DNA of 42,650 nt, taken from positions 1-42,650 of the forward strand of contig NZ_JAHOPH010000032.1 of the NCBI RefSeq assembly GCF_019798055.1, in the 5' to 3' direction. Below, piece after piece: positions 1 through 42,650 of the stretch (within the stretch, counting starts at the first letter, position 1; each line of letters begins with the position of its first letter). This stretch comes from Salsipaludibacter albus. Lineage in GTDB: Bacteria > Actinomycetota > Nitriliruptoria > Nitriliruptorales > Nitriliruptoraceae. Below the pieces are notes generated by a model. It made no database searches. It worked only from the letters and a program-made list of their open reading frames with translations, and had not been told where the DNA came from. The position numbers and the translations under genes are program-made.

Positions 1-1972
1 GGGTGGGGCTGGGGGTCGGCGACGGGGTCGGGCTGGGGGACTCGAGCTCGAAGGCGTCGAGGTCGGGCTCCGGGAACTCCTCCACCTCGAGGTCGGCCAC
101 GGCGGCCGTCATGAACCGCTGCCAGATGTCGGCTGGCAGGTTCGCCCCGGACAGGCCCTCGACCGGCTCGTTGGAGTCCAGTCGGCCGACCCAGACGGCG
201 GTGGCCCGCTGGGGGACGTAGCCGGCGAACCAGCCGTCCGCGCCGCCCTGGGTCGTCCCGGTCTTGCCGGCGACCGGGCGGTCCTCCAGCGCCGCCCCAC
301 TGCCGGTGCCGTCCGTGACGACGCCCCGGAGGATGTCGGTCGTGACGTGGGCGACGTTGGCGTCCAGCACCGCCTCCTGGGTGGTGGGGGAGACGTAGAT
401 CTCCTCGCCGTCGGCCGTCTCGATCGATCGGACGAGGTGGGCCTCGACCTGGAGCCCCTCGGCGGCGAGGGTCCCGTACGCCTCGGCCAGCTCGATCGCC
501 GTGAACTCGTCCACGCCGAGGGTCGTCGTCTCGGCCAGTGAGAAGGTCTGGCGCTCCTCGCCGTCCGCCGTCGTGCGTTCACGCGGCAGGCCCATGCGTG
601 CGGCCACGTCGACCACCAGCTCGACGCCGACCTCGCGCTGGATGTTGATGAACGCCGTGTTCGCCGACACCTCGGTCGCCCGCCGCAGCGTGATGTCCCC
701 GCGGTCCTCGTCTGCGTAGTCGCGGACCGTGGTCTCCTCGCCGTCCTCGCCCTCGACCTCGATCTCGGCCGGTGCGTCGAACTCCTGCTCGGGCGAGATG
801 CCCTCGCCGAGTGCGGCGACGTCGGTGAATGCCTTGAAGGTGGAGCCGACCTGGCGGGGACCGTTGGTGGCGACGTTGAACTGCTGGGTGCCGAAGTCCG
901 GACCGCCGACGAGCGCGACGACCTCGCCACTGGTCGGTTCCACCGAGACCAGAGCCCCGGACAGGCCCTCGACGTCGAACTCGTTGTCGGCCACGCCCTC
1001 GCGGACGGCCTCCTCGCCCGCCAGCTGGGCGTCGAGGTCCAGCCCCGTGCGGATCACCAGGTCCTGGGCGATCGCCTCCGCCCCGAGCGCGGCCACGACC
1101 TCGTCCTTGACGGCGTCGAGGTAGTAGGGCGCCGTCTGGGCGGTCGCCGCGGAGTCCGTGCCCACCTCCGGGAGTCCGGCCGCGACCACCTCGTCGTGCT
1201 CGTCCTGGGTGATCCAGCCCTCCTCGAGCATCCCGTCGAGCACGTAGACACGGCGTCGGTCGGCCGCCTCCGGCTCCTCCGCGGGGTCGAGGTTCTCGGG
1301 CGACTGGATGATGCCGGCCAGCGTCGCCGCCTGGTTGAGGGTCAGCTCACGCGCGTCGACCCCGAAGTAGGTCTCGGCGGCCGCACCGATGCCGACGGCA
1401 CCACGTCCCCAGTAGATGGTGTTGAGGTACCACTCGAGGATGGTGTCCTTGTCGGTGGTCCGCTCCAGCTTGATCGCCAGGGCCGCCTCGTTGACCTTGC
1501 GCCACAGCGTCTGGTCGTCGCCCACCACGGCGTTCTTGATGTACTGCTGGGTCAGCGTGGACCCGCCCTGCTCGATCGAGCCGGCCCGAACGTTGACGTA
1601 CAGCGCGCGGGCGATGCCCAGTGGCGCCACGCCCTTGTGGGTGTAGAAGTCCCGGTCCTCGGCCGATAGCACGGCCAGGCCCACGTAGTCGGGGAGCTCC
1701 TCCAGGGACACGTCCTGGCGGGTGACGTCGCCGGCCAGCGTGCCCACGACCTCGCCGTCGCGGTCCAGGACGGTGGTCGCGCCGGGCGCGATGTCGGAGG
1801 GCAGCGGGACCCGGACGAACAGCACGAACAGCGTCGCGGCGCCCAGCAGTCCGACGATCAGCAGGGGGATCGCGAGCCACTTCAGCCAGGTCGTCCAGCG
1901 TCGCCGGGGACGACCGGTCGACCCGCCGGCGGACGCGCGGGTGCTGCGGGAGGAGCGGGGTTGGGATGACAT
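1..1972 (-). CDS. Class A penicillin-binding protein (transglycosylase/transpeptidase), 3' end outside window
   Basis: Bifunctional peptidoglycan synthase anchored in the membrane; it polymerises lipid II and crosslinks peptides. I translated it from the ATG at 1972 and it stays open to the left edge (657 codons seen). A basic N-tail is followed by one membrane segment at about 31-54. The GT51 domain follows, with SAEDRDFYTHKG (about 103-114), GGSTLTQQ (136-143), a RKVNEA motif and a YLNTIYWGRGA motif near 184-194. The transpeptidase domain has the SxxK motif STFK (Ser379), SAN (438-440) and KTG (572-574). The visible C-terminus is a Ser-Pro-Thr-Pro repeat, a typical wall-spanning tail. No ribosome binding site precedes the ATG; a -10-like TACCGT lies 7 nt upstream (1980-1985), so the message may be leaderless. 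The family is certain; which ponA paralogue it is cannot be told. Confidence 0.95.
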   Translation of the reverse strand, partial: MSSQPRSSRSTRASAGGSTGRPRRRWTTWLKWLAIPLLIVGLLGAATLFVLFVRVPLPSDIAPGATTVLDRDGEVVGTLAGDVTRQDVSLEELPDYVGLAVLSAEDRDFYTHKGVAPLGIARALYVNVRAGSIEQGGSTLTQQYIKNAVVGDDQTLWRKVNEAALAIKLERTTDKDTILEWYLNTIYWGRGAVGIGAAAETYFGVDARELTLNQAATLAGIIQSPENLDPAEEPEAADRRRVYVLDGMLEEGWITQDEHDEVVAAGLPEVGTDSAATAQTAPYYLDAVKDEVVAALGAEAIAQDLVIRTGLDLDAQLAGEEAVREGVADNEFDVEGLSGALVSVEPTSGEVVALVGGPDFGTQQFNVATNGPRQVGSTFKAFTDVAALGEGISPEQEFDAPAEIEVEGEDGEETTVRDYADEDRGDITLRRATEVSANTAFINIQREVGVELVVDVAARMGLPRERTTADGEERQTFSLAETTTLGVDEFTAIELAEAYGTLAAEGLQVEAHLVRSIETADGEEIYVSPTTQEAVLDANVAHVTTDILRGVVTDGTGSGAALEDRPVAGKTGTTQGGADGWFAGYVPQRATAVWVGRLDSNEPVEGLSGANLPADIWQRFMTAAVADLEVEEFPEPDLDAFELESPSPTPSPTPSPT

Positions 1973-2137
1973 CGACCGCACGGTAGCGAGGTGGTCGACG
2001 GTGGCCACGCACGCTTCCCGTGCCGCCGGCCACCACCGCGGACCGACGCCTGACCGCCCCGTTCGGCCATGGAGGTGACCCGGGTAGCGCATACGGTCGA
2101 GCGTCGCGAACGACGTTCACGACCGAGGAGGTTCGAC

Positions 2138-2944
2138 ATGGCGACGGATGGATCGAGGGCGGGCCGGTTCGATGGCCGGGTGGCGCTGGTCACCGGCGGT
2201 GGCTCGGGGATCGGGGCCGCCTCGGCCCGTCGACTGGCGGCCGAGGGAGCGCGCGTGGCCGTGCTGGGCCGCACCCGCGAGGACCTCGACGACGTGGTCG
2301 CGTCGATCGAGCAGGCCGGGGGCACGGCGATGGCCGTGCCGGGTGACGTCGCCGAGGCCGACGACACGGTCGCCGCGTGCGACAGGATCGTGGGGGAGTG
2401 GGGCCGGCTCGACGTGGTCGTGGCCAATGCCGGCGTCAACGGCGTGTGGGCGCCGATCGACGAGCTCGGGGCCGACGACTTCCGCCACACGCTGGACGTC
2501 AACCTCACGGGGACCTACCTGACCATCCGTGCGGCGGTGCCGCACCTGCGGGCCCACGGTGGCGCGGTCGTGGTCACGTCGTCGGTCAACGGCACGCGGA
2601 TGTTCTCCAACACCGGCGCGACCGCCTACGCGACCTCCAAGGCCGGGCAGGTCGCGCTGGCACGGATGCTGGCGCTGGAGTTGGCCAGCGACGGGATCCG
2701 TGTGAACACGATCTGTCCCGGCGCGATCGAGTCCGACATCGACTCCAGCACCGAGGACCGCGGCACCGACGAGGTCGCCGAGCCGGTGGAGTTCCCCGAG
2801 GGCGAGATCCCGTTGACCGACGGGGCACCGGGCACGGCCGAGCAGGCCGCCGCCGTGGTCGCGTTCCTGGCCAGCGACGACGCCGCCCACGTCACCGGTG
2901 CCGAGGTGTTCGTCGACGGTGCCCAGTCCCTGCTGCAGGGCTGA
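2138..2944 (+). CDS. Short-chain dehydrogenase/reductase (classical SDR)
   Basis: A 268-aa NAD(P)-dependent oxidoreductase, the usual length for classical SDRs. The Rossmann motif TGGGSGIG lies near residues 21-28 and the NAG motif near 105. The catalytic Ser is in VVTSSVNG and the YxxxK pair is in AYATSK. The C-terminal AAxVAFLASDDAAHVTGAE stretch is the standard SDR ending. I chose the ATG at 2138 because a strong GAGGAGG (2125-2131) sits 6 nt upstream; longer in-frame starts lack one. It stands alone, divergent from the penicillin-binding protein, and ends at a hairpin at 2954-2986. The substrate cannot be read from the sequence. Confidence 0.92.
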   Translation: MATDGSRAGRFDGRVALVTGGGSGIGAASARRLAAEGARVAVLGRTREDLDDVVASIEQAGGTAMAVPGDVAEADDTVAACDRIVGEWGRLDVVVANAGVNGVWAPIDELGADDFRHTLDVNLTGTYLTIRAAVPHLRAHGGAVVVTSSVNGTRMFSNTGATAYATSKAGQVALARMLALELASDGIRVNTICPGAIESDIDSSTEDRGTDEVAEPVEFPEGEIPLTDGAPGTAEQAAAVVAFLASDDAAHVTGAEVFVDGAQSLLQG

Positions 2945-2953
2945 CCGCACGAC

Positions 2954-2986
2954 GAGCGGCCGCCCCGGGATCCGGGACGGCCGCTC
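2954..2986. terminator. GC-rich hairpin between convergent genes
   Basis: GAGCGGCCGCCCCGGA pairs with TCCGGGACGGCCGCTC with one mismatch and almost no loop. There is no T-run, as is common in high-GC actinobacteria. It lies between the convergent ends of the SDR gene and the 59-aa gene and could stop transcription from both sides. Confidence 0.6.
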
Positions 2987-3000
2987 GAGGTCGGTGCGGT

Positions 3001-3180
3001 TCAGGCGTGGCGGACGGCGGGTGCCGCCTCCACGCGCTCGGCCAGGCGGTGCAGGACCGCGGCCACGGCGACCCGGTACCGCCCGGGAGGGCGGGGTCGT
3101 TGGGCGGCCAACTGTTCGTGGCGACGCAGGGCGTCGGCGACACGAGCCTGGTGGAGTTGCAGGTGCAGTTGCGGTTCCAT
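3001..3180 (-). CDS. Small conserved-looking protein, 59 aa
   Basis: Starts at the ATG at 3180 with GAGGAAA as ribosome binding site about 5 nt upstream, and ends at the TGA at 3001. The protein is basic and probably helical, beginning MEPQLHLQLHQARVADALRR and ending in a second Ala/Arg-rich helix. Actinobacteria often carry small proteins with a similar LHxQLxxxRxADxxR N-terminus; I know of no established function. It is the last gene of a unit that holds a promoter (3451-3479), a 26-codon leader ORF and a stem-loop. An in-frame extension upstream of 3180 exists but has no ribosome binding site. Regulation by transcript structure or leader translation is inferred from the layout. Confidence 0.6.
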   Translation of the reverse strand: MEPQLHLQLHQARVADALRRHEQLAAQRPRPPGRYRVAVAAVLHRLAERVEAAPAVRHA

Positions 3181-3250
3181 GGTTGTTTCCTCGTGTGGTG
3201 GGTGGTGGGGCCACCGGTTCGAGGTGTCGAAGCAACTGCGCCGAGACGAC

Positions 3251-3284
3251 GAAACGCGGTGACCGCTGGCCACCGCGTCGTTTC
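3251..3284 (-). promoter_or_regulatory. Stem-loop between leader ORF and 59-aa gene
   Basis: CGCGGTG (3255-3261) and CACCGCG (3271-3277) form a perfect 7-bp stem with a 9-nt loop. The stem continues after a 3-nt bulge with GAAA (3251-3254) and TTTC (3281-3284). It lies 16 nt beyond the stop of the leader ORF in the minus-strand transcript, where attenuators are usually found. Confidence 0.45.
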
Positions 3285-3299
3285 CGAAAGGGTGCCAGG

Positions 3300-3380
3300 T
3301 CAGATCGTGTGATCGACCATGGCGCACGACGGTGCGGCCCCGGTGCTGCCGAGGGATGCCGGAATGAAGGTCGTCCTCAT
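3300..3380 (-). CDS. Putative 26-aa leader peptide
   Basis: A short ORF from the ATG at 3380 to the TGA at 3300 encodes MRTTFIPASLGSTGAAPSCA followed by MVDHTI. It is preceded by one of the best Shine-Dalgarno sites in the window: GGGAGGTGA, ending 4 nt before the ATG. It is the first ORF after the promoter at 3451-3479, and a stem-loop then the 59-aa gene follow. There is no obvious run of one amino acid, so if it is an attenuator its signal is unclear. It could also be a small functional protein. Confidence 0.45.
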   Translation of the reverse strand: MRTTFIPASLGSTGAAPSCAMVDHTI

Positions 3381-3450
3381 CGGCTCACCTCCCGGGGTCG
3401 CGTTCGTCGTGTGGTCCGTCCGGGCGTCGGGCCCGTTCGGGGTGCGGGGG

Positions 3451-3479
3451 AACGTACACGGCCACCCCCCACCTGCCAA
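3451..3479 (-). promoter_or_regulatory. Housekeeping sigma promoter for the leader/59-aa unit
   Basis: On the minus strand, TTGGCA (3479-3474) and TACGTT (3456-3451) are separated by exactly 17 bp. This is a good match to the primary sigma factor consensus. It predicts a 5' leader of roughly 65 nt before the ATG at 3380. Confidence 0.6.
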
Positions 3480-3544
3480 GGGTCGACCACGCGATGTCCG
3501 CTGATCGCCCGATCCGGACCGAGATCGCGGTCGGACGTATCACG

Positions 3545-3576
3545 ACGCGACCCGGGCGCTCCGGCCCGGGTCGCGT
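3545..3576 (-). terminator. Perfect 13-bp hairpin terminator after acyl-CoA dehydrogenase gene
   Basis: ACGCGACCCGGGC and GCCCGGGTCGCGT are perfect inverted repeats around a 6-nt loop, 14 nt past the stop codon at 3591. There is no T-tract. Confidence 0.7.
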
Positions 3577-3590
3577 GGCGGTGCGGAAGG

Positions 3591-5456
3591 TCAGAAGGCG
3601 CCCTCGGGCAGCTCCATGAGCGAGCCGTCCTCGGCCATGGCCTGCTCGCGACGGTGGCGGGTCTTGGGCAGCACGGTCCGCGCCCAGTAGCGCGCCGAGG
3701 CGACCTTGCCGGTGTAGAAGTCGGTGTCGCGGCCCGCGCCGCCATCGGCTGCGAGCGCGTCGTGGGCCACCTCGGCCTGGCGCAGCAGCAGCCAGCCGAT
3801 CAGGAGCTCGGACAGCGATTCGAGCATGGACACCGTGTGCAGCCCGGTCTTGTACAGCTCGCCGGCCTGGGCGGCGTCGTCCCGGGCGGCCATGGCCCAG
3901 CCCAGCATGTGGCCCAGGTGGCCCTGCACGTCCTCGAGTGCCTGGCCCAGGGCCTTGCGCTCGTCGGCGAACTCGTCGCGACCGGTGTCGACCGTCTCCT
4001 TGACCTGTCCGGCGAACCAGAACAGCGTCTGGGCGTTGTCGCGGGCGATCTTGCGGAACACCAGGTCCAGTGACTGGATCGCGGTCGTGCCCTCGTAGAG
4101 CGTGTCGATCTTGGCGTCGCGGATGTACTGCTCGATCGGGTAGTCACGGGTGAAGCCGGAGCCGCCGAACACCTGCAGCGAGTCGGCCAGCAGCTCGTAG
4201 GCCTTCTCGGAGCAGTAGCCCTTGACCAGTGGCAGCAGCAGGTCGTTGCGGCGCTCCCAGGCGTCGCGCTCCTCGCCGTCGGCGAGCATCGCCTGGTCCT
4301 GCATCACGCCGGCATAGGTGCACAGGGCCCGCATGCCCTCGGCGTGCACCTTCTGGTCCATCAGCAGCCGGCGGACGTCGGGGTGGTTGATGATGGTGAC
4401 CTTGGGGGCGGTCTTGTCGGCCATCCGGGTCAGGTCGGCCCCCTGCACGCGCACCTTGGCGTACTCCAGGGCGTTGAGGTAGCCGGTCGACAGGGTCGAC
4501 ATGGCCTTGACCCCGATGCTCATCCGGGCGTGCTCGATGATGCGGAACATCTGGGCGATGCCGTCGCCGTGGCCGTCGCGCTCGCCGACCAGGTAGCCGA
4601 CGGCCGGCCGGTCGGGGTCGGCACCGAAGGTCAGCTCGCAGGTCGCGGAGGCCTTGATGCCCATCTTGTCCTCGAGGTTGGTGACCTTCACCCCGTTGCG
4701 CTCACCCAGCGTGCCCTCGTCGTCCAGGACGTGGAACTTCGGCACGATGAACAGTCGCAGGCCCTTGGTGCCGGGCTCGCCACCCTCGGGTCGCGCCAGC
4801 ACGAGGTGCACGGTGTTGGCGTGGGTCTGGGCGTCGGCGGAGGTGATGAACCGCTTGACCCCCGTGAGGTGCCAGGTCGAGCCCAGGCCAGAACCGTCGT
4901 CCTCGGCGACCTTGACCGCCTTGGTGACGCCGGCGCCGACGTCGGACCCGGCGTCGGGCTCGGTCAGGACCATCGTCGCGCCCCAGCGGTCGTGCACCAT
5001 GTGCTGGCCGAACCGGTCGTACTGGGCAGGCGTGCCCTCGTCGGACAGCACCTGGCCGAACAGCGGACCCATGAACCACAGCGTCGCCGCGGCATGGGCG
5101 CCGGACATCAGCTCGTAGGCCGCCCAGCGCAGGGTCGGTGTCGTGCCCATCCCGCCCAGCTCGGTCGACAGCGACAGGAGGTGCCACTGGTCGTCGTGGA
5201 AGGCCTCGAGGGCCGCGTGGAGCTCGTCGGGGATCGTGACGTCGCCGTCGGCGTCCAGGTGCAGGGGTGTCCGGTCGGCCGGGACGAACGAGTCGGCCCA
5301 CGGGCCCTCGCCGGTGAAGCGGGCGAACTCGGCCAGCATCATCCTCGCGGTGTCGGCGTCCACGGGGAACGTGTCCGTGCCCAGCCAGTCCTGGGTCCGG
5401 AACACCTCGTAGAGGTTGAACTCGATGTCGCGGAGGTTGCCGTGGTAGTGGCTCAT
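3591..5456 (-). CDS. Acyl-CoA dehydrogenase, large (DmdC/FadE-like) form
   Basis: A 621-aa FAD enzyme that oxidises an acyl-CoA to the 2-enoyl-CoA. The start MSHYHGNLRDIEFNLYEVFR and the length of about 600 aa match the family with an extra N-terminal segment and a C-terminal helical domain, which includes 3-methylmercaptopropionyl-CoA dehydrogenase. The FAD/substrate motif LTEPDAGSD is at 164-172. GGSGFTRDYPIEQYIRD is at 431-447, and the likely catalytic Glu455 is in YEGTTAIQ. The ATG at 5456 has a GAGGA site 8 nt upstream. It is divergent from a TetR regulator, with a candidate operator over its promoter. Many actinobacterial members are general fatty-acid FadEs, so the substrate is open. 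Confidence 0.92.
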   Translation of the reverse strand: MSHYHGNLRDIEFNLYEVFRTQDWLGTDTFPVDADTARMMLAEFARFTGEGPWADSFVPADRTPLHLDADGDVTIPDELHAALEAFHDDQWHLLSLSTELGGMGTTPTLRWAAYELMSGAHAAATLWFMGPLFGQVLSDEGTPAQYDRFGQHMVHDRWGATMVLTEPDAGSDVGAGVTKAVKVAEDDGSGLGSTWHLTGVKRFITSADAQTHANTVHLVLARPEGGEPGTKGLRLFIVPKFHVLDDEGTLGERNGVKVTNLEDKMGIKASATCELTFGADPDRPAVGYLVGERDGHGDGIAQMFRIIEHARMSIGVKAMSTLSTGYLNALEYAKVRVQGADLTRMADKTAPKVTIINHPDVRRLLMDQKVHAEGMRALCTYAGVMQDQAMLADGEERDAWERRNDLLLPLVKGYCSEKAYELLADSLQVFGGSGFTRDYPIEQYIRDAKIDTLYEGTTAIQSLDLVFRKIARDNAQTLFWFAGQVKETVDTGRDEFADERKALGQALEDVQGHLGHMLGWAMAARDDAAQAGELYKTGLHTVSMLESLSELLIGWLLLRQAEVAHDALAADGGAGRDTDFYTGKVASARYWARTVLPKTRHRREQAMAEDGSLMELPEGAF

Positions 5457-5522
5457 CGTGATCCTCGTCGGGACGGGCGTGCTGGCGGGCGCACAGACTT
5501 GGAGCGACCACTCAAAATCCGT

Positions 5523-5559
5523 GAGCAGTATTGTAACACGCACTCCAGATGTTCGTCGA
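5523..5559 (-). promoter_or_regulatory. Candidate promoter and TetR operator for the acyl-CoA dehydrogenase gene
   Basis: On the minus strand, TACAAT (5535-5530) is a near-consensus -10, with TCGACG (5559-5554) 18 bp upstream as a weak -35. An imperfect inverted repeat covers the -10: GAGCAGTATT at 5523-5532 against AACACGCACTC at 5535-5545, with a one-base bulge. The stretch is strikingly AT-rich for this genome. The divergent TetR gene makes it the natural operator candidate. Confidence 0.4.
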
Positions 5560-5679
5560 GGGATTGGTGACGTCGAACCCGCCGGGGTGGAGGTAGCGTC
5601 GTGGCCCGGCGTCGGTGGCCCGCGGCCGGCTCGCGGGCCGTGGACGACCGCGGCAGCTCGACATCGAGGACGAGGACAC

Positions 5680-6273
5680 ATGGCGCGCTACCGGGTGGGC
5701 ATCGAGACCCGCGAGCGGATCCTGGACGCCACCCGGCAGGTGCTGGGGGACCAGGGCCTGGAGTCGGCCACCCTCAAGGCGATCACCGACCGGGCGGGGG
5801 TCGGCGCCGGCTCCTTCTACAACCTGTTCGAGTCCAAGGAGGCCGCGATCTGGGAGGTGCTCGCCGAGGCGATCACGGCGGTCGACCCGGACCCGGACGG
5901 CCACGGCAGCGAGACGGTCGACGACCTCGTCACGGCCTTCGTGGCGTTCGTCACGGGCGAGACCGCGACCCTGGCGCGCATCCACCTCCAGCTGGCCGGC
6001 ATGGCGTTGACCGCCCCGGACGTCGCCGCCCCGATCGCCCGGTCCCACGCCCGCCGGGTCGACCGGTTCCAGGCCGCGATGCGACGCCACGACCCGGAGC
6101 TCGACCAGGCGACCGCGGTGGCCCATGCCGAGTTGCTGCTGGGAGCGCTGACCGGCCTGGCCATCCGCAACGCCATGGATCCCGACTTCGACCTCGCCGC
6201 CCACGCCGCAGCCCTGCCGCGACACCCGGGTGACCGCGCCAGTTCCCCCCTGGCCGGGCGCACCGGCTCGTGA
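5680..6273 (+). CDS. TetR-family transcriptional regulator
   Basis: A 197-aa DNA-binding repressor. The N-terminal helix-turn-helix shows TRERILDATRQVLGDQGLES followed by the recognition-helix stretch AGVGAGSFYNLFESKEA (about 45-61), the standard TetR_N pattern. The C-terminal ligand domain is helical with no recognisable subgroup. The ATG at 5680 has a GAGGA site about 6 nt upstream. The gene overlaps the next one by 4 bp (GTGA), so it is co-transcribed with the two CNNM/CBS genes. It also sits divergent from a fatty-acid-type acyl-CoA dehydrogenase. Control of the dehydrogenase by an acyl-CoA ligand is the simplest inference; control of its own operon is equally possible. Confidence 0.9.
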   Translation: MARYRVGIETRERILDATRQVLGDQGLESATLKAITDRAGVGAGSFYNLFESKEAAIWEVLAEAITAVDPDPDGHGSETVDDLVTAFVAFVTGETATLARIHLQLAGMALTAPDVAAPIARSHARRVDRFQAAMRRHDPELDQATAVAHAELLLGALTGLAIRNAMDPDFDLAAHAAALPRHPGDRASSPLAGRTGS

Positions 6274-7649
6274 CCCCGACCCTCGCCCTCCTGCTGGTCG
6301 TCGTCCTGGTGGCGGGAAACGCCTTGTTCGTGGCCGCCGAGTTCGGGCTGGTGAGTGCGTCGCGGGGCGAGCTGGAGGAACGGGCGCAGCGGGGTGACCG
6401 CGCCGCTGGCCGCGCCCTGGGCCAGCTCGCGAACCTCTCGTTCGTCCTGTCGGCCTGCCAGTTCGGGATCACCGCGACGTCCCTGCTGGTGGGGTTCCTG
6501 GCCGAGGACGCGGTCGGCGCCGTGTTGGTCCAGCCGGTCGTCGACGCGCTGGGGCTGCCCAGTGGGAGCACGACGACCATCTCGGTCGCCGCGGCCTTCC
6601 TGATCTCGACGATGTTCCAGATGGTCGTCGGCGAGCTCGCCCCGAAGAACCTCGCGATCTCGCGGCCGGAGGCCACCTCGGTGGCGACGTCGTTGCCCCT
6701 GCAGATCTTCGGCGTGGTCTTCGGACCGGTCATCCGGGTGTTCGACGGCGCCGCTGCATGGCTGACCCGTCGGGTGTTCCGCGTGGAGGTGCAGGACGAG
6801 CTCGCCGGTGGGCTCAGCCTCGACGAGCTGTCGAGGATCATCGAGGCGTCGGGTCGGGACGGCACGTTGTCGGACCAGCAGGCCATGCTGCTCGGCCGGG
6901 CGGTGTCGCTGGGGGACCGGCGCGCCGTCGAGGTGATGGTGCCGCGGCCCGACATCGCCTGGGTCGAGTCCTCGGAGCCGTTGTCGACGCTGCGGGACGC
7001 CGCCCGGAGGACCGGCCACTCCCGGTTCCCCGTCCGTGACGGCGACCGGGTGACGGGGTCGGTGCACGTCAAGGACCTGCTCCGGGTGCCGGCGGCCGAC
7101 CACGACCGGGTGACGGTCGAGGAGGTCACGACCGGCGTGCTGCTGGTGCCCGAGAGCGAGACCCTGCGTCGCCTCCTGCTGCGACTGCGCAGCGAAGCCC
7201 GGACCTTCGGTGTCGTGGTCGACGAGTACGGCGTGTCGACCGGCCTGGTCACGCTGGAGGACGTCCTGGAACAGCTGGTCGGGCGGATCGAGGACGAGCA
7301 CGATCCGCGTGGCGTGCCGATGGTGCGCCGGCTCGGCCAGGGCACCTTCCTGGTGGCCGGCCGCCTGCCGGTGGATCGGCTGGGCGATCTCGCCGGCACC
7401 GACGTGCCCGTGGCCGACTACGACACCGTCGCCGGCTTCGTGATCAGCGAACTGGGCAGGATCCCGACCGAGGGCGACCGCGTCGAGACCGCCGACGCCG
7501 CGTGGGAGGTCACCCGGATGGAGGGCCAGCGGGTCGCTGAACTCCGCCTGGAGGTGACGTCGTCGGGTGACGATCGTCCCGAGGACGAGCTCGACCTGCC
7601 CGCCGCCGTCACCGAGACCCGGTCGCCCGACGACGAGGACTCGTCATGA
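6270..7649 (+). CDS. CNNM/CBS-domain membrane protein (CorC/HlyC family), first of tandem pair
   Basis: A 459-aa membrane protein of the CNNM (DUF21) family, linked to Mg2+/Co2+ export and also known as hemolysin-like. Membrane segments begin at the GTG start (LALLLVVVLVAGNALFVAAEF). The conserved VVGELAPKNLA motif lies near 116-126. A CBS pair follows at about 200-340, with SRFPVRDGDRVTGSVHVKDLL and VVVDEYGVSTGLVTLEDVLE. The C-terminus is a CorC_HlyC domain of about 80 aa. It overlaps the TetR gene upstream and the second CNNM gene downstream, each by 4 bp, implying translational coupling. Transport activity is inferred from the family. Confidence 0.92.
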   Translation: MTPTLALLLVVVLVAGNALFVAAEFGLVSASRGELEERAQRGDRAAGRALGQLANLSFVLSACQFGITATSLLVGFLAEDAVGAVLVQPVVDALGLPSGSTTTISVAAAFLISTMFQMVVGELAPKNLAISRPEATSVATSLPLQIFGVVFGPVIRVFDGAAAWLTRRVFRVEVQDELAGGLSLDELSRIIEASGRDGTLSDQQAMLLGRAVSLGDRRAVEVMVPRPDIAWVESSEPLSTLRDAARRTGHSRFPVRDGDRVTGSVHVKDLLRVPAADHDRVTVEEVTTGVLLVPESETLRRLLLRLRSEARTFGVVVDEYGVSTGLVTLEDVLEQLVGRIEDEHDPRGVPMVRRLGQGTFLVAGRLPVDRLGDLAGTDVPVADYDTVAGFVISELGRIPTEGDRVETADAAWEVTRMEGQRVAELRLEVTSSGDDRPEDELDLPAAVTETRSPDDEDSS

Positions 7650-9061
7650 CGGCGCTGGTTGTGCTCCTCGGGACCCTCCCGGTGCCCGGCCCCCTCGTCC
7701 TCGCGGTCGAGGCGGGCGGCCACGGTGGCCCGATCAACGTCCCGGCGATCCTGCTGGGCGTGTTCCTGCTGGTGGCCAACGGCTTCTTCGTCGCCGCCGA
7801 GATCGCGCTGTTGGCCGCACGTCGGGCCCGCATCGAGGAGAAGGCCGACGCCGGGGACGCGCGTGCCGTCGTGGCGCTCAACGCCCTGTCGGAGCTGTCG
7901 ATCACGTTCTCGGGGGCGCAGCTGGGCATCACCATGGCCTCGCTGGGCCTGGGTGCGGTGGCCGAGCCGGCCGTCGCGACCCTGTTCGCGCGGGCGCTGG
8001 ACCGTACGGACCTGTCGGCGGCATGGTCGGCCGGCCTGGCCTTCGCGCTGGCGATGAGCCTGGTGGTGTTCCTGCACATGGTCGTCGGCGAGATGGCCCC
8101 CAAGAACCTCGCGCTCGCTCGTGCCGAGGACGTCTCGCTGCGACTGGCCCGCGTGTTCCGCGTCTTCATCTGGGTCCTGCGTCCGCTGATCCTGTTCCTC
8201 AACTGGCTCGGCAACCTGCTGGTGCGGGCCGTCGGCGTCGAGCCGGTCGACGAGCACGACCTGGTCCACACGCCGGCCGAGCTGGCGGTCGCGCTGCGGG
8301 AGTCCCAGCGCGAGGGCACCGTGGCCGACCAGGACGTGCGGGTCCTGTCGGCCGCCCTGGAGCTGGCCACGATCGACGCCGAGGCGGCGATGACCCCGCG
8401 GACCGACCTGGAGATGCTGCCCGACGACGCCCCGGCGACGGCGGTGCTGGACGCGTCCGACCGCACCGGGCTGACCCGGTTCCCGGTCTACCTGGACGAC
8501 CACGACGAGGTGGTCGGGATGGTCCACGTCAAGGACGTGCTGATCCGTGACCCCGAGGACGTGGCCGGACTGTCGGTCCACGACCTGCGCCGCCCGATCA
8601 AGGCGGTGCCGGAGTCGCGCGACCTCGAGCACCTGCTGGGCGACATGCGCGCCGACCGGTCCCACGCCGTCCTGGTGGTGGACGAGTTCGGGGCGATGAT
8701 CGGACTGGTCACGCTCGAGGACGTGCTGGAGGAGCTGGTGGGCGAGATCTCCGACGAGTTCGACGAGGGCGAGCACATCGTGTCGGCGGGCGATCGGGAC
8801 TGGACCATCGACGGGCTGCTGCGGCGCGACGAACTGGCCCGGCTGGCCGGGCTGCGCCTGCCCGACGGTGAGACCGAGACCGTCAACGGCTACCTGATGG
8901 AGCGACTCGGGCGCCTCTGCCAGCGTGGTGACGAGGTCGAGGTGGACGGGTGGACCCTGCGTGTCGTGGACCTCAACGGCCGTCGCGCCGGCACGGTCGT
9001 CGTCACCGCACCCGCCGCCGAGGACACCCCCGGTCCGGCCCACGTCTCGGTCCCGGACTGA
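7646..9061 (+). CDS. CNNM/CBS-domain membrane protein (CorC/HlyC family), second of tandem pair
   Basis: A 471-aa paralogue of the preceding gene. It has an extra N-terminal hydrophobic stretch, then the CNNM domain (ILLGVFLLVANGFFVAAEIAL, and VVGEMAPKNLALARAED near 149-165). The CBS pair has TRFPVYLDDHDEVVGMVHVKD and VVDEFGAMIGLVTLEDVLEE, and the C-terminal CorC_HlyC domain contains a VNGYLMERLGRL motif. The ATG at 7646 overlaps the previous stop. The two copies differ in many positions, so the duplication is old, and a heteromeric complex is plausible. The family is clear; the ion carried is inferred. Confidence 0.92.
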   Translation: MTALVVLLGTLPVPGPLVLAVEAGGHGGPINVPAILLGVFLLVANGFFVAAEIALLAARRARIEEKADAGDARAVVALNALSELSITFSGAQLGITMASLGLGAVAEPAVATLFARALDRTDLSAAWSAGLAFALAMSLVVFLHMVVGEMAPKNLALARAEDVSLRLARVFRVFIWVLRPLILFLNWLGNLLVRAVGVEPVDEHDLVHTPAELAVALRESQREGTVADQDVRVLSAALELATIDAEAAMTPRTDLEMLPDDAPATAVLDASDRTGLTRFPVYLDDHDEVVGMVHVKDVLIRDPEDVAGLSVHDLRRPIKAVPESRDLEHLLGDMRADRSHAVLVVDEFGAMIGLVTLEDVLEELVGEISDEFDEGEHIVSAGDRDWTIDGLLRRDELARLAGLRLPDGETETVNGYLMERLGRLCQRGDEVEVDGWTLRVVDLNGRRAGTVVVTAPAAEDTPGPAHVSVPD

Positions 9062-9085
9062 TCCCGCCGCGGCACGGGCACCGGG

Positions 9086-11008
9086 TCATCCGGTTTCCTC
9101 GGGCTCGGTCCCCGGGTCGAGCGGATCGGCCCGCCAGGGACCACCCCGCTCCCTGAGCGCGTCCTGGCAGGCGGTCGTGGCCTCCGCCGCCGGACGGGTC
9201 GGGGCGAGCAGGCGTCGCCGGACGCCGTCGAAGGCGACGCCCGTGGCGACCACCCGGTAGTCGGTGACCAGGTCCATCCCCAGTGCGTCGGGCACCTCCG
9301 GCGCCAGCGATCGGCGGCCCCCGAGTCCGTCCAGCACCCAGGCCGTGGCCAGCGTCGGGCAGCCCTCGGCCGCCAGGAAGCGGATCGCGACCTCGGTGCT
9401 GCCCTCGTAGCCGCCCAGCAGCCACGCACGGCCCAGGGGGTCTGCGTCGAGCAGGTGCAGCAGCCCCGGAGTGCGACCGGACAGGTCGACCACGCCGGTC
9501 CCGGCCCGGAACCCCGCGGCCTGGGCGGGCCCGACCATCGCCTCCACGAACGCCGCCTGCGACGGTGAGAGCAGCAGTCCCTCGACCGGGGTCGTGACCG
9601 TCACGGGGACGTCCATGGCGCGCAGCGCGATGTCCTGGCGGTAGGGCTCGCGGATGCCCACGTGCACCAGCGCCGCGGTGACCAGTTGCGCGGCGACCAC
9701 GCACACCGCCACCATCGCGCGGCGCCGCCTCGGGTGACCACGCACCGCCAGCACCAGTGGGATCGCGGCGAACATCCAGAAGACCGCCGCTCGCCCGGCC
9801 TCGTGCCAGTAGTTGTTGCCACTGCCGAAGGCGAACACCGCCGGCAGGACCAGCAGCAGGACGGTGTCGGCCACGACCCCGCGGGTCGGGCCGCGCAGCC
9901 TCCGTCGCGCCGCGACCAGCACGATGCCCGCGGCCGCCGGCAGGGCCAGCCCCCAGGTCCCCTGGGCGATCGCGAAGTCCGGCCACCACGACCAGGTCGT
10001 GGACGCCACGACGGCGGCAGCCACGGCGATCGCGCCCGGCACGACCCACGTGACCGCCGGTCCGGTGGGCAGCCGGGACCGGTCGGTGGCCACTCGGGTC
10101 CACCAGAGCAGCGCCGCGCAGGCGACCGTGGCCGCGCCCAGGACGACCCAGGTGCTGGTCGACATCGGTGGGAGGTCGGGCTGCAGCAGCGCTCCCAGGG
10201 AGTGGTTGGGGTCGAGCACCGCGGTCAGGGTCGCGCCGGTCTGGACGTCGGTCATGAACGTGGTGATCGACCCGGCGACGGCCAGCCCGGTCACCAGCAG
10301 CGCCACCAGGGCCGTGCCGGCACCCACCACCGCACGCAGCCAAGTGGTGCGGCGGACCCACAGGTGGACCAGCGCCACGAGTGCGAGCAGGGCCGCGCTC
10401 GACGGCTTGGCCATGAACGTCACCCAGCCGCCCAGCCCGAGCACCACGCCCAGCGCCACGTCGCCGCTCCTCGCGCGGGTGCCGGTGGGTCCGGGTCTGG
10501 CGAGCAGCCCGACCGCGGCCACCAGCAAGCCCTGCAGCGCGAGCCACTTGTAGTTCGGCGGCGCCTGCCACTGGACCATGAGCGCGAAGGCACCGACCCC
10601 GCCGCCCACGGCCATCCCGGCGGTCTCCCACGCCGGCGTCGAGCGGCTCCGGGAGCGGGCCACCAGCACGCCGGCCAGTGCGATCCCCAGCACGAGCGTC
10701 AGCACGGCGTTGGCCCGTTGGAAGAGGATCTCGTCGTTGCCGAGCGCCACCAGCATGCCGTGCTGCAGCCACCCGGCCTGGGTGACGACCAGGGGCGTGC
10801 CGTCCGGGTGGACGGCGAGGTTCCAGGCGTTGCCGCCGTCGGTGAACTCGTAGCCGCGGCCGAGCATCGCGACCACGTTGGCCGTGACCACCAGGGTGGC
10901 CAGGGCTGCCACGGCCGGGAGGATCCACCGCGGGCTCCGCCCACGGCGGGTGACATCGGTCGCGGCGGATGCGCGCGACTCGGCCCGCGGTGGCGTGGCG
11001 GTGGTCAC
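9086..11008 (-). CDS. Polytopic membrane protein, possibly a GT-C-fold glycosyltransferase
   Basis: A 640-aa protein with about a dozen hydrophobic segments spread over residues 30-460 and a soluble C-terminal part of about 180 aa. After the first membrane segment comes GRGYEFTDGGNAW. This resembles the acidic first-loop motif (F-T/D-D-E) of bacterial GT-C or mannosyl-transferase-like proteins, but only one acidic residue is kept there. The GTG at 11008 has GGAGG 6 nt upstream. It is monocistronic, convergent with the CNNM pair and divergent from the DNA glycosylase gene. A role in glycan or envelope synthesis is only a suggestion; an unrelated integral membrane protein cannot be excluded. 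Confidence 0.7.
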   Translation of the reverse strand: MTTATPPRAESRASAATDVTRRGRSPRWILPAVAALATLVVTANVVAMLGRGYEFTDGGNAWNLAVHPDGTPLVVTQAGWLQHGMLVALGNDEILFQRANAVLTLVLGIALAGVLVARSRSRSTPAWETAGMAVGGGVGAFALMVQWQAPPNYKWLALQGLLVAAVGLLARPGPTGTRARSGDVALGVVLGLGGWVTFMAKPSSAALLALVALVHLWVRRTTWLRAVVGAGTALVALLVTGLAVAGSITTFMTDVQTGATLTAVLDPNHSLGALLQPDLPPMSTSTWVVLGAATVACAALLWWTRVATDRSRLPTGPAVTWVVPGAIAVAAAVVASTTWSWWPDFAIAQGTWGLALPAAAGIVLVAARRRLRGPTRGVVADTVLLLVLPAVFAFGSGNNYWHEAGRAAVFWMFAAIPLVLAVRGHPRRRRAMVAVCVVAAQLVTAALVHVGIREPYRQDIALRAMDVPVTVTTPVEGLLLSPSQAAFVEAMVGPAQAAGFRAGTGVVDLSGRTPGLLHLLDADPLGRAWLLGGYEGSTEVAIRFLAAEGCPTLATAWVLDGLGGRRSLAPEVPDALGMDLVTDYRVVATGVAFDGVRRRLLAPTRPAAEATTACQDALRERGGPWRADPLDPGTEPEETG

Positions 11009-11046
11009 CTATCCTCCGGTTCCGGTCGTTCCCCCCTTCGACCGCG

Positions 11047-11075
11047 ATCGTAGACCTCGCCGCACGTGGTTCGAA
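11047..11075 (-). promoter_or_regulatory. Candidate promoter for the membrane protein gene
   Basis: Minus-strand TTCGAA (11075-11070), a 17-bp spacer and TACGAT (11052-11047) lie about 39 nt upstream of the GTG at 11008. The -10 is good and the -35 is weak. Confidence 0.35.
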
Positions 11076-11109
11076 CCCCCCGTCGTGGCCGTCCGACCGA
11101 GGACCCGGC

Positions 11110-11685
11110 ATGTGGACCCGTGAACAGCTCGAGGACTTCCGTGGCGCCGAGGTCGACGACCTCGTCGGCCCGGACGTCCGGCTGGTGTTCGTCGGCATCA
11201 ACCCGGGGCTGATGACCGCGGCCACCAACACCCACTTCGCGCATCCCTCCAACCGGTTCTACCCCGCACTGCACCTGGCCGGGATCATCGACCGCGCGAT
11301 CCCACCCGACGGGATGGACGACGAGGACCGCGCCCACCTGCTGGCCCGTGGCATCGCGATCACCAACGTGGTCCGCCACGCCACCGCCCGTGCCAGCGAG
11401 CTGACCACGGCGGACTACCGGGTGGGCGCCGAGGAACTGGTCGCGCGGGTCGCGGGCTGGGGTCCGGCCGTCGTGGCCATCGCCGGCCTGACGGCGTACC
11501 GCACCGCGTTCCGGCGGCGCGGCGCCGTCGCCGGCAAGCAACCGGACGGCCTCGGGGACGCCCGACTGTGGGTGGTGCCCAACCCCAGCGGGCTCAACGC
11601 CCACGAGACGGTGCTGTCGCTGGCCCGGGCCTACCGCGAGCCCGCGGTGGCAGCCGGCGTGGAGGTGTCGCCCGCCCGCTGGTGA
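11110..11685 (+). CDS. mug: G/U(T) mismatch-specific DNA glycosylase, Mug type
   Basis: A 191-aa base-excision repair enzyme that removes uracil or thymine, and alkylated cytosine adducts, opposite G. The family motif FVGINPGLMTAATNTHFAHP (about 27-46) carries the catalytic-site Asn of GINPG. The second motif, VPNPSGLNAH (about 156-165), is the intercalation loop region. Length fits Mug (about 170 aa) with a short C-terminal extension. The ATG at 11110 follows a GAGGA site 6 nt upstream. Deamination repair suits a GC-rich genome, and a second repair-like glycosylase gene (YcaQ type) lies 3.2 kb away, though not in the same operon. Confidence 0.93.
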   Translation: MWTREQLEDFRGAEVDDLVGPDVRLVFVGINPGLMTAATNTHFAHPSNRFYPALHLAGIIDRAIPPDGMDDEDRAHLLARGIAITNVVRHATARASELTTADYRVGAEELVARVAGWGPAVVAIAGLTAYRTAFRRRGAVAGKQPDGLGDARLWVVPNPSGLNAHETVLSLARAYREPAVAAGVEVSPARW

Positions 11686-11742
11686 GGGTGGTCGACCCAC
11701 TCGGGACCAGTACGGTCGAAGGGAGTCGATCCGGGAGACACC

Positions 11743-12879
11743 ATGGCATGGTCGCACGTGTGGTCCGCACTGGGCGGGGCCGCCGCAGGAATGGTGGTGG
11801 GGCGACTGTCCGGCGAGGGCGCCGGACAGCTCGCCCGGCTCGGGGGGTCGACCCTCGCGACGCCGACGGCCGCGCCGTGGGTGACCGACTTCCTCAACGC
11901 CTCGTACTACGCCAAGCCATCCGACCGGCGTGATCTCGACGACCTGCGACTGGCCTTCGCCGTCCTCACCACGGCCTGGCACCGCCATGGAACGGGTCGG
12001 CTCGGTGCGGCCGACGTGCTGGCCTTCCACCGGGCCTTCGGCACGGCCAGGTTCGCGGGCACGGGCGGCCGCACCGGCACGCTCGACCGCGCCCACCTCG
12101 AGGCCGGCGCCGCCGAGTTGCTCGGGGACTGGTTCCCGGAGGCTGCCCGTGACTGGGACCGCACGGGATGGGGCATCGTCTTCCCGACCGTGGCCGACAA
12201 GCAGGCCCATGACCCGGAGGTGCGCCTGGCCCGGGCGAAGCTGGGACCGTTGACCCCGCCGACGGCACCCCCGGCCCAGCAGGTCTGGCACACCTACCCG
12301 CCGGTGGAGGTCCCCGACGCCGAGGCCACCGTGGACGCCCTGTTGGCGGTGGAGCACTGGCCGGACTACGCGAGCGAGCTCGGGCGGTTCACCCCCCTGC
12401 GTGACCGCGGCCTGGACGGCCAGACCTTCGAGATCGAGGTCGTCGGGTTCCCCAGTCCCCGCACGCCGGTGTTCATCCGCGCCTACGTCACCATCGACAA
12501 CCTCGTGACCGCGGCTGACCCGGCCGCCCGTGACGCCTGGGTCGACGACGTGCGGGCGGGCTTCGCGGCCCGCCCGGACGAGCTCGACCCACTCCCCGAG
12601 GGCGCCGAGCTGCTCGCCGGGTTCGACCTGGTGTGCCACGAGGGCCACTTCATGGGCAACGCCAAGAACCGCCTGCTCCTGTACCGCGCCGACGGTCGCA
12701 CCTGGGTCCGGGCCGGGGGCTCCTGGGACCCGATGACCTGGCACCTGTCGGAGATGTACGACCGCGTGGGTCGCTGGTCACAGCACGCCTTCTGGGGGAT
12801 GGAGGCGCCACGCCAGTCCATGCTGCACCAGCTCGCGGCCCAGGTCTCGCGTCGTACGGCCGTCGAGGCGCCGTCATGA
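11743..12879 (+). CDS. Uncharacterised 378-aa protein, first gene of a three-gene unit
   Basis: I do not recognise a family. The ATG at 11743 has GGGAG 5 nt upstream. The N-terminus has a small Gly/Ala-rich hydrophobic stretch (about 8-22) that is too weak for a clear signal peptide. The body has two parts. Residues 50-170 are helical, with a DRTGWGIVFPTVADKQAHDP stretch. Residues 185-365 are rich in aromatics, with YVTIDNLV, CHEGHFMGNAKNRLLLYR and RVGRWSQHAFWGME. Its stop overlaps the start of the oxidoreductase gene by 4 bp, so the two are coupled. The C-terminal half could be a ligand-binding fold related to the third gene, but I cannot show this. The gene is surely real: codon use is typical, and the start and overlap are clean. 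Confidence 0.8.
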   Translation: MAWSHVWSALGGAAAGMVVGRLSGEGAGQLARLGGSTLATPTAAPWVTDFLNASYYAKPSDRRDLDDLRLAFAVLTTAWHRHGTGRLGAADVLAFHRAFGTARFAGTGGRTGTLDRAHLEAGAAELLGDWFPEAARDWDRTGWGIVFPTVADKQAHDPEVRLARAKLGPLTPPTAPPAQQVWHTYPPVEVPDAEATVDALLAVEHWPDYASELGRFTPLRDRGLDGQTFEIEVVGFPSPRTPVFIRAYVTIDNLVTAADPAARDAWVDDVRAGFAARPDELDPLPEGAELLAGFDLVCHEGHFMGNAKNRLLLYRADGRTWVRAGGSWDPMTWHLSEMYDRVGRWSQHAFWGMEAPRQSMLHQLAAQVSRRTAVEAPS

Positions 12880-14408
12880 GCCGGCCCGAGCCCGTCGATG
12901 CGCTGGTCATCGGCTCGGGGCCCAACGGCCTGTCGGCCGCGATCCGGCTGGCGCGCAGTGGTCGGTCGGTCGTGGTGTGCGAGGCGATGCCCCAGGCGGG
13001 GGGCGCGGTCAAGAGTGAGGAACTGACCCTCCCGGGCTTCGTGTCCGACACCTTCAGTGCCGTGCATCCGGCCGGCGCCGCGTCGCCGGTCTTCGCCGGG
13101 CTGCCACTGGCCGAGCACGGCCTGGAATGGGTCCAGCCCGAGATCGCGATGGCCCACCCGATGCCCGACGGGCGGGCGGGTGCGCTGTACCGCGACCTGG
13201 ACCGAACGGCCGCCCACCTCGACGACCTGCATCCGGGCGACGGGACGGCGTGGAAGGGATGGGCCCAGCCCTGGCTCGACCACTTCGACGCCCTCCGACG
13301 GACCATGCTCGGTGGGTTCCCGCCGCTGCCCGGAGCGGCGCGACTGGCCGCCGGCGTCGGCCTGTCCGGGGTGCTCGACTTCGCCCGGCTGCTCCTGATG
13401 CCCGCCGCCGACCTGGCCGAGGAACTGTTCGACGGTCCGCATGCGCGTGCGTGGCTGTACGGATCGGTCCTGCACGCCGACGTGCCGGCCGAGGGCTCCG
13501 GCAGCGCGATCGCCGGTGCCTACCTCCACCTGCTCGGCCACGCCGTCGGATGGCCCTCGCCGCGCGGCGGTGCGTCGGGGCTGACCGATGCGTTGGTCGG
13601 ACACCTCGGCGACCTCGGTGGTGAGGTGCGGCTGTCCGAGCCGGTCACGCGGATCGTGACCCACGACGGCGAGGTGGCCGGCGTGGCCACCGCGACCGGC
13701 GCCAGGTACCGGGCCCCGATCGTGGTTGCGGTCACGACGCCGCACGCCCTCCTGGACCTGGTCGGTGATGCCATGCCGTCCCGGTACGCGCGGCGGCTGC
13801 GACGGTTCACCTACGGGCCACGCACCGTCAAGGTCGACTGGGCGCTGGACGGACCCACCCCGTGGACGGCCCCCGAGGCCCGGCGTGCGGGCACCGTCCA
13901 CGTCGGTGGCGAGGCCGAGGCCGTCACCGCCCAGACCGGCGCCGTGGCCAGGGGGGACGTCCCGGAGCGCCCCTTCATGCTGTTCGGGCAGCAGTCGATC
14001 GCCGACCCGACGCGTGCACCCGAGGGCAAGCACACGGCCTGGGCCTACACCCGCGTGCCGGCTGCCGTGCATGGCCCCGAGGCGGCGGTGGCCCACGTCG
14101 AACGCATGACCGACCAGGTCGAGCGCTTCGCCCCCGGGTTCCGTGACCTCGTCCTGGCGCGCCACGTCCAGGGTCCGGCGGACCTGGAGGCCGGCGACCC
14201 CAACCTCGTCGGTGGCGACGTCGGTGGAGGCAGCTACGTCCTGCACCAGACGGTCTTCCGGCCCCTGCCCGCGCTGGTGCCCTATGCCACCCCGATCCGC
14301 GGCCTGTGGCTGGGGTCGGCGTCGACGTTCCCGGGCGGTGCCGTCCACGGCGTGCCCGGCTGGGCCGCGGCCGGCTACGCCCTCGCCGCCGCACGGATCG
14401 GCCGCTGA
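12876..14408 (+). CDS. FAD-dependent phytoene desaturase-like oxidoreductase
   Basis: A 510-aa member of the phytoene desaturase/carotenoid isomerase-like NAD(P)/FAD oxidoreductases. The N-terminal dinucleotide-binding motif is VIGSGPNGLSAAIRLARSG (about 10-28), followed by VVCEAMPQAGGAVKSEEL, the usual second ADP-binding segment. The C-terminal FAD motif region is IRGLWLGSASTFPGGAVHGV, where the family has a G-x-H-P-G-G-G-V/H pattern. The ATG overlaps the 378-aa protein gene by 4 bp, and a SRPBCC-like gene follows. No other carotenoid gene is nearby, so carotenoid synthesis itself is not supported; a hydrophobic polyene, sterol or lipid substrate is an inference. Confidence 0.85.
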   Translation: MSRPEPVDALVIGSGPNGLSAAIRLARSGRSVVVCEAMPQAGGAVKSEELTLPGFVSDTFSAVHPAGAASPVFAGLPLAEHGLEWVQPEIAMAHPMPDGRAGALYRDLDRTAAHLDDLHPGDGTAWKGWAQPWLDHFDALRRTMLGGFPPLPGAARLAAGVGLSGVLDFARLLLMPAADLAEELFDGPHARAWLYGSVLHADVPAEGSGSAIAGAYLHLLGHAVGWPSPRGGASGLTDALVGHLGDLGGEVRLSEPVTRIVTHDGEVAGVATATGARYRAPIVVAVTTPHALLDLVGDAMPSRYARRLRRFTYGPRTVKVDWALDGPTPWTAPEARRAGTVHVGGEAEAVTAQTGAVARGDVPERPFMLFGQQSIADPTRAPEGKHTAWAYTRVPAAVHGPEAAVAHVERMTDQVERFAPGFRDLVLARHVQGPADLEAGDPNLVGGDVGGGSYVLHQTVFRPLPALVPYATPIRGLWLGSASTFPGGAVHGVPGWAAAGYALAAARIGR

Positions 14409-14470
14409 CCGGCCAGCCTGACCACACCTGCCCCACACCACCGAACCCCGACCCTGGAACAGGAGGACCC

Positions 14471-14857
14471 ATGTCCGACCACCCCGTGGTGTTCGAAGTG
14501 GACGGCGTCGTCGGCGCCGATCCCGAGGAGGTCTGGCCCCTGCTGGCCGAGGCACGTCGCCGGCCGGGGGTCGGCGAGGTCACCGTCGACGAGGAGACCG
14601 GTGAGGTGATCGTGCATGGCGGCTGGTGGTACGAGGGCCGCGACCGGGTGACCCGCCACGAGCAGGGCACCCACATCCGTCATCGCGTGCACAACGTCGC
14701 GACCGGGCCGGGTCGCCTGGTGGCGGACCTGTTCCAGGTCCGCAGCCACCGACGCCACGCAGGCGCCGACTTCGCGTTCCTCGTCGGCTCGCTCGGCCAG
14801 CGACTGGGGTGCGAGACCTGGGTGCCTGCCCCCGAGCAGGACGACGAGGAGACCTGA
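14471..14857 (+). CDS. SRPBCC (START-like) small protein
   Basis: A 128-aa protein starting at the ATG at 14471 with a near-perfect AGGAGGA (14461-14467) just upstream. The opening VVFEVDGVVGADPEEVWPLL is the typical first strand and helix of polyketide-cyclase/START-like SRPBCC folds. It continues through an antiparallel-sheet pattern (HIRHRVHNVATGPGRLVADLF) to the long C-terminal helix (FAFLVGSLGQRLG). Such domains bind hydrophobic ligands. It is third in the unit after the desaturase-like enzyme, 62 bp downstream, and may handle the same ligand. It ends 7 bp from the convergent stop of the YcaQ-like gene. Confidence 0.7.
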   Translation: MSDHPVVFEVDGVVGADPEEVWPLLAEARRRPGVGEVTVDEETGEVIVHGGWWYEGRDRVTRHEQGTHIRHRVHNVATGPGRLVADLFQVRSHRRHAGADFAFLVGSLGQRLGCETWVPAPEQDDEET

Positions 14858-14864
14858 TCCCGGC

Positions 14865-16064
14865 TCAGGGCAGCCAGTGGCGAACTGGCCCGGTGAGGTC
14901 GCCGTGGTCGGCCACCTCGACCTCCGGCGTGCCGAGGTGGCGCCCGAGCGTGGCGAGCTCGATCGCCAGGTGGGCGCCCACCCGGTCACGCTCGCCGACG
15001 GCCACCGGCTGGGCCCACGCGCCGCGGACCTCCAGCACGCCCCGGCGACGGTGGGCCTTCAGGTCGACCCGGGCGACCAGCTGGTCGCCCAGCACGAACG
15101 GCAGCACGTAGTAGCCGTACTCGCGTCGGTCGGCGGGGACGTAGATCTCGATCCGGTAGTGCATGCCGAACACGCGCTCCACCCGTGGGCGGAACCACAC
15201 CAGCGGGTCGAACGGGGCGACCAGCGCCCGGGCCTCGACCCGGCGTGGCACCACCAGGTCGGGCAGCGCGTAGGCCGGCTCGCCCCAGCCGTCGACGTGG
15301 ACGGCGTCGACCACGCCCTCGCTGACCAGGTGTGCCAGGGCCGTGCGGGTCTCGCGGACCCCCAGCCGATGGGTGTCCGCGAGGTCGGCGGCCGTGCCCA
15401 CCCCCTGGGCGGCGATGGCCCGCAGGACCAGCGCACGCACCGCCTCGTCCTGCGGGACGTCGGGCTCGTGGACGACCTCGCCGAGCACCCGTTCGGGCAG
15501 GTCGTAGGCGGCACGGAAGGTCCGGTCGCGATGGTCGATCGCCAGCTGTCCCGACTCGAACAACCACTGCAGGGCGGTCCGCCCCGGGTTCCAGCCCCAG
15601 AAGCCCGACGTCCGGTCCCCGCCCCCCTCCAGGTCCGACACGGTCAGGGGGCCCCGCTCGCGGACCTGGGCCAGCACGTCGGCGAGGAAGTCGGGGCGCT
15701 CGCGGGAGATCCGCTGCACCGACTTCCACGGCACCGTGGCGTCGGCACGGCGATGGGCCAGCAGCGGCCATGCCGACGTCGGCATCAGGCTGGCCACGTG
15801 GGCCCAGCACTCGTGCAGGTCGCGCGAGCGCCACAGCCACTGGTCGAGCGCATCGACGTCGTGGACGCCCAGCCGCGAGTAGAACACCAACCGGTGGGCC
15901 CGGTCGACCACGTTGACCGAGTCCAGCTGGACGACGTCGAGGTCGTCCACGACCCGGCGGAGGTGGCGGACGTCGACCCGATCGGGGCGTGCCCGATCCA
16001 GCCCGGCCGCCCGCACCGCGATCCGACGAACCTGATCGGGTCGCAGCCGACGCGTGGTTTGCAC
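14865..16064 (-). CDS. YcaQ-like winged-helix DNA glycosylase (HTH_42)
   Basis: A 399-aa protein of the YcaQ/AlkX family, whose E. coli member unhooks DNA interstrand crosslinks. It has the LDVVQLDSVNVVDRAHRLVF stretch at about 42-61, with the QxD catalytic motif as QLD, and the conserved HECWAHVASLMP motif near 84-95. Winged-helix repeats follow, and the C-terminal motif APFDPLVWFRPRVERVFG (about 284-301) is diagnostic for the family. It starts at the ATG at 16064 and is divergent from cysO across 255 bp. Repair function is from the family; substrate range is not determinable here. Confidence 0.9.
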   Translation of the reverse strand: MQTTRRLRPDQVRRIAVRAAGLDRARPDRVDVRHLRRVVDDLDVVQLDSVNVVDRAHRLVFYSRLGVHDVDALDQWLWRSRDLHECWAHVASLMPTSAWPLLAHRRADATVPWKSVQRISRERPDFLADVLAQVRERGPLTVSDLEGGGDRTSGFWGWNPGRTALQWLFESGQLAIDHRDRTFRAAYDLPERVLGEVVHEPDVPQDEAVRALVLRAIAAQGVGTAADLADTHRLGVRETRTALAHLVSEGVVDAVHVDGWGEPAYALPDLVVPRRVEARALVAPFDPLVWFRPRVERVFGMHYRIEIYVPADRREYGYYVLPFVLGDQLVARVDLKAHRRRGVLEVRGAWAQPVAVGERDRVGAHLAIELATLGRHLGTPEVEVADHGDLTGPVRHWLP

Positions 16065-16087
16065 GGTTTTTCCTGTCTCGAGGGTGC

Positions 16088-16105
16088 GGCCCGTCCAGAC
16101 GGGCC
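16088..16105. promoter_or_regulatory. Perfect palindrome in the ycaQ-like/cysO divergent region
   Basis: GGCCCGTC and GACGGGCC form an 8-bp perfect inverted repeat with a 2-nt centre, 24 bp upstream of the YcaQ-like start. A related half-site, CCGTCTGGACCCGTCC, lies at about 16141-16156. It could be a protein-binding operator or an RNA hairpin; nothing else in these 255 bp is recognisable. Confidence 0.3.
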
Positions 16106-16319
16106 AGACTACGCGGACGTGTCGTCAACGTCGTCCAACGGCCGTCTGGACCCGTCCGGGCACATCCGGTCGCGACGGCCGGGGCCCGACCGCGACGACC
16201 AGGCGGAATAGCACTCCGACCGGGGACCGTTCCTCCGAGCAGGCGACGTGGCGGTCCCGATGCGGGGCCGCCCCTGCACCGACCACGACCCGACCACCAC
16301 GAGTACCGAAGGCCCCACG

Positions 16320-16592
16320 ATGGCGTCCGTGCGAATCCCCACCGTCCTGCGCAAGCACACCAACGGCGAGTCCCGCCTGGCCGCCGACGGCGTGACCGTC
16401 CGCGAGGTCTTCGACCACATCGTGGCGAGCCACCCCGGGCTGGGTGACTCGCTGTTCGAGGGCCAGGACCTGCGTGGGTTCATCAACGTCTACGTCGAGG
16501 ACGAGGACATCCGCTATCTCGACGGCCTGTCGACCGCGGTCGACACCTCCGACGAGATCGCCATCATGCCCGCGGTCGCCGGCGGGGCCTGA
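16320..16592 (+). CDS. cysO: Ubiquitin-like sulfur carrier protein CysO
   Basis: A 90-aa MoaD/ThiS-fold protein. In mycobacteria CysO carries sulfur as a C-terminal thiocarboxylate, which CysM uses to make cysteine. The opening ASVRIPTVLRKHTNGE and the stretch FINVYVEDEDIRYLDGLST closely follow M. tuberculosis CysO as I recall it, and cysM is the next gene. Here the C-terminus reads AVAGGA: an extra alanine (Ala90) follows the Gly88-Gly89 pair, which normally must be C-terminal. Activation would then require proteolytic trimming, presumably by a Mec+/JAMM protease, whose gene is not in the window. The ATG at 16320 has only a weak ribosome binding site. Confidence 0.9.
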   Translation: MASVRIPTVLRKHTNGESRLAADGVTVREVFDHIVASHPGLGDSLFEGQDLRGFINVYVEDEDIRYLDGLSTAVDTSDEIAIMPAVAGGA

Positions 16593-16593
16593 G

Positions 16594-17532
16594 CTGCGCT
16601 TCCACGACATCACCCAGTCGATCGGCGGGACCCCGCTCGTCGGCCTGCCCCGGCTGTCTCCCGAGGGCTACGAGATCCACCTCAAGCTGGAGGGGGCCAA
16701 CCCCACCGGGTCGGTCAAGGACCGGGTCGCCCTGGCGATGGTCACCGATGCCGAGGAGCGTGGCCTGCTCGGCCCGGGCAGCCGGATCCTCGAACCCACG
16801 TCGGGCAACACCGGGATCGCGCTGGCCGCGATCTGCCGCTCGCGTGGCTACCACCTGACCTGTGTCATGCCGTCCAACACCTCCCAGGAGCGGCGCCAGC
16901 TGTTGACGCTGTTCGGCGCCGACATCGTCGACTCGCCCGCCCAGGAGGGCTCCAACGGATCCGTGCGCCTGGCCCAGCAGATGGCCGAGGACGACCCGGA
17001 CGTCCACATGCCGTTCCAGTACGGCAACCCCGCCAACCCACGCGCCCACTACGAGACGACGGCGCCCGAGATCATCGACGACCTGCCCGACGTGGCCGCG
17101 TTCGTGGCCGGGCTCGGCACCGGGGGGACCGTGACCGGGGCGGGGCGCCGCCTCAAGGCGCACAACCCCGACATCAAGGTCTACGCGGCCGAGCCGCAGT
17201 ACGGCGACCTGGTCTACGGGCTGCGCAACCTCGACGAGGGCTACGTGCCGGAGGTCCTCGACCCCGACGTCCTCGACTCGCGCATCAAGGTCGACTCGCG
17301 CAAGGCACTGGCGGCCACGCGTCGACTGGCCACGGTCGAGGGGATCTTCGCGGGCGTGTCCACGGGCGCGTCGCTGGCCGTGGCGATCCGCGTGTGCTCG
17401 CGGCTGCCCGTGGGGTCCAAGGTCGTCGCCCTGTCACCCGATGGTGGCTGGAAGTACCTGTCCACCGGCGCCTACGACGCCGGCGACGTCGACGAGCTGT
17501 CGAGTGATCTCGAGAACACCCTCTGGGCCTGA
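16594..17532 (+). CDS. cysM: CysO-dependent O-phosphoserine cysteine synthase CysM
   Basis: A PLP enzyme of 312 aa, if started at the CTG at 16594. It has GGTPLVGLPRLSP (11-23), the PLP lysine Lys42 in NPTGSVKDR, the PLP phosphate loop in AGLGTGGTVTGAGRR and substrate loop TSGNTGIAL. The C-terminal tail ends in NTLWA, like the active-site-closing tail of mycobacterial CysM. No in-frame ATG, GTG or TTG exists near the conserved N-terminus; the nearest is a GTG at 16474, which would add an Arg-rich, unconserved 40 residues encoded inside cysO. CTG, 1 nt after the cysO stop, aligns with the family N-terminus, so a coupled CTG start is most likely. A frameshifted CysO-CysM fusion is the alternative. 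Confidence 0.9.
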   Translation: MRFHDITQSIGGTPLVGLPRLSPEGYEIHLKLEGANPTGSVKDRVALAMVTDAEERGLLGPGSRILEPTSGNTGIALAAICRSRGYHLTCVMPSNTSQERRQLLTLFGADIVDSPAQEGSNGSVRLAQQMAEDDPDVHMPFQYGNPANPRAHYETTAPEIIDDLPDVAAFVAGLGTGGTVTGAGRRLKAHNPDIKVYAAEPQYGDLVYGLRNLDEGYVPEVLDPDVLDSRIKVDSRKALAATRRLATVEGIFAGVSTGASLAVAIRVCSRLPVGSKVVALSPDGGWKYLSTGAYDAGDVDELSSDLENTLWA

Positions 17533-17564
17533 ACGGGCCCGTCCCCCGACCACGCGAGGCCGCC

Positions 17565-18365
17565 ATGCAGGTGCAGGTGATCGGCTGCTCGGGGTCCCAG
17601 CCCGGTGGGGGACAGGCCTGCTCCGGCTACCTGGTCTCGACGTCGACGACGCGGGTGCTGGTCGACTGCGGGTTCGGGGTGGCCGCGCGCCTGACCGGCC
17701 TGCTGGACCCCGCGGACCTCGATGCGATCGTCGTGACCCATCGCCACCTGGACCACAGCATCGACCTGCTCGGCCTGTTCCGGGTCCTGTGGGCCGGCGA
17801 GGGCGTGGTGGCCGTCCACGCGGCCGCCGACGTCGACGACGCGCTCCTGCCGATGGTCCACGACCATCGCCGCGACGACTGGGAGCGGATCTTCCCCTGG
17901 ACGACGGTGTCCCCCGGGGACACCTGGACGGTCGGCGACATCGACCTCGTCGCCCACGCCAGTGACCATCGCGTGCCGACGGTGTCCCTGCGCCTGCAGG
18001 GTCCGGACGGCGCCTCGCTCGCGTACTCGTCGGACAGCGGGGGTGACGACGAGCTGGTGGCGTGTGCCCGGGACGTCGACCTGCTGCTGGCGGAGGCGAC
18101 CTGGCAGGGCCGCGACGACGAGCGCCGCGACGACGGGCACATGACCGCGACGCGGGCGGCGCGGATGGCCGTGGCCGCTGGTGCCCGGTCCCTGGTCCTG
18201 ACCCACCTGCGTCCGGAGCTGGACCCCGCGGTGTCCCGCGCCGAGGCGTCCGCCGTGTACGACGCGGTGGTGGAGGTGGCACGCGACGGGCTGGCGTTCA
18301 CCGTGGAGTCCGGCCGCGGCATCCCGGTCGCGGTCGACCCGGACCGCGAGCCGGACCCTCAGTAG
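17565..18365 (+). CDS. Metallo-beta-lactamase-fold phosphodiesterase (Rv1339-like)
   Basis: A 266-aa MBL-fold hydrolase. The metal motif HRHLDH lies near 56-61, in VVTHRHLDHSIDLLGL. Further ligands are likely in ASDHRVP, YSSDSGG and LVLTHLRPELDP. In mycobacteria the gene at this place, between cysM and rph, encodes an atypical cAMP phosphodiesterase (Rv1339). The same neighbourhood makes an orthologous cyclic-nucleotide or RNA-processing role likely. The ATG at 17565 is 32 bp after cysM, with a GAGG site 6 nt upstream, so it probably belongs to the same transcript. Its 3' end overlaps a possible small minus-strand gene by 7 bp. Confidence 0.88.
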   Translation: MQVQVIGCSGSQPGGGQACSGYLVSTSTTRVLVDCGFGVAARLTGLLDPADLDAIVVTHRHLDHSIDLLGLFRVLWAGEGVVAVHAAADVDDALLPMVHDHRRDDWERIFPWTTVSPGDTWTVGDIDLVAHASDHRVPTVSLRLQGPDGASLAYSSDSGGDDELVACARDVDLLLAEATWQGRDDERRDDGHMTATRAARMAVAAGARSLVLTHLRPELDPAVSRAEASAVYDAVVEVARDGLAFTVESGRGIPVAVDPDREPDPQ

Positions 18366-18469
18366 CGGTCCCCGACCACCTCGTCGGCCAGCGTGGACAG
18401 GGCGTGTCGGTCGGCCTGCCCCAGTCCCTGGGCGGACACGGTCAGGTCGCGGAGCGTGCGGGTGTCCAC
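18359..18469 (-). CDS. Possible small convergent gene, 36 aa
   Basis: A minus-strand frame ends at the TGA at 18359-18361 and has actinobacterial codon use in what would otherwise be a 239-bp gap. From the GTG at 18469, with AGGA 5 nt upstream, it encodes a 36-aa protein starting MDTRTLRDLTVSAQGLGQAD and ending LADEVVGDRY. An in-frame ATG at 18553 gives 64 aa but adds a Gly/Pro-rich, less convincing part. The protein looks like a small helical polypeptide. I recognise no family, and it may be chance. Confidence 0.3.
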   Translation of the reverse strand: MDTRTLRDLTVSAQGLGQADRHALSTLADEVVGDRY

Positions 18470-18604
18470 GGTCGTCCTGGGGTCGGGGGCGCTGCCGCTG
18501 GTCGGTGTACCACCATGCCCCCCGGGCCGGGCGGTGCCACGGACCCCTACCATCGGGCCGCCCGGGTCACCCTGCCCGGATCCGCGTCCCGAAGGCCAGC
18601 CCCG

Positions 18605-19294
18605 ATGACTCGTCCCGACGACCGCCCCGTGGGTGCCATGCGTCCCGTGCGGATCTCCACCGGCTTCCAGCACGCGCCGGCCGGATCCTGCCTCGTGGAG
18701 TTCGGTGGGACCCGCGTGGCCGTCTCGGCGTCGGTCGCCGAGGGGGCACCCCGCTGGAAGGCGTCCGGGGGATGGGTCACGGCCGAGTACGCGATGCTGC
18801 CCGGTTCGACGGCCCCCCGTGCCCGGCGACAGCGCTCCGGGCCGGACGGGCGCGCCAAGGAGATCGAGCGCCTGGTCGGCCGGAGCCTGCGTGCCGTCGT
18901 GGACCTGGAGGCCGTGGGCGAACGCACGGTCACGGTGGACTGCGACGTGCTCGACGCCGATGGCGGCACCCGGACCGCGGCCATCACCGGGGCCTGGGTC
19001 GCCCTGGTGGCCGCCCTGCGGACGGTCGGTGCCGAGCAGGCCGTCGTCGGCCAGGTGGCCGCCGTGTCGGTGGGGATCGTCGCCGGCCAGGAGCGCCTCG
19101 ACCTCGAGTACGTCGAGGACGTGACCGCCGACGTGGACGCCAACGTCGTGATGACGGCCGACGGGGGCCTGGTCGAGGTCCAGGCCACCGCCGAGGGCGA
19201 CGTGTTCGGTCGTGCCGCCATGGACACCCTGCTGGACCTCGCGACTGCTGGCTGTGACGAACTGTTCGCCGCGCAACGCGCGGCCCTGGGCTGA
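18605..19294 (+). CDS. rph: Ribonuclease PH
   Basis: A 229-aa phosphate-dependent 3' exoribonuclease that trims tRNA 3' ends; it works as a hexamer. Family motifs include RPDDRPVGAMRPVRIS at the N-terminus and ASVAEGAPRW. GRAKEIERLVGRSLRAVVDL holds the active-site arginines, and the phosphate-site segment is DCDVLDADGGTRTAAITGA. The ATG at 18605 has a weak ribosome binding site. It is followed after 3 bp by rdgB, as in mycobacteria. The first 15 residues are shorter than in some homologues but cover the conserved domain. Confidence 0.95.
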   Translation: MTRPDDRPVGAMRPVRISTGFQHAPAGSCLVEFGGTRVAVSASVAEGAPRWKASGGWVTAEYAMLPGSTAPRARRQRSGPDGRAKEIERLVGRSLRAVVDLEAVGERTVTVDCDVLDADGGTRTAAITGAWVALVAALRTVGAEQAVVGQVAAVSVGIVAGQERLDLEYVEDVTADVDANVVMTADGGLVEVQATAEGDVFGRAAMDTLLDLATAGCDELFAAQRAALG

Positions 19295-19297
19295 GCC

Positions 19298-19918
19298 GTG
19301 GCCGTTGCGAGCGCTCCGCCGACCCTGGTCGTCGCGACCGGCAACGCCGGCAAGCTCCGGGAACTGCGACGCCTGCTCGACGGGCTGGCGGTCGACCTCG
19401 TGGCGAGCGCCGACCTGGGGTTGCCCCGCCCGGTGGAGGACGGCGAGACGTTCGAGGCCAACGCACTGATCAAGGCGCGGGCCGCGACGGCCGCCACCGG
19501 GCACCCGTCGGTGGCCGACGACTCGGGGCTGGAGGTCGACGCCCTGGACGGGGCCCCCGGGGTGCACTCGGCCCGCTGGTCCGGCGGGGACGACCGGGAC
19601 AACAACGACCTGCTCCTGTCCCGCCTCGACGGCGTGCCGCACGAGCAGCGCACCGGTCGGTTCGTGTCCGCCGTGGCCGTCGTGGCACCGGACGGTCGTG
19701 CGTGGGTGGAGCGCGGGACGATGGAGGGGCACCTGCTCACCGAGCGGCGGGGCACCGGCGGGTTCGGCTACGACCCACTGTTCCGGGCCGAGGGCCACGA
19801 ACGCTCCAACGGTGAGCTCACGGCCGACGAGAAGGACGCGATCTCGCACCGTGGCCGTGCGCTGGAGGCGATCAGGCCCGTGCTCGTGCAGCTCCTCGCG
19901 GAGGACGGACCACGCTGA
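19298..19918 (+). CDS. rdgB: dITP/XTP pyrophosphatase RdgB (HAM1)
   Basis: A 206-aa nucleotide pool-cleaning enzyme that hydrolyses non-canonical purine triphosphates (dITP, XTP) to monophosphate and PPi. Diagnostic segments are VVATGNAGKLRELRRLL (N-terminal nucleotide loop), EDGETFEANALIKARAA, ADDSGLEVDALDGAPGVHSA (catalytic Asp) and GTGGFGYDPLF. It starts at a GTG 3 bp after rph, so it is co-translated. It ends 12 bp from the convergent methyltransferase stop. Confidence 0.96.
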   Translation: MAVASAPPTLVVATGNAGKLRELRRLLDGLAVDLVASADLGLPRPVEDGETFEANALIKARAATAATGHPSVADDSGLEVDALDGAPGVHSARWSGGDDRDNNDLLLSRLDGVPHEQRTGRFVSAVAVVAPDGRAWVERGTMEGHLLTERRGTGGFGYDPLFRAEGHERSNGELTADEKDAISHRGRALEAIRPVLVQLLAEDGPR

Positions 19919-19930
19919 CCGGGCCCGGCG

Positions 19931-20575
19931 TCAGGCCGGCTTGCGGCACAGCCCCCAGTGGTGCTCGGGGTACTCGCGGACCTGCTCGTAGCCCAGGTGG
20001 GGGAGCACCGTGTCCCAGACCAGCCGGACGGGGAAGGCCTCGACCTCGTCGTCGTCGTACTTCTGCGTGATGGACGGACGGGCGGTGTAGTACGGCGAGT
20101 TCGCGATGGCCCAGTCCATGTCGTCGAGCAGCAACAGCCCGCCGGGACGCAACAGCATGTCGACGAGCACGACCCCGAACCCGGTGAGGTCCCAGGTGTG
20201 TCCGCCGTCGAAGTAGCAGAAGTCGAACCGGGGTCCGTCCGGGTCCGCGATCAGGCGTTGCAGCTCCCAGGTGTAGGACCGCTTGGCGACCAGCGGCGTG
20301 ACCCGGTGGGACAGTTCGAGGTCGTCGAGGATGGTGTCGATGTTGGGGTCGTGGTCCCTGGCTCCGGTGCGGTCGACGGTCAGCAGGGAGCCGTCGCCAC
20401 CACGGTCCTCGAGGATCGCTGCCATGTAGGCGCTGCTCTTGCCCTGGTAGAAGCCGATCTCGAGCAGGTCGGTGGCCCCCGCCTCCAGGAGCACGTCCCG
20501 GAGGGTGCCCGCGGCTGCCTCCTGCATGTACGGCACCTCGCCGAACCGTGCCGTGACCGTCTCGAACGTGGACAT
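19931..20575 (-). CDS. Class I SAM-dependent methyltransferase
   Basis: A 214-aa methyltransferase of the Methyltransf_24 or cephalosporin-hydroxylase-like group. Motif I is DLLEIGFYQGKSSAYMAAIL (about 36-55). The acidic segment FDFCYFDGGHTWD and LLLDDMDWAIANS follow; this DDM/D motif is typical of metal-dependent or O-methyltransferases. It starts at the ATG at 20575 with only a G-rich stretch upstream. It is the last of three minus-strand genes, 47 bp after the epimerase-like gene. The substrate is unknown. Confidence 0.82.
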   Translation of the reverse strand: MSTFETVTARFGEVPYMQEAAAGTLRDVLLEAGATDLLEIGFYQGKSSAYMAAILEDRGGDGSLLTVDRTGARDHDPNIDTILDDLELSHRVTPLVAKRSYTWELQRLIADPDGPRFDFCYFDGGHTWDLTGFGVVLVDMLLRPGGLLLLDDMDWAIANSPYYTARPSITQKYDDDEVEAFPVRLVWDTVLPHLGYEQVREYPEHHWGLCRKPA

Positions 20576-20622
20576 CGGACCCCGCACCTGTTGGTTGACG
20601 GGGAGGCTAGCCCCGGGCCGGG

Positions 20623-21462
20623 TCAGGCCTCCGGTCGATCGTCCAGCATCGCGGCGTACCCGTCCCGGAACGTCGGGAACGCATGGCGGAAGCCGGTGGC
20701 CGCGAGGAGGTCCGCGGAGACGCGCTTGCCACCGGGCTCGCCTTCGCCCTCGATCGGCGGGGTCGGCAGGCCCATCCGGTCGGCCAGCCAGCCCAACACC
20801 GTGCGGTTGGTCGCCGGCTCGGTGTCCGCGACGTCGACGACGGGCGGGGGCGTGTCCATCCCGAGCAGGTGCACGATCGCGGCGGCTGCGTCGTCGCGAT
20901 GGATCCGGTTGGTCCACCGATCGGTGCTCGGTTTCTGCTCCCGGACCTTGCGCAGGAGCCGATCGCGGCCGGGTCCGTAGATCCCGGCCAGCCGCGCGAT
21001 GGTCGTGGGCCACCGAGCGCTCGCCACCAGCCGCTCAGCGCGCACCATGACCGTCCCGTTGAACCGTGAAGGAGAGGTCGATGACGTCTCGTCGACCCGT
21101 TCGCCACCCTGTTGCCCGTAGACGGCCGTGGAGGAGACGAAAACCAGGCGTTCGAGTCGAGGCTGAGCTGCCAGATCCTCACCCTGAAGTAGAGCATGAA
21201 GGTTGGCCATGGCGTGCACGTAGGTGTGCTCGTAGCCCGCCAGGTCGCGCGTGTCGGGCGTGAGCGTCACGACGCAGGCCTCGACGTCGGGGAGGGGGTC
21301 GAGGTCCCCAGGGGCGTGCAGGTCGCCGCGCAGCGGGACGAGGCCGTCGGGTGGATGGTCGACGGACTCGCGCCGGAGCCCGTGGACCCGGTGCCCCTCG
21401 GCCACCAGGGCGGGCAGGGCCGCGCGGCCGAGGTCGCCCCAGCCGGCCCAGAGGATGTCCAT
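20623..21462 (-). CDS. NAD-dependent epimerase/dehydratase-like protein (atypical SDR)
   Basis: A 279-aa extended-SDR-like protein. The N-terminal ILWAGWGDLGRAALPALVAEGH is a Rossmann motif in which the usual GxxGxxG is kept loosely as AGWGDLG. It continues with VFVSSTAVYGQQGGERVDE (catalytic Ser/Thr region), a RFNG segment where YxxxK would be, and ARLAGIYGPGRDRLL. The missing canonical YxxxK suggests an atypical group, close to those labelled YeeZ/Rossmann epimerases. The ATG at 21462 overlaps the stop of the preceding beta-lactamase-fold gene by 1 bp (TGATG), so translation is coupled. Confidence 0.85.
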   Translation of the reverse strand: MDILWAGWGDLGRAALPALVAEGHRVHGLRRESVDHPPDGLVPLRGDLHAPGDLDPLPDVEACVVTLTPDTRDLAGYEHTYVHAMANLHALLQGEDLAAQPRLERLVFVSSTAVYGQQGGERVDETSSTSPSRFNGTVMVRAERLVASARWPTTIARLAGIYGPGRDRLLRKVREQKPSTDRWTNRIHRDDAAAAIVHLLGMDTPPPVVDVADTEPATNRTVLGWLADRMGLPTPPIEGEGEPGGKRVSADLLAATGFRHAFPTFRDGYAAMLDDRPEA

Positions 21463-22319
21463 CAGCGTTGCTCCAGTACGTCGGCGAGACGTTGGTTGCA
21501 CGGTGCCCAGGCGTCGACCGCCCACGGGCCGAAGTCGCGGTCGGTGAGCACGACGGCGGCGGCGTCCAGGGCTCGGTCCACCCACAGGTACGTGCCGGAC
21601 TGGCCGAAGTGTCCGAACACGTCGGGAGACTGCTCCGGACCGGTCCAGTGCGGGGACTTCGTGCCGCGGATTTCCACGCCGAGCCCCCACGGGCAGGGCA
21701 CCTGCCGGCCGTATCCCGGCACGACTCCGTCGAGGCCGTCGAACTGCACGGTCGCCAGGTCGCGGGCCAGCCCGTCGTCGAGCAGCTCGGGTGCGAGCAG
21801 TTCGCGGCCGAGGGCCAGGAGGTCGTCGACCGTCGAGGTGGCTGCGTGGGCGGGGGAGCCGTCCAGTCGCGAGCCGTCCATCCCCAGGGGCGCGAACACC
21901 TCGTGCTCGAGGTGCTCCGCGAACGCCGTGCCGACCCGTTCCGCGACGAGTTCGCCCAGCAGGTCGAAGCCGACGTTGGAGTACACGCGGCGGGTGCCGA
22001 CGGCCACGGTTCGACCGGTCGACGTCATGGGCAGGCCGCTGGCGTGCGCGAGCAGGTGGCGGACCGTGGCCCCCTCGGGGCCGGCCGGTTCGTCGAGGTG
22101 GAGGTCGCCGTACTGCACGGCCAACAGCACACCGAGGGCCGACAACGGCTTGGTCACGCTCGCCAGGGGGAACGCGTGGTCGCCGGGGCCGACCGTCGCC
22201 AGGGTCGTGGTGGCGTCGGTCACCCCGGCCGCCACCGTGTCCACCGGCCAGGCGTCGACCTCGGCGAGGACGTCGGCGACCAGCGCCTCCCGTGTGGGGG
22301 CGCGCTCGGGATCATCCAC
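21462..22319 (-). CDS. Serine beta-lactamase-fold hydrolase (class C/esterase type)
   Basis: A 285-aa penicillin-binding/beta-lactamase family protein (PF00144 type). The SxxK nucleophile motif is SVTK, in FPLASVTKPLSALGV near residue 54. The second motif is YSN, in RVYSNVGFDLLGELV. The third, where class C enzymes have HTG/KTG, is HFGQSGT. There is no signal peptide, so it is probably cytoplasmic and an esterase or peptidase rather than a resistance enzyme. I chose the GTG at 22319 because GAGGA lies 7 nt upstream; an ATG at 22346 has none. It heads the three-gene minus-strand run. Confidence 0.85.
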   Translation of the reverse strand: MDDPERAPTREALVADVLAEVDAWPVDTVAAGVTDATTTLATVGPGDHAFPLASVTKPLSALGVLLAVQYGDLHLDEPAGPEGATVRHLLAHASGLPMTSTGRTVAVGTRRVYSNVGFDLLGELVAERVGTAFAEHLEHEVFAPLGMDGSRLDGSPAHAATSTVDDLLALGRELLAPELLDDGLARDLATVQFDGLDGVVPGYGRQVPCPWGLGVEIRGTKSPHWTGPEQSPDVFGHFGQSGTYLWVDRALDAAAVVLTDRDFGPWAVDAWAPCNQRLADVLEQR

Positions 22320-22371
22320 GTCAGGATCCTCGGGTGGGCGGAGCATCGAGGGTAGGCCCGGGCCGCGCGGG

Positions 22372-22812
22372 TCAGACCGGGGTGCCACGCTCGACGAGCC
22401 GGGACAGCACGACCAGGGACCGGGTCTGGGCGACGAACTCCTCCTGGCGGATGCGCTCGAGGGTCTGTTCGAGGTGGCGCGTGTCGCGGACCCGGACGTG
22501 CAGCAACGCGTCCGCGTCACCCGTGACCGTGTAGGCGGCGATGACCTCGGGGACCTTGGCAACGGCGGTGCGGATCCGGTCCGGCGGGATGTTGCCCCGG
22601 GCGAAGATCGAGACGAACACGTCGGTGTTCCAGCCGATGGAGGCGGGGTCGACCAGGGCCGCGAAGCCCTCGATCACCCCGTCGTCGAGCAGCCGGTCGA
22701 CGCGGCGCTTCGTTGCCGGGGCCGACAGGCCGACATGGCTGCCGACCTCGCGGAAGCTCGCACGGCCATGATTGCTCAGATACGAAACGATCTGTTCGTC
22801 GATGTCGTCCAT
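22372..22812 (-). CDS. Lrp/AsnC-family transcriptional regulator
   Basis: A 146-aa amino-acid-responsive regulator. The N-terminal helix-turn-helix, DDIDEQIVSYLSNHGRASFREVGSHVGLSAPATKRRVDRL, is followed by the beta-alpha RAM domain. The RAM domain includes AYTVTGDADALLHVRVRDTRHLEQ, where the TGDxD motif binds effector. The start is the ATG at 22812, with GGAGGAA 9 nt upstream. It is divergent from ddaH-rocD, and three similar half-sites lie between them, so control of arginine/ornithine catabolism and of itself is expected. Confidence 0.94.
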   Translation of the reverse strand: MDDIDEQIVSYLSNHGRASFREVGSHVGLSAPATKRRVDRLLDDGVIEGFAALVDPASIGWNTDVFVSIFARGNIPPDRIRTAVAKVPEVIAAYTVTGDADALLHVRVRDTRHLEQTLERIRQEEFVAQTRSLVVLSRLVERGTPV

Positions 22813-22861
22813 GCGCAACGTTCCTCCGCAGATGTGCAAAGGATAGTGGCTCGTTGCGTAT
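22811..22861. promoter_or_regulatory. Three phased Lrp-type half-sites
   Basis: ATGCGCAACG (22811-22820), ATGTGCAAAG (22832-22841) and the inverted CGTTGCGTAT (22852-22861) occur 21 and 20 bp apart, about two helical turns each. The first overlaps the lrp start codon. Such phased sites are typical of Lrp octamers that wrap DNA. Confidence 0.5.
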
Positions 22862-22928
22862 GGCTGGCGATCTATCGTGGGACATGTCAACGTCGCCTCC
22901 GACCCGGGGGCGACCGGGGGGAGTGTGC

Positions 22929-23858
22929 ATGTCCGTCGTCGTCCGCGCGCGTCCGTCCGTCGATGCCGCCTGCGCCGATGTCGCACCCCGCCGGGCGCGT
23001 GCCCGCTCCTACCTGATGTGTCCCCCCGAGCACTTCGAGGTGGCCTACGCGATCAACCCGTGGATGGACCCCGGTGTCCCGGTCGACCGCGCCCGGGCGA
23101 TGCGCCAGTGGCACGACCTGGTCGACACCCATCGGGGGCTCGGCCACCGGGTCGACCTGCTGCCGGCCGTGCCGGGCCTGCCCGACATGGTCTTCACGGC
23201 CAACGGGGCGCTGGTGGTCGACGGCCGGGCCCACGTGGCCCGCTTCGCCCATCCCGAGCGACGGGCCGAGGCCGACCACCACCTGGCGTGGCTGCGGGCC
23301 AACCTCGATCCGACTGCCCGGCAGTCGTTCGCGACCAGCGAGGCCGAGGGCGACCTGCTGGTCGTCGGGGACCTCGTGTTGGCGGGGACCGGGTTCCGCA
23401 CGGACCGCGCGACCCACGACGAGGTCGAGGCCATGTTCGGCCGGGAGGTCGTGACCCTCGAACTCGTCGATCCGAGCTACTACCACCTCGACGTGGCCCT
23501 GGCCGTGCTCGACGACGCCACGATCGCGTGGTACCCGCCCGCCTTCTCGGTGACGTCGCAGGCACTGCTCGCCGGGCGATTCCCCGAGGCGCTGGAGGTG
23601 ACGGGTGCGGACGCCGCCGTCCTGGGGTGCAACGTCGTCGGTGACGGGCGCCACGTCGTGCTCGACCACCGGGCGGAGACGCTGGCCGACGACCTGGCCG
23701 ATGCCGGGTTCGTGCCCGTGCCCGTCGAGGTCGACGAGTTCACCAAGGCAGGCGGCGGGGTCAAGTGCATGACCATGGAGCTCCGCCCCGGCATCCTGCC
23801 GTCCAGCGCCGAGCCGACGACCACCACGGACACGACGCGACCGGGAGGGCCCGCATGA
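22929..23858 (+). CDS. ddaH: Dimethylargininase / arginine-modifying amidinotransferase-fold enzyme
   Basis: A 309-aa enzyme of the guanidino-group hydrolase fold. DDAH hydrolyses methylated arginine to citrulline; related arginine hydrolases give ornithine. Catalytic residues can be placed: the substrate-binding Asp in PDMVFTANG (Asp86), His187 in YYHLDVAL, and the nucleophile Cys280 in GGGVKCMTMEL. The ATG at 22929 has GGGGGAG 5 nt upstream. It overlaps rocD by 4 bp, so product flow to ornithine is likely, and this exact pair behind an Lrp gene is known from other actinobacteria. Because the next enzyme uses ornithine, an arginine dihydrolase/ornithine-forming activity should also be considered. 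Confidence 0.85.
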   Translation: MSVVVRARPSVDAACADVAPRRARARSYLMCPPEHFEVAYAINPWMDPGVPVDRARAMRQWHDLVDTHRGLGHRVDLLPAVPGLPDMVFTANGALVVDGRAHVARFAHPERRAEADHHLAWLRANLDPTARQSFATSEAEGDLLVVGDLVLAGTGFRTDRATHDEVEAMFGREVVTLELVDPSYYHLDVALAVLDDATIAWYPPAFSVTSQALLAGRFPEALEVTGADAAVLGCNVVGDGRHVVLDHRAETLADDLADAGFVPVPVEVDEFTKAGGGVKCMTMELRPGILPSSAEPTTTTDTTRPGGPA

Positions 23859-25018
23859 CCGACCACGCCGCCCACAACTACTCGCCGCTGCCGGTGACCA
23901 TCGCCGATGCCCGCGGGGCGTGGGTCACCGACGTCGAGGGACGGCGCTACCTCGATGCCCTCGCCGGGTACTCGGCGTTGAACTTCGGCCACCGCCATCC
24001 CGACCTGCTCGCGGCGGCCCACGCCCAGCTGGACCGGGTCACCCTGACCAGCAGGGCCTTCCGCCACGATCGGTTCGACGTGTTCGCGGAGCGGCTCGCC
24101 GCCCTGGCCGGCAAGGACGCGATCCTGCCGATGAACACGGGGGCGGAGGCGGTCGAGACCGCGATCAAGGCCGCGCGGAGGTGGGGCTACCGGGTCAAGG
24201 GCGTGCCGGCCGACCAGGCGACCATCATCGTGGCCGACGGCAACTTCCACGGCCGGACGACGACCATCGTGGGGTTCTCGTCCGACGAGGACGCGCGCGC
24301 CGACTTCGGGCCGTTCACCCCGGGCTTCGTGTCGGTGCCCCACGGCGACCTCGACGCCCTCGAGGCGGCGATCGACGACACGACGGTCGCGGTGCTGTTC
24401 GAACCGATCCAGGGCGAGGCGGGCGTGGTCCTGCCGCCCGACGGATGGCTGACCGGGGTCCGACAGTTGTGCGACGACCACGACGTCCTGTTCGTCGCCG
24501 ACGAGATCCAGTCGGGACTGGGTCGCACCGGCCACACCTTCGCCTGTGACCACGAGGCGGTCGAGCCGGACGTCTACGTCCTGGGCAAGGCGCTGGGTGG
24601 TGGGGTCGTGCCGGTCAGCGCGATCGTGGCGAACCGCGACGTGATGGATGTGTTCACCCCGGGCTCGCACGGGTCGACCTTCGGGGGCAACCCCCTGGCC
24701 TGCGCGGTGGGGACGGCCGTGGTGGACCTGCTGTCCACGGGCGAGTTCCAGGCCCGCGCCCGGGCGCTGGGCAAGCTGCTGGCCGACGGACTGGCGGACC
24801 TCGACGGCCTCGACGCGGTGCGGGTCCGGGGGCTGTGGGCCGGGATCGACGTCGCCGGGGGCCGCACGGGCAAGGACGTGTGTGTCGAGTTGATGCACGC
24901 CGGCGTGCTGGCCAAGGACACGCACGGCTCGACCATCCGGCTGGCGCCACCGCTGGTGGTCACCGAGGACGAGATCGAGCTGCTGGTGGCCACCCTCGGC
25001 GACGTCCTCGCCGGCTGA
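23855..25018 (+). CDS. rocD: Ornithine--oxo-acid aminotransferase
   Basis: A 387-aa class III PLP aminotransferase converting ornithine to glutamate-5-semialdehyde. It has NTGAEAVETAIKAARRWGY (94-112), FHGRT (131-135), the PLP-binding Asp216 in VADEIQSGLGRTG, the Schiff-base Lys245 in YVLGKALGGGVVPVSA and GSHGSTFGGNPLACAV. Length is normal for RocD. The start overlaps the ddaH stop by 4 bp. The semialdehyde would go to P5C dehydrogenase or proline synthesis, encoded elsewhere. A tRNA-Leu on the other strand follows. Confidence 0.94.
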   Translation: MTDHAAHNYSPLPVTIADARGAWVTDVEGRRYLDALAGYSALNFGHRHPDLLAAAHAQLDRVTLTSRAFRHDRFDVFAERLAALAGKDAILPMNTGAEAVETAIKAARRWGYRVKGVPADQATIIVADGNFHGRTTTIVGFSSDEDARADFGPFTPGFVSVPHGDLDALEAAIDDTTVAVLFEPIQGEAGVVLPPDGWLTGVRQLCDDHDVLFVADEIQSGLGRTGHTFACDHEAVEPDVYVLGKALGGGVVPVSAIVANRDVMDVFTPGSHGSTFGGNPLACAVGTAVVDLLSTGEFQARARALGKLLADGLADLDGLDAVRVRGLWAGIDVAGGRTGKDVCVELMHAGVLAKDTHGSTIRLAPPLVVTEDEIELLVATLGDVLAG

Positions 25019-25036
25019 TCGACGGCGTCGCGACGG

Positions 25037-25119
25037 TGCGAGCGGGGAGACTCGAACTCCCACGGCCAAGGGCCACTGAGACCTAAACCCAGCGCGTCTA
25101 CCGGTTCCGCCACGCTCGC
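25037..25119 (-). tRNA. tRNA-Leu (anticodon UAG)
   Basis: The acceptor stem pairs GCGAGCG with CGCTCGC (7 bp), with discriminator A. The D-arm has GGTAGACGCG. The anticodon stem CTGGG/CTCAG has loop TTTAGGT and so anticodon TAG. A long class II variable arm (GGCCCTTGGCC) and a TTCGAGT T-loop complete it. CCA is not encoded. Confidence 0.96.
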
Positions 25120-25158
25120 GAGGTGTGCGTCAGGATAGGGCTGGCGGCCCAAAGCCGG

Positions 25159-26091
25159 TCAGCCGGCGTCCATGACGGCGCGGATGCGGTGGACGAGTTC
25201 GACCGAGGCGTCGATCTCGGCCCGGGCGATCGACACGCTCTCGACGTTGGCGCCGAGCGGGATGTCGCGCCTGCGGGCGAAGGCCCACAGGTCGCGGAAG
25301 GTGCGCTCGCAGGCGTCCAGCGAGGCGGCCAGGGTGTCCTCGGCACGCAGCAGGTCGTTCGCGATCCACCGGGGCACGTCCACGCCCAGCCAGCGCAGGA
25401 AGCCCAGCGTGCGCTCCGAGCCACAGGGCGACAGGGTGACGAGCACGGGGGGCACGGGGCGGCCCTGGTCGAGGCAGGCCAGGTGGAGGTCGCTGAGCAC
25501 GTCCTTGGTGTCGCTCGCGGCGTAGACGGCCTGGCTGACGAAGAAGGAGCAGCCGGCATCCACCTTGCCCAGCACGCGCTCGTGCTCGCCGTGCCCGTTG
25601 CGATGGCGTTCGCCGATCAGGACCCCACCGGTCAGGAGGTCGGTGTGGCCACGACGTCGCAACGCGTACGCGTCCGACAGCCGCATCGTGGTGTCCTGGT
25701 GACGTGACGCGGCGCCGACGAGCACGGTCGCCCCGCCCCGGGCAGCGATCCGCTCGAGGCTGTCCGCCAGGTCCTGCTCGGGCAGTCTCCCGACACACCG
25801 GTACACGATCTTGGGTCGGTCGACGTCGGCGAGCAGGTCGTAGGCGTAGTCCACCGGGTCGAGCGGTTCCTCCCACGGGAACGGTCGCTCCACCGACGTG
25901 CGGACCGACTCGTCCTGCAGGTCGTACACGACGACACCGTCGACCGGCATGTCCGCGATCCGCTCGGCCTGGCGCCCGGCGACGTCCACGATCCGGTCTG
26001 CTCCCCACGACTGCTTGGGTGGGGTCACGCCGTAGGTCAGCACGCCGGGCTGTCCGGTGGCGAGTCTGTCGAGCATCGTCGGCGCAGGCAT
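25159..26091 (-). CDS. Noncanonical methylenetetrahydrofolate reductase-like protein
   Basis: A 310-aa TIM-barrel protein of the MTHFR-related group. It carries GCSFFVSQAVY (about 185-195), a strong MetF-family motif, and then LGFLRWLGVDVPRWIANDLL and LGANVESVSIARAEIDASVE. As I remember them, these last two are features of the small mycobacterial noncanonical MTHFRs of about 300 aa. The N-terminal VLTYGVTPPKQSWGADRIVD replaces the normal MetF start. The likely reaction is reduction of methylene-THF to methyl-THF for methionine synthesis, but cofactor use may differ from MetF. The ATG at 26091 has a poor ribosome binding site. It is divergent from the MFS gene. Confidence 0.75.
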   Translation of the reverse strand: MPAPTMLDRLATGQPGVLTYGVTPPKQSWGADRIVDVAGRQAERIADMPVDGVVVYDLQDESVRTSVERPFPWEEPLDPVDYAYDLLADVDRPKIVYRCVGRLPEQDLADSLERIAARGGATVLVGAASRHQDTTMRLSDAYALRRRGHTDLLTGGVLIGERHRNGHGEHERVLGKVDAGCSFFVSQAVYAASDTKDVLSDLHLACLDQGRPVPPVLVTLSPCGSERTLGFLRWLGVDVPRWIANDLLRAEDTLAASLDACERTFRDLWAFARRRDIPLGANVESVSIARAEIDASVELVHRIRAVMDAG

Positions 26092-26210
26092 CGTCGGGTT
26101 CCGTCGGGGGCGGGGCAGGAGGGGCGAGGCTATGCGAGCCCGGCGGGTGGGGATTGCACCGGACCGTCGGCGCGTTGGCCGGTGCACGTCATGATCCCTG
26201 GGAGGACGAG

Positions 26211-27671
26211 GTGGCCGACCCCGCTGCGCACGATCCCGCCGCCGTTGCCCGGGTGTCCGGGCCGGCGTCACTGTCCCTGGAGGAGCGGGCCGGCCGGCTG
26301 GCGCTGGCCGCCGTCGTGCTGGGGTCGGCCGCGGTCTTCCTCGACTCGACCGTGATCACGGTCGCGCTGCCGGCGATCGCCACCGACCTCGGCGCCGACG
26401 TCGCCGACCAGCAGTGGGTGGCGAACTCCTACATGGTGACCCTGTCGGCCCTGCTGCTGTTCGGCGGCCGGCTGGGGGACCGGTTCGGGCGCCGGCGGAT
26501 GTACCTGTGGGGCCTGGGAGCGTTCGTCGTGACGGCGGGACTGGCCGCGTTCGCCCCGACGATCGAGGTGCTGATCGCGGCGCGCGCCCTGCAGGGCGTC
26601 GGTGGGGCGCTCCTGACCCCCGGCTCGTTGTCGATCATCCAGGCGAGTTTCCGTCGCCACGACCGGGCACGAGCGATCGGCCTGTGGACGGCACTGTCGG
26701 GGGCCACGACGGCCGGGGGACCGGTGGCCGGCGGGTGGCTGACCGACCAGTTCGGCTGGCGGAGCGTCTTCGTGCTGCTGGTGGTGCTCGGGATCGGGGC
26801 CTTCGTCCTGGCCGTGCGGGCGGTGCCGGAGTCGCGCGATCGTGCGGCGGCGGGTCGCGTGGACGTGGCGGGGGCGGTGCTCGCCGGGGTCGCGCTGGCC
26901 GCCCTGTCGTGGGGGCTGACGACGGCCGGCGACCGCGGTGGCTTCCCCCCCGAGGTCCTCGCGGCCATCGGGGTCGCGATCGTGGCGGTCGTGGCGTTCG
27001 TGGCGACCGAGCGGCGGGTGCAGGACCCGCTCCTGCCGCCGGAGCTCGGGGCGAACCGGCCCCTGGTTGTCGTCAACGGGCTGACGTTCGTCGTCTACGG
27101 CGCCCTGGGTGGGATGTCGTTCCTGCTCACCCTGTACCTCCAGAACGCGCTCGGCTACTCCGCGGCCGCGGCCGGGGCGGCCTCCCTGCCCATGATCGTG
27201 CTGATGGTGGTCGGGTCGCCGCGGATGGGTGAGGTGGCCCGTCGGTCCGGTCCGCGACGCCCGCTGGTCGCCGGCAGCGTCCTGATGGCGGTCGGGATGC
27301 TGCTGTTGTCGTTCCTGTCACCCGGGGACTCCTACCTCGTCGGGGTCCTGCCCGGGGTGGCCGTGTTCGGCGTCGGGTTGATGTTCCTGGTGGCCCCGGT
27401 GACCGCGTCGGCCCTGGCGGTCGTGGACGACGACCACGCGGGGCTGGCCTCGGGGCTCAACAACGCCGTGGCACGGACCGCCCAGCTCCTGGTGGTGGCG
27501 GTCCTGCCCCTGGCCGTCGGGCTGTCCGGCGACGACTTCGCCGATCCGGCGACCTTCCGGGTGGGCTACGCCCTGGCCCTGCGCCTGACCGCCGGTCTGG
27601 CCGCGGTGGGTGCCGTCATCGCGTTCACCCTGTTGGACGACGACACGATCGACCTCGGGCGCGACGACTGA
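26211..27671 (+). CDS. MFS efflux transporter, DHA2 (EmrB/QacA) type
   Basis: A 486-aa inner-membrane drug:H+ antiporter of the 14-helix DHA2 group. It has the diagnostic LDSTVITVALPAIATDLGAD motif at the first helix and GGRLGDRFGRRRMYLWG (motif A) between helices 2 and 3. RALQGVGGALLTPGSLSII and GGPVAGGWLTDQFGWRSVF (motif C, antiporter signature) follow. The GTG at 26211 is preceded by GGAGG with 5 nt spacing; no closer ATG exists. It stands alone, without a neighbouring regulator, so its substrate and inducer are unknown. Confidence 0.93.
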   Translation: MADPAAHDPAAVARVSGPASLSLEERAGRLALAAVVLGSAAVFLDSTVITVALPAIATDLGADVADQQWVANSYMVTLSALLLFGGRLGDRFGRRRMYLWGLGAFVVTAGLAAFAPTIEVLIAARALQGVGGALLTPGSLSIIQASFRRHDRARAIGLWTALSGATTAGGPVAGGWLTDQFGWRSVFVLLVVLGIGAFVLAVRAVPESRDRAAAGRVDVAGAVLAGVALAALSWGLTTAGDRGGFPPEVLAAIGVAIVAVVAFVATERRVQDPLLPPELGANRPLVVVNGLTFVVYGALGGMSFLLTLYLQNALGYSAAAAGAASLPMIVLMVVGSPRMGEVARRSGPRRPLVAGSVLMAVGMLLLSFLSPGDSYLVGVLPGVAVFGVGLMFLVAPVTASALAVVDDDHAGLASGLNNAVARTAQLLVVAVLPLAVGLSGDDFADPATFRVGYALALRLTAGLAAVGAVIAFTLLDDDTIDLGRDD

Positions 27672-27782
27672 GTGCAGCCGGGTGGGGTGCGGCAGGCGCG
27701 CTGCCGGCGTACCGAACCGAGACGCCACGACTACTGTCGGTGCGCTGCGGGAACGGACCCGGGGCACGACTGGGAGCCTGGC

Positions 27783-29213
27783 ATGACGACACGAGGTGTG
27801 TTCCGCTCCATCGGCGCAGGGGTGGCGGCTGCCGCCCTGGTGGCGACGGCGACCGCGGCCGGTGCGGCACCGGACCGACCGGGTGAGCCCAACTTCTCCG
27901 CCGGGGCGGACGGGATCGGCGATCCCTACTTCCCCCTGGCCGGGAACGGTGGGATCGACGTCGTCCACTACGACCTCGACATCCACTACACGCCGCCGGA
28001 GCCCGACCCCGCGCCGCTCGAGGGGACGATGGACGCCACGGCCACCATCGAGCTGGCCTCCACGGCTGACCTCGACCAGTTCAACCTCGACCTGCGGGGG
28101 CTGGTCGCCGAGTCGGTGGTGGTCGACGGCAAGCCGATGGCGTTCACGCAGACCGACAACGAGCTGGTCGTCACGCCCCGCCCGAAGCTGCAGGCAGGTC
28201 GCAACGTCACGGTCGTCGTGGAGTACGGCGGCACGACGATCCGACCTCGTGACATCGAGAACGCGCTGTACGGGTGGGTCACGACGCGGGACGGGGCCAT
28301 GGTGGTCAGCGAGCCCGACGGCTCCGCGACGTGGTTCCCGGTCAACGACCACCCGCTGGACAAGGCGACCTACGAGTTCGAGATCACCGTTCCCGAGGGC
28401 CTGGTGGCCGTGGCCAACGGGCTGCTGGTCGGCGAGTCCACCGTGGACGGCTGGACCACCTGGACCTGGGACGCCCCGGACCCGATGGCGGCCTACCTGG
28501 CCACGGCGACGGTCGGGGACTTCGTGCTCGACAGCTACACGGCCGAGAACGGCACGCCGATCATCGACGCCGTCGACCCGTCGCGACCCGCGTCGTCGTC
28601 GGCGAACCTGGCCAAGACGGGGGCGATGCTGACCTTCTTCGAGGGGCTGTACGGCGACTACCCGTTCGTGTCCTACGGCGCCATCGTGGACGACGACTCG
28701 GTCGGCTACGCCCTGGAGACCCAGACCCGCTCGTTCTTCTCGCGCAACGCCAACGAGTCCACGGTCGCCCACGAACTCGCCCACCAGTGGATGGGCAACC
28801 ACGTCAGTCCCGCCCAGTGGTCCGACATCTGGCTGAACGAGGGCTGGGCGACGTACTCGTCGTGGATGTGGGCCGAGGCCAACGGCGGGACCACCGCCCA
28901 GCAGTCCTTCGACAACGTCCTGAACATCTCCGAGGCCTCGTCGTACTGGACGATCGTAGTGTCGGACCCGGGGCCGTTCGGACTGTTCTCGAGCCCGGTG
29001 TACACGCGCGGGGCGGCCACGCTGCACGCGTTGCGGACGGAGATCGGCGACGAGGACTTCTTCGCCCTCGCCAAGGAGTGGGTCGTGCGGTACGGCGGCG
29101 GGACCGCCTCCACCAACGACTTCCGCGCCCTGGCCGAGGAGGTCTCCGGCCAGGACCTCGACCAGCTCTTCGACGTGTGGCTCGACACCCCGAGCCGTCC
29201 CACCACCTGGTAG
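27783..29213 (+). CDS. Secreted M1-family zinc metallopeptidase
   Basis: A 476-aa gluzincin. A signal peptide (about 1-29, ending AGAA) precedes an aminopeptidase-N-like beta-sandwich domain, then the catalytic domain. The zinc site is H330-E-L-A-H334 with Glu353 in NEGWATY, the HExxH-X18-E spacing of M1. The usual GxMEN exopeptidase motif is GYALETQ (308-314), a variant seen in the short secreted actinobacterial M1 enzymes. The C-terminal helical domain of full-length M1 enzymes (about 850 aa) is absent. The start at 27783 has GGGAG about 7 nt upstream. It is monocistronic. Confidence 0.92.
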   Translation: MTTRGVFRSIGAGVAAAALVATATAAGAAPDRPGEPNFSAGADGIGDPYFPLAGNGGIDVVHYDLDIHYTPPEPDPAPLEGTMDATATIELASTADLDQFNLDLRGLVAESVVVDGKPMAFTQTDNELVVTPRPKLQAGRNVTVVVEYGGTTIRPRDIENALYGWVTTRDGAMVVSEPDGSATWFPVNDHPLDKATYEFEITVPEGLVAVANGLLVGESTVDGWTTWTWDAPDPMAAYLATATVGDFVLDSYTAENGTPIIDAVDPSRPASSSANLAKTGAMLTFFEGLYGDYPFVSYGAIVDDDSVGYALETQTRSFFSRNANESTVAHELAHQWMGNHVSPAQWSDIWLNEGWATYSSWMWAEANGGTTAQQSFDNVLNISEASSYWTIVVSDPGPFGLFSSPVYTRGAATLHALRTEIGDEDFFALAKEWVVRYGGGTASTNDFRALAEEVSGQDLDQLFDVWLDTPSRPTTW

Positions 29214-29234
29214 GCGATCTGCGACCAGACCGGG

Positions 29235-29290
29235 CACGTCGAGAGTGCTGATCGCGGCCACATGCGTCCGGGATCCGCACACTCGACGTG
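29235..29290. repeat. 13-bp inverted repeat between M1 peptidase and DUF222/HNH genes
   Basis: CACGTCGAGAGTG (29235-29247) and CACACTCGACGTG (29278-29290) are inverted copies with one mismatch, 30 bp apart. It lies in the 222-bp space between the convergent genes, where I see no gene. It could be a terminator or a small element end pair. Confidence 0.45.
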
Positions 29291-29435
29291 GCTGTGGCTG
29301 GCATGCCTCGATCCGCGCATGCCATGGGGCAGGCGCGGGCGAGGCCAGGGGGAACGTGGTCGGATCAGGGTCGGTCGAGGCGGCGGCCACGATCACCGGG
29401 GGAGGTGACGGCACCGGGGCCAGGTGTCGGCGGGA

Positions 29436-30920
29436 TCAGGGGGCCCGGGTAGCGGGCGGGTCCTTGCCCGTGCGTGATGGAGGTGGGAGGTGGAAGGGTG
29501 CAGGCTGGTGGACCTGGTATCCGGACGCGGGGACGGTCCAGGTGCGGGACCCGTCGGGGTGGCGGTCGAGCCGCCACTGCTTGCGGGTCTTGCGGGTGTG
29601 GGCCCGTCGCGACACCAGTCCGAGGTTGCCGACGTCGGTCGGACCTTCCGGCCACGGGACGACGTGGTCGACGTCGCACAACCGCGCCGCAGTGGTCGAC
29701 GCAGGAGCAGTGTCGTGGAGGTCGCGCGCGATCACGGCGTCGCGCAGCCACCCGGGCGGCACCTTCGTGCGGTGTCCGACCCCGACCACCTGGCCGACGT
29801 CGTCGACTGCGACGAGCCGGGTCGCGGCGCCGTCGGCCACCCAGCGGCGTGCGACGTCGGAGGTGACCTTCATCCGTCCGGCCAGCTTCGTCAGCACCCA
29901 CGCCGGCGTGGTCCCGTCGATGAGGCTGTCGACATGGCACGTCAGCGTCACCGACGGCACCCGCCGCCCCCGCCCGGACGTGTCGTCGTCGACGTGGAGC
30001 GGTTCCAGGGTGCCGGCCCGCCTGCCGGTCACCAGCGCGAACAACGCATCGGCCCGCCGACGGCTCCGTGCCGCGTCGAGCGCAGCGGCATGCCGGTGCG
30101 CCTCGGTGAGAGCACGGTCGTCGTGCACCGACGAGCCGTCGTAGCCCTCGGGGGCGTCGGAGTCGTCCGATGCCGTCACAACGTCCAGCGCGCCTTCGTC
30201 GGCATCTTCGTCAGCATCGGCGGCGAGGGTGGCTGCCATGTGGTCGATGGCCTCGACCCAAGGGGTGAAGTGGGTCGGGTCCCAGTCGCCGTTGAACGAT
30301 CCGGACCCGTCCACACGAGGCATGATCCGTGTGCGGTTCGCTGCGACCGGCGTGCGGTCACGCTCCTTCGTGCGTTGCCCGACGAGCTGGTCGGCGAGCC
30401 AGTCAACCTCCCACACCAGGTGGTCAGCCTCCACGTCGGCATGCGACACGGCCCGTTCGGCGACGAGTGCGTCGATGCGGTCACGCCCCGCGACGTCCAC
30501 GGTCCGGGCCGCGGTGACGATCCCTCGAACCTGGCTCCACGACACCTGGCCCTGCACGAACGCGGACCGGACGGCGGGCATGGCGGCGAGCGTGGTCGCG
30601 ACCCGCAGCAGCGTGTTGCGTTCGAACCCGACCTGCCGACACGTCTGCGCCAACACGACCTCGACCGGCACGCCGAGCGTGGTCTCGCACGCGTCGTCCT
30701 CGATCGCGCGGATCAACGTCTCGACCAGGTCGGCCGCGAGCCGGTCGAACCGCCCCGCCGCCTCCACCAACCTGCCCACCTTGGCGGCCTGGCGGCTCCC
30801 GGACCAGTCGACCTCCCTGGCTGCCGACGGCGCCGGCGCCACCCCCTCGGCCACCGGGGCGACGGTGCGTGCCCGACCGGCGGGTCGGGGGTCGGGAGTC
30901 GGGGCGTCGTTCGAGTCCAT
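29436..30920 (-). CDS. DUF222 / HNH endonuclease domain protein
   Basis: A 494-aa protein of the 13E12-like family, spread in many copies through actinobacteria. The N-terminal DUF222 domain covers about 40-330, with AAKVGRLVEAAGRFDRLAAD and VSWSQVRGIVTAARTV. The C-terminal HNH nuclease core reads CDVDHVVPWPEGPTDVGNLG (about 416-435) and ends in RRAHTRKTRKQW. The usual Cys in the second C-x-x-H pair is Ser here (SRRAH), so zinc binding may be lost. The start could be the ATG at 30920, or in-frame ATGs at 30950 and 30959; none has a good ribosome binding site. Mobility is often suspected for this family but not proven, and the tandem repeat array lies just upstream. Confidence 0.85.
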   Translation of the reverse strand: MDSNDAPTPDPRPAGRARTVAPVAEGVAPAPSAAREVDWSGSRQAAKVGRLVEAAGRFDRLAADLVETLIRAIEDDACETTLGVPVEVVLAQTCRQVGFERNTLLRVATTLAAMPAVRSAFVQGQVSWSQVRGIVTAARTVDVAGRDRIDALVAERAVSHADVEADHLVWEVDWLADQLVGQRTKERDRTPVAANRTRIMPRVDGSGSFNGDWDPTHFTPWVEAIDHMAATLAADADEDADEGALDVVTASDDSDAPEGYDGSSVHDDRALTEAHRHAAALDAARSRRRADALFALVTGRRAGTLEPLHVDDDTSGRGRRVPSVTLTCHVDSLIDGTTPAWVLTKLAGRMKVTSDVARRWVADGAATRLVAVDDVGQVVGVGHRTKVPPGWLRDAVIARDLHDTAPASTTAARLCDVDHVVPWPEGPTDVGNLGLVSRRAHTRKTRKQWRLDRHPDGSRTWTVPASGYQVHQPAPFHLPPPSRTGKDPPATRAP

Positions 30921-31518
30921 GTGATGCACCGTAACCCCCTGCTGCGACATCCCGACCATCGAATCCGGCCCCTTGTGGAGAACCGGGAGATCGTCCCAAG
31001 GGCCGGGTCCGCGGATCGCCCGGACCGGCGAAACCGTGGGCCGAGGATCCAGCCCTGCACCGGCCCTCGCGCCCTGGGCCTCCTGCCGGAGGGAGGGACC
31101 GTGCCGACGGACCGGAGCGACTCAAGCGGAGCGCAGTGCGCCCGAACATGGCCCATGGCGAAGACCCTCGCTGCCGGCGGGCGCGCGAGCACCAAGCGGA
31201 GCCCCGGGCCGACGGTGCGGCCCGACCACCGGCCTGACGCCCGCTGCCAGAAGCCCACCCGGGGCCGACGGTGCGGCCCAATTACCGGCCTGACGCCCGC
31301 TGCCCGAAGCCCACGCGACCGCACGGTGCCACCCGAGCACCGGCCCCCAGCCCACCCGGGCTGACGGTGCGGCCCGACCACCGGCCCACAGCCCACCCGG
31401 GCCGACGGTGCGGCCCGACCACCGGCCCACAGCCCACCCGGGCCGACGGTGCGGCCCGACCACCGGACCAATGCCCAGGCGAACCCACCGGCACGCCGAC
31501 AACGCGGCCCCGCCCGAC
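30921..31518. other. Gene-free region with repeats
   Basis: No convincing gene is seen in either strand here, apart from the tandem array at 31203-31477. The left part (about 31010-31200) holds short inverted repeats, for example GGTCCG...CGGACC at 31010-31030. It also has an ACCGTGCCGACGG sequence near 31098 that resembles a degraded array unit. Confidence 0.6.
31203..31477. repeat. Six-unit tandem repeat array (41 and 55-56 bp units)
   Basis: Units lie at 31203-31257 (55 bp), 31258-31313 (56), 31314-31354, 31355-31395, 31396-31436 and 31437-31477 (41 each). Units 4 and 5 differ by one base; units 1 and 2 carry an extra 14-15 bp and unit 3 is degenerate. Each good unit has the core GGGCCGACGGTGCGGCCC, an inverted repeat (GGGCCG/CGGCCC) around ACGGTG, then a shared GACCACCGG and a CCCA end. 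It lies between the DUF222/HNH gene and the 3' end of the 161-aa gene. There are no spacers as in CRISPR. Confidence 0.9.
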
Positions 31519-32004
31519 TCAGTCGCCGAAGAGTGGCAGGCCCGTGTCGGGGGTGATCGGCCCGGGACCCTCCGGGCGGTCGGCAGGCTCGGCCGGCAGG
31601 GCATCCACGACGTGCTGGAGCGGGTGGAGGAACGGCATGGCCGTCGGGTCGAGCTCCTCGGCCTCCACGAAGTCCCCGACCCCGTCGTCCGCCAGCGGCG
31701 CTGCCGTGATGCGCGGGTGCTTCTTGCGCGCCCCGTAGACCGCCACGATCGCGTCGGCGTCCCCGACCTCCCCCTCGGCGAGGAACCCCCAGGCCGGCAC
31801 GCGGTTGGCCTCCAGCTGCTCCTTGGCGAAGGTGGCGAGGTAGGCGTGCCGCGCCTCGTCCTCCTCGGGGAACCCGGCCAGCGTCAGCAACTGGGTCCGC
31901 TCACCACCCGGAACCAGCATGGTCGGGGGGATCGGGCGCTCCTCGCGGCCGGCCAACTCCATGGCTGCCGCGATGCAGAGCTTGCGGAGATCCTCGAACT
32001 GCAC
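31519..32004 (-). CDS. Uncharacterised 161-aa protein
   Basis: Starts at the GTG at 32004, with GAGG about 9 nt upstream, and reads MQFEDLRKLCIAAAMELAGR. It ends in an acidic, proline-rich tail (DTGLPLFGD). The fold looks alpha/beta, with a central VPAWGFLAEGEVGDADAIVAVYGARKKHPR. There is no signal peptide or membrane segment, and no family is recognised. Codon use is normal for the genome. It is 124 bp downstream of the end of ilvD, on the same strand, and its 3' end abuts the tandem repeat array. Confidence 0.75.
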   Translation of the reverse strand: MQFEDLRKLCIAAAMELAGREERPIPPTMLVPGGERTQLLTLAGFPEEDEARHAYLATFAKEQLEANRVPAWGFLAEGEVGDADAIVAVYGARKKHPRITAAPLADDGVGDFVEAEELDPTAMPFLHPLQHVVDALPAEPADRPEGPGPITPDTGLPLFGD

Positions 32005-32128
32005 ACCAGGGTCCTCGACGACGACGGCCGCGACGGTACGGCCCCACTCGCCGTCGCGTCACGGGCCACCCGTCCACCGCCCCGCAGCACGAGAGCCCAC
32101 GAACCCGGCGTCGATCCGGGCCACGACG

Positions 32129-33811
32129 TCACACGCTCGTGGTGGCGCCGACCGAGGCCGACGAGACCGTGCGGGCGTACTTGGCGAGCACGCCGCGGGT
32201 GTAGCGCGGCTCGATCGGGACGAAGTCGGCGCGGCGCCGCTCCAGCTCGTCGGCGTCGACGTGCAGGTCCAGGACCTGCTCGGGCACCGAGATGCGGATC
32301 TCGTCGCCGTCCCGCACCAGCCCGATCGGGCCACCGTCGGCGGCCTCGGGGGCGACGTGGCCGATCGAGAACCCGTGGGTGGCGCCGGAGAACCGGCCGT
32401 CGGTGAGCAGCGCCACCGAGTCGCCCATCCCGGCACCCTTGATCGCCGCCGTGGTCGCCAGCATCTCGCGCATCCCGGGCCCGCCGATCGGACCCTCCCA
32501 GCGGATCACCACGACGTCACCGGGCTCGACCTTCCCGGTCAGGACAGCCTCCAGCGCACCCTGCTCACCGTCGAAGACCCGGGCCGTCCCGGTGAACTCG
32601 TGGGCGTCGACGGGGATGCCGGCGACCTTGACCACGGCGCCGCCCGGGGCCAGGGAGCCCTTGAGGATGACCAGTCCACCCTCGGGGTGGATCGGGTCGT
32701 CGAGCGGGTGCACGACGTCGCCGTCGGGGCCCGGCACGTCCATCCCGGCCAGGTTCTCGGCGACCGTCCGCCCGGTCACGGTCAGCGCGTCGCCGTGCAG
32801 GAGCCCGGCGTCGAGCAGTTCGCGCATCACGACCGGCACGCCGCCGAGCGCGTCGAGGTCGTTCATGACGTAGGCCCCGCCGGGGGTCATGTCCGCGATG
32901 TGGGGCACCCGGGCCCCGACCGGGTTGAAGTCGTCGATCGTGAAGTCGACGTCGGCCTCGCGGGCGATCGCCAGCAGGTGGAGGACCGCGTTGGTCGAGC
33001 CACCCAGCGCCATCGTCACCGCCACGGCGTTCTCGAGCGCCTCCCGGGTCACGATGTCACGTGCGGTGATGCCCTGTTCGAGCAGCGCCACGGCGGCCCT
33101 GCCCGACGCGACGGCGAACTCCTCGCGTCGTGGACCGACCGCGGACGGGGAGGCCGAGCCGGGCAGGGACAGGCCCATCGCCTCGAGCGCCGACGACATC
33201 GTGTTGGCCGTGAACATGCCGCCACAGGAGCCCTCGCCGGGGCACGCGGCACGCTCGATCGCGAGCAGTTCCTCGTCGTCGATCGCGCCCCGCCCACGGG
33301 CGCCCACGGCCTCGAAGACCGCCTGGACCGTGATGTCGTGTCCGTCGTGGTGGCCCGGGAGGATGGACCCGCCGTACAGGAAGACGCTGGGCACGTCGAG
33401 CCGGACCGCCGCCATCGCCATGCCCGGCAGGGACTTGTCGCACCCGGCCAGGGTGACCATGCCGTCGAAGCGCTCGGCGTGCATGACCGTCTCGACCGAG
33501 TCGGCGATCACCTCGCGCGACACCAGCGAGGCGCGCATGCCCTCGTGGCCCATCGAGATCGCGTCGGACACCGACACGGTCGTGAACTCGATCGGGTAGC
33601 CGTTCGCGGCCGCCACACCCTCCTTGGCGAGCGTGGCGAGGCGGGCCAGCGACAGGTTGCAGGGCGTGACCTCGTTCCACGACGACACGACCCCGACCTG
33701 GGGCTTGGTGAAGTCCTCGTCGGTCATCCCGATGGCACGCAGCATCGCCCGGGCCGGGGCGCGCTCGTAGCCCTCGGTGACCTCGCGACTGCGGTGACGG
33801 GGATCGGCCAT
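32129..33811 (-). CDS. ilvD: Dihydroxy-acid dehydratase
   Basis: A 560-aa iron-sulfur enzyme of valine, isoleucine and pantothenate synthesis, making 2-oxo acids from 2,3-dihydroxy acids. Cluster and Mg site segments are [33 protein letters not shown] (near 112-125) and [17 protein letters not shown], giving three conserved cysteines. Also visible are [18 protein letters not shown] and [21 protein letters not shown], which includes the catalytic Ser of the C-terminal motif. It starts at the ATG at 33811 with no strong ribosome binding site. Its length is normal. No other branched-chain genes are nearby. Confidence 0.96.
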
Positions 33812-33986
33812 GGCGGCGGGCTTTCCGTGGGCGGACGGGCAGTGCCGTCGCACGGTAGTCCCGGCCGCCCTGACGGGCGAGCCTCGCGCCGGCGGGTCCG
33901 GGGAGGGCCGACGGGCGTGACATGGCTCGACGCCACGGGCCGGTAGCGTCCCCGGACGTCGTCCCCGCCCGTTCGGAGGCACTGCG

Positions 33987-34442
33987 ATGGTGGACCTGCA
34001 CGACACGGAGTTCGTCGACGTCGATCCCGAGGTGCTCGTGCCGCCCAGTCCACCGAGCGCGTTCCTCGACGTGCTGGGCCTGGTGGTCACGCTCGTCTCA
34101 CCGCGCCGCGTGGAGGCGTACGTCGACGTGGACGAACGCCTGCACCAGCCGTACGGACTGGTCCACGGCGGGGTCCACGCCGCGATCATCGAGACACTGT
34201 GCTCGTTCGGCGCCGCCGGCGTCGCCGCGGCGGACGGACGCGGCGCGGTCGGCCTGTCCAACAGCACCGACTTCGTGCGACCGCACCGGGTCGGGCGGCT
34301 CGACGCGGTCGCCACCCCGATCCACCTCGGTCGCTCCCAGCACCTGTGGCGGGCGGCGATCACCCGCGCAGACGACGGCAAGCTCGTCGCGCAGGGCCAG
34401 GTCCGCCTCCAGGTGGTCGACCCCGCCGGCCTGGGCGGCTGA
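33987..34442 (+). CDS. Hotdog-fold thioesterase, PaaI type
   Basis: A 151-aa acyl-CoA thioesterase-like protein. The hotdog motif [19 protein letters not shown] (about 52-70) includes HGG and a downstream Glu, as in the PaaI/YbgC-type 4HBT group. The C-terminal beta strands follow ([33 protein letters not shown]). The ATG at 33987 has GGAGG 8 nt upstream. It is divergent from ilvD and followed by the ROK kinase gene 115 bp later. The substrate could be an aryl- or medium-chain acyl-CoA. Confidence 0.9.
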
Positions 34443-34507
34443 CCGTCCGGCGGCACGTGGGCCGTTCGTCGGGGCGCTCCCGGCCGGAGCGGGCCGCGGG
34501 AGCACTA

Positions 34508-34549
34508 GGATTTGGAATCCATCCTCCAACAGTGCCCCCAACAGTGCAG
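34508..34549 (+). promoter_or_regulatory. Inverted and direct repeats before the ROK kinase gene
   Basis: GGATTTGGAATCC (34508-34520) is a 5-bp palindrome with a TGG centre just after a TAGGAT -10-like box (34506-34511). Two copies of a 12-bp direct repeat, CCAACAGTGCCC/CCAACAGTGCAG, follow at 34526-34537 and 34538-34549, directly before the AGGAG site. The stretch is AT-richer than its surroundings. Confidence 0.35.
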
Positions 34550-34557
34550 GAGCGGTC

Positions 34558-35541
34558 ATGAGCTGGATCGGTGTCGACCTCGGCGGACTCCGGGTCACGA
34601 CGGTGGCCCTGGACTCCGACGGTGAGCAACTCGCCGAGCTGAGCATGCGGACGCCGCGCAGTGGGGATCGCCTGGAGGTCGTGGACGTGCTCGAGACGGC
34701 CGTGCGCTCGGTCGTCGACGACGCAGACCTGACCATGGCCGACGTGTCCGGCGTGGGCGTCGCCACCCCCGGGATGGTGGTGGGTGGGACGATCGGTGGC
34801 GCCTCCAACGTCCCGGGCTGGTCCGAGCGGTTCTCGCTGGCGGAGATGCTGGGTGACCGCCTCGGACCGCCGATCCGGCTGGTCAACGACGTCACCGCCG
34901 CCGCCGTCGCCGAGCACCGCTTCGGCGCTGCCCGCGGCGAGGACGACGCGCTCGTGGTGTTCGCGGGCACCGGTGTCGGGGCCGGACTGATCCTCAACGG
35001 TGGTGCCTACCTCGGGGGACACGGCGGTGCCGGGGAGTTCGGCCACACCGTCGTGGTCCACAACGGCGCGACCTGCCCCTGCGGACGCCGAGGCTGCGTC
35101 GAGGCCTACACCGGACGCAAGGCCATGGTCCGGACGGCGCGCCACGCGATGCAGCAGGGCCGCTCCACGACCCTGTTCGACCTCGCGGAGGAACAGGGCA
35201 CGCGCGAGCCCACCTCGGGCACCTTCCGCATCGCGCTGGAGCAGGGCGACGAGCTGGTGACCGAACTGTTGACCACGGCCGTCCAGGTGCTGGGCGCGGG
35301 CATCGCGTCGGTCGTCAACCTCCTGGACGTCGACCTGGTCGTCGTCGGTGGCGGCCTGGGCGACGAGCTGGGGGACTGGTACCGCCACCGGGTCGAGTCC
35401 GCGATGCGTCCGCACCTGTTCCTCCAGCCGCCGACCGTGACGATGGCGCCAGCCCAGCTGGGTGCCTACGGCGGAGCCGTCGGGGCGGCGACCGTGGTCC
35501 ACGACCACGTCGAGGGACGGCCGGTGTCCACCCCGGCCTGA
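34558..35541 (+). CDS. ROK-family sugar kinase (glucokinase-like)
   Basis: A 327-aa ATP-dependent hexose kinase. The N-terminal phosphate loop is IGVDLGGLRVTTVALD. ROK signature segments are NDVTAAAVAEHRFGAARGED, VFAGTGVGAGLILNGGAYLGGHGGAGEFGH and the zinc-binding CPCGRRGCVEAYTGRKAM (about 177-194). The start is the ATG at 34558, with AGGAG 5 nt upstream. There is no DNA-binding N-terminus, so it is a kinase and not a ROK repressor. Glucose is the likely substrate, from family and length; N-acetyl sugars are possible. Confidence 0.93.
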   Translation: MSWIGVDLGGLRVTTVALDSDGEQLAELSMRTPRSGDRLEVVDVLETAVRSVVDDADLTMADVSGVGVATPGMVVGGTIGGASNVPGWSERFSLAEMLGDRLGPPIRLVNDVTAAAVAEHRFGAARGEDDALVVFAGTGVGAGLILNGGAYLGGHGGAGEFGHTVVVHNGATCPCGRRGCVEAYTGRKAMVRTARHAMQQGRSTTLFDLAEEQGTREPTSGTFRIALEQGDELVTELLTTAVQVLGAGIASVVNLLDVDLVVVGGGLGDELGDWYRHRVESAMRPHLFLQPPTVTMAPAQLGAYGGAVGAATVVHDHVEGRPVSTPA

Positions 35542-35621
35542 CACCGCGCCGCGGGGAGTTGGCCGGGCGGCGTCGCATCGGCCACACTCGGGGTCCGTCC
35601 GGCCCATCCGAGGACCCCACC

Positions 35622-37298
35622 GTGCCCGTACGCGACGACGCCCTGCTCCTGGTCGACCACCTGGAGGCAACGGTCGACCGCATGGTCGACCACCTCGCCC
35701 ACGCCGTGGTCCACGACGGCCGGCCGTCGACGGACGCCATCGACGCGCACGGCACCGTGGCCTACGACGTCGCCACGATCGCCTCGGGGGTCGAGGCGGC
35801 CCGTGCCCTGGTCACCGTGGCGTTCGACGACGCGGCACCCACCGACGACCTCCTCGAGGCGGACCTCGCGCTGGTGTTCGCGGCCGACGTCGCGGCGGAC
35901 CTCGTCGCCCGAACGACCGGCCGCCGGGCCGCCTTCGGGCTGGACGACGAGCCGGACGGCCCGGACGACGGCCCGGGTGACCCTGACGTCGCCGCGGCAC
36001 TGGCCGCAGGGCGCGATCCGGCGCTGCTGGCCAGCGTCGGCCAGCGCGTCCTGGACGGGCAGACCGCGCCGCGTCACCTGGGCGAGGACCTCGAGATGGT
36101 GCGCCAGGCGTTCCGACGCTTCGCCGAGGAACGGGTCGTGCCCATCGCCGAGCAGGTCCACCGCGAGGACGCCGACATCCCCGACGAGGTCGTCACCGGC
36201 CTGGCCGAGATGGGCTGTTTCGCCCTGTCGATCCCCACCGAGCACGGTGGCATGGCCGACGGCAGCCCGGACGAGCTGCTCAACATGGTGGTGGTCACCG
36301 AGGAGCTGTCCCGGGGCTCGCTGGGTGCGGCCGGTTCCCTCATCACGCGCCCCGAGATCATCGGCACGGCGATCCTCAAGGGCGGGACCACCGAGCAGCA
36401 GGAGCGCTGGCTCCCGACCATCGCCTCGGGCGAGAAGATGTGTGCCGTCGCCGTCACCGAGCCCGACGTCGGCTCCGACGTGGCCGGGATGACCACGACC
36501 GCGACCCGAGACGGTGACGACTGGGTGCTGGACGGGGTCAAGACGTGGTGCACGTTCGCGGGGCGGGCCGAGTACCTGCTGGTGCTGGCGAGGACCGACC
36601 CGGACCGGTCGCGTGGCCATCGTGGGCTGTCGCTGTTCGTGGTCGACAAGCCACGCTTCGCCGGCCACGAGTGGTCGGTGGAACAGGACGGACCCGACGG
36701 ACCAGGCTCCGGCGGCCGCATGGAGGCACGGGCGATCCCGACGCTGGGCTACCGCGGCATGCACTCCTTCGAGGTGGCGATCGACTCCTGGCGGGTGCCC
36801 CACGCCAACCTGGTCGGCGAGGACGACGGGATCGGCCGGGGGTTCTACCTCCAGATGCAGGCCTTCGCGAACGCCCGGCTCCAGACGGCTGCCCGGGCGC
36901 TGGGGGTGATGCAGTCCGCGCTGGACGAGGCGGTCGCCTACGCCGACCAGCGTCGGGTGTTCGGCAGTGCGCTGGCCGACTACGAGCTGACCCGGGTCAA
37001 GGTCGCACGCATGGCCGCCCTGATCGCGGGCAACCGGGCCTTCGCGGTGGCGGTCGCCCGGATGCTCGCCGCCGGCACCGGTCAGCTCGCCGCCTCGCAG
37101 GTCAAGCAGCTGGCCTGCCGCACGGCCGAGTGGGTCACCCGCGAGGCCCAGCAGCTGCACGGCGGCTACGGCTACGCCGAGGAGTACACCGTCTCGCGCC
37201 TGTTCGTGGACGCCCGCGTCCTGAGCATCTTCGAGGGCGCCGACGAGGTCCTCGCCCTCAGAGTCATCGCTCGCCAGTTGGTGTCCGACCATGCATGA
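35622..37298 (+). CDS. mcd: (2S)-Methylsuccinyl-CoA dehydrogenase
   Basis: A 558-aa acyl-CoA dehydrogenase of the ethylmalonyl-CoA pathway, oxidising methylsuccinyl-CoA to mesaconyl-CoA during acetyl-CoA assimilation. It has an N-terminal extension of about 145 aa before RVLDGQTAPRHLGEDLEMVR, the arrangement of Mcd. It then shows AVTEPDVGSDVAGM, GVKTWCTFAGRAEYLLVLAR, TLGYRGMHSFEVA, NARLQTAARALGVMQ and REAQQLHGGYGYAEEY. The catalytic Glu is probably Glu538 in SIFEGADEVLALR. The start is the GTG at 35622, with GAGGA 7 nt upstream. The original C-terminus seems to have been displaced: a second copy of the tail lies 106 bp downstream, and the present protein ends early, in VSDHA. Confidence 0.93.
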   Translation: MPVRDDALLLVDHLEATVDRMVDHLAHAVVHDGRPSTDAIDAHGTVAYDVATIASGVEAARALVTVAFDDAAPTDDLLEADLALVFAADVAADLVARTTGRRAAFGLDDEPDGPDDGPGDPDVAAALAAGRDPALLASVGQRVLDGQTAPRHLGEDLEMVRQAFRRFAEERVVPIAEQVHREDADIPDEVVTGLAEMGCFALSIPTEHGGMADGSPDELLNMVVVTEELSRGSLGAAGSLITRPEIIGTAILKGGTTEQQERWLPTIASGEKMCAVAVTEPDVGSDVAGMTTTATRDGDDWVLDGVKTWCTFAGRAEYLLVLARTDPDRSRGHRGLSLFVVDKPRFAGHEWSVEQDGPDGPGSGGRMEARAIPTLGYRGMHSFEVAIDSWRVPHANLVGEDDGIGRGFYLQMQAFANARLQTAARALGVMQSALDEAVAYADQRRVFGSALADYELTRVKVARMAALIAGNRAFAVAVARMLAAGTGQLAASQVKQLACRTAEWVTREAQQLHGGYGYAEEYTVSRLFVDARVLSIFEGADEVLALRVIARQLVSDHA

Positions 37299-37418
37299 CG
37301 TGGCCGGTCGCCAATGCGTGGGACGTTCTGAGCGCAGCGAAGAACTCCAACGCGCCCGGAGGGCGCGCGTCATCGCCCGCCAGTTGGTGGCCGACGCCGC
37401 GGCTGACGCGGCCGGCGC
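37263..37418 (+). repeat. Diverged direct duplication of mcd tail with intervening hairpin segment
   Basis: 37263-37310 and 37369-37418 are two copies of the mcd C-terminal coding end (GTCATCGC, then CGCCAGTTGGTG), differing at several bases and a 3-bp gap. Copy 2 would encode RVIARQLVADAAADAAGA and ends at a TAG that abuts the next gene's GTG, so it looks like the ancestral tail. Between them lie GTTCTGAGCGCAGCGAAGAA and the hairpin GCGCCCGGAGGGCGC. Confidence 0.75.
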
Positions 37419-37422
37419 GTAG

Positions 37423-37989
37423 GTGGCCACCGATCCGGCCGACGGGCCGCCTCGCTCCGATCCGGTCACGGTCACCGTGGCCCGCCGCATCGCCCCGGGG
37501 CGCGAGGAGGACTTCGTCGCGTTCTCGCGGCGGGCGCTGGCCACGGCGGCCGACTGGCCCGGCTTCCTCGGTGGCGGGATCCTGCGACCGCCACCGGGCG
37601 GGGACGAGTACCACGTCGTCTACCGCTTCGTCGACGCGGACGCCCAGCGCGCCTGGGAGGAGTCCGACCAGCGCGCCTCGCTCATGGAGGACGGCGACGA
37701 GCTGATGGAGACCATCGGCGTGTGGCGCATCCGCGGTCTGCACGACTGGTTCGACCTGCCCGGTCGGGGCGCCGACGGCCCGCCGAAGTGGAAGCTGGCG
37801 GTCGTGGCGTGTGCCGCGGTCATCCCGATGTCGCTGGCGATGACCTGGTGGATCGTGCCGGCGCTGGACGTCCTGCCGGTCGTCCCGCGCACGGTCGTGA
37901 CCTCGGTGATCTTCGCCGCCTACATGACCTTCCTGGCCGTGCCCTGGATCAGTGGGCTCGTGCGACGCTGGCTGTATCCCCGGGACTGA
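37423..37989 (+). CDS. ABM-domain protein with C-terminal membrane segments
   Basis: A 188-aa protein. Residues 13-105 form an antibiotic-biosynthesis-monooxygenase-like ferredoxin fold (VTVTVARRIAPGREEDFVAF, then YHVVYRFVDADAQRAWEESD). Two hydrophobic helices follow at about 124-142 and 152-176 (LAVVACAAVIPMSLAMTWW and VTSVIFAAYMTFLAVPWISG). This ABM plus two-helix plan is a known bacterial membrane type of unknown function. The GTG start at 37423 directly follows the TAG of the displaced mcd tail, so it was probably coupled to mcd translation. Any enzymatic activity is unproven. Confidence 0.8.
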   Translation: MATDPADGPPRSDPVTVTVARRIAPGREEDFVAFSRRALATAADWPGFLGGGILRPPPGGDEYHVVYRFVDADAQRAWEESDQRASLMEDGDELMETIGVWRIRGLHDWFDLPGRGADGPPKWKLAVVACAAVIPMSLAMTWWIVPALDVLPVVPRTVVTSVIFAAYMTFLAVPWISGLVRRWLYPRD

Positions 37990-38007
37990 CCGCGGGCGGT
38001 CGCCCGG

Positions 38008-38790
38008 TCAGGTGACGACCGCGACCACCACGGCCATGGCGGTGACGTGGCCCAGCAGGGCGGTCGCTCCCAGGGCGTCGCCGGTGAGCCCCCCGACCTT
38101 GTGCACGGACCACCGGGCCGTGCCGATCGCCACCAGTGCGACCAGCGCGAGCAGCACCGGTGCCCAGGCACCGGTGGCGATCCAGGCGACGCCGACCGCG
38201 GTGGCGAGCCCGATCCCGGTGGTGACCGCGGATCCCGGTCCGGCCACCAGGGTCGACAACGAGCCGGCGGGTGCGACCGGGGCCGACCACAGGGCGACCA
38301 GGATGCCGGCACGCCCGACCACGTGGCCGGTCGCGAGCGCCGCTAGGACGGGTGGCACCGCGGTGGGCAGGTCCGGTCGGCCGACCAGGGTCGGGCCGGT
38401 GGCGGGCAGGCCGGCCAGCAGCGCCACCCGCAGTCCCAGCACCAGCACCAGCGCACTGGCACCGAACGTGCCGACCCGCGAGTCGCGCATGATCTCGAGC
38501 CGCCCCGCGGCGTCCCAGCCGCCGAACCAGCCGTCCGCGACGTCGGCGAGACCGTCCTCGTGGAAGGCGCCCGTGACGACCACCCCGGTCGCCACGGCGA
38601 GCACGGCGGCGGGCAGCGGGCCCAGCAGCGGTCGGGCGAGCAGGGCGACGGCCGCCGCGAGCAGGGCGACGACCAGGCCGACCACGGGGAACAGGCCGGT
38701 CGCGCGGGCGAGGTCGTCGTCGCGGAGGTCGATGTCCGGGAGGGGGAGCCGGGTGAGGAAGCGACCGGCCACCACCAGCAGGCGGGTCAT
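38008..38790 (-). CDS. cobS: Adenosylcobinamide-GDP ribazoletransferase
   Basis: A 260-aa membrane enzyme that joins adenosylcobinamide-GDP with alpha-ribazole in the last steps of cobalamin assembly. The defining motif HEDGLADVADGWFGG lies at about 77-91, followed by RLEIMRDSRVGTFGA, and the remainder is 6-7 hydrophobic segments. It starts at the ATG at 38790, with no good ribosome binding site, 22 bp after the stop of the ProA-like gene, so they may be co-transcribed. The convergent gene upstream on the map ends 18 bp away. B12 would serve the mutases of the ethylmalonyl-CoA pathway. Confidence 0.94.
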   Translation of the reverse strand: MTRLLVVAGRFLTRLPLPDIDLRDDDLARATGLFPVVGLVVALLAAAVALLARPLLGPLPAAVLAVATGVVVTGAFHEDGLADVADGWFGGWDAAGRLEIMRDSRVGTFGASALVLVLGLRVALLAGLPATGPTLVGRPDLPTAVPPVLAALATGHVVGRAGILVALWSAPVAPAGSLSTLVAGPGSAVTTGIGLATAVGVAWIATGAWAPVLLALVALVAIGTARWSVHKVGGLTGDALGATALLGHVTAMAVVVAVVT

Positions 38791-38812
38791 GACGTCGTGC
38801 GGTCGGGCGAGT

Positions 38813-40333
38813 TCATCGGTGCACGTTCGGATCGGACTGGTCGACCCGCAGTCGCACGGTGTGCACGGAGTCGCCCGACAGGATCCCCGCCCGGCCGAAG
38901 AGTCGTCCGAACTGCCAGTTCGACAGCCCCAGCTCGGGCTTGTCCAAGGCGTACTGGCCGTCGACCCAGCGGGTGAAGCCGTTGCCGACGAAGGGTGCGT
39001 CCACCAGGGCGAAGAAGCGATCCTGCTCCTCGGGGTCGGCCGACAGCAGCGAGGCCACGAAGCGTGGCGCGTGGGCGTTGTGCAACTCGATGGCGGCGTC
39101 GAGGTCGTCGACCACGGCAACGGTGACCTCGGGGTTGTCCTCCCACTCCCACTCGGTCCCGAGCTCCTCCTCGGCCAGCTCGGTCACGGCGGGCTCGTCG
39201 TGGATCCCGTCGGCTCGGCTGACCGCGACCCGGGTCTCCAGGCGGTCCGGGTCGACCGTCGCCAGGTGCTCGAGGTCGCCGACGCGGACGTGCAGGCGGG
39301 GGGCGACGGCGCGGGCCGTGGCGGCGGCGTCGACACCGGCCAGCACGGCGGGCAGTGCGGTCGCGACGGCGTCGGCGGTCACCACGACCGTGTTGAGGGT
39401 GTTGCAGACCTTGCGGTCGAGCGAGGCGGCCACGGCTGCGGCCAGCCGCTCGGGCTCGGCCCGCCCGGTCGCGACCATCCATGCGCCACCGGTCCCGTGC
39501 AGGGACACCGGGTTGCCGGCGGCCCGCGCGATCGCGCCGAGCTGGGCGACTGCGGCCCCCGATCCCCGGGCCACGGCCAGGCCGAGACGGGGATCGGCGA
39601 ACATCGCCCACCCGGCGGCGTGGGTCGGGGAGTCGAGCAGGGTGACGGCACCCGGTGGCAGGCCGGAGGACGCGAGGGCGGGATCGAGGGCGGCGCCGAC
39701 CAGGGCCCGGGCGGTGCCCAGGGCGTCCGAGCCGATCCGGAACACGACGGTGTTGCCGGAGCGCAGCACGCCCGTGGCGTCGGCGAACACGTTCGGACGT
39801 CCCTCGAAGACGAACGCCACGACCCCGAGCCCGTCTCGCACCGCGTCGGCCGACCAGCCGGGATGGTCGACGTGGTCGACGCGTCGTCCCCGCTCCGGCG
39901 GTGCGTCGGCCCAGCTGCGCAGCCCGGCGACCATGTCGGCGCGCATCCGGTCGTCCAGGACGAGCCGAGTCGTCGAGCGACCCCGTTGCCTGGCCCGGTC
40001 GACGTCGGCGCTGTTGGCCGCCGCGACGGGTGCGAACACCTCGTCGTCGGCGAGGCGGTCGGCGAACGCGTGGTAGAAGGTCGTGATCGCGGCGTCGTCG
40101 ACCTCGCCCATGGCGGCGAAGGCACGCCGGGCACGACCGACCGCGTCCGCTGCCAGGGACCGCTGCGTGGCGGGGAGGTGGAGGAGGTCGCCGGTGTCGT
40201 CGACCACCAGCAGGGCGTCGCCGGGTCCGAAAGCGGCCGCGAGGTCGTCGTCGACGTGCACGACGCGGTCACCGCCGACGACGATCGGCATGCCGGGTTC
40301 GAGCGAGGTCAGGGGCAGGGGAGTGGCAGTCAT
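38813..40333 (-). CDS. Divergent ProA-like aldehyde dehydrogenase with N-terminal extension
   Basis: A 506-aa protein related to glutamate-5-semialdehyde dehydrogenase (ProA, about 417 aa). ProA-like segments are VAFVFEGRPNVFADATGVLR (about 171-190), SGNTVVFRIGSDALGTARAL and DRKVCNTLNTVVV, which holds the catalytic Cys, and near the end GILSGDSVHTVRLRV. It has about 70 extra residues at the N-terminus (MPIVVGGDRVVHVDDDLAAA), and a GTGGAWMV segment where ProA has its GxCHxYVD motif. The substrate may therefore differ from glutamyl phosphate. It lies directly upstream of cobS. True ProA would usually sit with proB, which is absent here. Confidence 0.75.
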   Translation of the reverse strand: MTATPLPLTSLEPGMPIVVGGDRVVHVDDDLAAAFGPGDALLVVDDTGDLLHLPATQRSLAADAVGRARRAFAAMGEVDDAAITTFYHAFADRLADDEVFAPVAAANSADVDRARQRGRSTTRLVLDDRMRADMVAGLRSWADAPPERGRRVDHVDHPGWSADAVRDGLGVVAFVFEGRPNVFADATGVLRSGNTVVFRIGSDALGTARALVGAALDPALASSGLPPGAVTLLDSPTHAAGWAMFADPRLGLAVARGSGAAVAQLGAIARAAGNPVSLHGTGGAWMVATGRAEPERLAAAVAASLDRKVCNTLNTVVVTADAVATALPAVLAGVDAAATARAVAPRLHVRVGDLEHLATVDPDRLETRVAVSRADGIHDEPAVTELAEEELGTEWEWEDNPEVTVAVVDDLDAAIELHNAHAPRFVASLLSADPEEQDRFFALVDAPFVGNGFTRWVDGQYALDKPELGLSNWQFGRLFGRAGILSGDSVHTVRLRVDQSDPNVHR

Positions 40334-40369
40334 GGCCGCCAGCCTAGGCCCCGTGGCATCGAGCCGACC

Positions 40370-41803
40370 TCAGCAGGCGCGGCTCAGCAGGGGGTAGGGG
40401 TCCACCGGACCGCCACCACCGGGGTGGTACTCGAAGTGCACGTGGTAGACGGTGCCGACGGCGTTGCCGGTCCAGCCGTTGCGCCCGACCTGCTGGCCAG
40501 CCGAGACGTGGGTCCCGTTGCCGACCGAGTGGCTGTCCAGGTGCATGTAGAGGTAGTCGTTGCCGTCGTCGCCGTGCAGGGTGCCCCAGATGCCGGCGCT
40601 GTCGCCGTAGGACTCGCGCTCCCACGTGCCGGACACGATCGCGTAGACCGACTGGCCCTTGGAGCCGACCAGGTCGTTGCCCTGGTGGGAGCGCGTGCCG
40701 CCACCACGGGGCGCGCCCCAGTCGTTGTAGAGGTGGACACCCGACAGGGGGCAGGCCAGGCCGCCGCTGCTGGGGATCGACCCACCGCCACCGCCACCAC
40801 CGGACGAGCCGCCACCACCGGACGAGCCGGAGGACGAGCCCGAGCTGGACGAGGACGACGAGCTGGAACTGGACGAGTCGGAGGAGGACGACGAGCTGGA
40901 GTCGGAGGAGGACGAGCTGGAGCTCGAGGCCTCGTCCTGCTCCTCCTCGGCGGCCGCGGCGGCCGCGGCAGCCTGGGCGGCGGCCTCTTCCTCGGCGGCC
41001 TCGCGTGCGGCGGCCTCGGCGGCTGCCTTGCGACGGGCAGCCTCCTCGGCTGCCTTGCGGGCCGCGATGGCGTCGTTGATCCGCTGGATCTCGGCGCCCA
41101 GGGCGGACTCGTCGTCGGACAGGTTCGCGGCGCGGGACTGCAGACCGGTGCGCAGCTCCTCGGCCTCGTCGAGGTTGGCGTCGACCTCGGCCTTGCGGTC
41201 GTCGGCCTCGGCGCGCAGGTCGGCCAGCAGGCCGTTGCGCTCCTCGAGCTCGGCCGACACGACGTCCAGCCGGGCACGGTCGACCTCGGCCTGTTCGGCG
41301 ACCGAGCGGTCCCCGTCGGCCAGGCGCGTCATCATCGCGGCCCGGTCGATGGCGCCCTCGGCGGTCGTGGACTCGAACAGCTCCATGACCGGGGCCTCGG
41401 GCCCGTTGGTGTACAGCGAGCGGGCCTTCTCGCGGATGCGCTCGCGGGCGGCGCCGACGGTCTCCTGCAACTGCAGGGCCTCCAGCGTCAGGTCCTCGAT
41501 GTCGGCCTCGGTGTGCTCGATCTCGCCCGTGATCGCCGTGAGGCGCTGCTCGGCGACCGCGAGGTCGTCCTCGATCTCGTCGATGCGCGCACGGACGTCC
41601 GACAGGTCGGCGTTGGTCGCGTCGATCGCCGTCCGGGTCTCGGCGAGTTCCTGCCTGGCCTCGGCCAGGTCGTCCTCGTCCTGGGCGGCGGCCAGCGAGG
41701 GCACGCCGACGACCAGTGCGAGGGCGGACAACGCAGCCGCGACCCGACGCACGGTCGGGTTGGCAGGCAGCGTCGGGGGACGTGGAGAAGGTGAGGAGGA
41801 CAT
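40370..41803 (-). CDS. Secreted M23 peptidase with coiled-coil N-terminus (EnvC/NlpD-like)
   Basis: A 477-aa cell-wall hydrolase. A signal peptide (about 15-42, VVGVPSLAAAQ) is followed by a long coiled coil at about 45-300 (LAEARQELAETRTAID onwards), an Ala/Glu-rich stretch, a Ser-rich linker, a Gly-rich linker and the C-terminal LytM domain. Zinc/active residues are in [10 protein letters not shown] (HxxxD), MHLDSHSVG and HVHFEYHP (HxH). Two cysteines flank the domain (LACPLS and SRAC at the very end), suggesting a disulfide. The ATG at 41803 has no ribosome binding site; TACAGT lies 9 nt upstream, so the mRNA may have almost no leader. Coiled-coil M23 proteins usually act in septal wall splitting. 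Confidence 0.93.
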   Translation of the reverse strand: MSSSPSPRPPTLPANPTVRRVAAALSALALVVGVPSLAAAQDEDDLAEARQELAETRTAIDATNADLSDVRARIDEIEDDLAVAEQRLTAITGEIEHTEADIEDLTLEALQLQETVGAARERIREKARSLYTNGPEAPVMELFESTTAEGAIDRAAMMTRLADGDRSVAEQAEVDRARLDVVSAELEERNGLLADLRAEADDRKAEVDANLDEAEELRTGLQSRAANLSDDESALGAEIQRINDAIAARKAAEEAARRKAAAEAAAREAAEEEAAAQAAAAAAAAEEEQDEASSSSSSSSDSSSSSSSDSSSSSSSSSSSSGSSSGSSGGGGSSGGGGGGGSIPSSGGLACPLSGVHLYNDWGAPRGGGTRSHQGNDLVGSKGQSVYAIVSGTWERESYGDSAGIWGTLHGDDGNDYLYMHLDSHSVGNGTHVSAGQQVGRNGWTGNAVGTVYHVHFEYHPGGGGPVDPYPLLSRAC

Positions 41804-41962
41804 CGCCCGGGGACTGTAGGTGCGCACGATGGTTGCACCCGCACCAACACCGGCCGTTCGTACATGGACGCACCCGCGGTCGCCGCGTCCACCTCCGGAC
41901 GGGAACCGTTCACCTGTCGTCAACCCACACGAGGTGCACCGGAAACGTTTTCGGCGACCCGC

Positions 41963-42650
41963 TCAGCAGATCGGTGACAGGATCGGGTAGGGGTCCACCG
42001 GTCCGCCGCCATTGGGGTGGTACTCGAAGTGGATGTGGTAGACGGTGCCGACCGCGTTGCCGGTCCACCCGTTGTAGGCCACCTTCTGTCCCACCCGGAC
42101 GCGGGCACCGTCCGACACCGCGTGCTCGTCCAGGTGCAGGTACCAGTAGTCGTGGCCGTCGTCGCCGTGCAGGACGGCCCAGACCCCGGCGCTGTTGCCG
42201 TAGGACTTGCGGTCCCAGACACCCGACACGATGGCGAACACGTCCTCGCGGTAGTCGCCGTACAGGTCGTTGCCCTGGTGGGAGCGGGTCCCGCCACCGC
42301 GTGGCCAGCCCCAGTCGTTCCACAGACGCGGGATGGAGTCCATCGGGCAGGCCCGGCCGGACGACGACGGCGGCGGGGGTGGCGGGGGCTCGGGCTCCGG
42401 TTCGGGCTCGGGTTCCGGTGCAGGCTTCGGCTTGGGCTTCGGCTTGGGAGCCGGTTCGGGCTCGGGTTCCGGTTCGGGTTCGGGCTCTGGTTCGGGTTCG
42501 GGCTCCGGTTCGGGCTCGGGCTCGGATTCCGGCTCGGGATCCGGCGCCGAGGATTCCGCGGCCTGTTCGGCTGCCGCGCGTTCAGCCTCCTCGGCGGCCT
42601 CCCGCTCCGCGGCCTCGCGCTCGGCTTCCTCCGCCGCCTCGCGCTCGGCC
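41963..42650 (-). CDS. M23 peptidase with Pro-Glu/Pro-Lys linker, 5' end outside window
   Basis: The C-terminal 228 codons of a second M23 protein; the start lies beyond the right edge. The visible part begins with an Ala/Glu/Arg coiled-coil end ([20 protein letters not shown]), then a PE repeat, a PK repeat, a PE repeat, a Pro run and a Ser-rich joint. The LytM domain follows with [19 protein letters not shown] and HIHFEYHP. It mirrors the adjacent M23 gene closely, including the two bracketing cysteines (RACPM and SPIC), but has a quite different linker. It is a tandem duplicate on the same strand, 159 bp upstream of the first. Confidence 0.92.
42386..42543 (-). repeat. Short tandem repeats encoding Pro-Glu / Pro-Lys linker
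   Basis: Repeated GGTTCGGGCTC/GGTTCC-type hexamers on the plus strand encode EP dipeptides on the minus strand, interrupted by a KP block at about 42425-42448. The copy number is likely variable between strains. Confidence 0.8.

Follow-up and report, generated by a model that had tools for sequence, protein, structure and literature searches.

A conserved noncoding block with a tandem array marks the upstream edge of dispersed HNH-type genes in Salsipaludibacter albus

Contig NZ_JAHOPH010000032.1 of Salsipaludibacter albus, analysed over a stretch of 42,650 nucleotides (the window), carries a tandem array of short dyad units between an HNH-type gene and a conserved gene. An earlier note, made from the sequence alone, had suggested that it might be a protein-binding array, a replication or partition site, a homing target of the HNH protein, or a neutral minisatellite. 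Here we ask what this array is and whether it belongs to its neighbour. To our knowledge, no function is known for DUF222/HNH (REP13E12) genes, which are repeated in actinobacterial genomes and recombine often.

The six units follow each other head to tail without gaps. Self-identity of the array reaches 60-61% at lags 41 and 82, compared with a best value of 49% over all lags in 300 base shuffles, and the unit-core pattern read backwards has no match in the genome, so the array described by the earlier note is real. The dyad GGGCCG-ACGGTG-CGGCCC, said to occur in each unit, is exact in units 1, 2, 5 and 6, but unit 4 departs from it by one change and unit 3 no longer has it. The periods of 41, 55 and 56 bp, none divisible by 3, break any reading frame across the array, which bears out its description as non-coding. 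A CRISPR array was also rejected, because the units are contiguous and have no spacers.

A similarity search of the source genome (4.25 Mb, 79 contigs) with the array and its flank revealed further places on three other contigs. The unit-core pattern matched 11 times in the genome, always inside one of four arrays (of 6, 3, 4 and 3 units), and found no solo unit elsewhere. A close homologue of the HNH gene follows directly downstream of each array. The genome search proposed earlier thus gave a clear answer: all four complete arrays (4/4) stand beside such a homologue. The HNH protein has four near-identical copies outside the window; three of them are complete (C34, C1 and C10, 90-93% amino acid identity), as is the window copy (C26), and the fifth copy (C58, 88%) is at the start of its contig. 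The sequence of this contig starts inside the leader, some 14 bp beyond the block described below, and we infer that the assembler stopped there in the repeat. No array was found upstream of the three more distant HNH relatives in the genome (51-56% identity). At the four complete loci the order is the same: array, conserved block, variable leader, promoter-like segment and gene (Table 1).

Table 1. Features of the locus and sites of the promoter-like motif. Positions refer to the window unless a locus is named.
Feature	Position	Strand	Remark
3' border segment with GGCATGC...GCATGCC inverted repeat	29301..29355	.	Common to C1, C10 and C58
HNH-type protein, divergent DUF222/13E12-like, 494 aa	29439..30920	-	Most likely start 30920
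Conserved promoter-like segment, TTCTCCACA...TGTCGCA-N9-TACGGT, ending at ATG	30921..30982	-	Motif at 30928-30949
Variable leader, 95 bp	30983..31077	-	Three unrelated types in five copies: C26=C58, C1=C10, C34
Conserved noncoding block, 154 bp	31078..31231	.	Includes core of array unit 1; divergence between copies in text; found in sister species
Imperfect dyad inside block	31095-31230		
Tandem array, six units	31202-31477		
Array unit 1 (56 bp)	31202-31257	.	
Array unit 2 (55 bp)	31258-31312	.	
Array unit 3 (41 bp)	31313-31353	.	
Array unit 4 (41 bp)	31354-31394	.	
Array unit 5 (41 bp)	31395-31435	.	
Array unit 6 (42 bp)	31436-31477	.	
Upstream neighbour, conserved protein without Pfam match	31519..32004	-	Co-directional, ends 42 bp before array
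Motif sites, forward strand	L006:3899, L008:4065, L030:115, L090:670, L091:2838, L094:3894	+	
Motif sites, reverse strand	30928-30949 (window), L007:3539, L032:4094, L033:3667, L092:4130	-	

The conserved element is larger than the array: it starts at 31078, and the array extends it outwards. Unit 1 is the unit common to all other loci, and it is part of the block, not a drifted copy. The earlier view that units 1-3 have drifted holds for unit 3 and for the tails of units 1 and 2, which deviate, but not for the core of unit 1, which equals the consensus. Across units, the core GACGGTGCGGCCCGACCACCGG is nearly constant, and the linkers vary in length and letters. We found that the units of the C1 and C10 arrays still hold ACCAAGCGGAGC of the adjoining block, indicating that the duplicated stretch is the best-conserved part of the block. 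Most simply, the 14-15-bp insert seen in some units is the remnant of a longer ancestral unit that repeated ACCAAGCGGAGC. In the window, the insert of units 1 and 2 looks like a decayed version of ACCAAGCGGAGC, and the 41-bp unit looks like a shortened form of the longer one.

We compared the block with the gene behind it. The block differs between copies at 1.3-5.2% of positions (2-8/154), compared with 17-23% at the four-fold sites of the gene (54-69/~300; Fisher P 5e-6 to 6e-11). The edge varies much less than the gene itself, so we take it as a probable functional DNA site, not as a random repeat. The leader behaves differently. It is near-identical within two pairs of copies (81/81 positions for C26/C58 and 95/97 for C1/C10), despite a 22% difference at four-fold sites within these pairs, and the pairing runs against the genes' own relationships. 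Within the coding sequence, the four-fold divergence of C26 and C34 rises from 8% over the first 350 codons to 37% over the remainder (P 6e-9). Such mosaic leaders and coding segments point to gene conversion between copies, and the leader swaps indicate that it was recent. With segments passing between copies, both exchange and selection may account for the low variation of the block within the genome; gene conversion by itself could be enough to keep it uniform there.

The neighbouring gene had been called a DUF222/HNH gene. Its HNH end was supported by profile comparison: hhalign aligned the C-terminal part with the HNH end of DUF222 proteins from Tsukamurella and Georgenia (E 1e-7 and 5e-7; negative control 0.12), and the alignment includes the conserved W...R.DG...W tail. 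The Pfam HNH model remained sub-threshold (15.1 bits, cut-off 21.4; a relative from the sister species G001 scored 20.8 bits). Pfam DUF222 (PF02720) did not match this protein or three relatives even at E 10, while the same library detected DUF222 in two reference proteins used as a positive control. The D-H, N and H residues are present, and the zinc-type cysteines are absent in the whole group. In three relatives (L031, L032, L090) asparagine stands in place of the final histidine of the HNH motif (RRFN/ARWN). An all-helical N-terminal half is predicted with good confidence, which is compatible with DUF222 but is not proof of it. The predicted structure as a whole has low confidence (pLDDT 56) and gave no meaningful PDB or viral-structure match; a defence-system library gave no match either. 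On these comparisons the protein is best called a divergent DUF222/13E12-like HNH protein, and the DUF222/HNH label is plausible but not formally confirmed.

A second conserved noncoding feature adjoins the gene. The motif TGTCRCA-N8-11-TANNNT, followed by ATG within about ten bases, stands directly before 11 HNH/DUF222-like genes in two species and has no other match in the loci scanned. From this conservation, we infer that it is probably the promoter of the HNH gene. Its position directly before the ATG suggests leaderless transcription, which would place the block and array upstream of the promoter and not in an RNA leader. The recurrence of the motif suggests a shared regulator or autoregulation of the HNH genes. 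At the other end of the gene, the inverted repeat of the 3' border is a possible terminator or cassette end.

To date the block, we turned to the sister species G001, one relative of the same genus. It carries a single block-plus-unit copy at the position orthologous to C34: the 3.4 kb upstream are 87.5% identical and include the same metalloprotease and small lipoprotein genes. On both sides of this block the noncoding DNA cannot be aligned, and no HNH gene follows it. Near it are a VOC-like reading frame and an IS110 transposase gene (L049:7335-8714, minus strand, within 1.3 kb), a possible agent of rearrangement there. Over the first 62 bp of the dyad, the two species show 7 differences, compared with 30% at the four-fold sites of the metalloprotease gene (P 0.0015). 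Over the whole block there are 32/137 differences between the species, not significantly below the four-fold sites (P 0.17). At this site, either the gene was lost in G001 or it was gained at a pre-existing block. As the block and unit persist in G001 where the gene is missing, the HNH protein may not be what this site serves.

The other loci are occupied in one species only. In G001, the genes that flank the C1 locus stand about 40 bp apart, and the cassette and a methyltransferase gene are absent. This methyltransferase gene (L007:779-1549), which lies beside the C1 cassette, may be a passenger or a separate insertion. At the C10 locus, G001 keeps the upstream gene with its promoter region and has no array, block or HNH gene; at the C26 locus, the upstream neighbour is conserved and other genes follow. 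Since the downstream sides of three loci are not syntenic, a clean insertion is seen only for C1. Given one block with a single unit in G001, and nothing of it at the other G001 loci, the single unit is ancestral and the arrays grew in the S. albus lineage. The comparison of the two genomes thus shows the block with one unit as older than the split of the species. Four-fold divergence is lower between copies (17-25%) than between the two species (30-46%), so amplification or homogenisation of the copies postdates the split.

Beyond the sister species, other family members gave no convincing match to the block or unit, and a covariance-model search of 100 relatives found nothing beyond G001. 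Collection searches gave no match in viral contigs, plasmids or phages. In a collection of 85,000 genomes, a 20-mer search retrieved only the sister species and one Polyangiaceae contig; the latter was rejected as a relative, as it has no wider similarity there.

Taken together, we give an about even chance to the following reading: the array forms the outer border of a dispersed ~2.2-kb cassette (~29300-31477), in the order array, 154-bp block, variable leader, and promoter with DUF222/13E12-type HNH gene, and the block is a putative cis-acting recognition site whose duplicated core forms the extra units. The protein that binds or cleaves there would be the HNH protein or a host recombination or binding protein. 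Selection and repeated exchange between copies would both keep the block constant, and the extra units would be tandem duplications of its most conserved core, made after the cassette was amplified. No transposase is present in the cassette, and no terminal inverted repeats or target duplications were seen by eye at the cassette ends and the C1 empty site.

The strongest competitor is that the block is functional or historical cassette sequence, from which slippage produced the array as a neutral minisatellite. We consider this a possible but less probable account. Loci differ in how many units they have and in unit length, linkers are free to vary, the C1 array has degenerate outermost units, and the sister species has one unit only, all of which slippage would allow. 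However, arrays grew at all four loci and nowhere else, and the part that was duplicated is the best-conserved core, near-constant while linkers change. Constraint or homogenisation of the block and first unit thus speaks against the minisatellite proposed earlier for these parts; for the extra units it is possible. A transcription terminator or insulator between the upstream gene and the HNH gene is unlikely. It would fit the start of the array ~20-100 bp after a co-directional stop codon in C26, C34, C1 and the sister species, and the perfect 6-bp stem and 6-nt loop formed by most units, but there is no T-run and no terminator call, and a conserved sequence of 154 bp exceeds what a terminator needs. 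At C10, where the neighbour is divergent, a terminator would have no transcript to end.

We regard it as very improbable that the block is a structured noncoding RNA or serves the HNH gene as an RNA leader. The long hairpin is the minimum-energy fold in all copies, and the strand opposite the gene folds better than shuffles in three of them (z -2.2 to -3.6), but the favoured strand differs in the sister species and gene-strand folds with DNA parameters are no better than shuffles. No covariation was found (one pair changed on both sides, equalled by shuffled controls), nor any Rfam match to the region, the only match being a chance sub-threshold one outside it. The promoter-like motif also abuts the ATG and leaves no room for a leader. 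Least credible of all, and hardly to be expected, is that the array acts in replication or partition, or as a phage-type operator, with no tie to the HNH gene. Sites of these kinds typically hold iterated dyads, but here there are four chromosomal copies, each with the same gene, and the other neighbours differ. None of these neighbours was recognised as rep, par or phage, and plasmid, phage and viral contig collections gave no match; the earlier suggestion of a replication or partition site is not supported.

Returning to the cassette, a bolder form of the recognition-site reading is that the block and its repeated core are the putative recognition and cleavage site of the cassette's own HNH protein, with nicking that starts gene conversion. 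We put this forward tentatively and consider it rather unlikely. If true, nicking at the block would explain the uniform block, the exchanged leaders, array growth and cassette spread, and it would offer a working model for the unexplained REP13E12/DUF222-HNH repeats of actinobacteria. A block tied to one REP13E12-like family is in any case concrete DNA for testing binding, cleavage and recombination, and the family-specific promoter motif before 11 genes is a second handle.

The closest known system is REP13E12. In accounts of M. tuberculosis, these repeats carry such genes and are gene-conversion hot spots without a defined function (PMC13061034); they are named as a repetitive class (PMC10589994), and a prophage sits in one of them (PMC9317374). 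In M. avium, REP13E12 copies border rearrangements and flank large polymorphic deletions (PMC2323391). As far as these accounts describe them, the likeness lies in dispersed multi-copy DUF222/HNH-type genes with gene conversion between copies. The genome studied here has several highly similar dispersed copies (the window gene and four at 88-93% amino acid identity), and their leaders and coding segments are mosaic; no prophage stood out beside the copies. In contrast to REP13E12, the Pfam DUF222 model does not recognise the diverged N-terminal part, and a block with a variable array lies upstream of the promoter, a feature unmentioned in the portions of the REP13E12 accounts compared. Relative to those portions, the conserved noncoding block with its expandable array is the new part.

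Like HNH homing endonuclease genes, the cassette has an HNH-type gene at sites that are empty in a relative, and its copies exchange sequence, but no intron or intein is present here. A homing target would be expected in the empty sites. The G001 sites orthologous to C1 and C10 hold no unit or block, while the site orthologous to C34 does hold both without the gene. The array also resembles bacterial minisatellites (VNTRs) in its tandem units of 41-56 bp and variable unit number, and differs from them in that unit 1 lies in a block common to all cassette copies and the sister species. Other tandem repeats are found near the contig end, at 42386-42544 and 40791-41044 of the window (18-bp GGGCTC-type; short repeats of 18-42 bp).

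Follow-up and report, generated by a model that had tools for sequence, protein, structure and literature searches.

The window, meaning the whole 42,650-nucleotide stretch of DNA analyzed here, is contig C26 of the genome of Salsipaludibacter albus (G000). It contains an acyl-CoA dehydrogenase gene, called mcd here after the name given in an earlier, sequence-only reading of the same DNA, followed by a gene with an ABM domain. The end of mcd is present twice, and the features of the junction between the two genes are as follows.

35559 to 37298, forward strand: acyl-CoA dehydrogenase (mcd) open reading frame, starting at the TTG at 35559 or further in, assigned by Pfam (Acyl-CoA_dh_N/M/1) and by the relative at locus L022 with 78% identity
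37263 to 37311, forward strand: mcd tail copy 1, joined to the gene, delimited by repeat search and gapped alignment
37312 to 37319, forward strand: stretch of 8 nt from tail copy 1 to hairpin 1, a left arm or filler
37320 to 37351, forward strand: hairpin 1 of a dispersed element (positions 1 to 32 of model R1, 52.5 bits, E value of 5.1e-13; also supported by folding)
37351 to 37367, forward strand: hairpin 2, CGCGCCC-GGA-GGGCGCG, with a 7-bp stem and a 3-nt loop; base 37351 is common with the end of the R1 match
37369 to 37418, forward strand: mcd tail copy 2, displaced and of the ancestral type
37423 to 37989, forward strand: ABM-domain gene, assigned by Pfam and overlapped by the mcd stop codon in the sister species

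The sequence-only reading had noted two diverged copies of the mcd end lying 106 bp apart, and both are there: a direct repeat of 27 nt that is 93% identical links 37263 to 37289 with 37369 to 37395 (106 nt from start to start), and gapped alignment widens it to 51 columns (37263 to 37311 against 37369 to 37418). The repeat scores 49, a value matched by 1 of ~3,000 cross-locus flank pairs, for which the maximum was 51. Tail copy 2 translates as VIARQLVADAAADAAGA*, and its TAG (37420 to 37422) is directly followed by the ABM gene's GTG at 37423, also as previously described. Tail copy 1 stops 8 nt short of hairpin 1 and has 2 nt fewer than copy 2 at the place where the TGA at 37296 to 37298 comes into frame, ending the mcd open reading frame inside the copy (translation VIARQLVSDHA*). 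The tail had been described as truncated, and it is indeed shortened, but the change to the protein is small because the match to the Pfam C-terminal domain spans positions 1 to 149 of 150, its last residue being 552 of 557. The residues that come after VIAR(QL) or its equivalent differ among the mcd relatives compared.

Both GTTCTGAGCGCAGCGAAGAAC and the GCGCCC/GGGCGC hairpin that had been read between the tail copies are found in the mcd spacer. The earlier idea of a repeat element is borne out, but the element is not one hairpin: the core of the spacer (37320 to 37367) is a copy of a dispersed, two-hairpin element of ~50 nt, one of a family with recurrent target duplication. In an alignment of 21 variants, hairpin 1 has the stem TGGA(C)GTTNN ... 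NNAACTCCA, which encloses GA-GC[GNA]GC-GA; in other copies, the inner part is swapped for different short stems, with GA retained on both sides. Hairpins with GNA triloops and tandem G.A pairs are stable. The NN/NN stem positions covary (CT/AG, GT/AC, CC/GG, and GC/GC), and cells changed on both sides numbered 10 among the 21 typed variants, whereas shuffles gave 3.6 and none of 500 reached 10; of the five measures in that test, two were unremarkable (79 of 500 shuffles as high), including the number of pairs with a change on both sides, an ordinary 3. With 92 distinct rows, there were 23 such cells, compared with 5.3 after shuffling (none of 500 shuffles reached 23), and 5 such pairs versus 2.6 (1 of 500); this alignment was fitted to the model and leans to structure, whereas the 21-variant alignment was not fitted. 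The covariation shows that the stems of hairpin 1 are kept by compensatory change.

Hairpin 2 immediately follows hairpin 1 in 75 of the 106 copies, compared with 7 of 106 when shuffled. Its loop is 3 nt long in 27 copies (24 of them GNA by hand count), 11 to 16 nt in 13, and 30 to 35 nt in 31, with outliers of 4, 7, 38, and 52 nt. Folding of the window copy alone is moderately better than that of shuffled sequences (z of -1.8 as DNA and -2.0 as RNA). A CSGNAG motif is found in left flanks of the copies, ~10 to 20 nt before hairpin 1; it lies in the 30-nt segment preceding hairpin 1 in 24 of 75 copies, further left in 5 of 75, and on the right in 3 of 75. The element may have a left arm that is missing from the window copy.

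Other genomic copies of the spacer, which the sequence-only reading had expected of an insertion, are numerous. GAGCGCAGCGAAGAAC occurs 11 times in the genome with at most one mismatch, including the window copy, and its reversed control does not occur. A search of G000 with 37290 to 37368 as the query gave matches with left edges mostly at query positions 26 to 41 and right edges at or before position 79 (up to 37368). Model R1 finds 54 copies in G000 at an E value of ≤0.001 and 61 at ≤1. When 61 genomes were searched with R1 at an E value of ≤0.01, there were 55 copies in G000, 53 in G001 (the sister species, which alone of the 60 relatives searched belongs to the same genus), and no matches in the other 59. 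Among the 21 genomes listed from a search of 296 genomes across the phylum, with strict filters and an E value of ≤1e-4, G000 was the sole match (G001 was not listed). The R1 counts are lower bounds because the model scores weakly a second subfamily in which the stem is reversed (AGAAC-GA-..-GA-GTTCT), as at L280 and L260 in G001 and L254 in G000. Sites of the reversed-stem subfamily in G001 include L260 (1339 to 1500), L259 (~989 to 1020), L022 (6877 and 6968), and L280 (~1426 to 1454); L260 holds a two-copy array at a gene end, and the same end in G000 (L248) has the first subfamily.

Both subfamilies are addressed by a structural scan that requires an outer stem of 5 bp or longer, GA on each side, and an inner G/C stem. 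The scan gave 1 match in the window and 0 in the shuffled window, 39 in 64,296 bases of G001 element loci, 40 in 67,413 bases of G000 element loci, and 1 in the mcd loci of other genera, which total 242,535 bases. By R1 and the scan, the window holds one copy, and a site is described below as lacking the element on the basis of R1 plus the scan. An Rfam search with seven loci up to an E value of 1 returned only a chance match to mir-7558 (E value of 0.55) in L144, off the element. Tandem arrays of two or three elements stand at L147, L145, L205, L220, L223, L228, L135, L127, and L248, and several of them include part of the flank in the repeated unit.

The probable state of the junction before insertion can be seen in the sister species. 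The nearest mcd relative in the genome collection (L022, JAGXFT010000143.1) belongs to a Nitriliruptorales metagenome genome and has a single tail, VIARQLLADAAGA*, with a TGA that overlaps the GTG of the next gene. A relative with one tail and no gap is what had been predicted for an insertion. There is no second mcd tail in the next 400 nt of L022 (best score, 22 of 86), and the mcd-ABM junction there lacks the element; two variant elements lie ~2.3 kb beyond it, those at 6877 and 6968. The tail copies in the window are alike at 25 of 27 positions, compared with 21 and 22 against the sister, which fits a duplication that took place after the species split.

Long duplications recur at other copies of the element. 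For each single element, the 90 nt to the left were compared with the 60 nt to the right of hairpin 2; of the 75 copies with hairpin 2 (among 106), the 50 that have no neighboring copy were used. The ~3,000 cross-locus control pairs had a 99th percentile of 24 and a maximum of 51. Four of the 50, including the window copy, have direct repeats of 37 to 56 columns with scores of 39 to 49 (3 of 49 when the window copy is left out), and in these four the right copy begins 0 to 2 nt past hairpin 2. Besides mcd, they are the end of an aldehyde dehydrogenase gene (TTWIAL*) at L254 in G000, the start of a coaE-like gene at L200 in G001, and the end of a polX-like gene at L123; the identities of these genes and of the gene at L248 are presumptive, having been recognized by eye. 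A long repeat at the right joint is absent in 45 of the 50, with L138 counted as a weak case (16 columns, score of 27) and left out of the four; L213 scores 46 and was also left out, as its repeat starts away from the right end of the element. The duplication pattern is independent of gene orientation, because L200 involves a gene start and the displaced copy at L138 is on the left. The left junctions carry 4 to 17 nt belonging to neither copy nor hairpin 1. In a comparison of left junctions that took 59 of 103, 13 of the 59 loci scored at least 30 (same-locus far-left control, 1; inverted control, 0; cross-locus control, 0.8%), and nine of these 13 were tandem-array, hairpin, or off-junction matches that were left out of the count; the gapped flank alignment took 105 of the 106 copies. 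Gene tails are repeated around the elements of array L127 and in L248, which reads VATIAG*-E-VATIAG*-E-VATLAS*. In L200, the element lies at 801 to 848 on the reversed strand, and the working coaE-like start has GIGSGKS whereas the displaced one has GIVSGQ; the displaced start has lost its Walker A residues, as a relic in decay would.

As at mcd, the polX-like and coaE-like genes have a single end in the other species. The next 400 nt there hold no second copy (best scores, 18 of 124 and 19 of 90, respectively), and the sites lack the element, with one unrelated scan match in L285 lying ~1.5 kb away. More broadly, 8 of the 50 G000 element loci share flanks with one of 40 G001 element loci (three of them on one side only); five weak G001 matches were left out of this comparison, and the weak or short flank matches L132/L206, L249/L215, L254/L220, and L141/L208 were not counted as shared. 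Two further sites, L248/L260 and L254/L280, are shared with variant elements in G001. A search for empty sites used 18 G000 loci chosen from those not seen as shared, for which 11 G001 loci were taken as orthologous in a reading of 23 matches. One of these, L264, ends at a contig edge ahead of the site, and the other 10 cover the site (7 with both flanks and 3 with one). Nine of the 10 lack the element, including L259, where variant elements occur elsewhere, and L260 has its two variant elements. The sole pair aligned well enough across the junction, L148/L261, suggests a short (8-bp) duplication. Turnover of the element between the two species is substantial.

We give a probability of about three in four to the reading that a two-hairpin mobile repeat inserted at the mcd 3' end after the two species split and duplicated ~50 bp of the tail. 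The spacer would then be one copy of a small, noncoding, REP/MITE-like repeat, restricted to the genus as far as searched. Its right end, at the foot of hairpin 2, would have been joined inside the mcd tail and its left end ~50 bp further downstream, and the tail would have been duplicated because the two joints were ~50 bp apart. The upstream copy probably became the working end of mcd, shortened by the loss of 2 bp, and the downstream copy would be the original tail, displaced but still directly adjoining the start codon of the ABM gene. Such a history would involve an enzyme acting in trans with a long and variable stagger (~37 to 70 bp at the clear sites and perhaps less elsewhere), and the duplication would let an insertion within a gene end rebuild that end. 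This reading draws on what is observed: the dispersed family, its paired structure, the empty site in the sister species, and the long duplications at the same right joint elsewhere. The constant right joint together with the variable length points to an element-specific insertion with a long stagger. Several observations count against this reading: no cognate transposase was found; most single elements have no long repeat at the right joint; the left junctions carry the 4 to 17 extra nt; the aldehyde dehydrogenase arrangement described below is shared by both species; the copies at the polX-like and coaE-like genes differ from each other about as much as from the other species; and, for the structure, two covariation measures are unremarkable and the window copy folds only moderately better than shuffles. 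The proposal in the sequence-only reading that a small repeat element had inserted with target duplication is essentially right.

Three kinds of mobilizing enzyme were considered. The Y1_Tnp domain (PF01797) of a RAYT has 0 matches in G000, which is 97.3% complete, and was found in 5 of 14 control genomes. An IS1634-type transposase was a candidate because IS1549 and IS1634 make long direct repeats; the IS1634-family model (NF033559) has no match in G000 and one fragment under the cutoff in G001. Target-primed reverse transcription was considered because the right end is fixed and the left end is variable, and the reverse transcriptase domain RVT_1 is absent from G000 and present once in G001. 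All three were rejected for G000. It is a tentative possibility that the element represents a genus-restricted, REP-like class that spreads by an undescribed insertion process, with a precise joint at the foot of hairpin 2, the other end joined with extra bases tens of base pairs away, and a duplication that rebuilds the gene end and is then kept and homogenized as species diverge. That process would need no RAYT, IS1634-type transposase, or reverse transcriptase, all three having been sought in G000 and not found.

Three contig ends in G000 break inside copies of the element (C9:1-122, C31:1-122, and C12:218971-219092; loci L004, L007, and L006, respectively). The same 122 bp, identical at all three, encode a protein C terminus, ..PVDTKGASAVNLLIPPKVAQ*, and run into the loop of hairpin 1; beyond that point, the hairpin 2 sequences differ. 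This repeat is confined to those three contig ends in G000 and G001, and the 35-amino-acid C terminus has no Pfam or NCBIfam match. It looks like a multicopy insertion sequence lying inside element copies, and it resembled an autonomous partner of the element.

A replication error could also place an element between two tails: after copying the mcd tail, the nascent strand would have jumped to an element copy elsewhere, come off it at the foot of hairpin 2, and reannealed ~50 bp upstream. The hairpins, the variable length of the duplications, the extra nucleotides at the left junctions, and the tandem arrays listed above, some of which contain flank, would all suit such a history. It is nevertheless unlikely, as the four clear single cases share one right junction, 0 to 2 nt past hairpin 2, and random switching would not readily yield dispersed copies numbering over 50 in both species.

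The spacer might instead be a functional 3' element, either a bidirectional terminator or an mRNA-stabilizing pair of hairpins, with the tail copies perhaps maintained as well. The gene context is in keeping with this: of the 82 loci that have a gene on either side, convergent pairs account for 37, tandem pairs for 40, and divergent pairs for 5, compared with 22, 69, and 21, respectively, of 112 baseline gene pairs. The baseline is a rough one, derived by simple coding-score gene prediction from the window plus 22 other loci (Fisher P values of 0.0002 for the convergent excess and 0.01 for the divergent deficit). The count takes one context per locus for 82 of 86 loci, omitting 4 at contig ends, and two loci with their only copy inside a gene call are not among the 86. 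Element copies favor convergent gene gaps, and the compensatory changes in their stems also speak for a function.

Further support for a functional element comes from the aldehyde dehydrogenase gene, where a tail-element-tail arrangement is present in both L254 (G000) and L280 (G001). In L280, a variant element separates the first tail copy from a second one 80 nt further along (39 of 50); the hairpin 1 stem of this variant is GCAGAAC/GTTCTGC, and R1 scores it at only 11.3 bits. The second tail and the variant element exclude L254 as a filled/empty site. Within each species, the tail copies are alike at 21 of 22 positions (T versus C, at the same place in both), three differences between the species are present in both copies, and the element pair has compensatory stem changes (GGAGAAC/GTTCTCC versus GCAGAAC/GTTCTGC). 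As the arrangement is common to both species, the insertion at this gene predates the split. The tail copies have changed in concert, by gene conversion or selection; a duplication can be maintained, and the displaced aldehyde dehydrogenase copy is not simply decaying. The earlier reading had held that relatives with the same two-copy arrangement would argue for function over recent insertion; such relatives were not seen at mcd but were seen at this gene, which makes a functional role possible for the element family. As an account of the mcd spacer, a functional element is quite unlikely, given that the sister mcd does without it and has overlapping genes, that only the 8 of 50 G000 loci share flanks with a G001 element locus, with two more at variant elements, and that the origin of the duplication is left unexplained. 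A function may be true as a secondary role of the element.

Import by recombination of a relative's mcd and element DNA, with one end in mcd and an illegitimate end in the tail, is very unlikely: the copies do differ at silent sites, and at the polX-like and coaE-like genes the attached, displaced, and other-species copies are about equally distant, the first two being about as different as the two species, but the mcd copies are alike at 25 of 27 positions compared with 21 and 22 for the sister, and a random illegitimate end would not repeatedly hit the foot of hairpin 2.

Insertion of the mobile repeat thus remains the preferred reading, and the mcd site gives a rare clear look at how tiny elements may spread. 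The mechanisms by which REP-like palindromes are disseminated are described as poorly understood in the available text of PMC8266576. Filled and empty sites mark the insertion joints, so that the cut sites and the missing enzyme can be sought. The long duplications hint at how a gene end can tolerate an insertion within it, and here one element separates mcd from the ABM gene, which overlap in the sister species.

Several known systems share features with the element. REPs are short palindromes present in many copies in intergenic regions, between convergent or unidirectional genes and near 3' ends, as described in the available text of PMC3733652, and the context bias of the element agrees with that description. 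Like REP elements of the GTAG/CGTC type, the element is palindromic, extragenic, and dispersed in many copies that lie mainly at the 3' ends of genes. Unlike them, it has no unpaired GTAG or CGTC tag, and the conserved GGA..TCC at the foot of hairpin 1 is paired; it consists of two dissimilar hairpins in a fixed order with long target duplications, and G000 has no Y1 domain (RAYT) of the kind associated with GTAG-type REPs. The words "duplication" and "target site" are absent from the main text of PMC3733652. Prokaryotic MITEs are short, dispersed, and noncoding, with direct repeats flanking the younger copies (according to the available text of PMC10969869). The element resembles them in being noncoding, short, dispersed, and associated with a target site duplication (4 of 50 single elements), but its direct repeats span 37 to 56 columns and a parent insertion sequence was not found; the copies listed showed no terminal inverted repeat spanning the element. 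The available text of PMC2266710 describes long direct repeats, variable in length, for IS1549 and IS1634, the sole precedent found for this feature; those elements encode a transposase, whereas neither G000 nor G001 has an IS1634-family transposase above the cutoff. A search of open-access literature gave nothing relevant on Nitriliruptor repeats. Compared with the literature searched, the REP/MITE-like family to which the spacer belongs is new: it is defined, structured, and apparently genus restricted, several of its insertions come with a long target duplication, and at one gene the arrangement has been kept through speciation.
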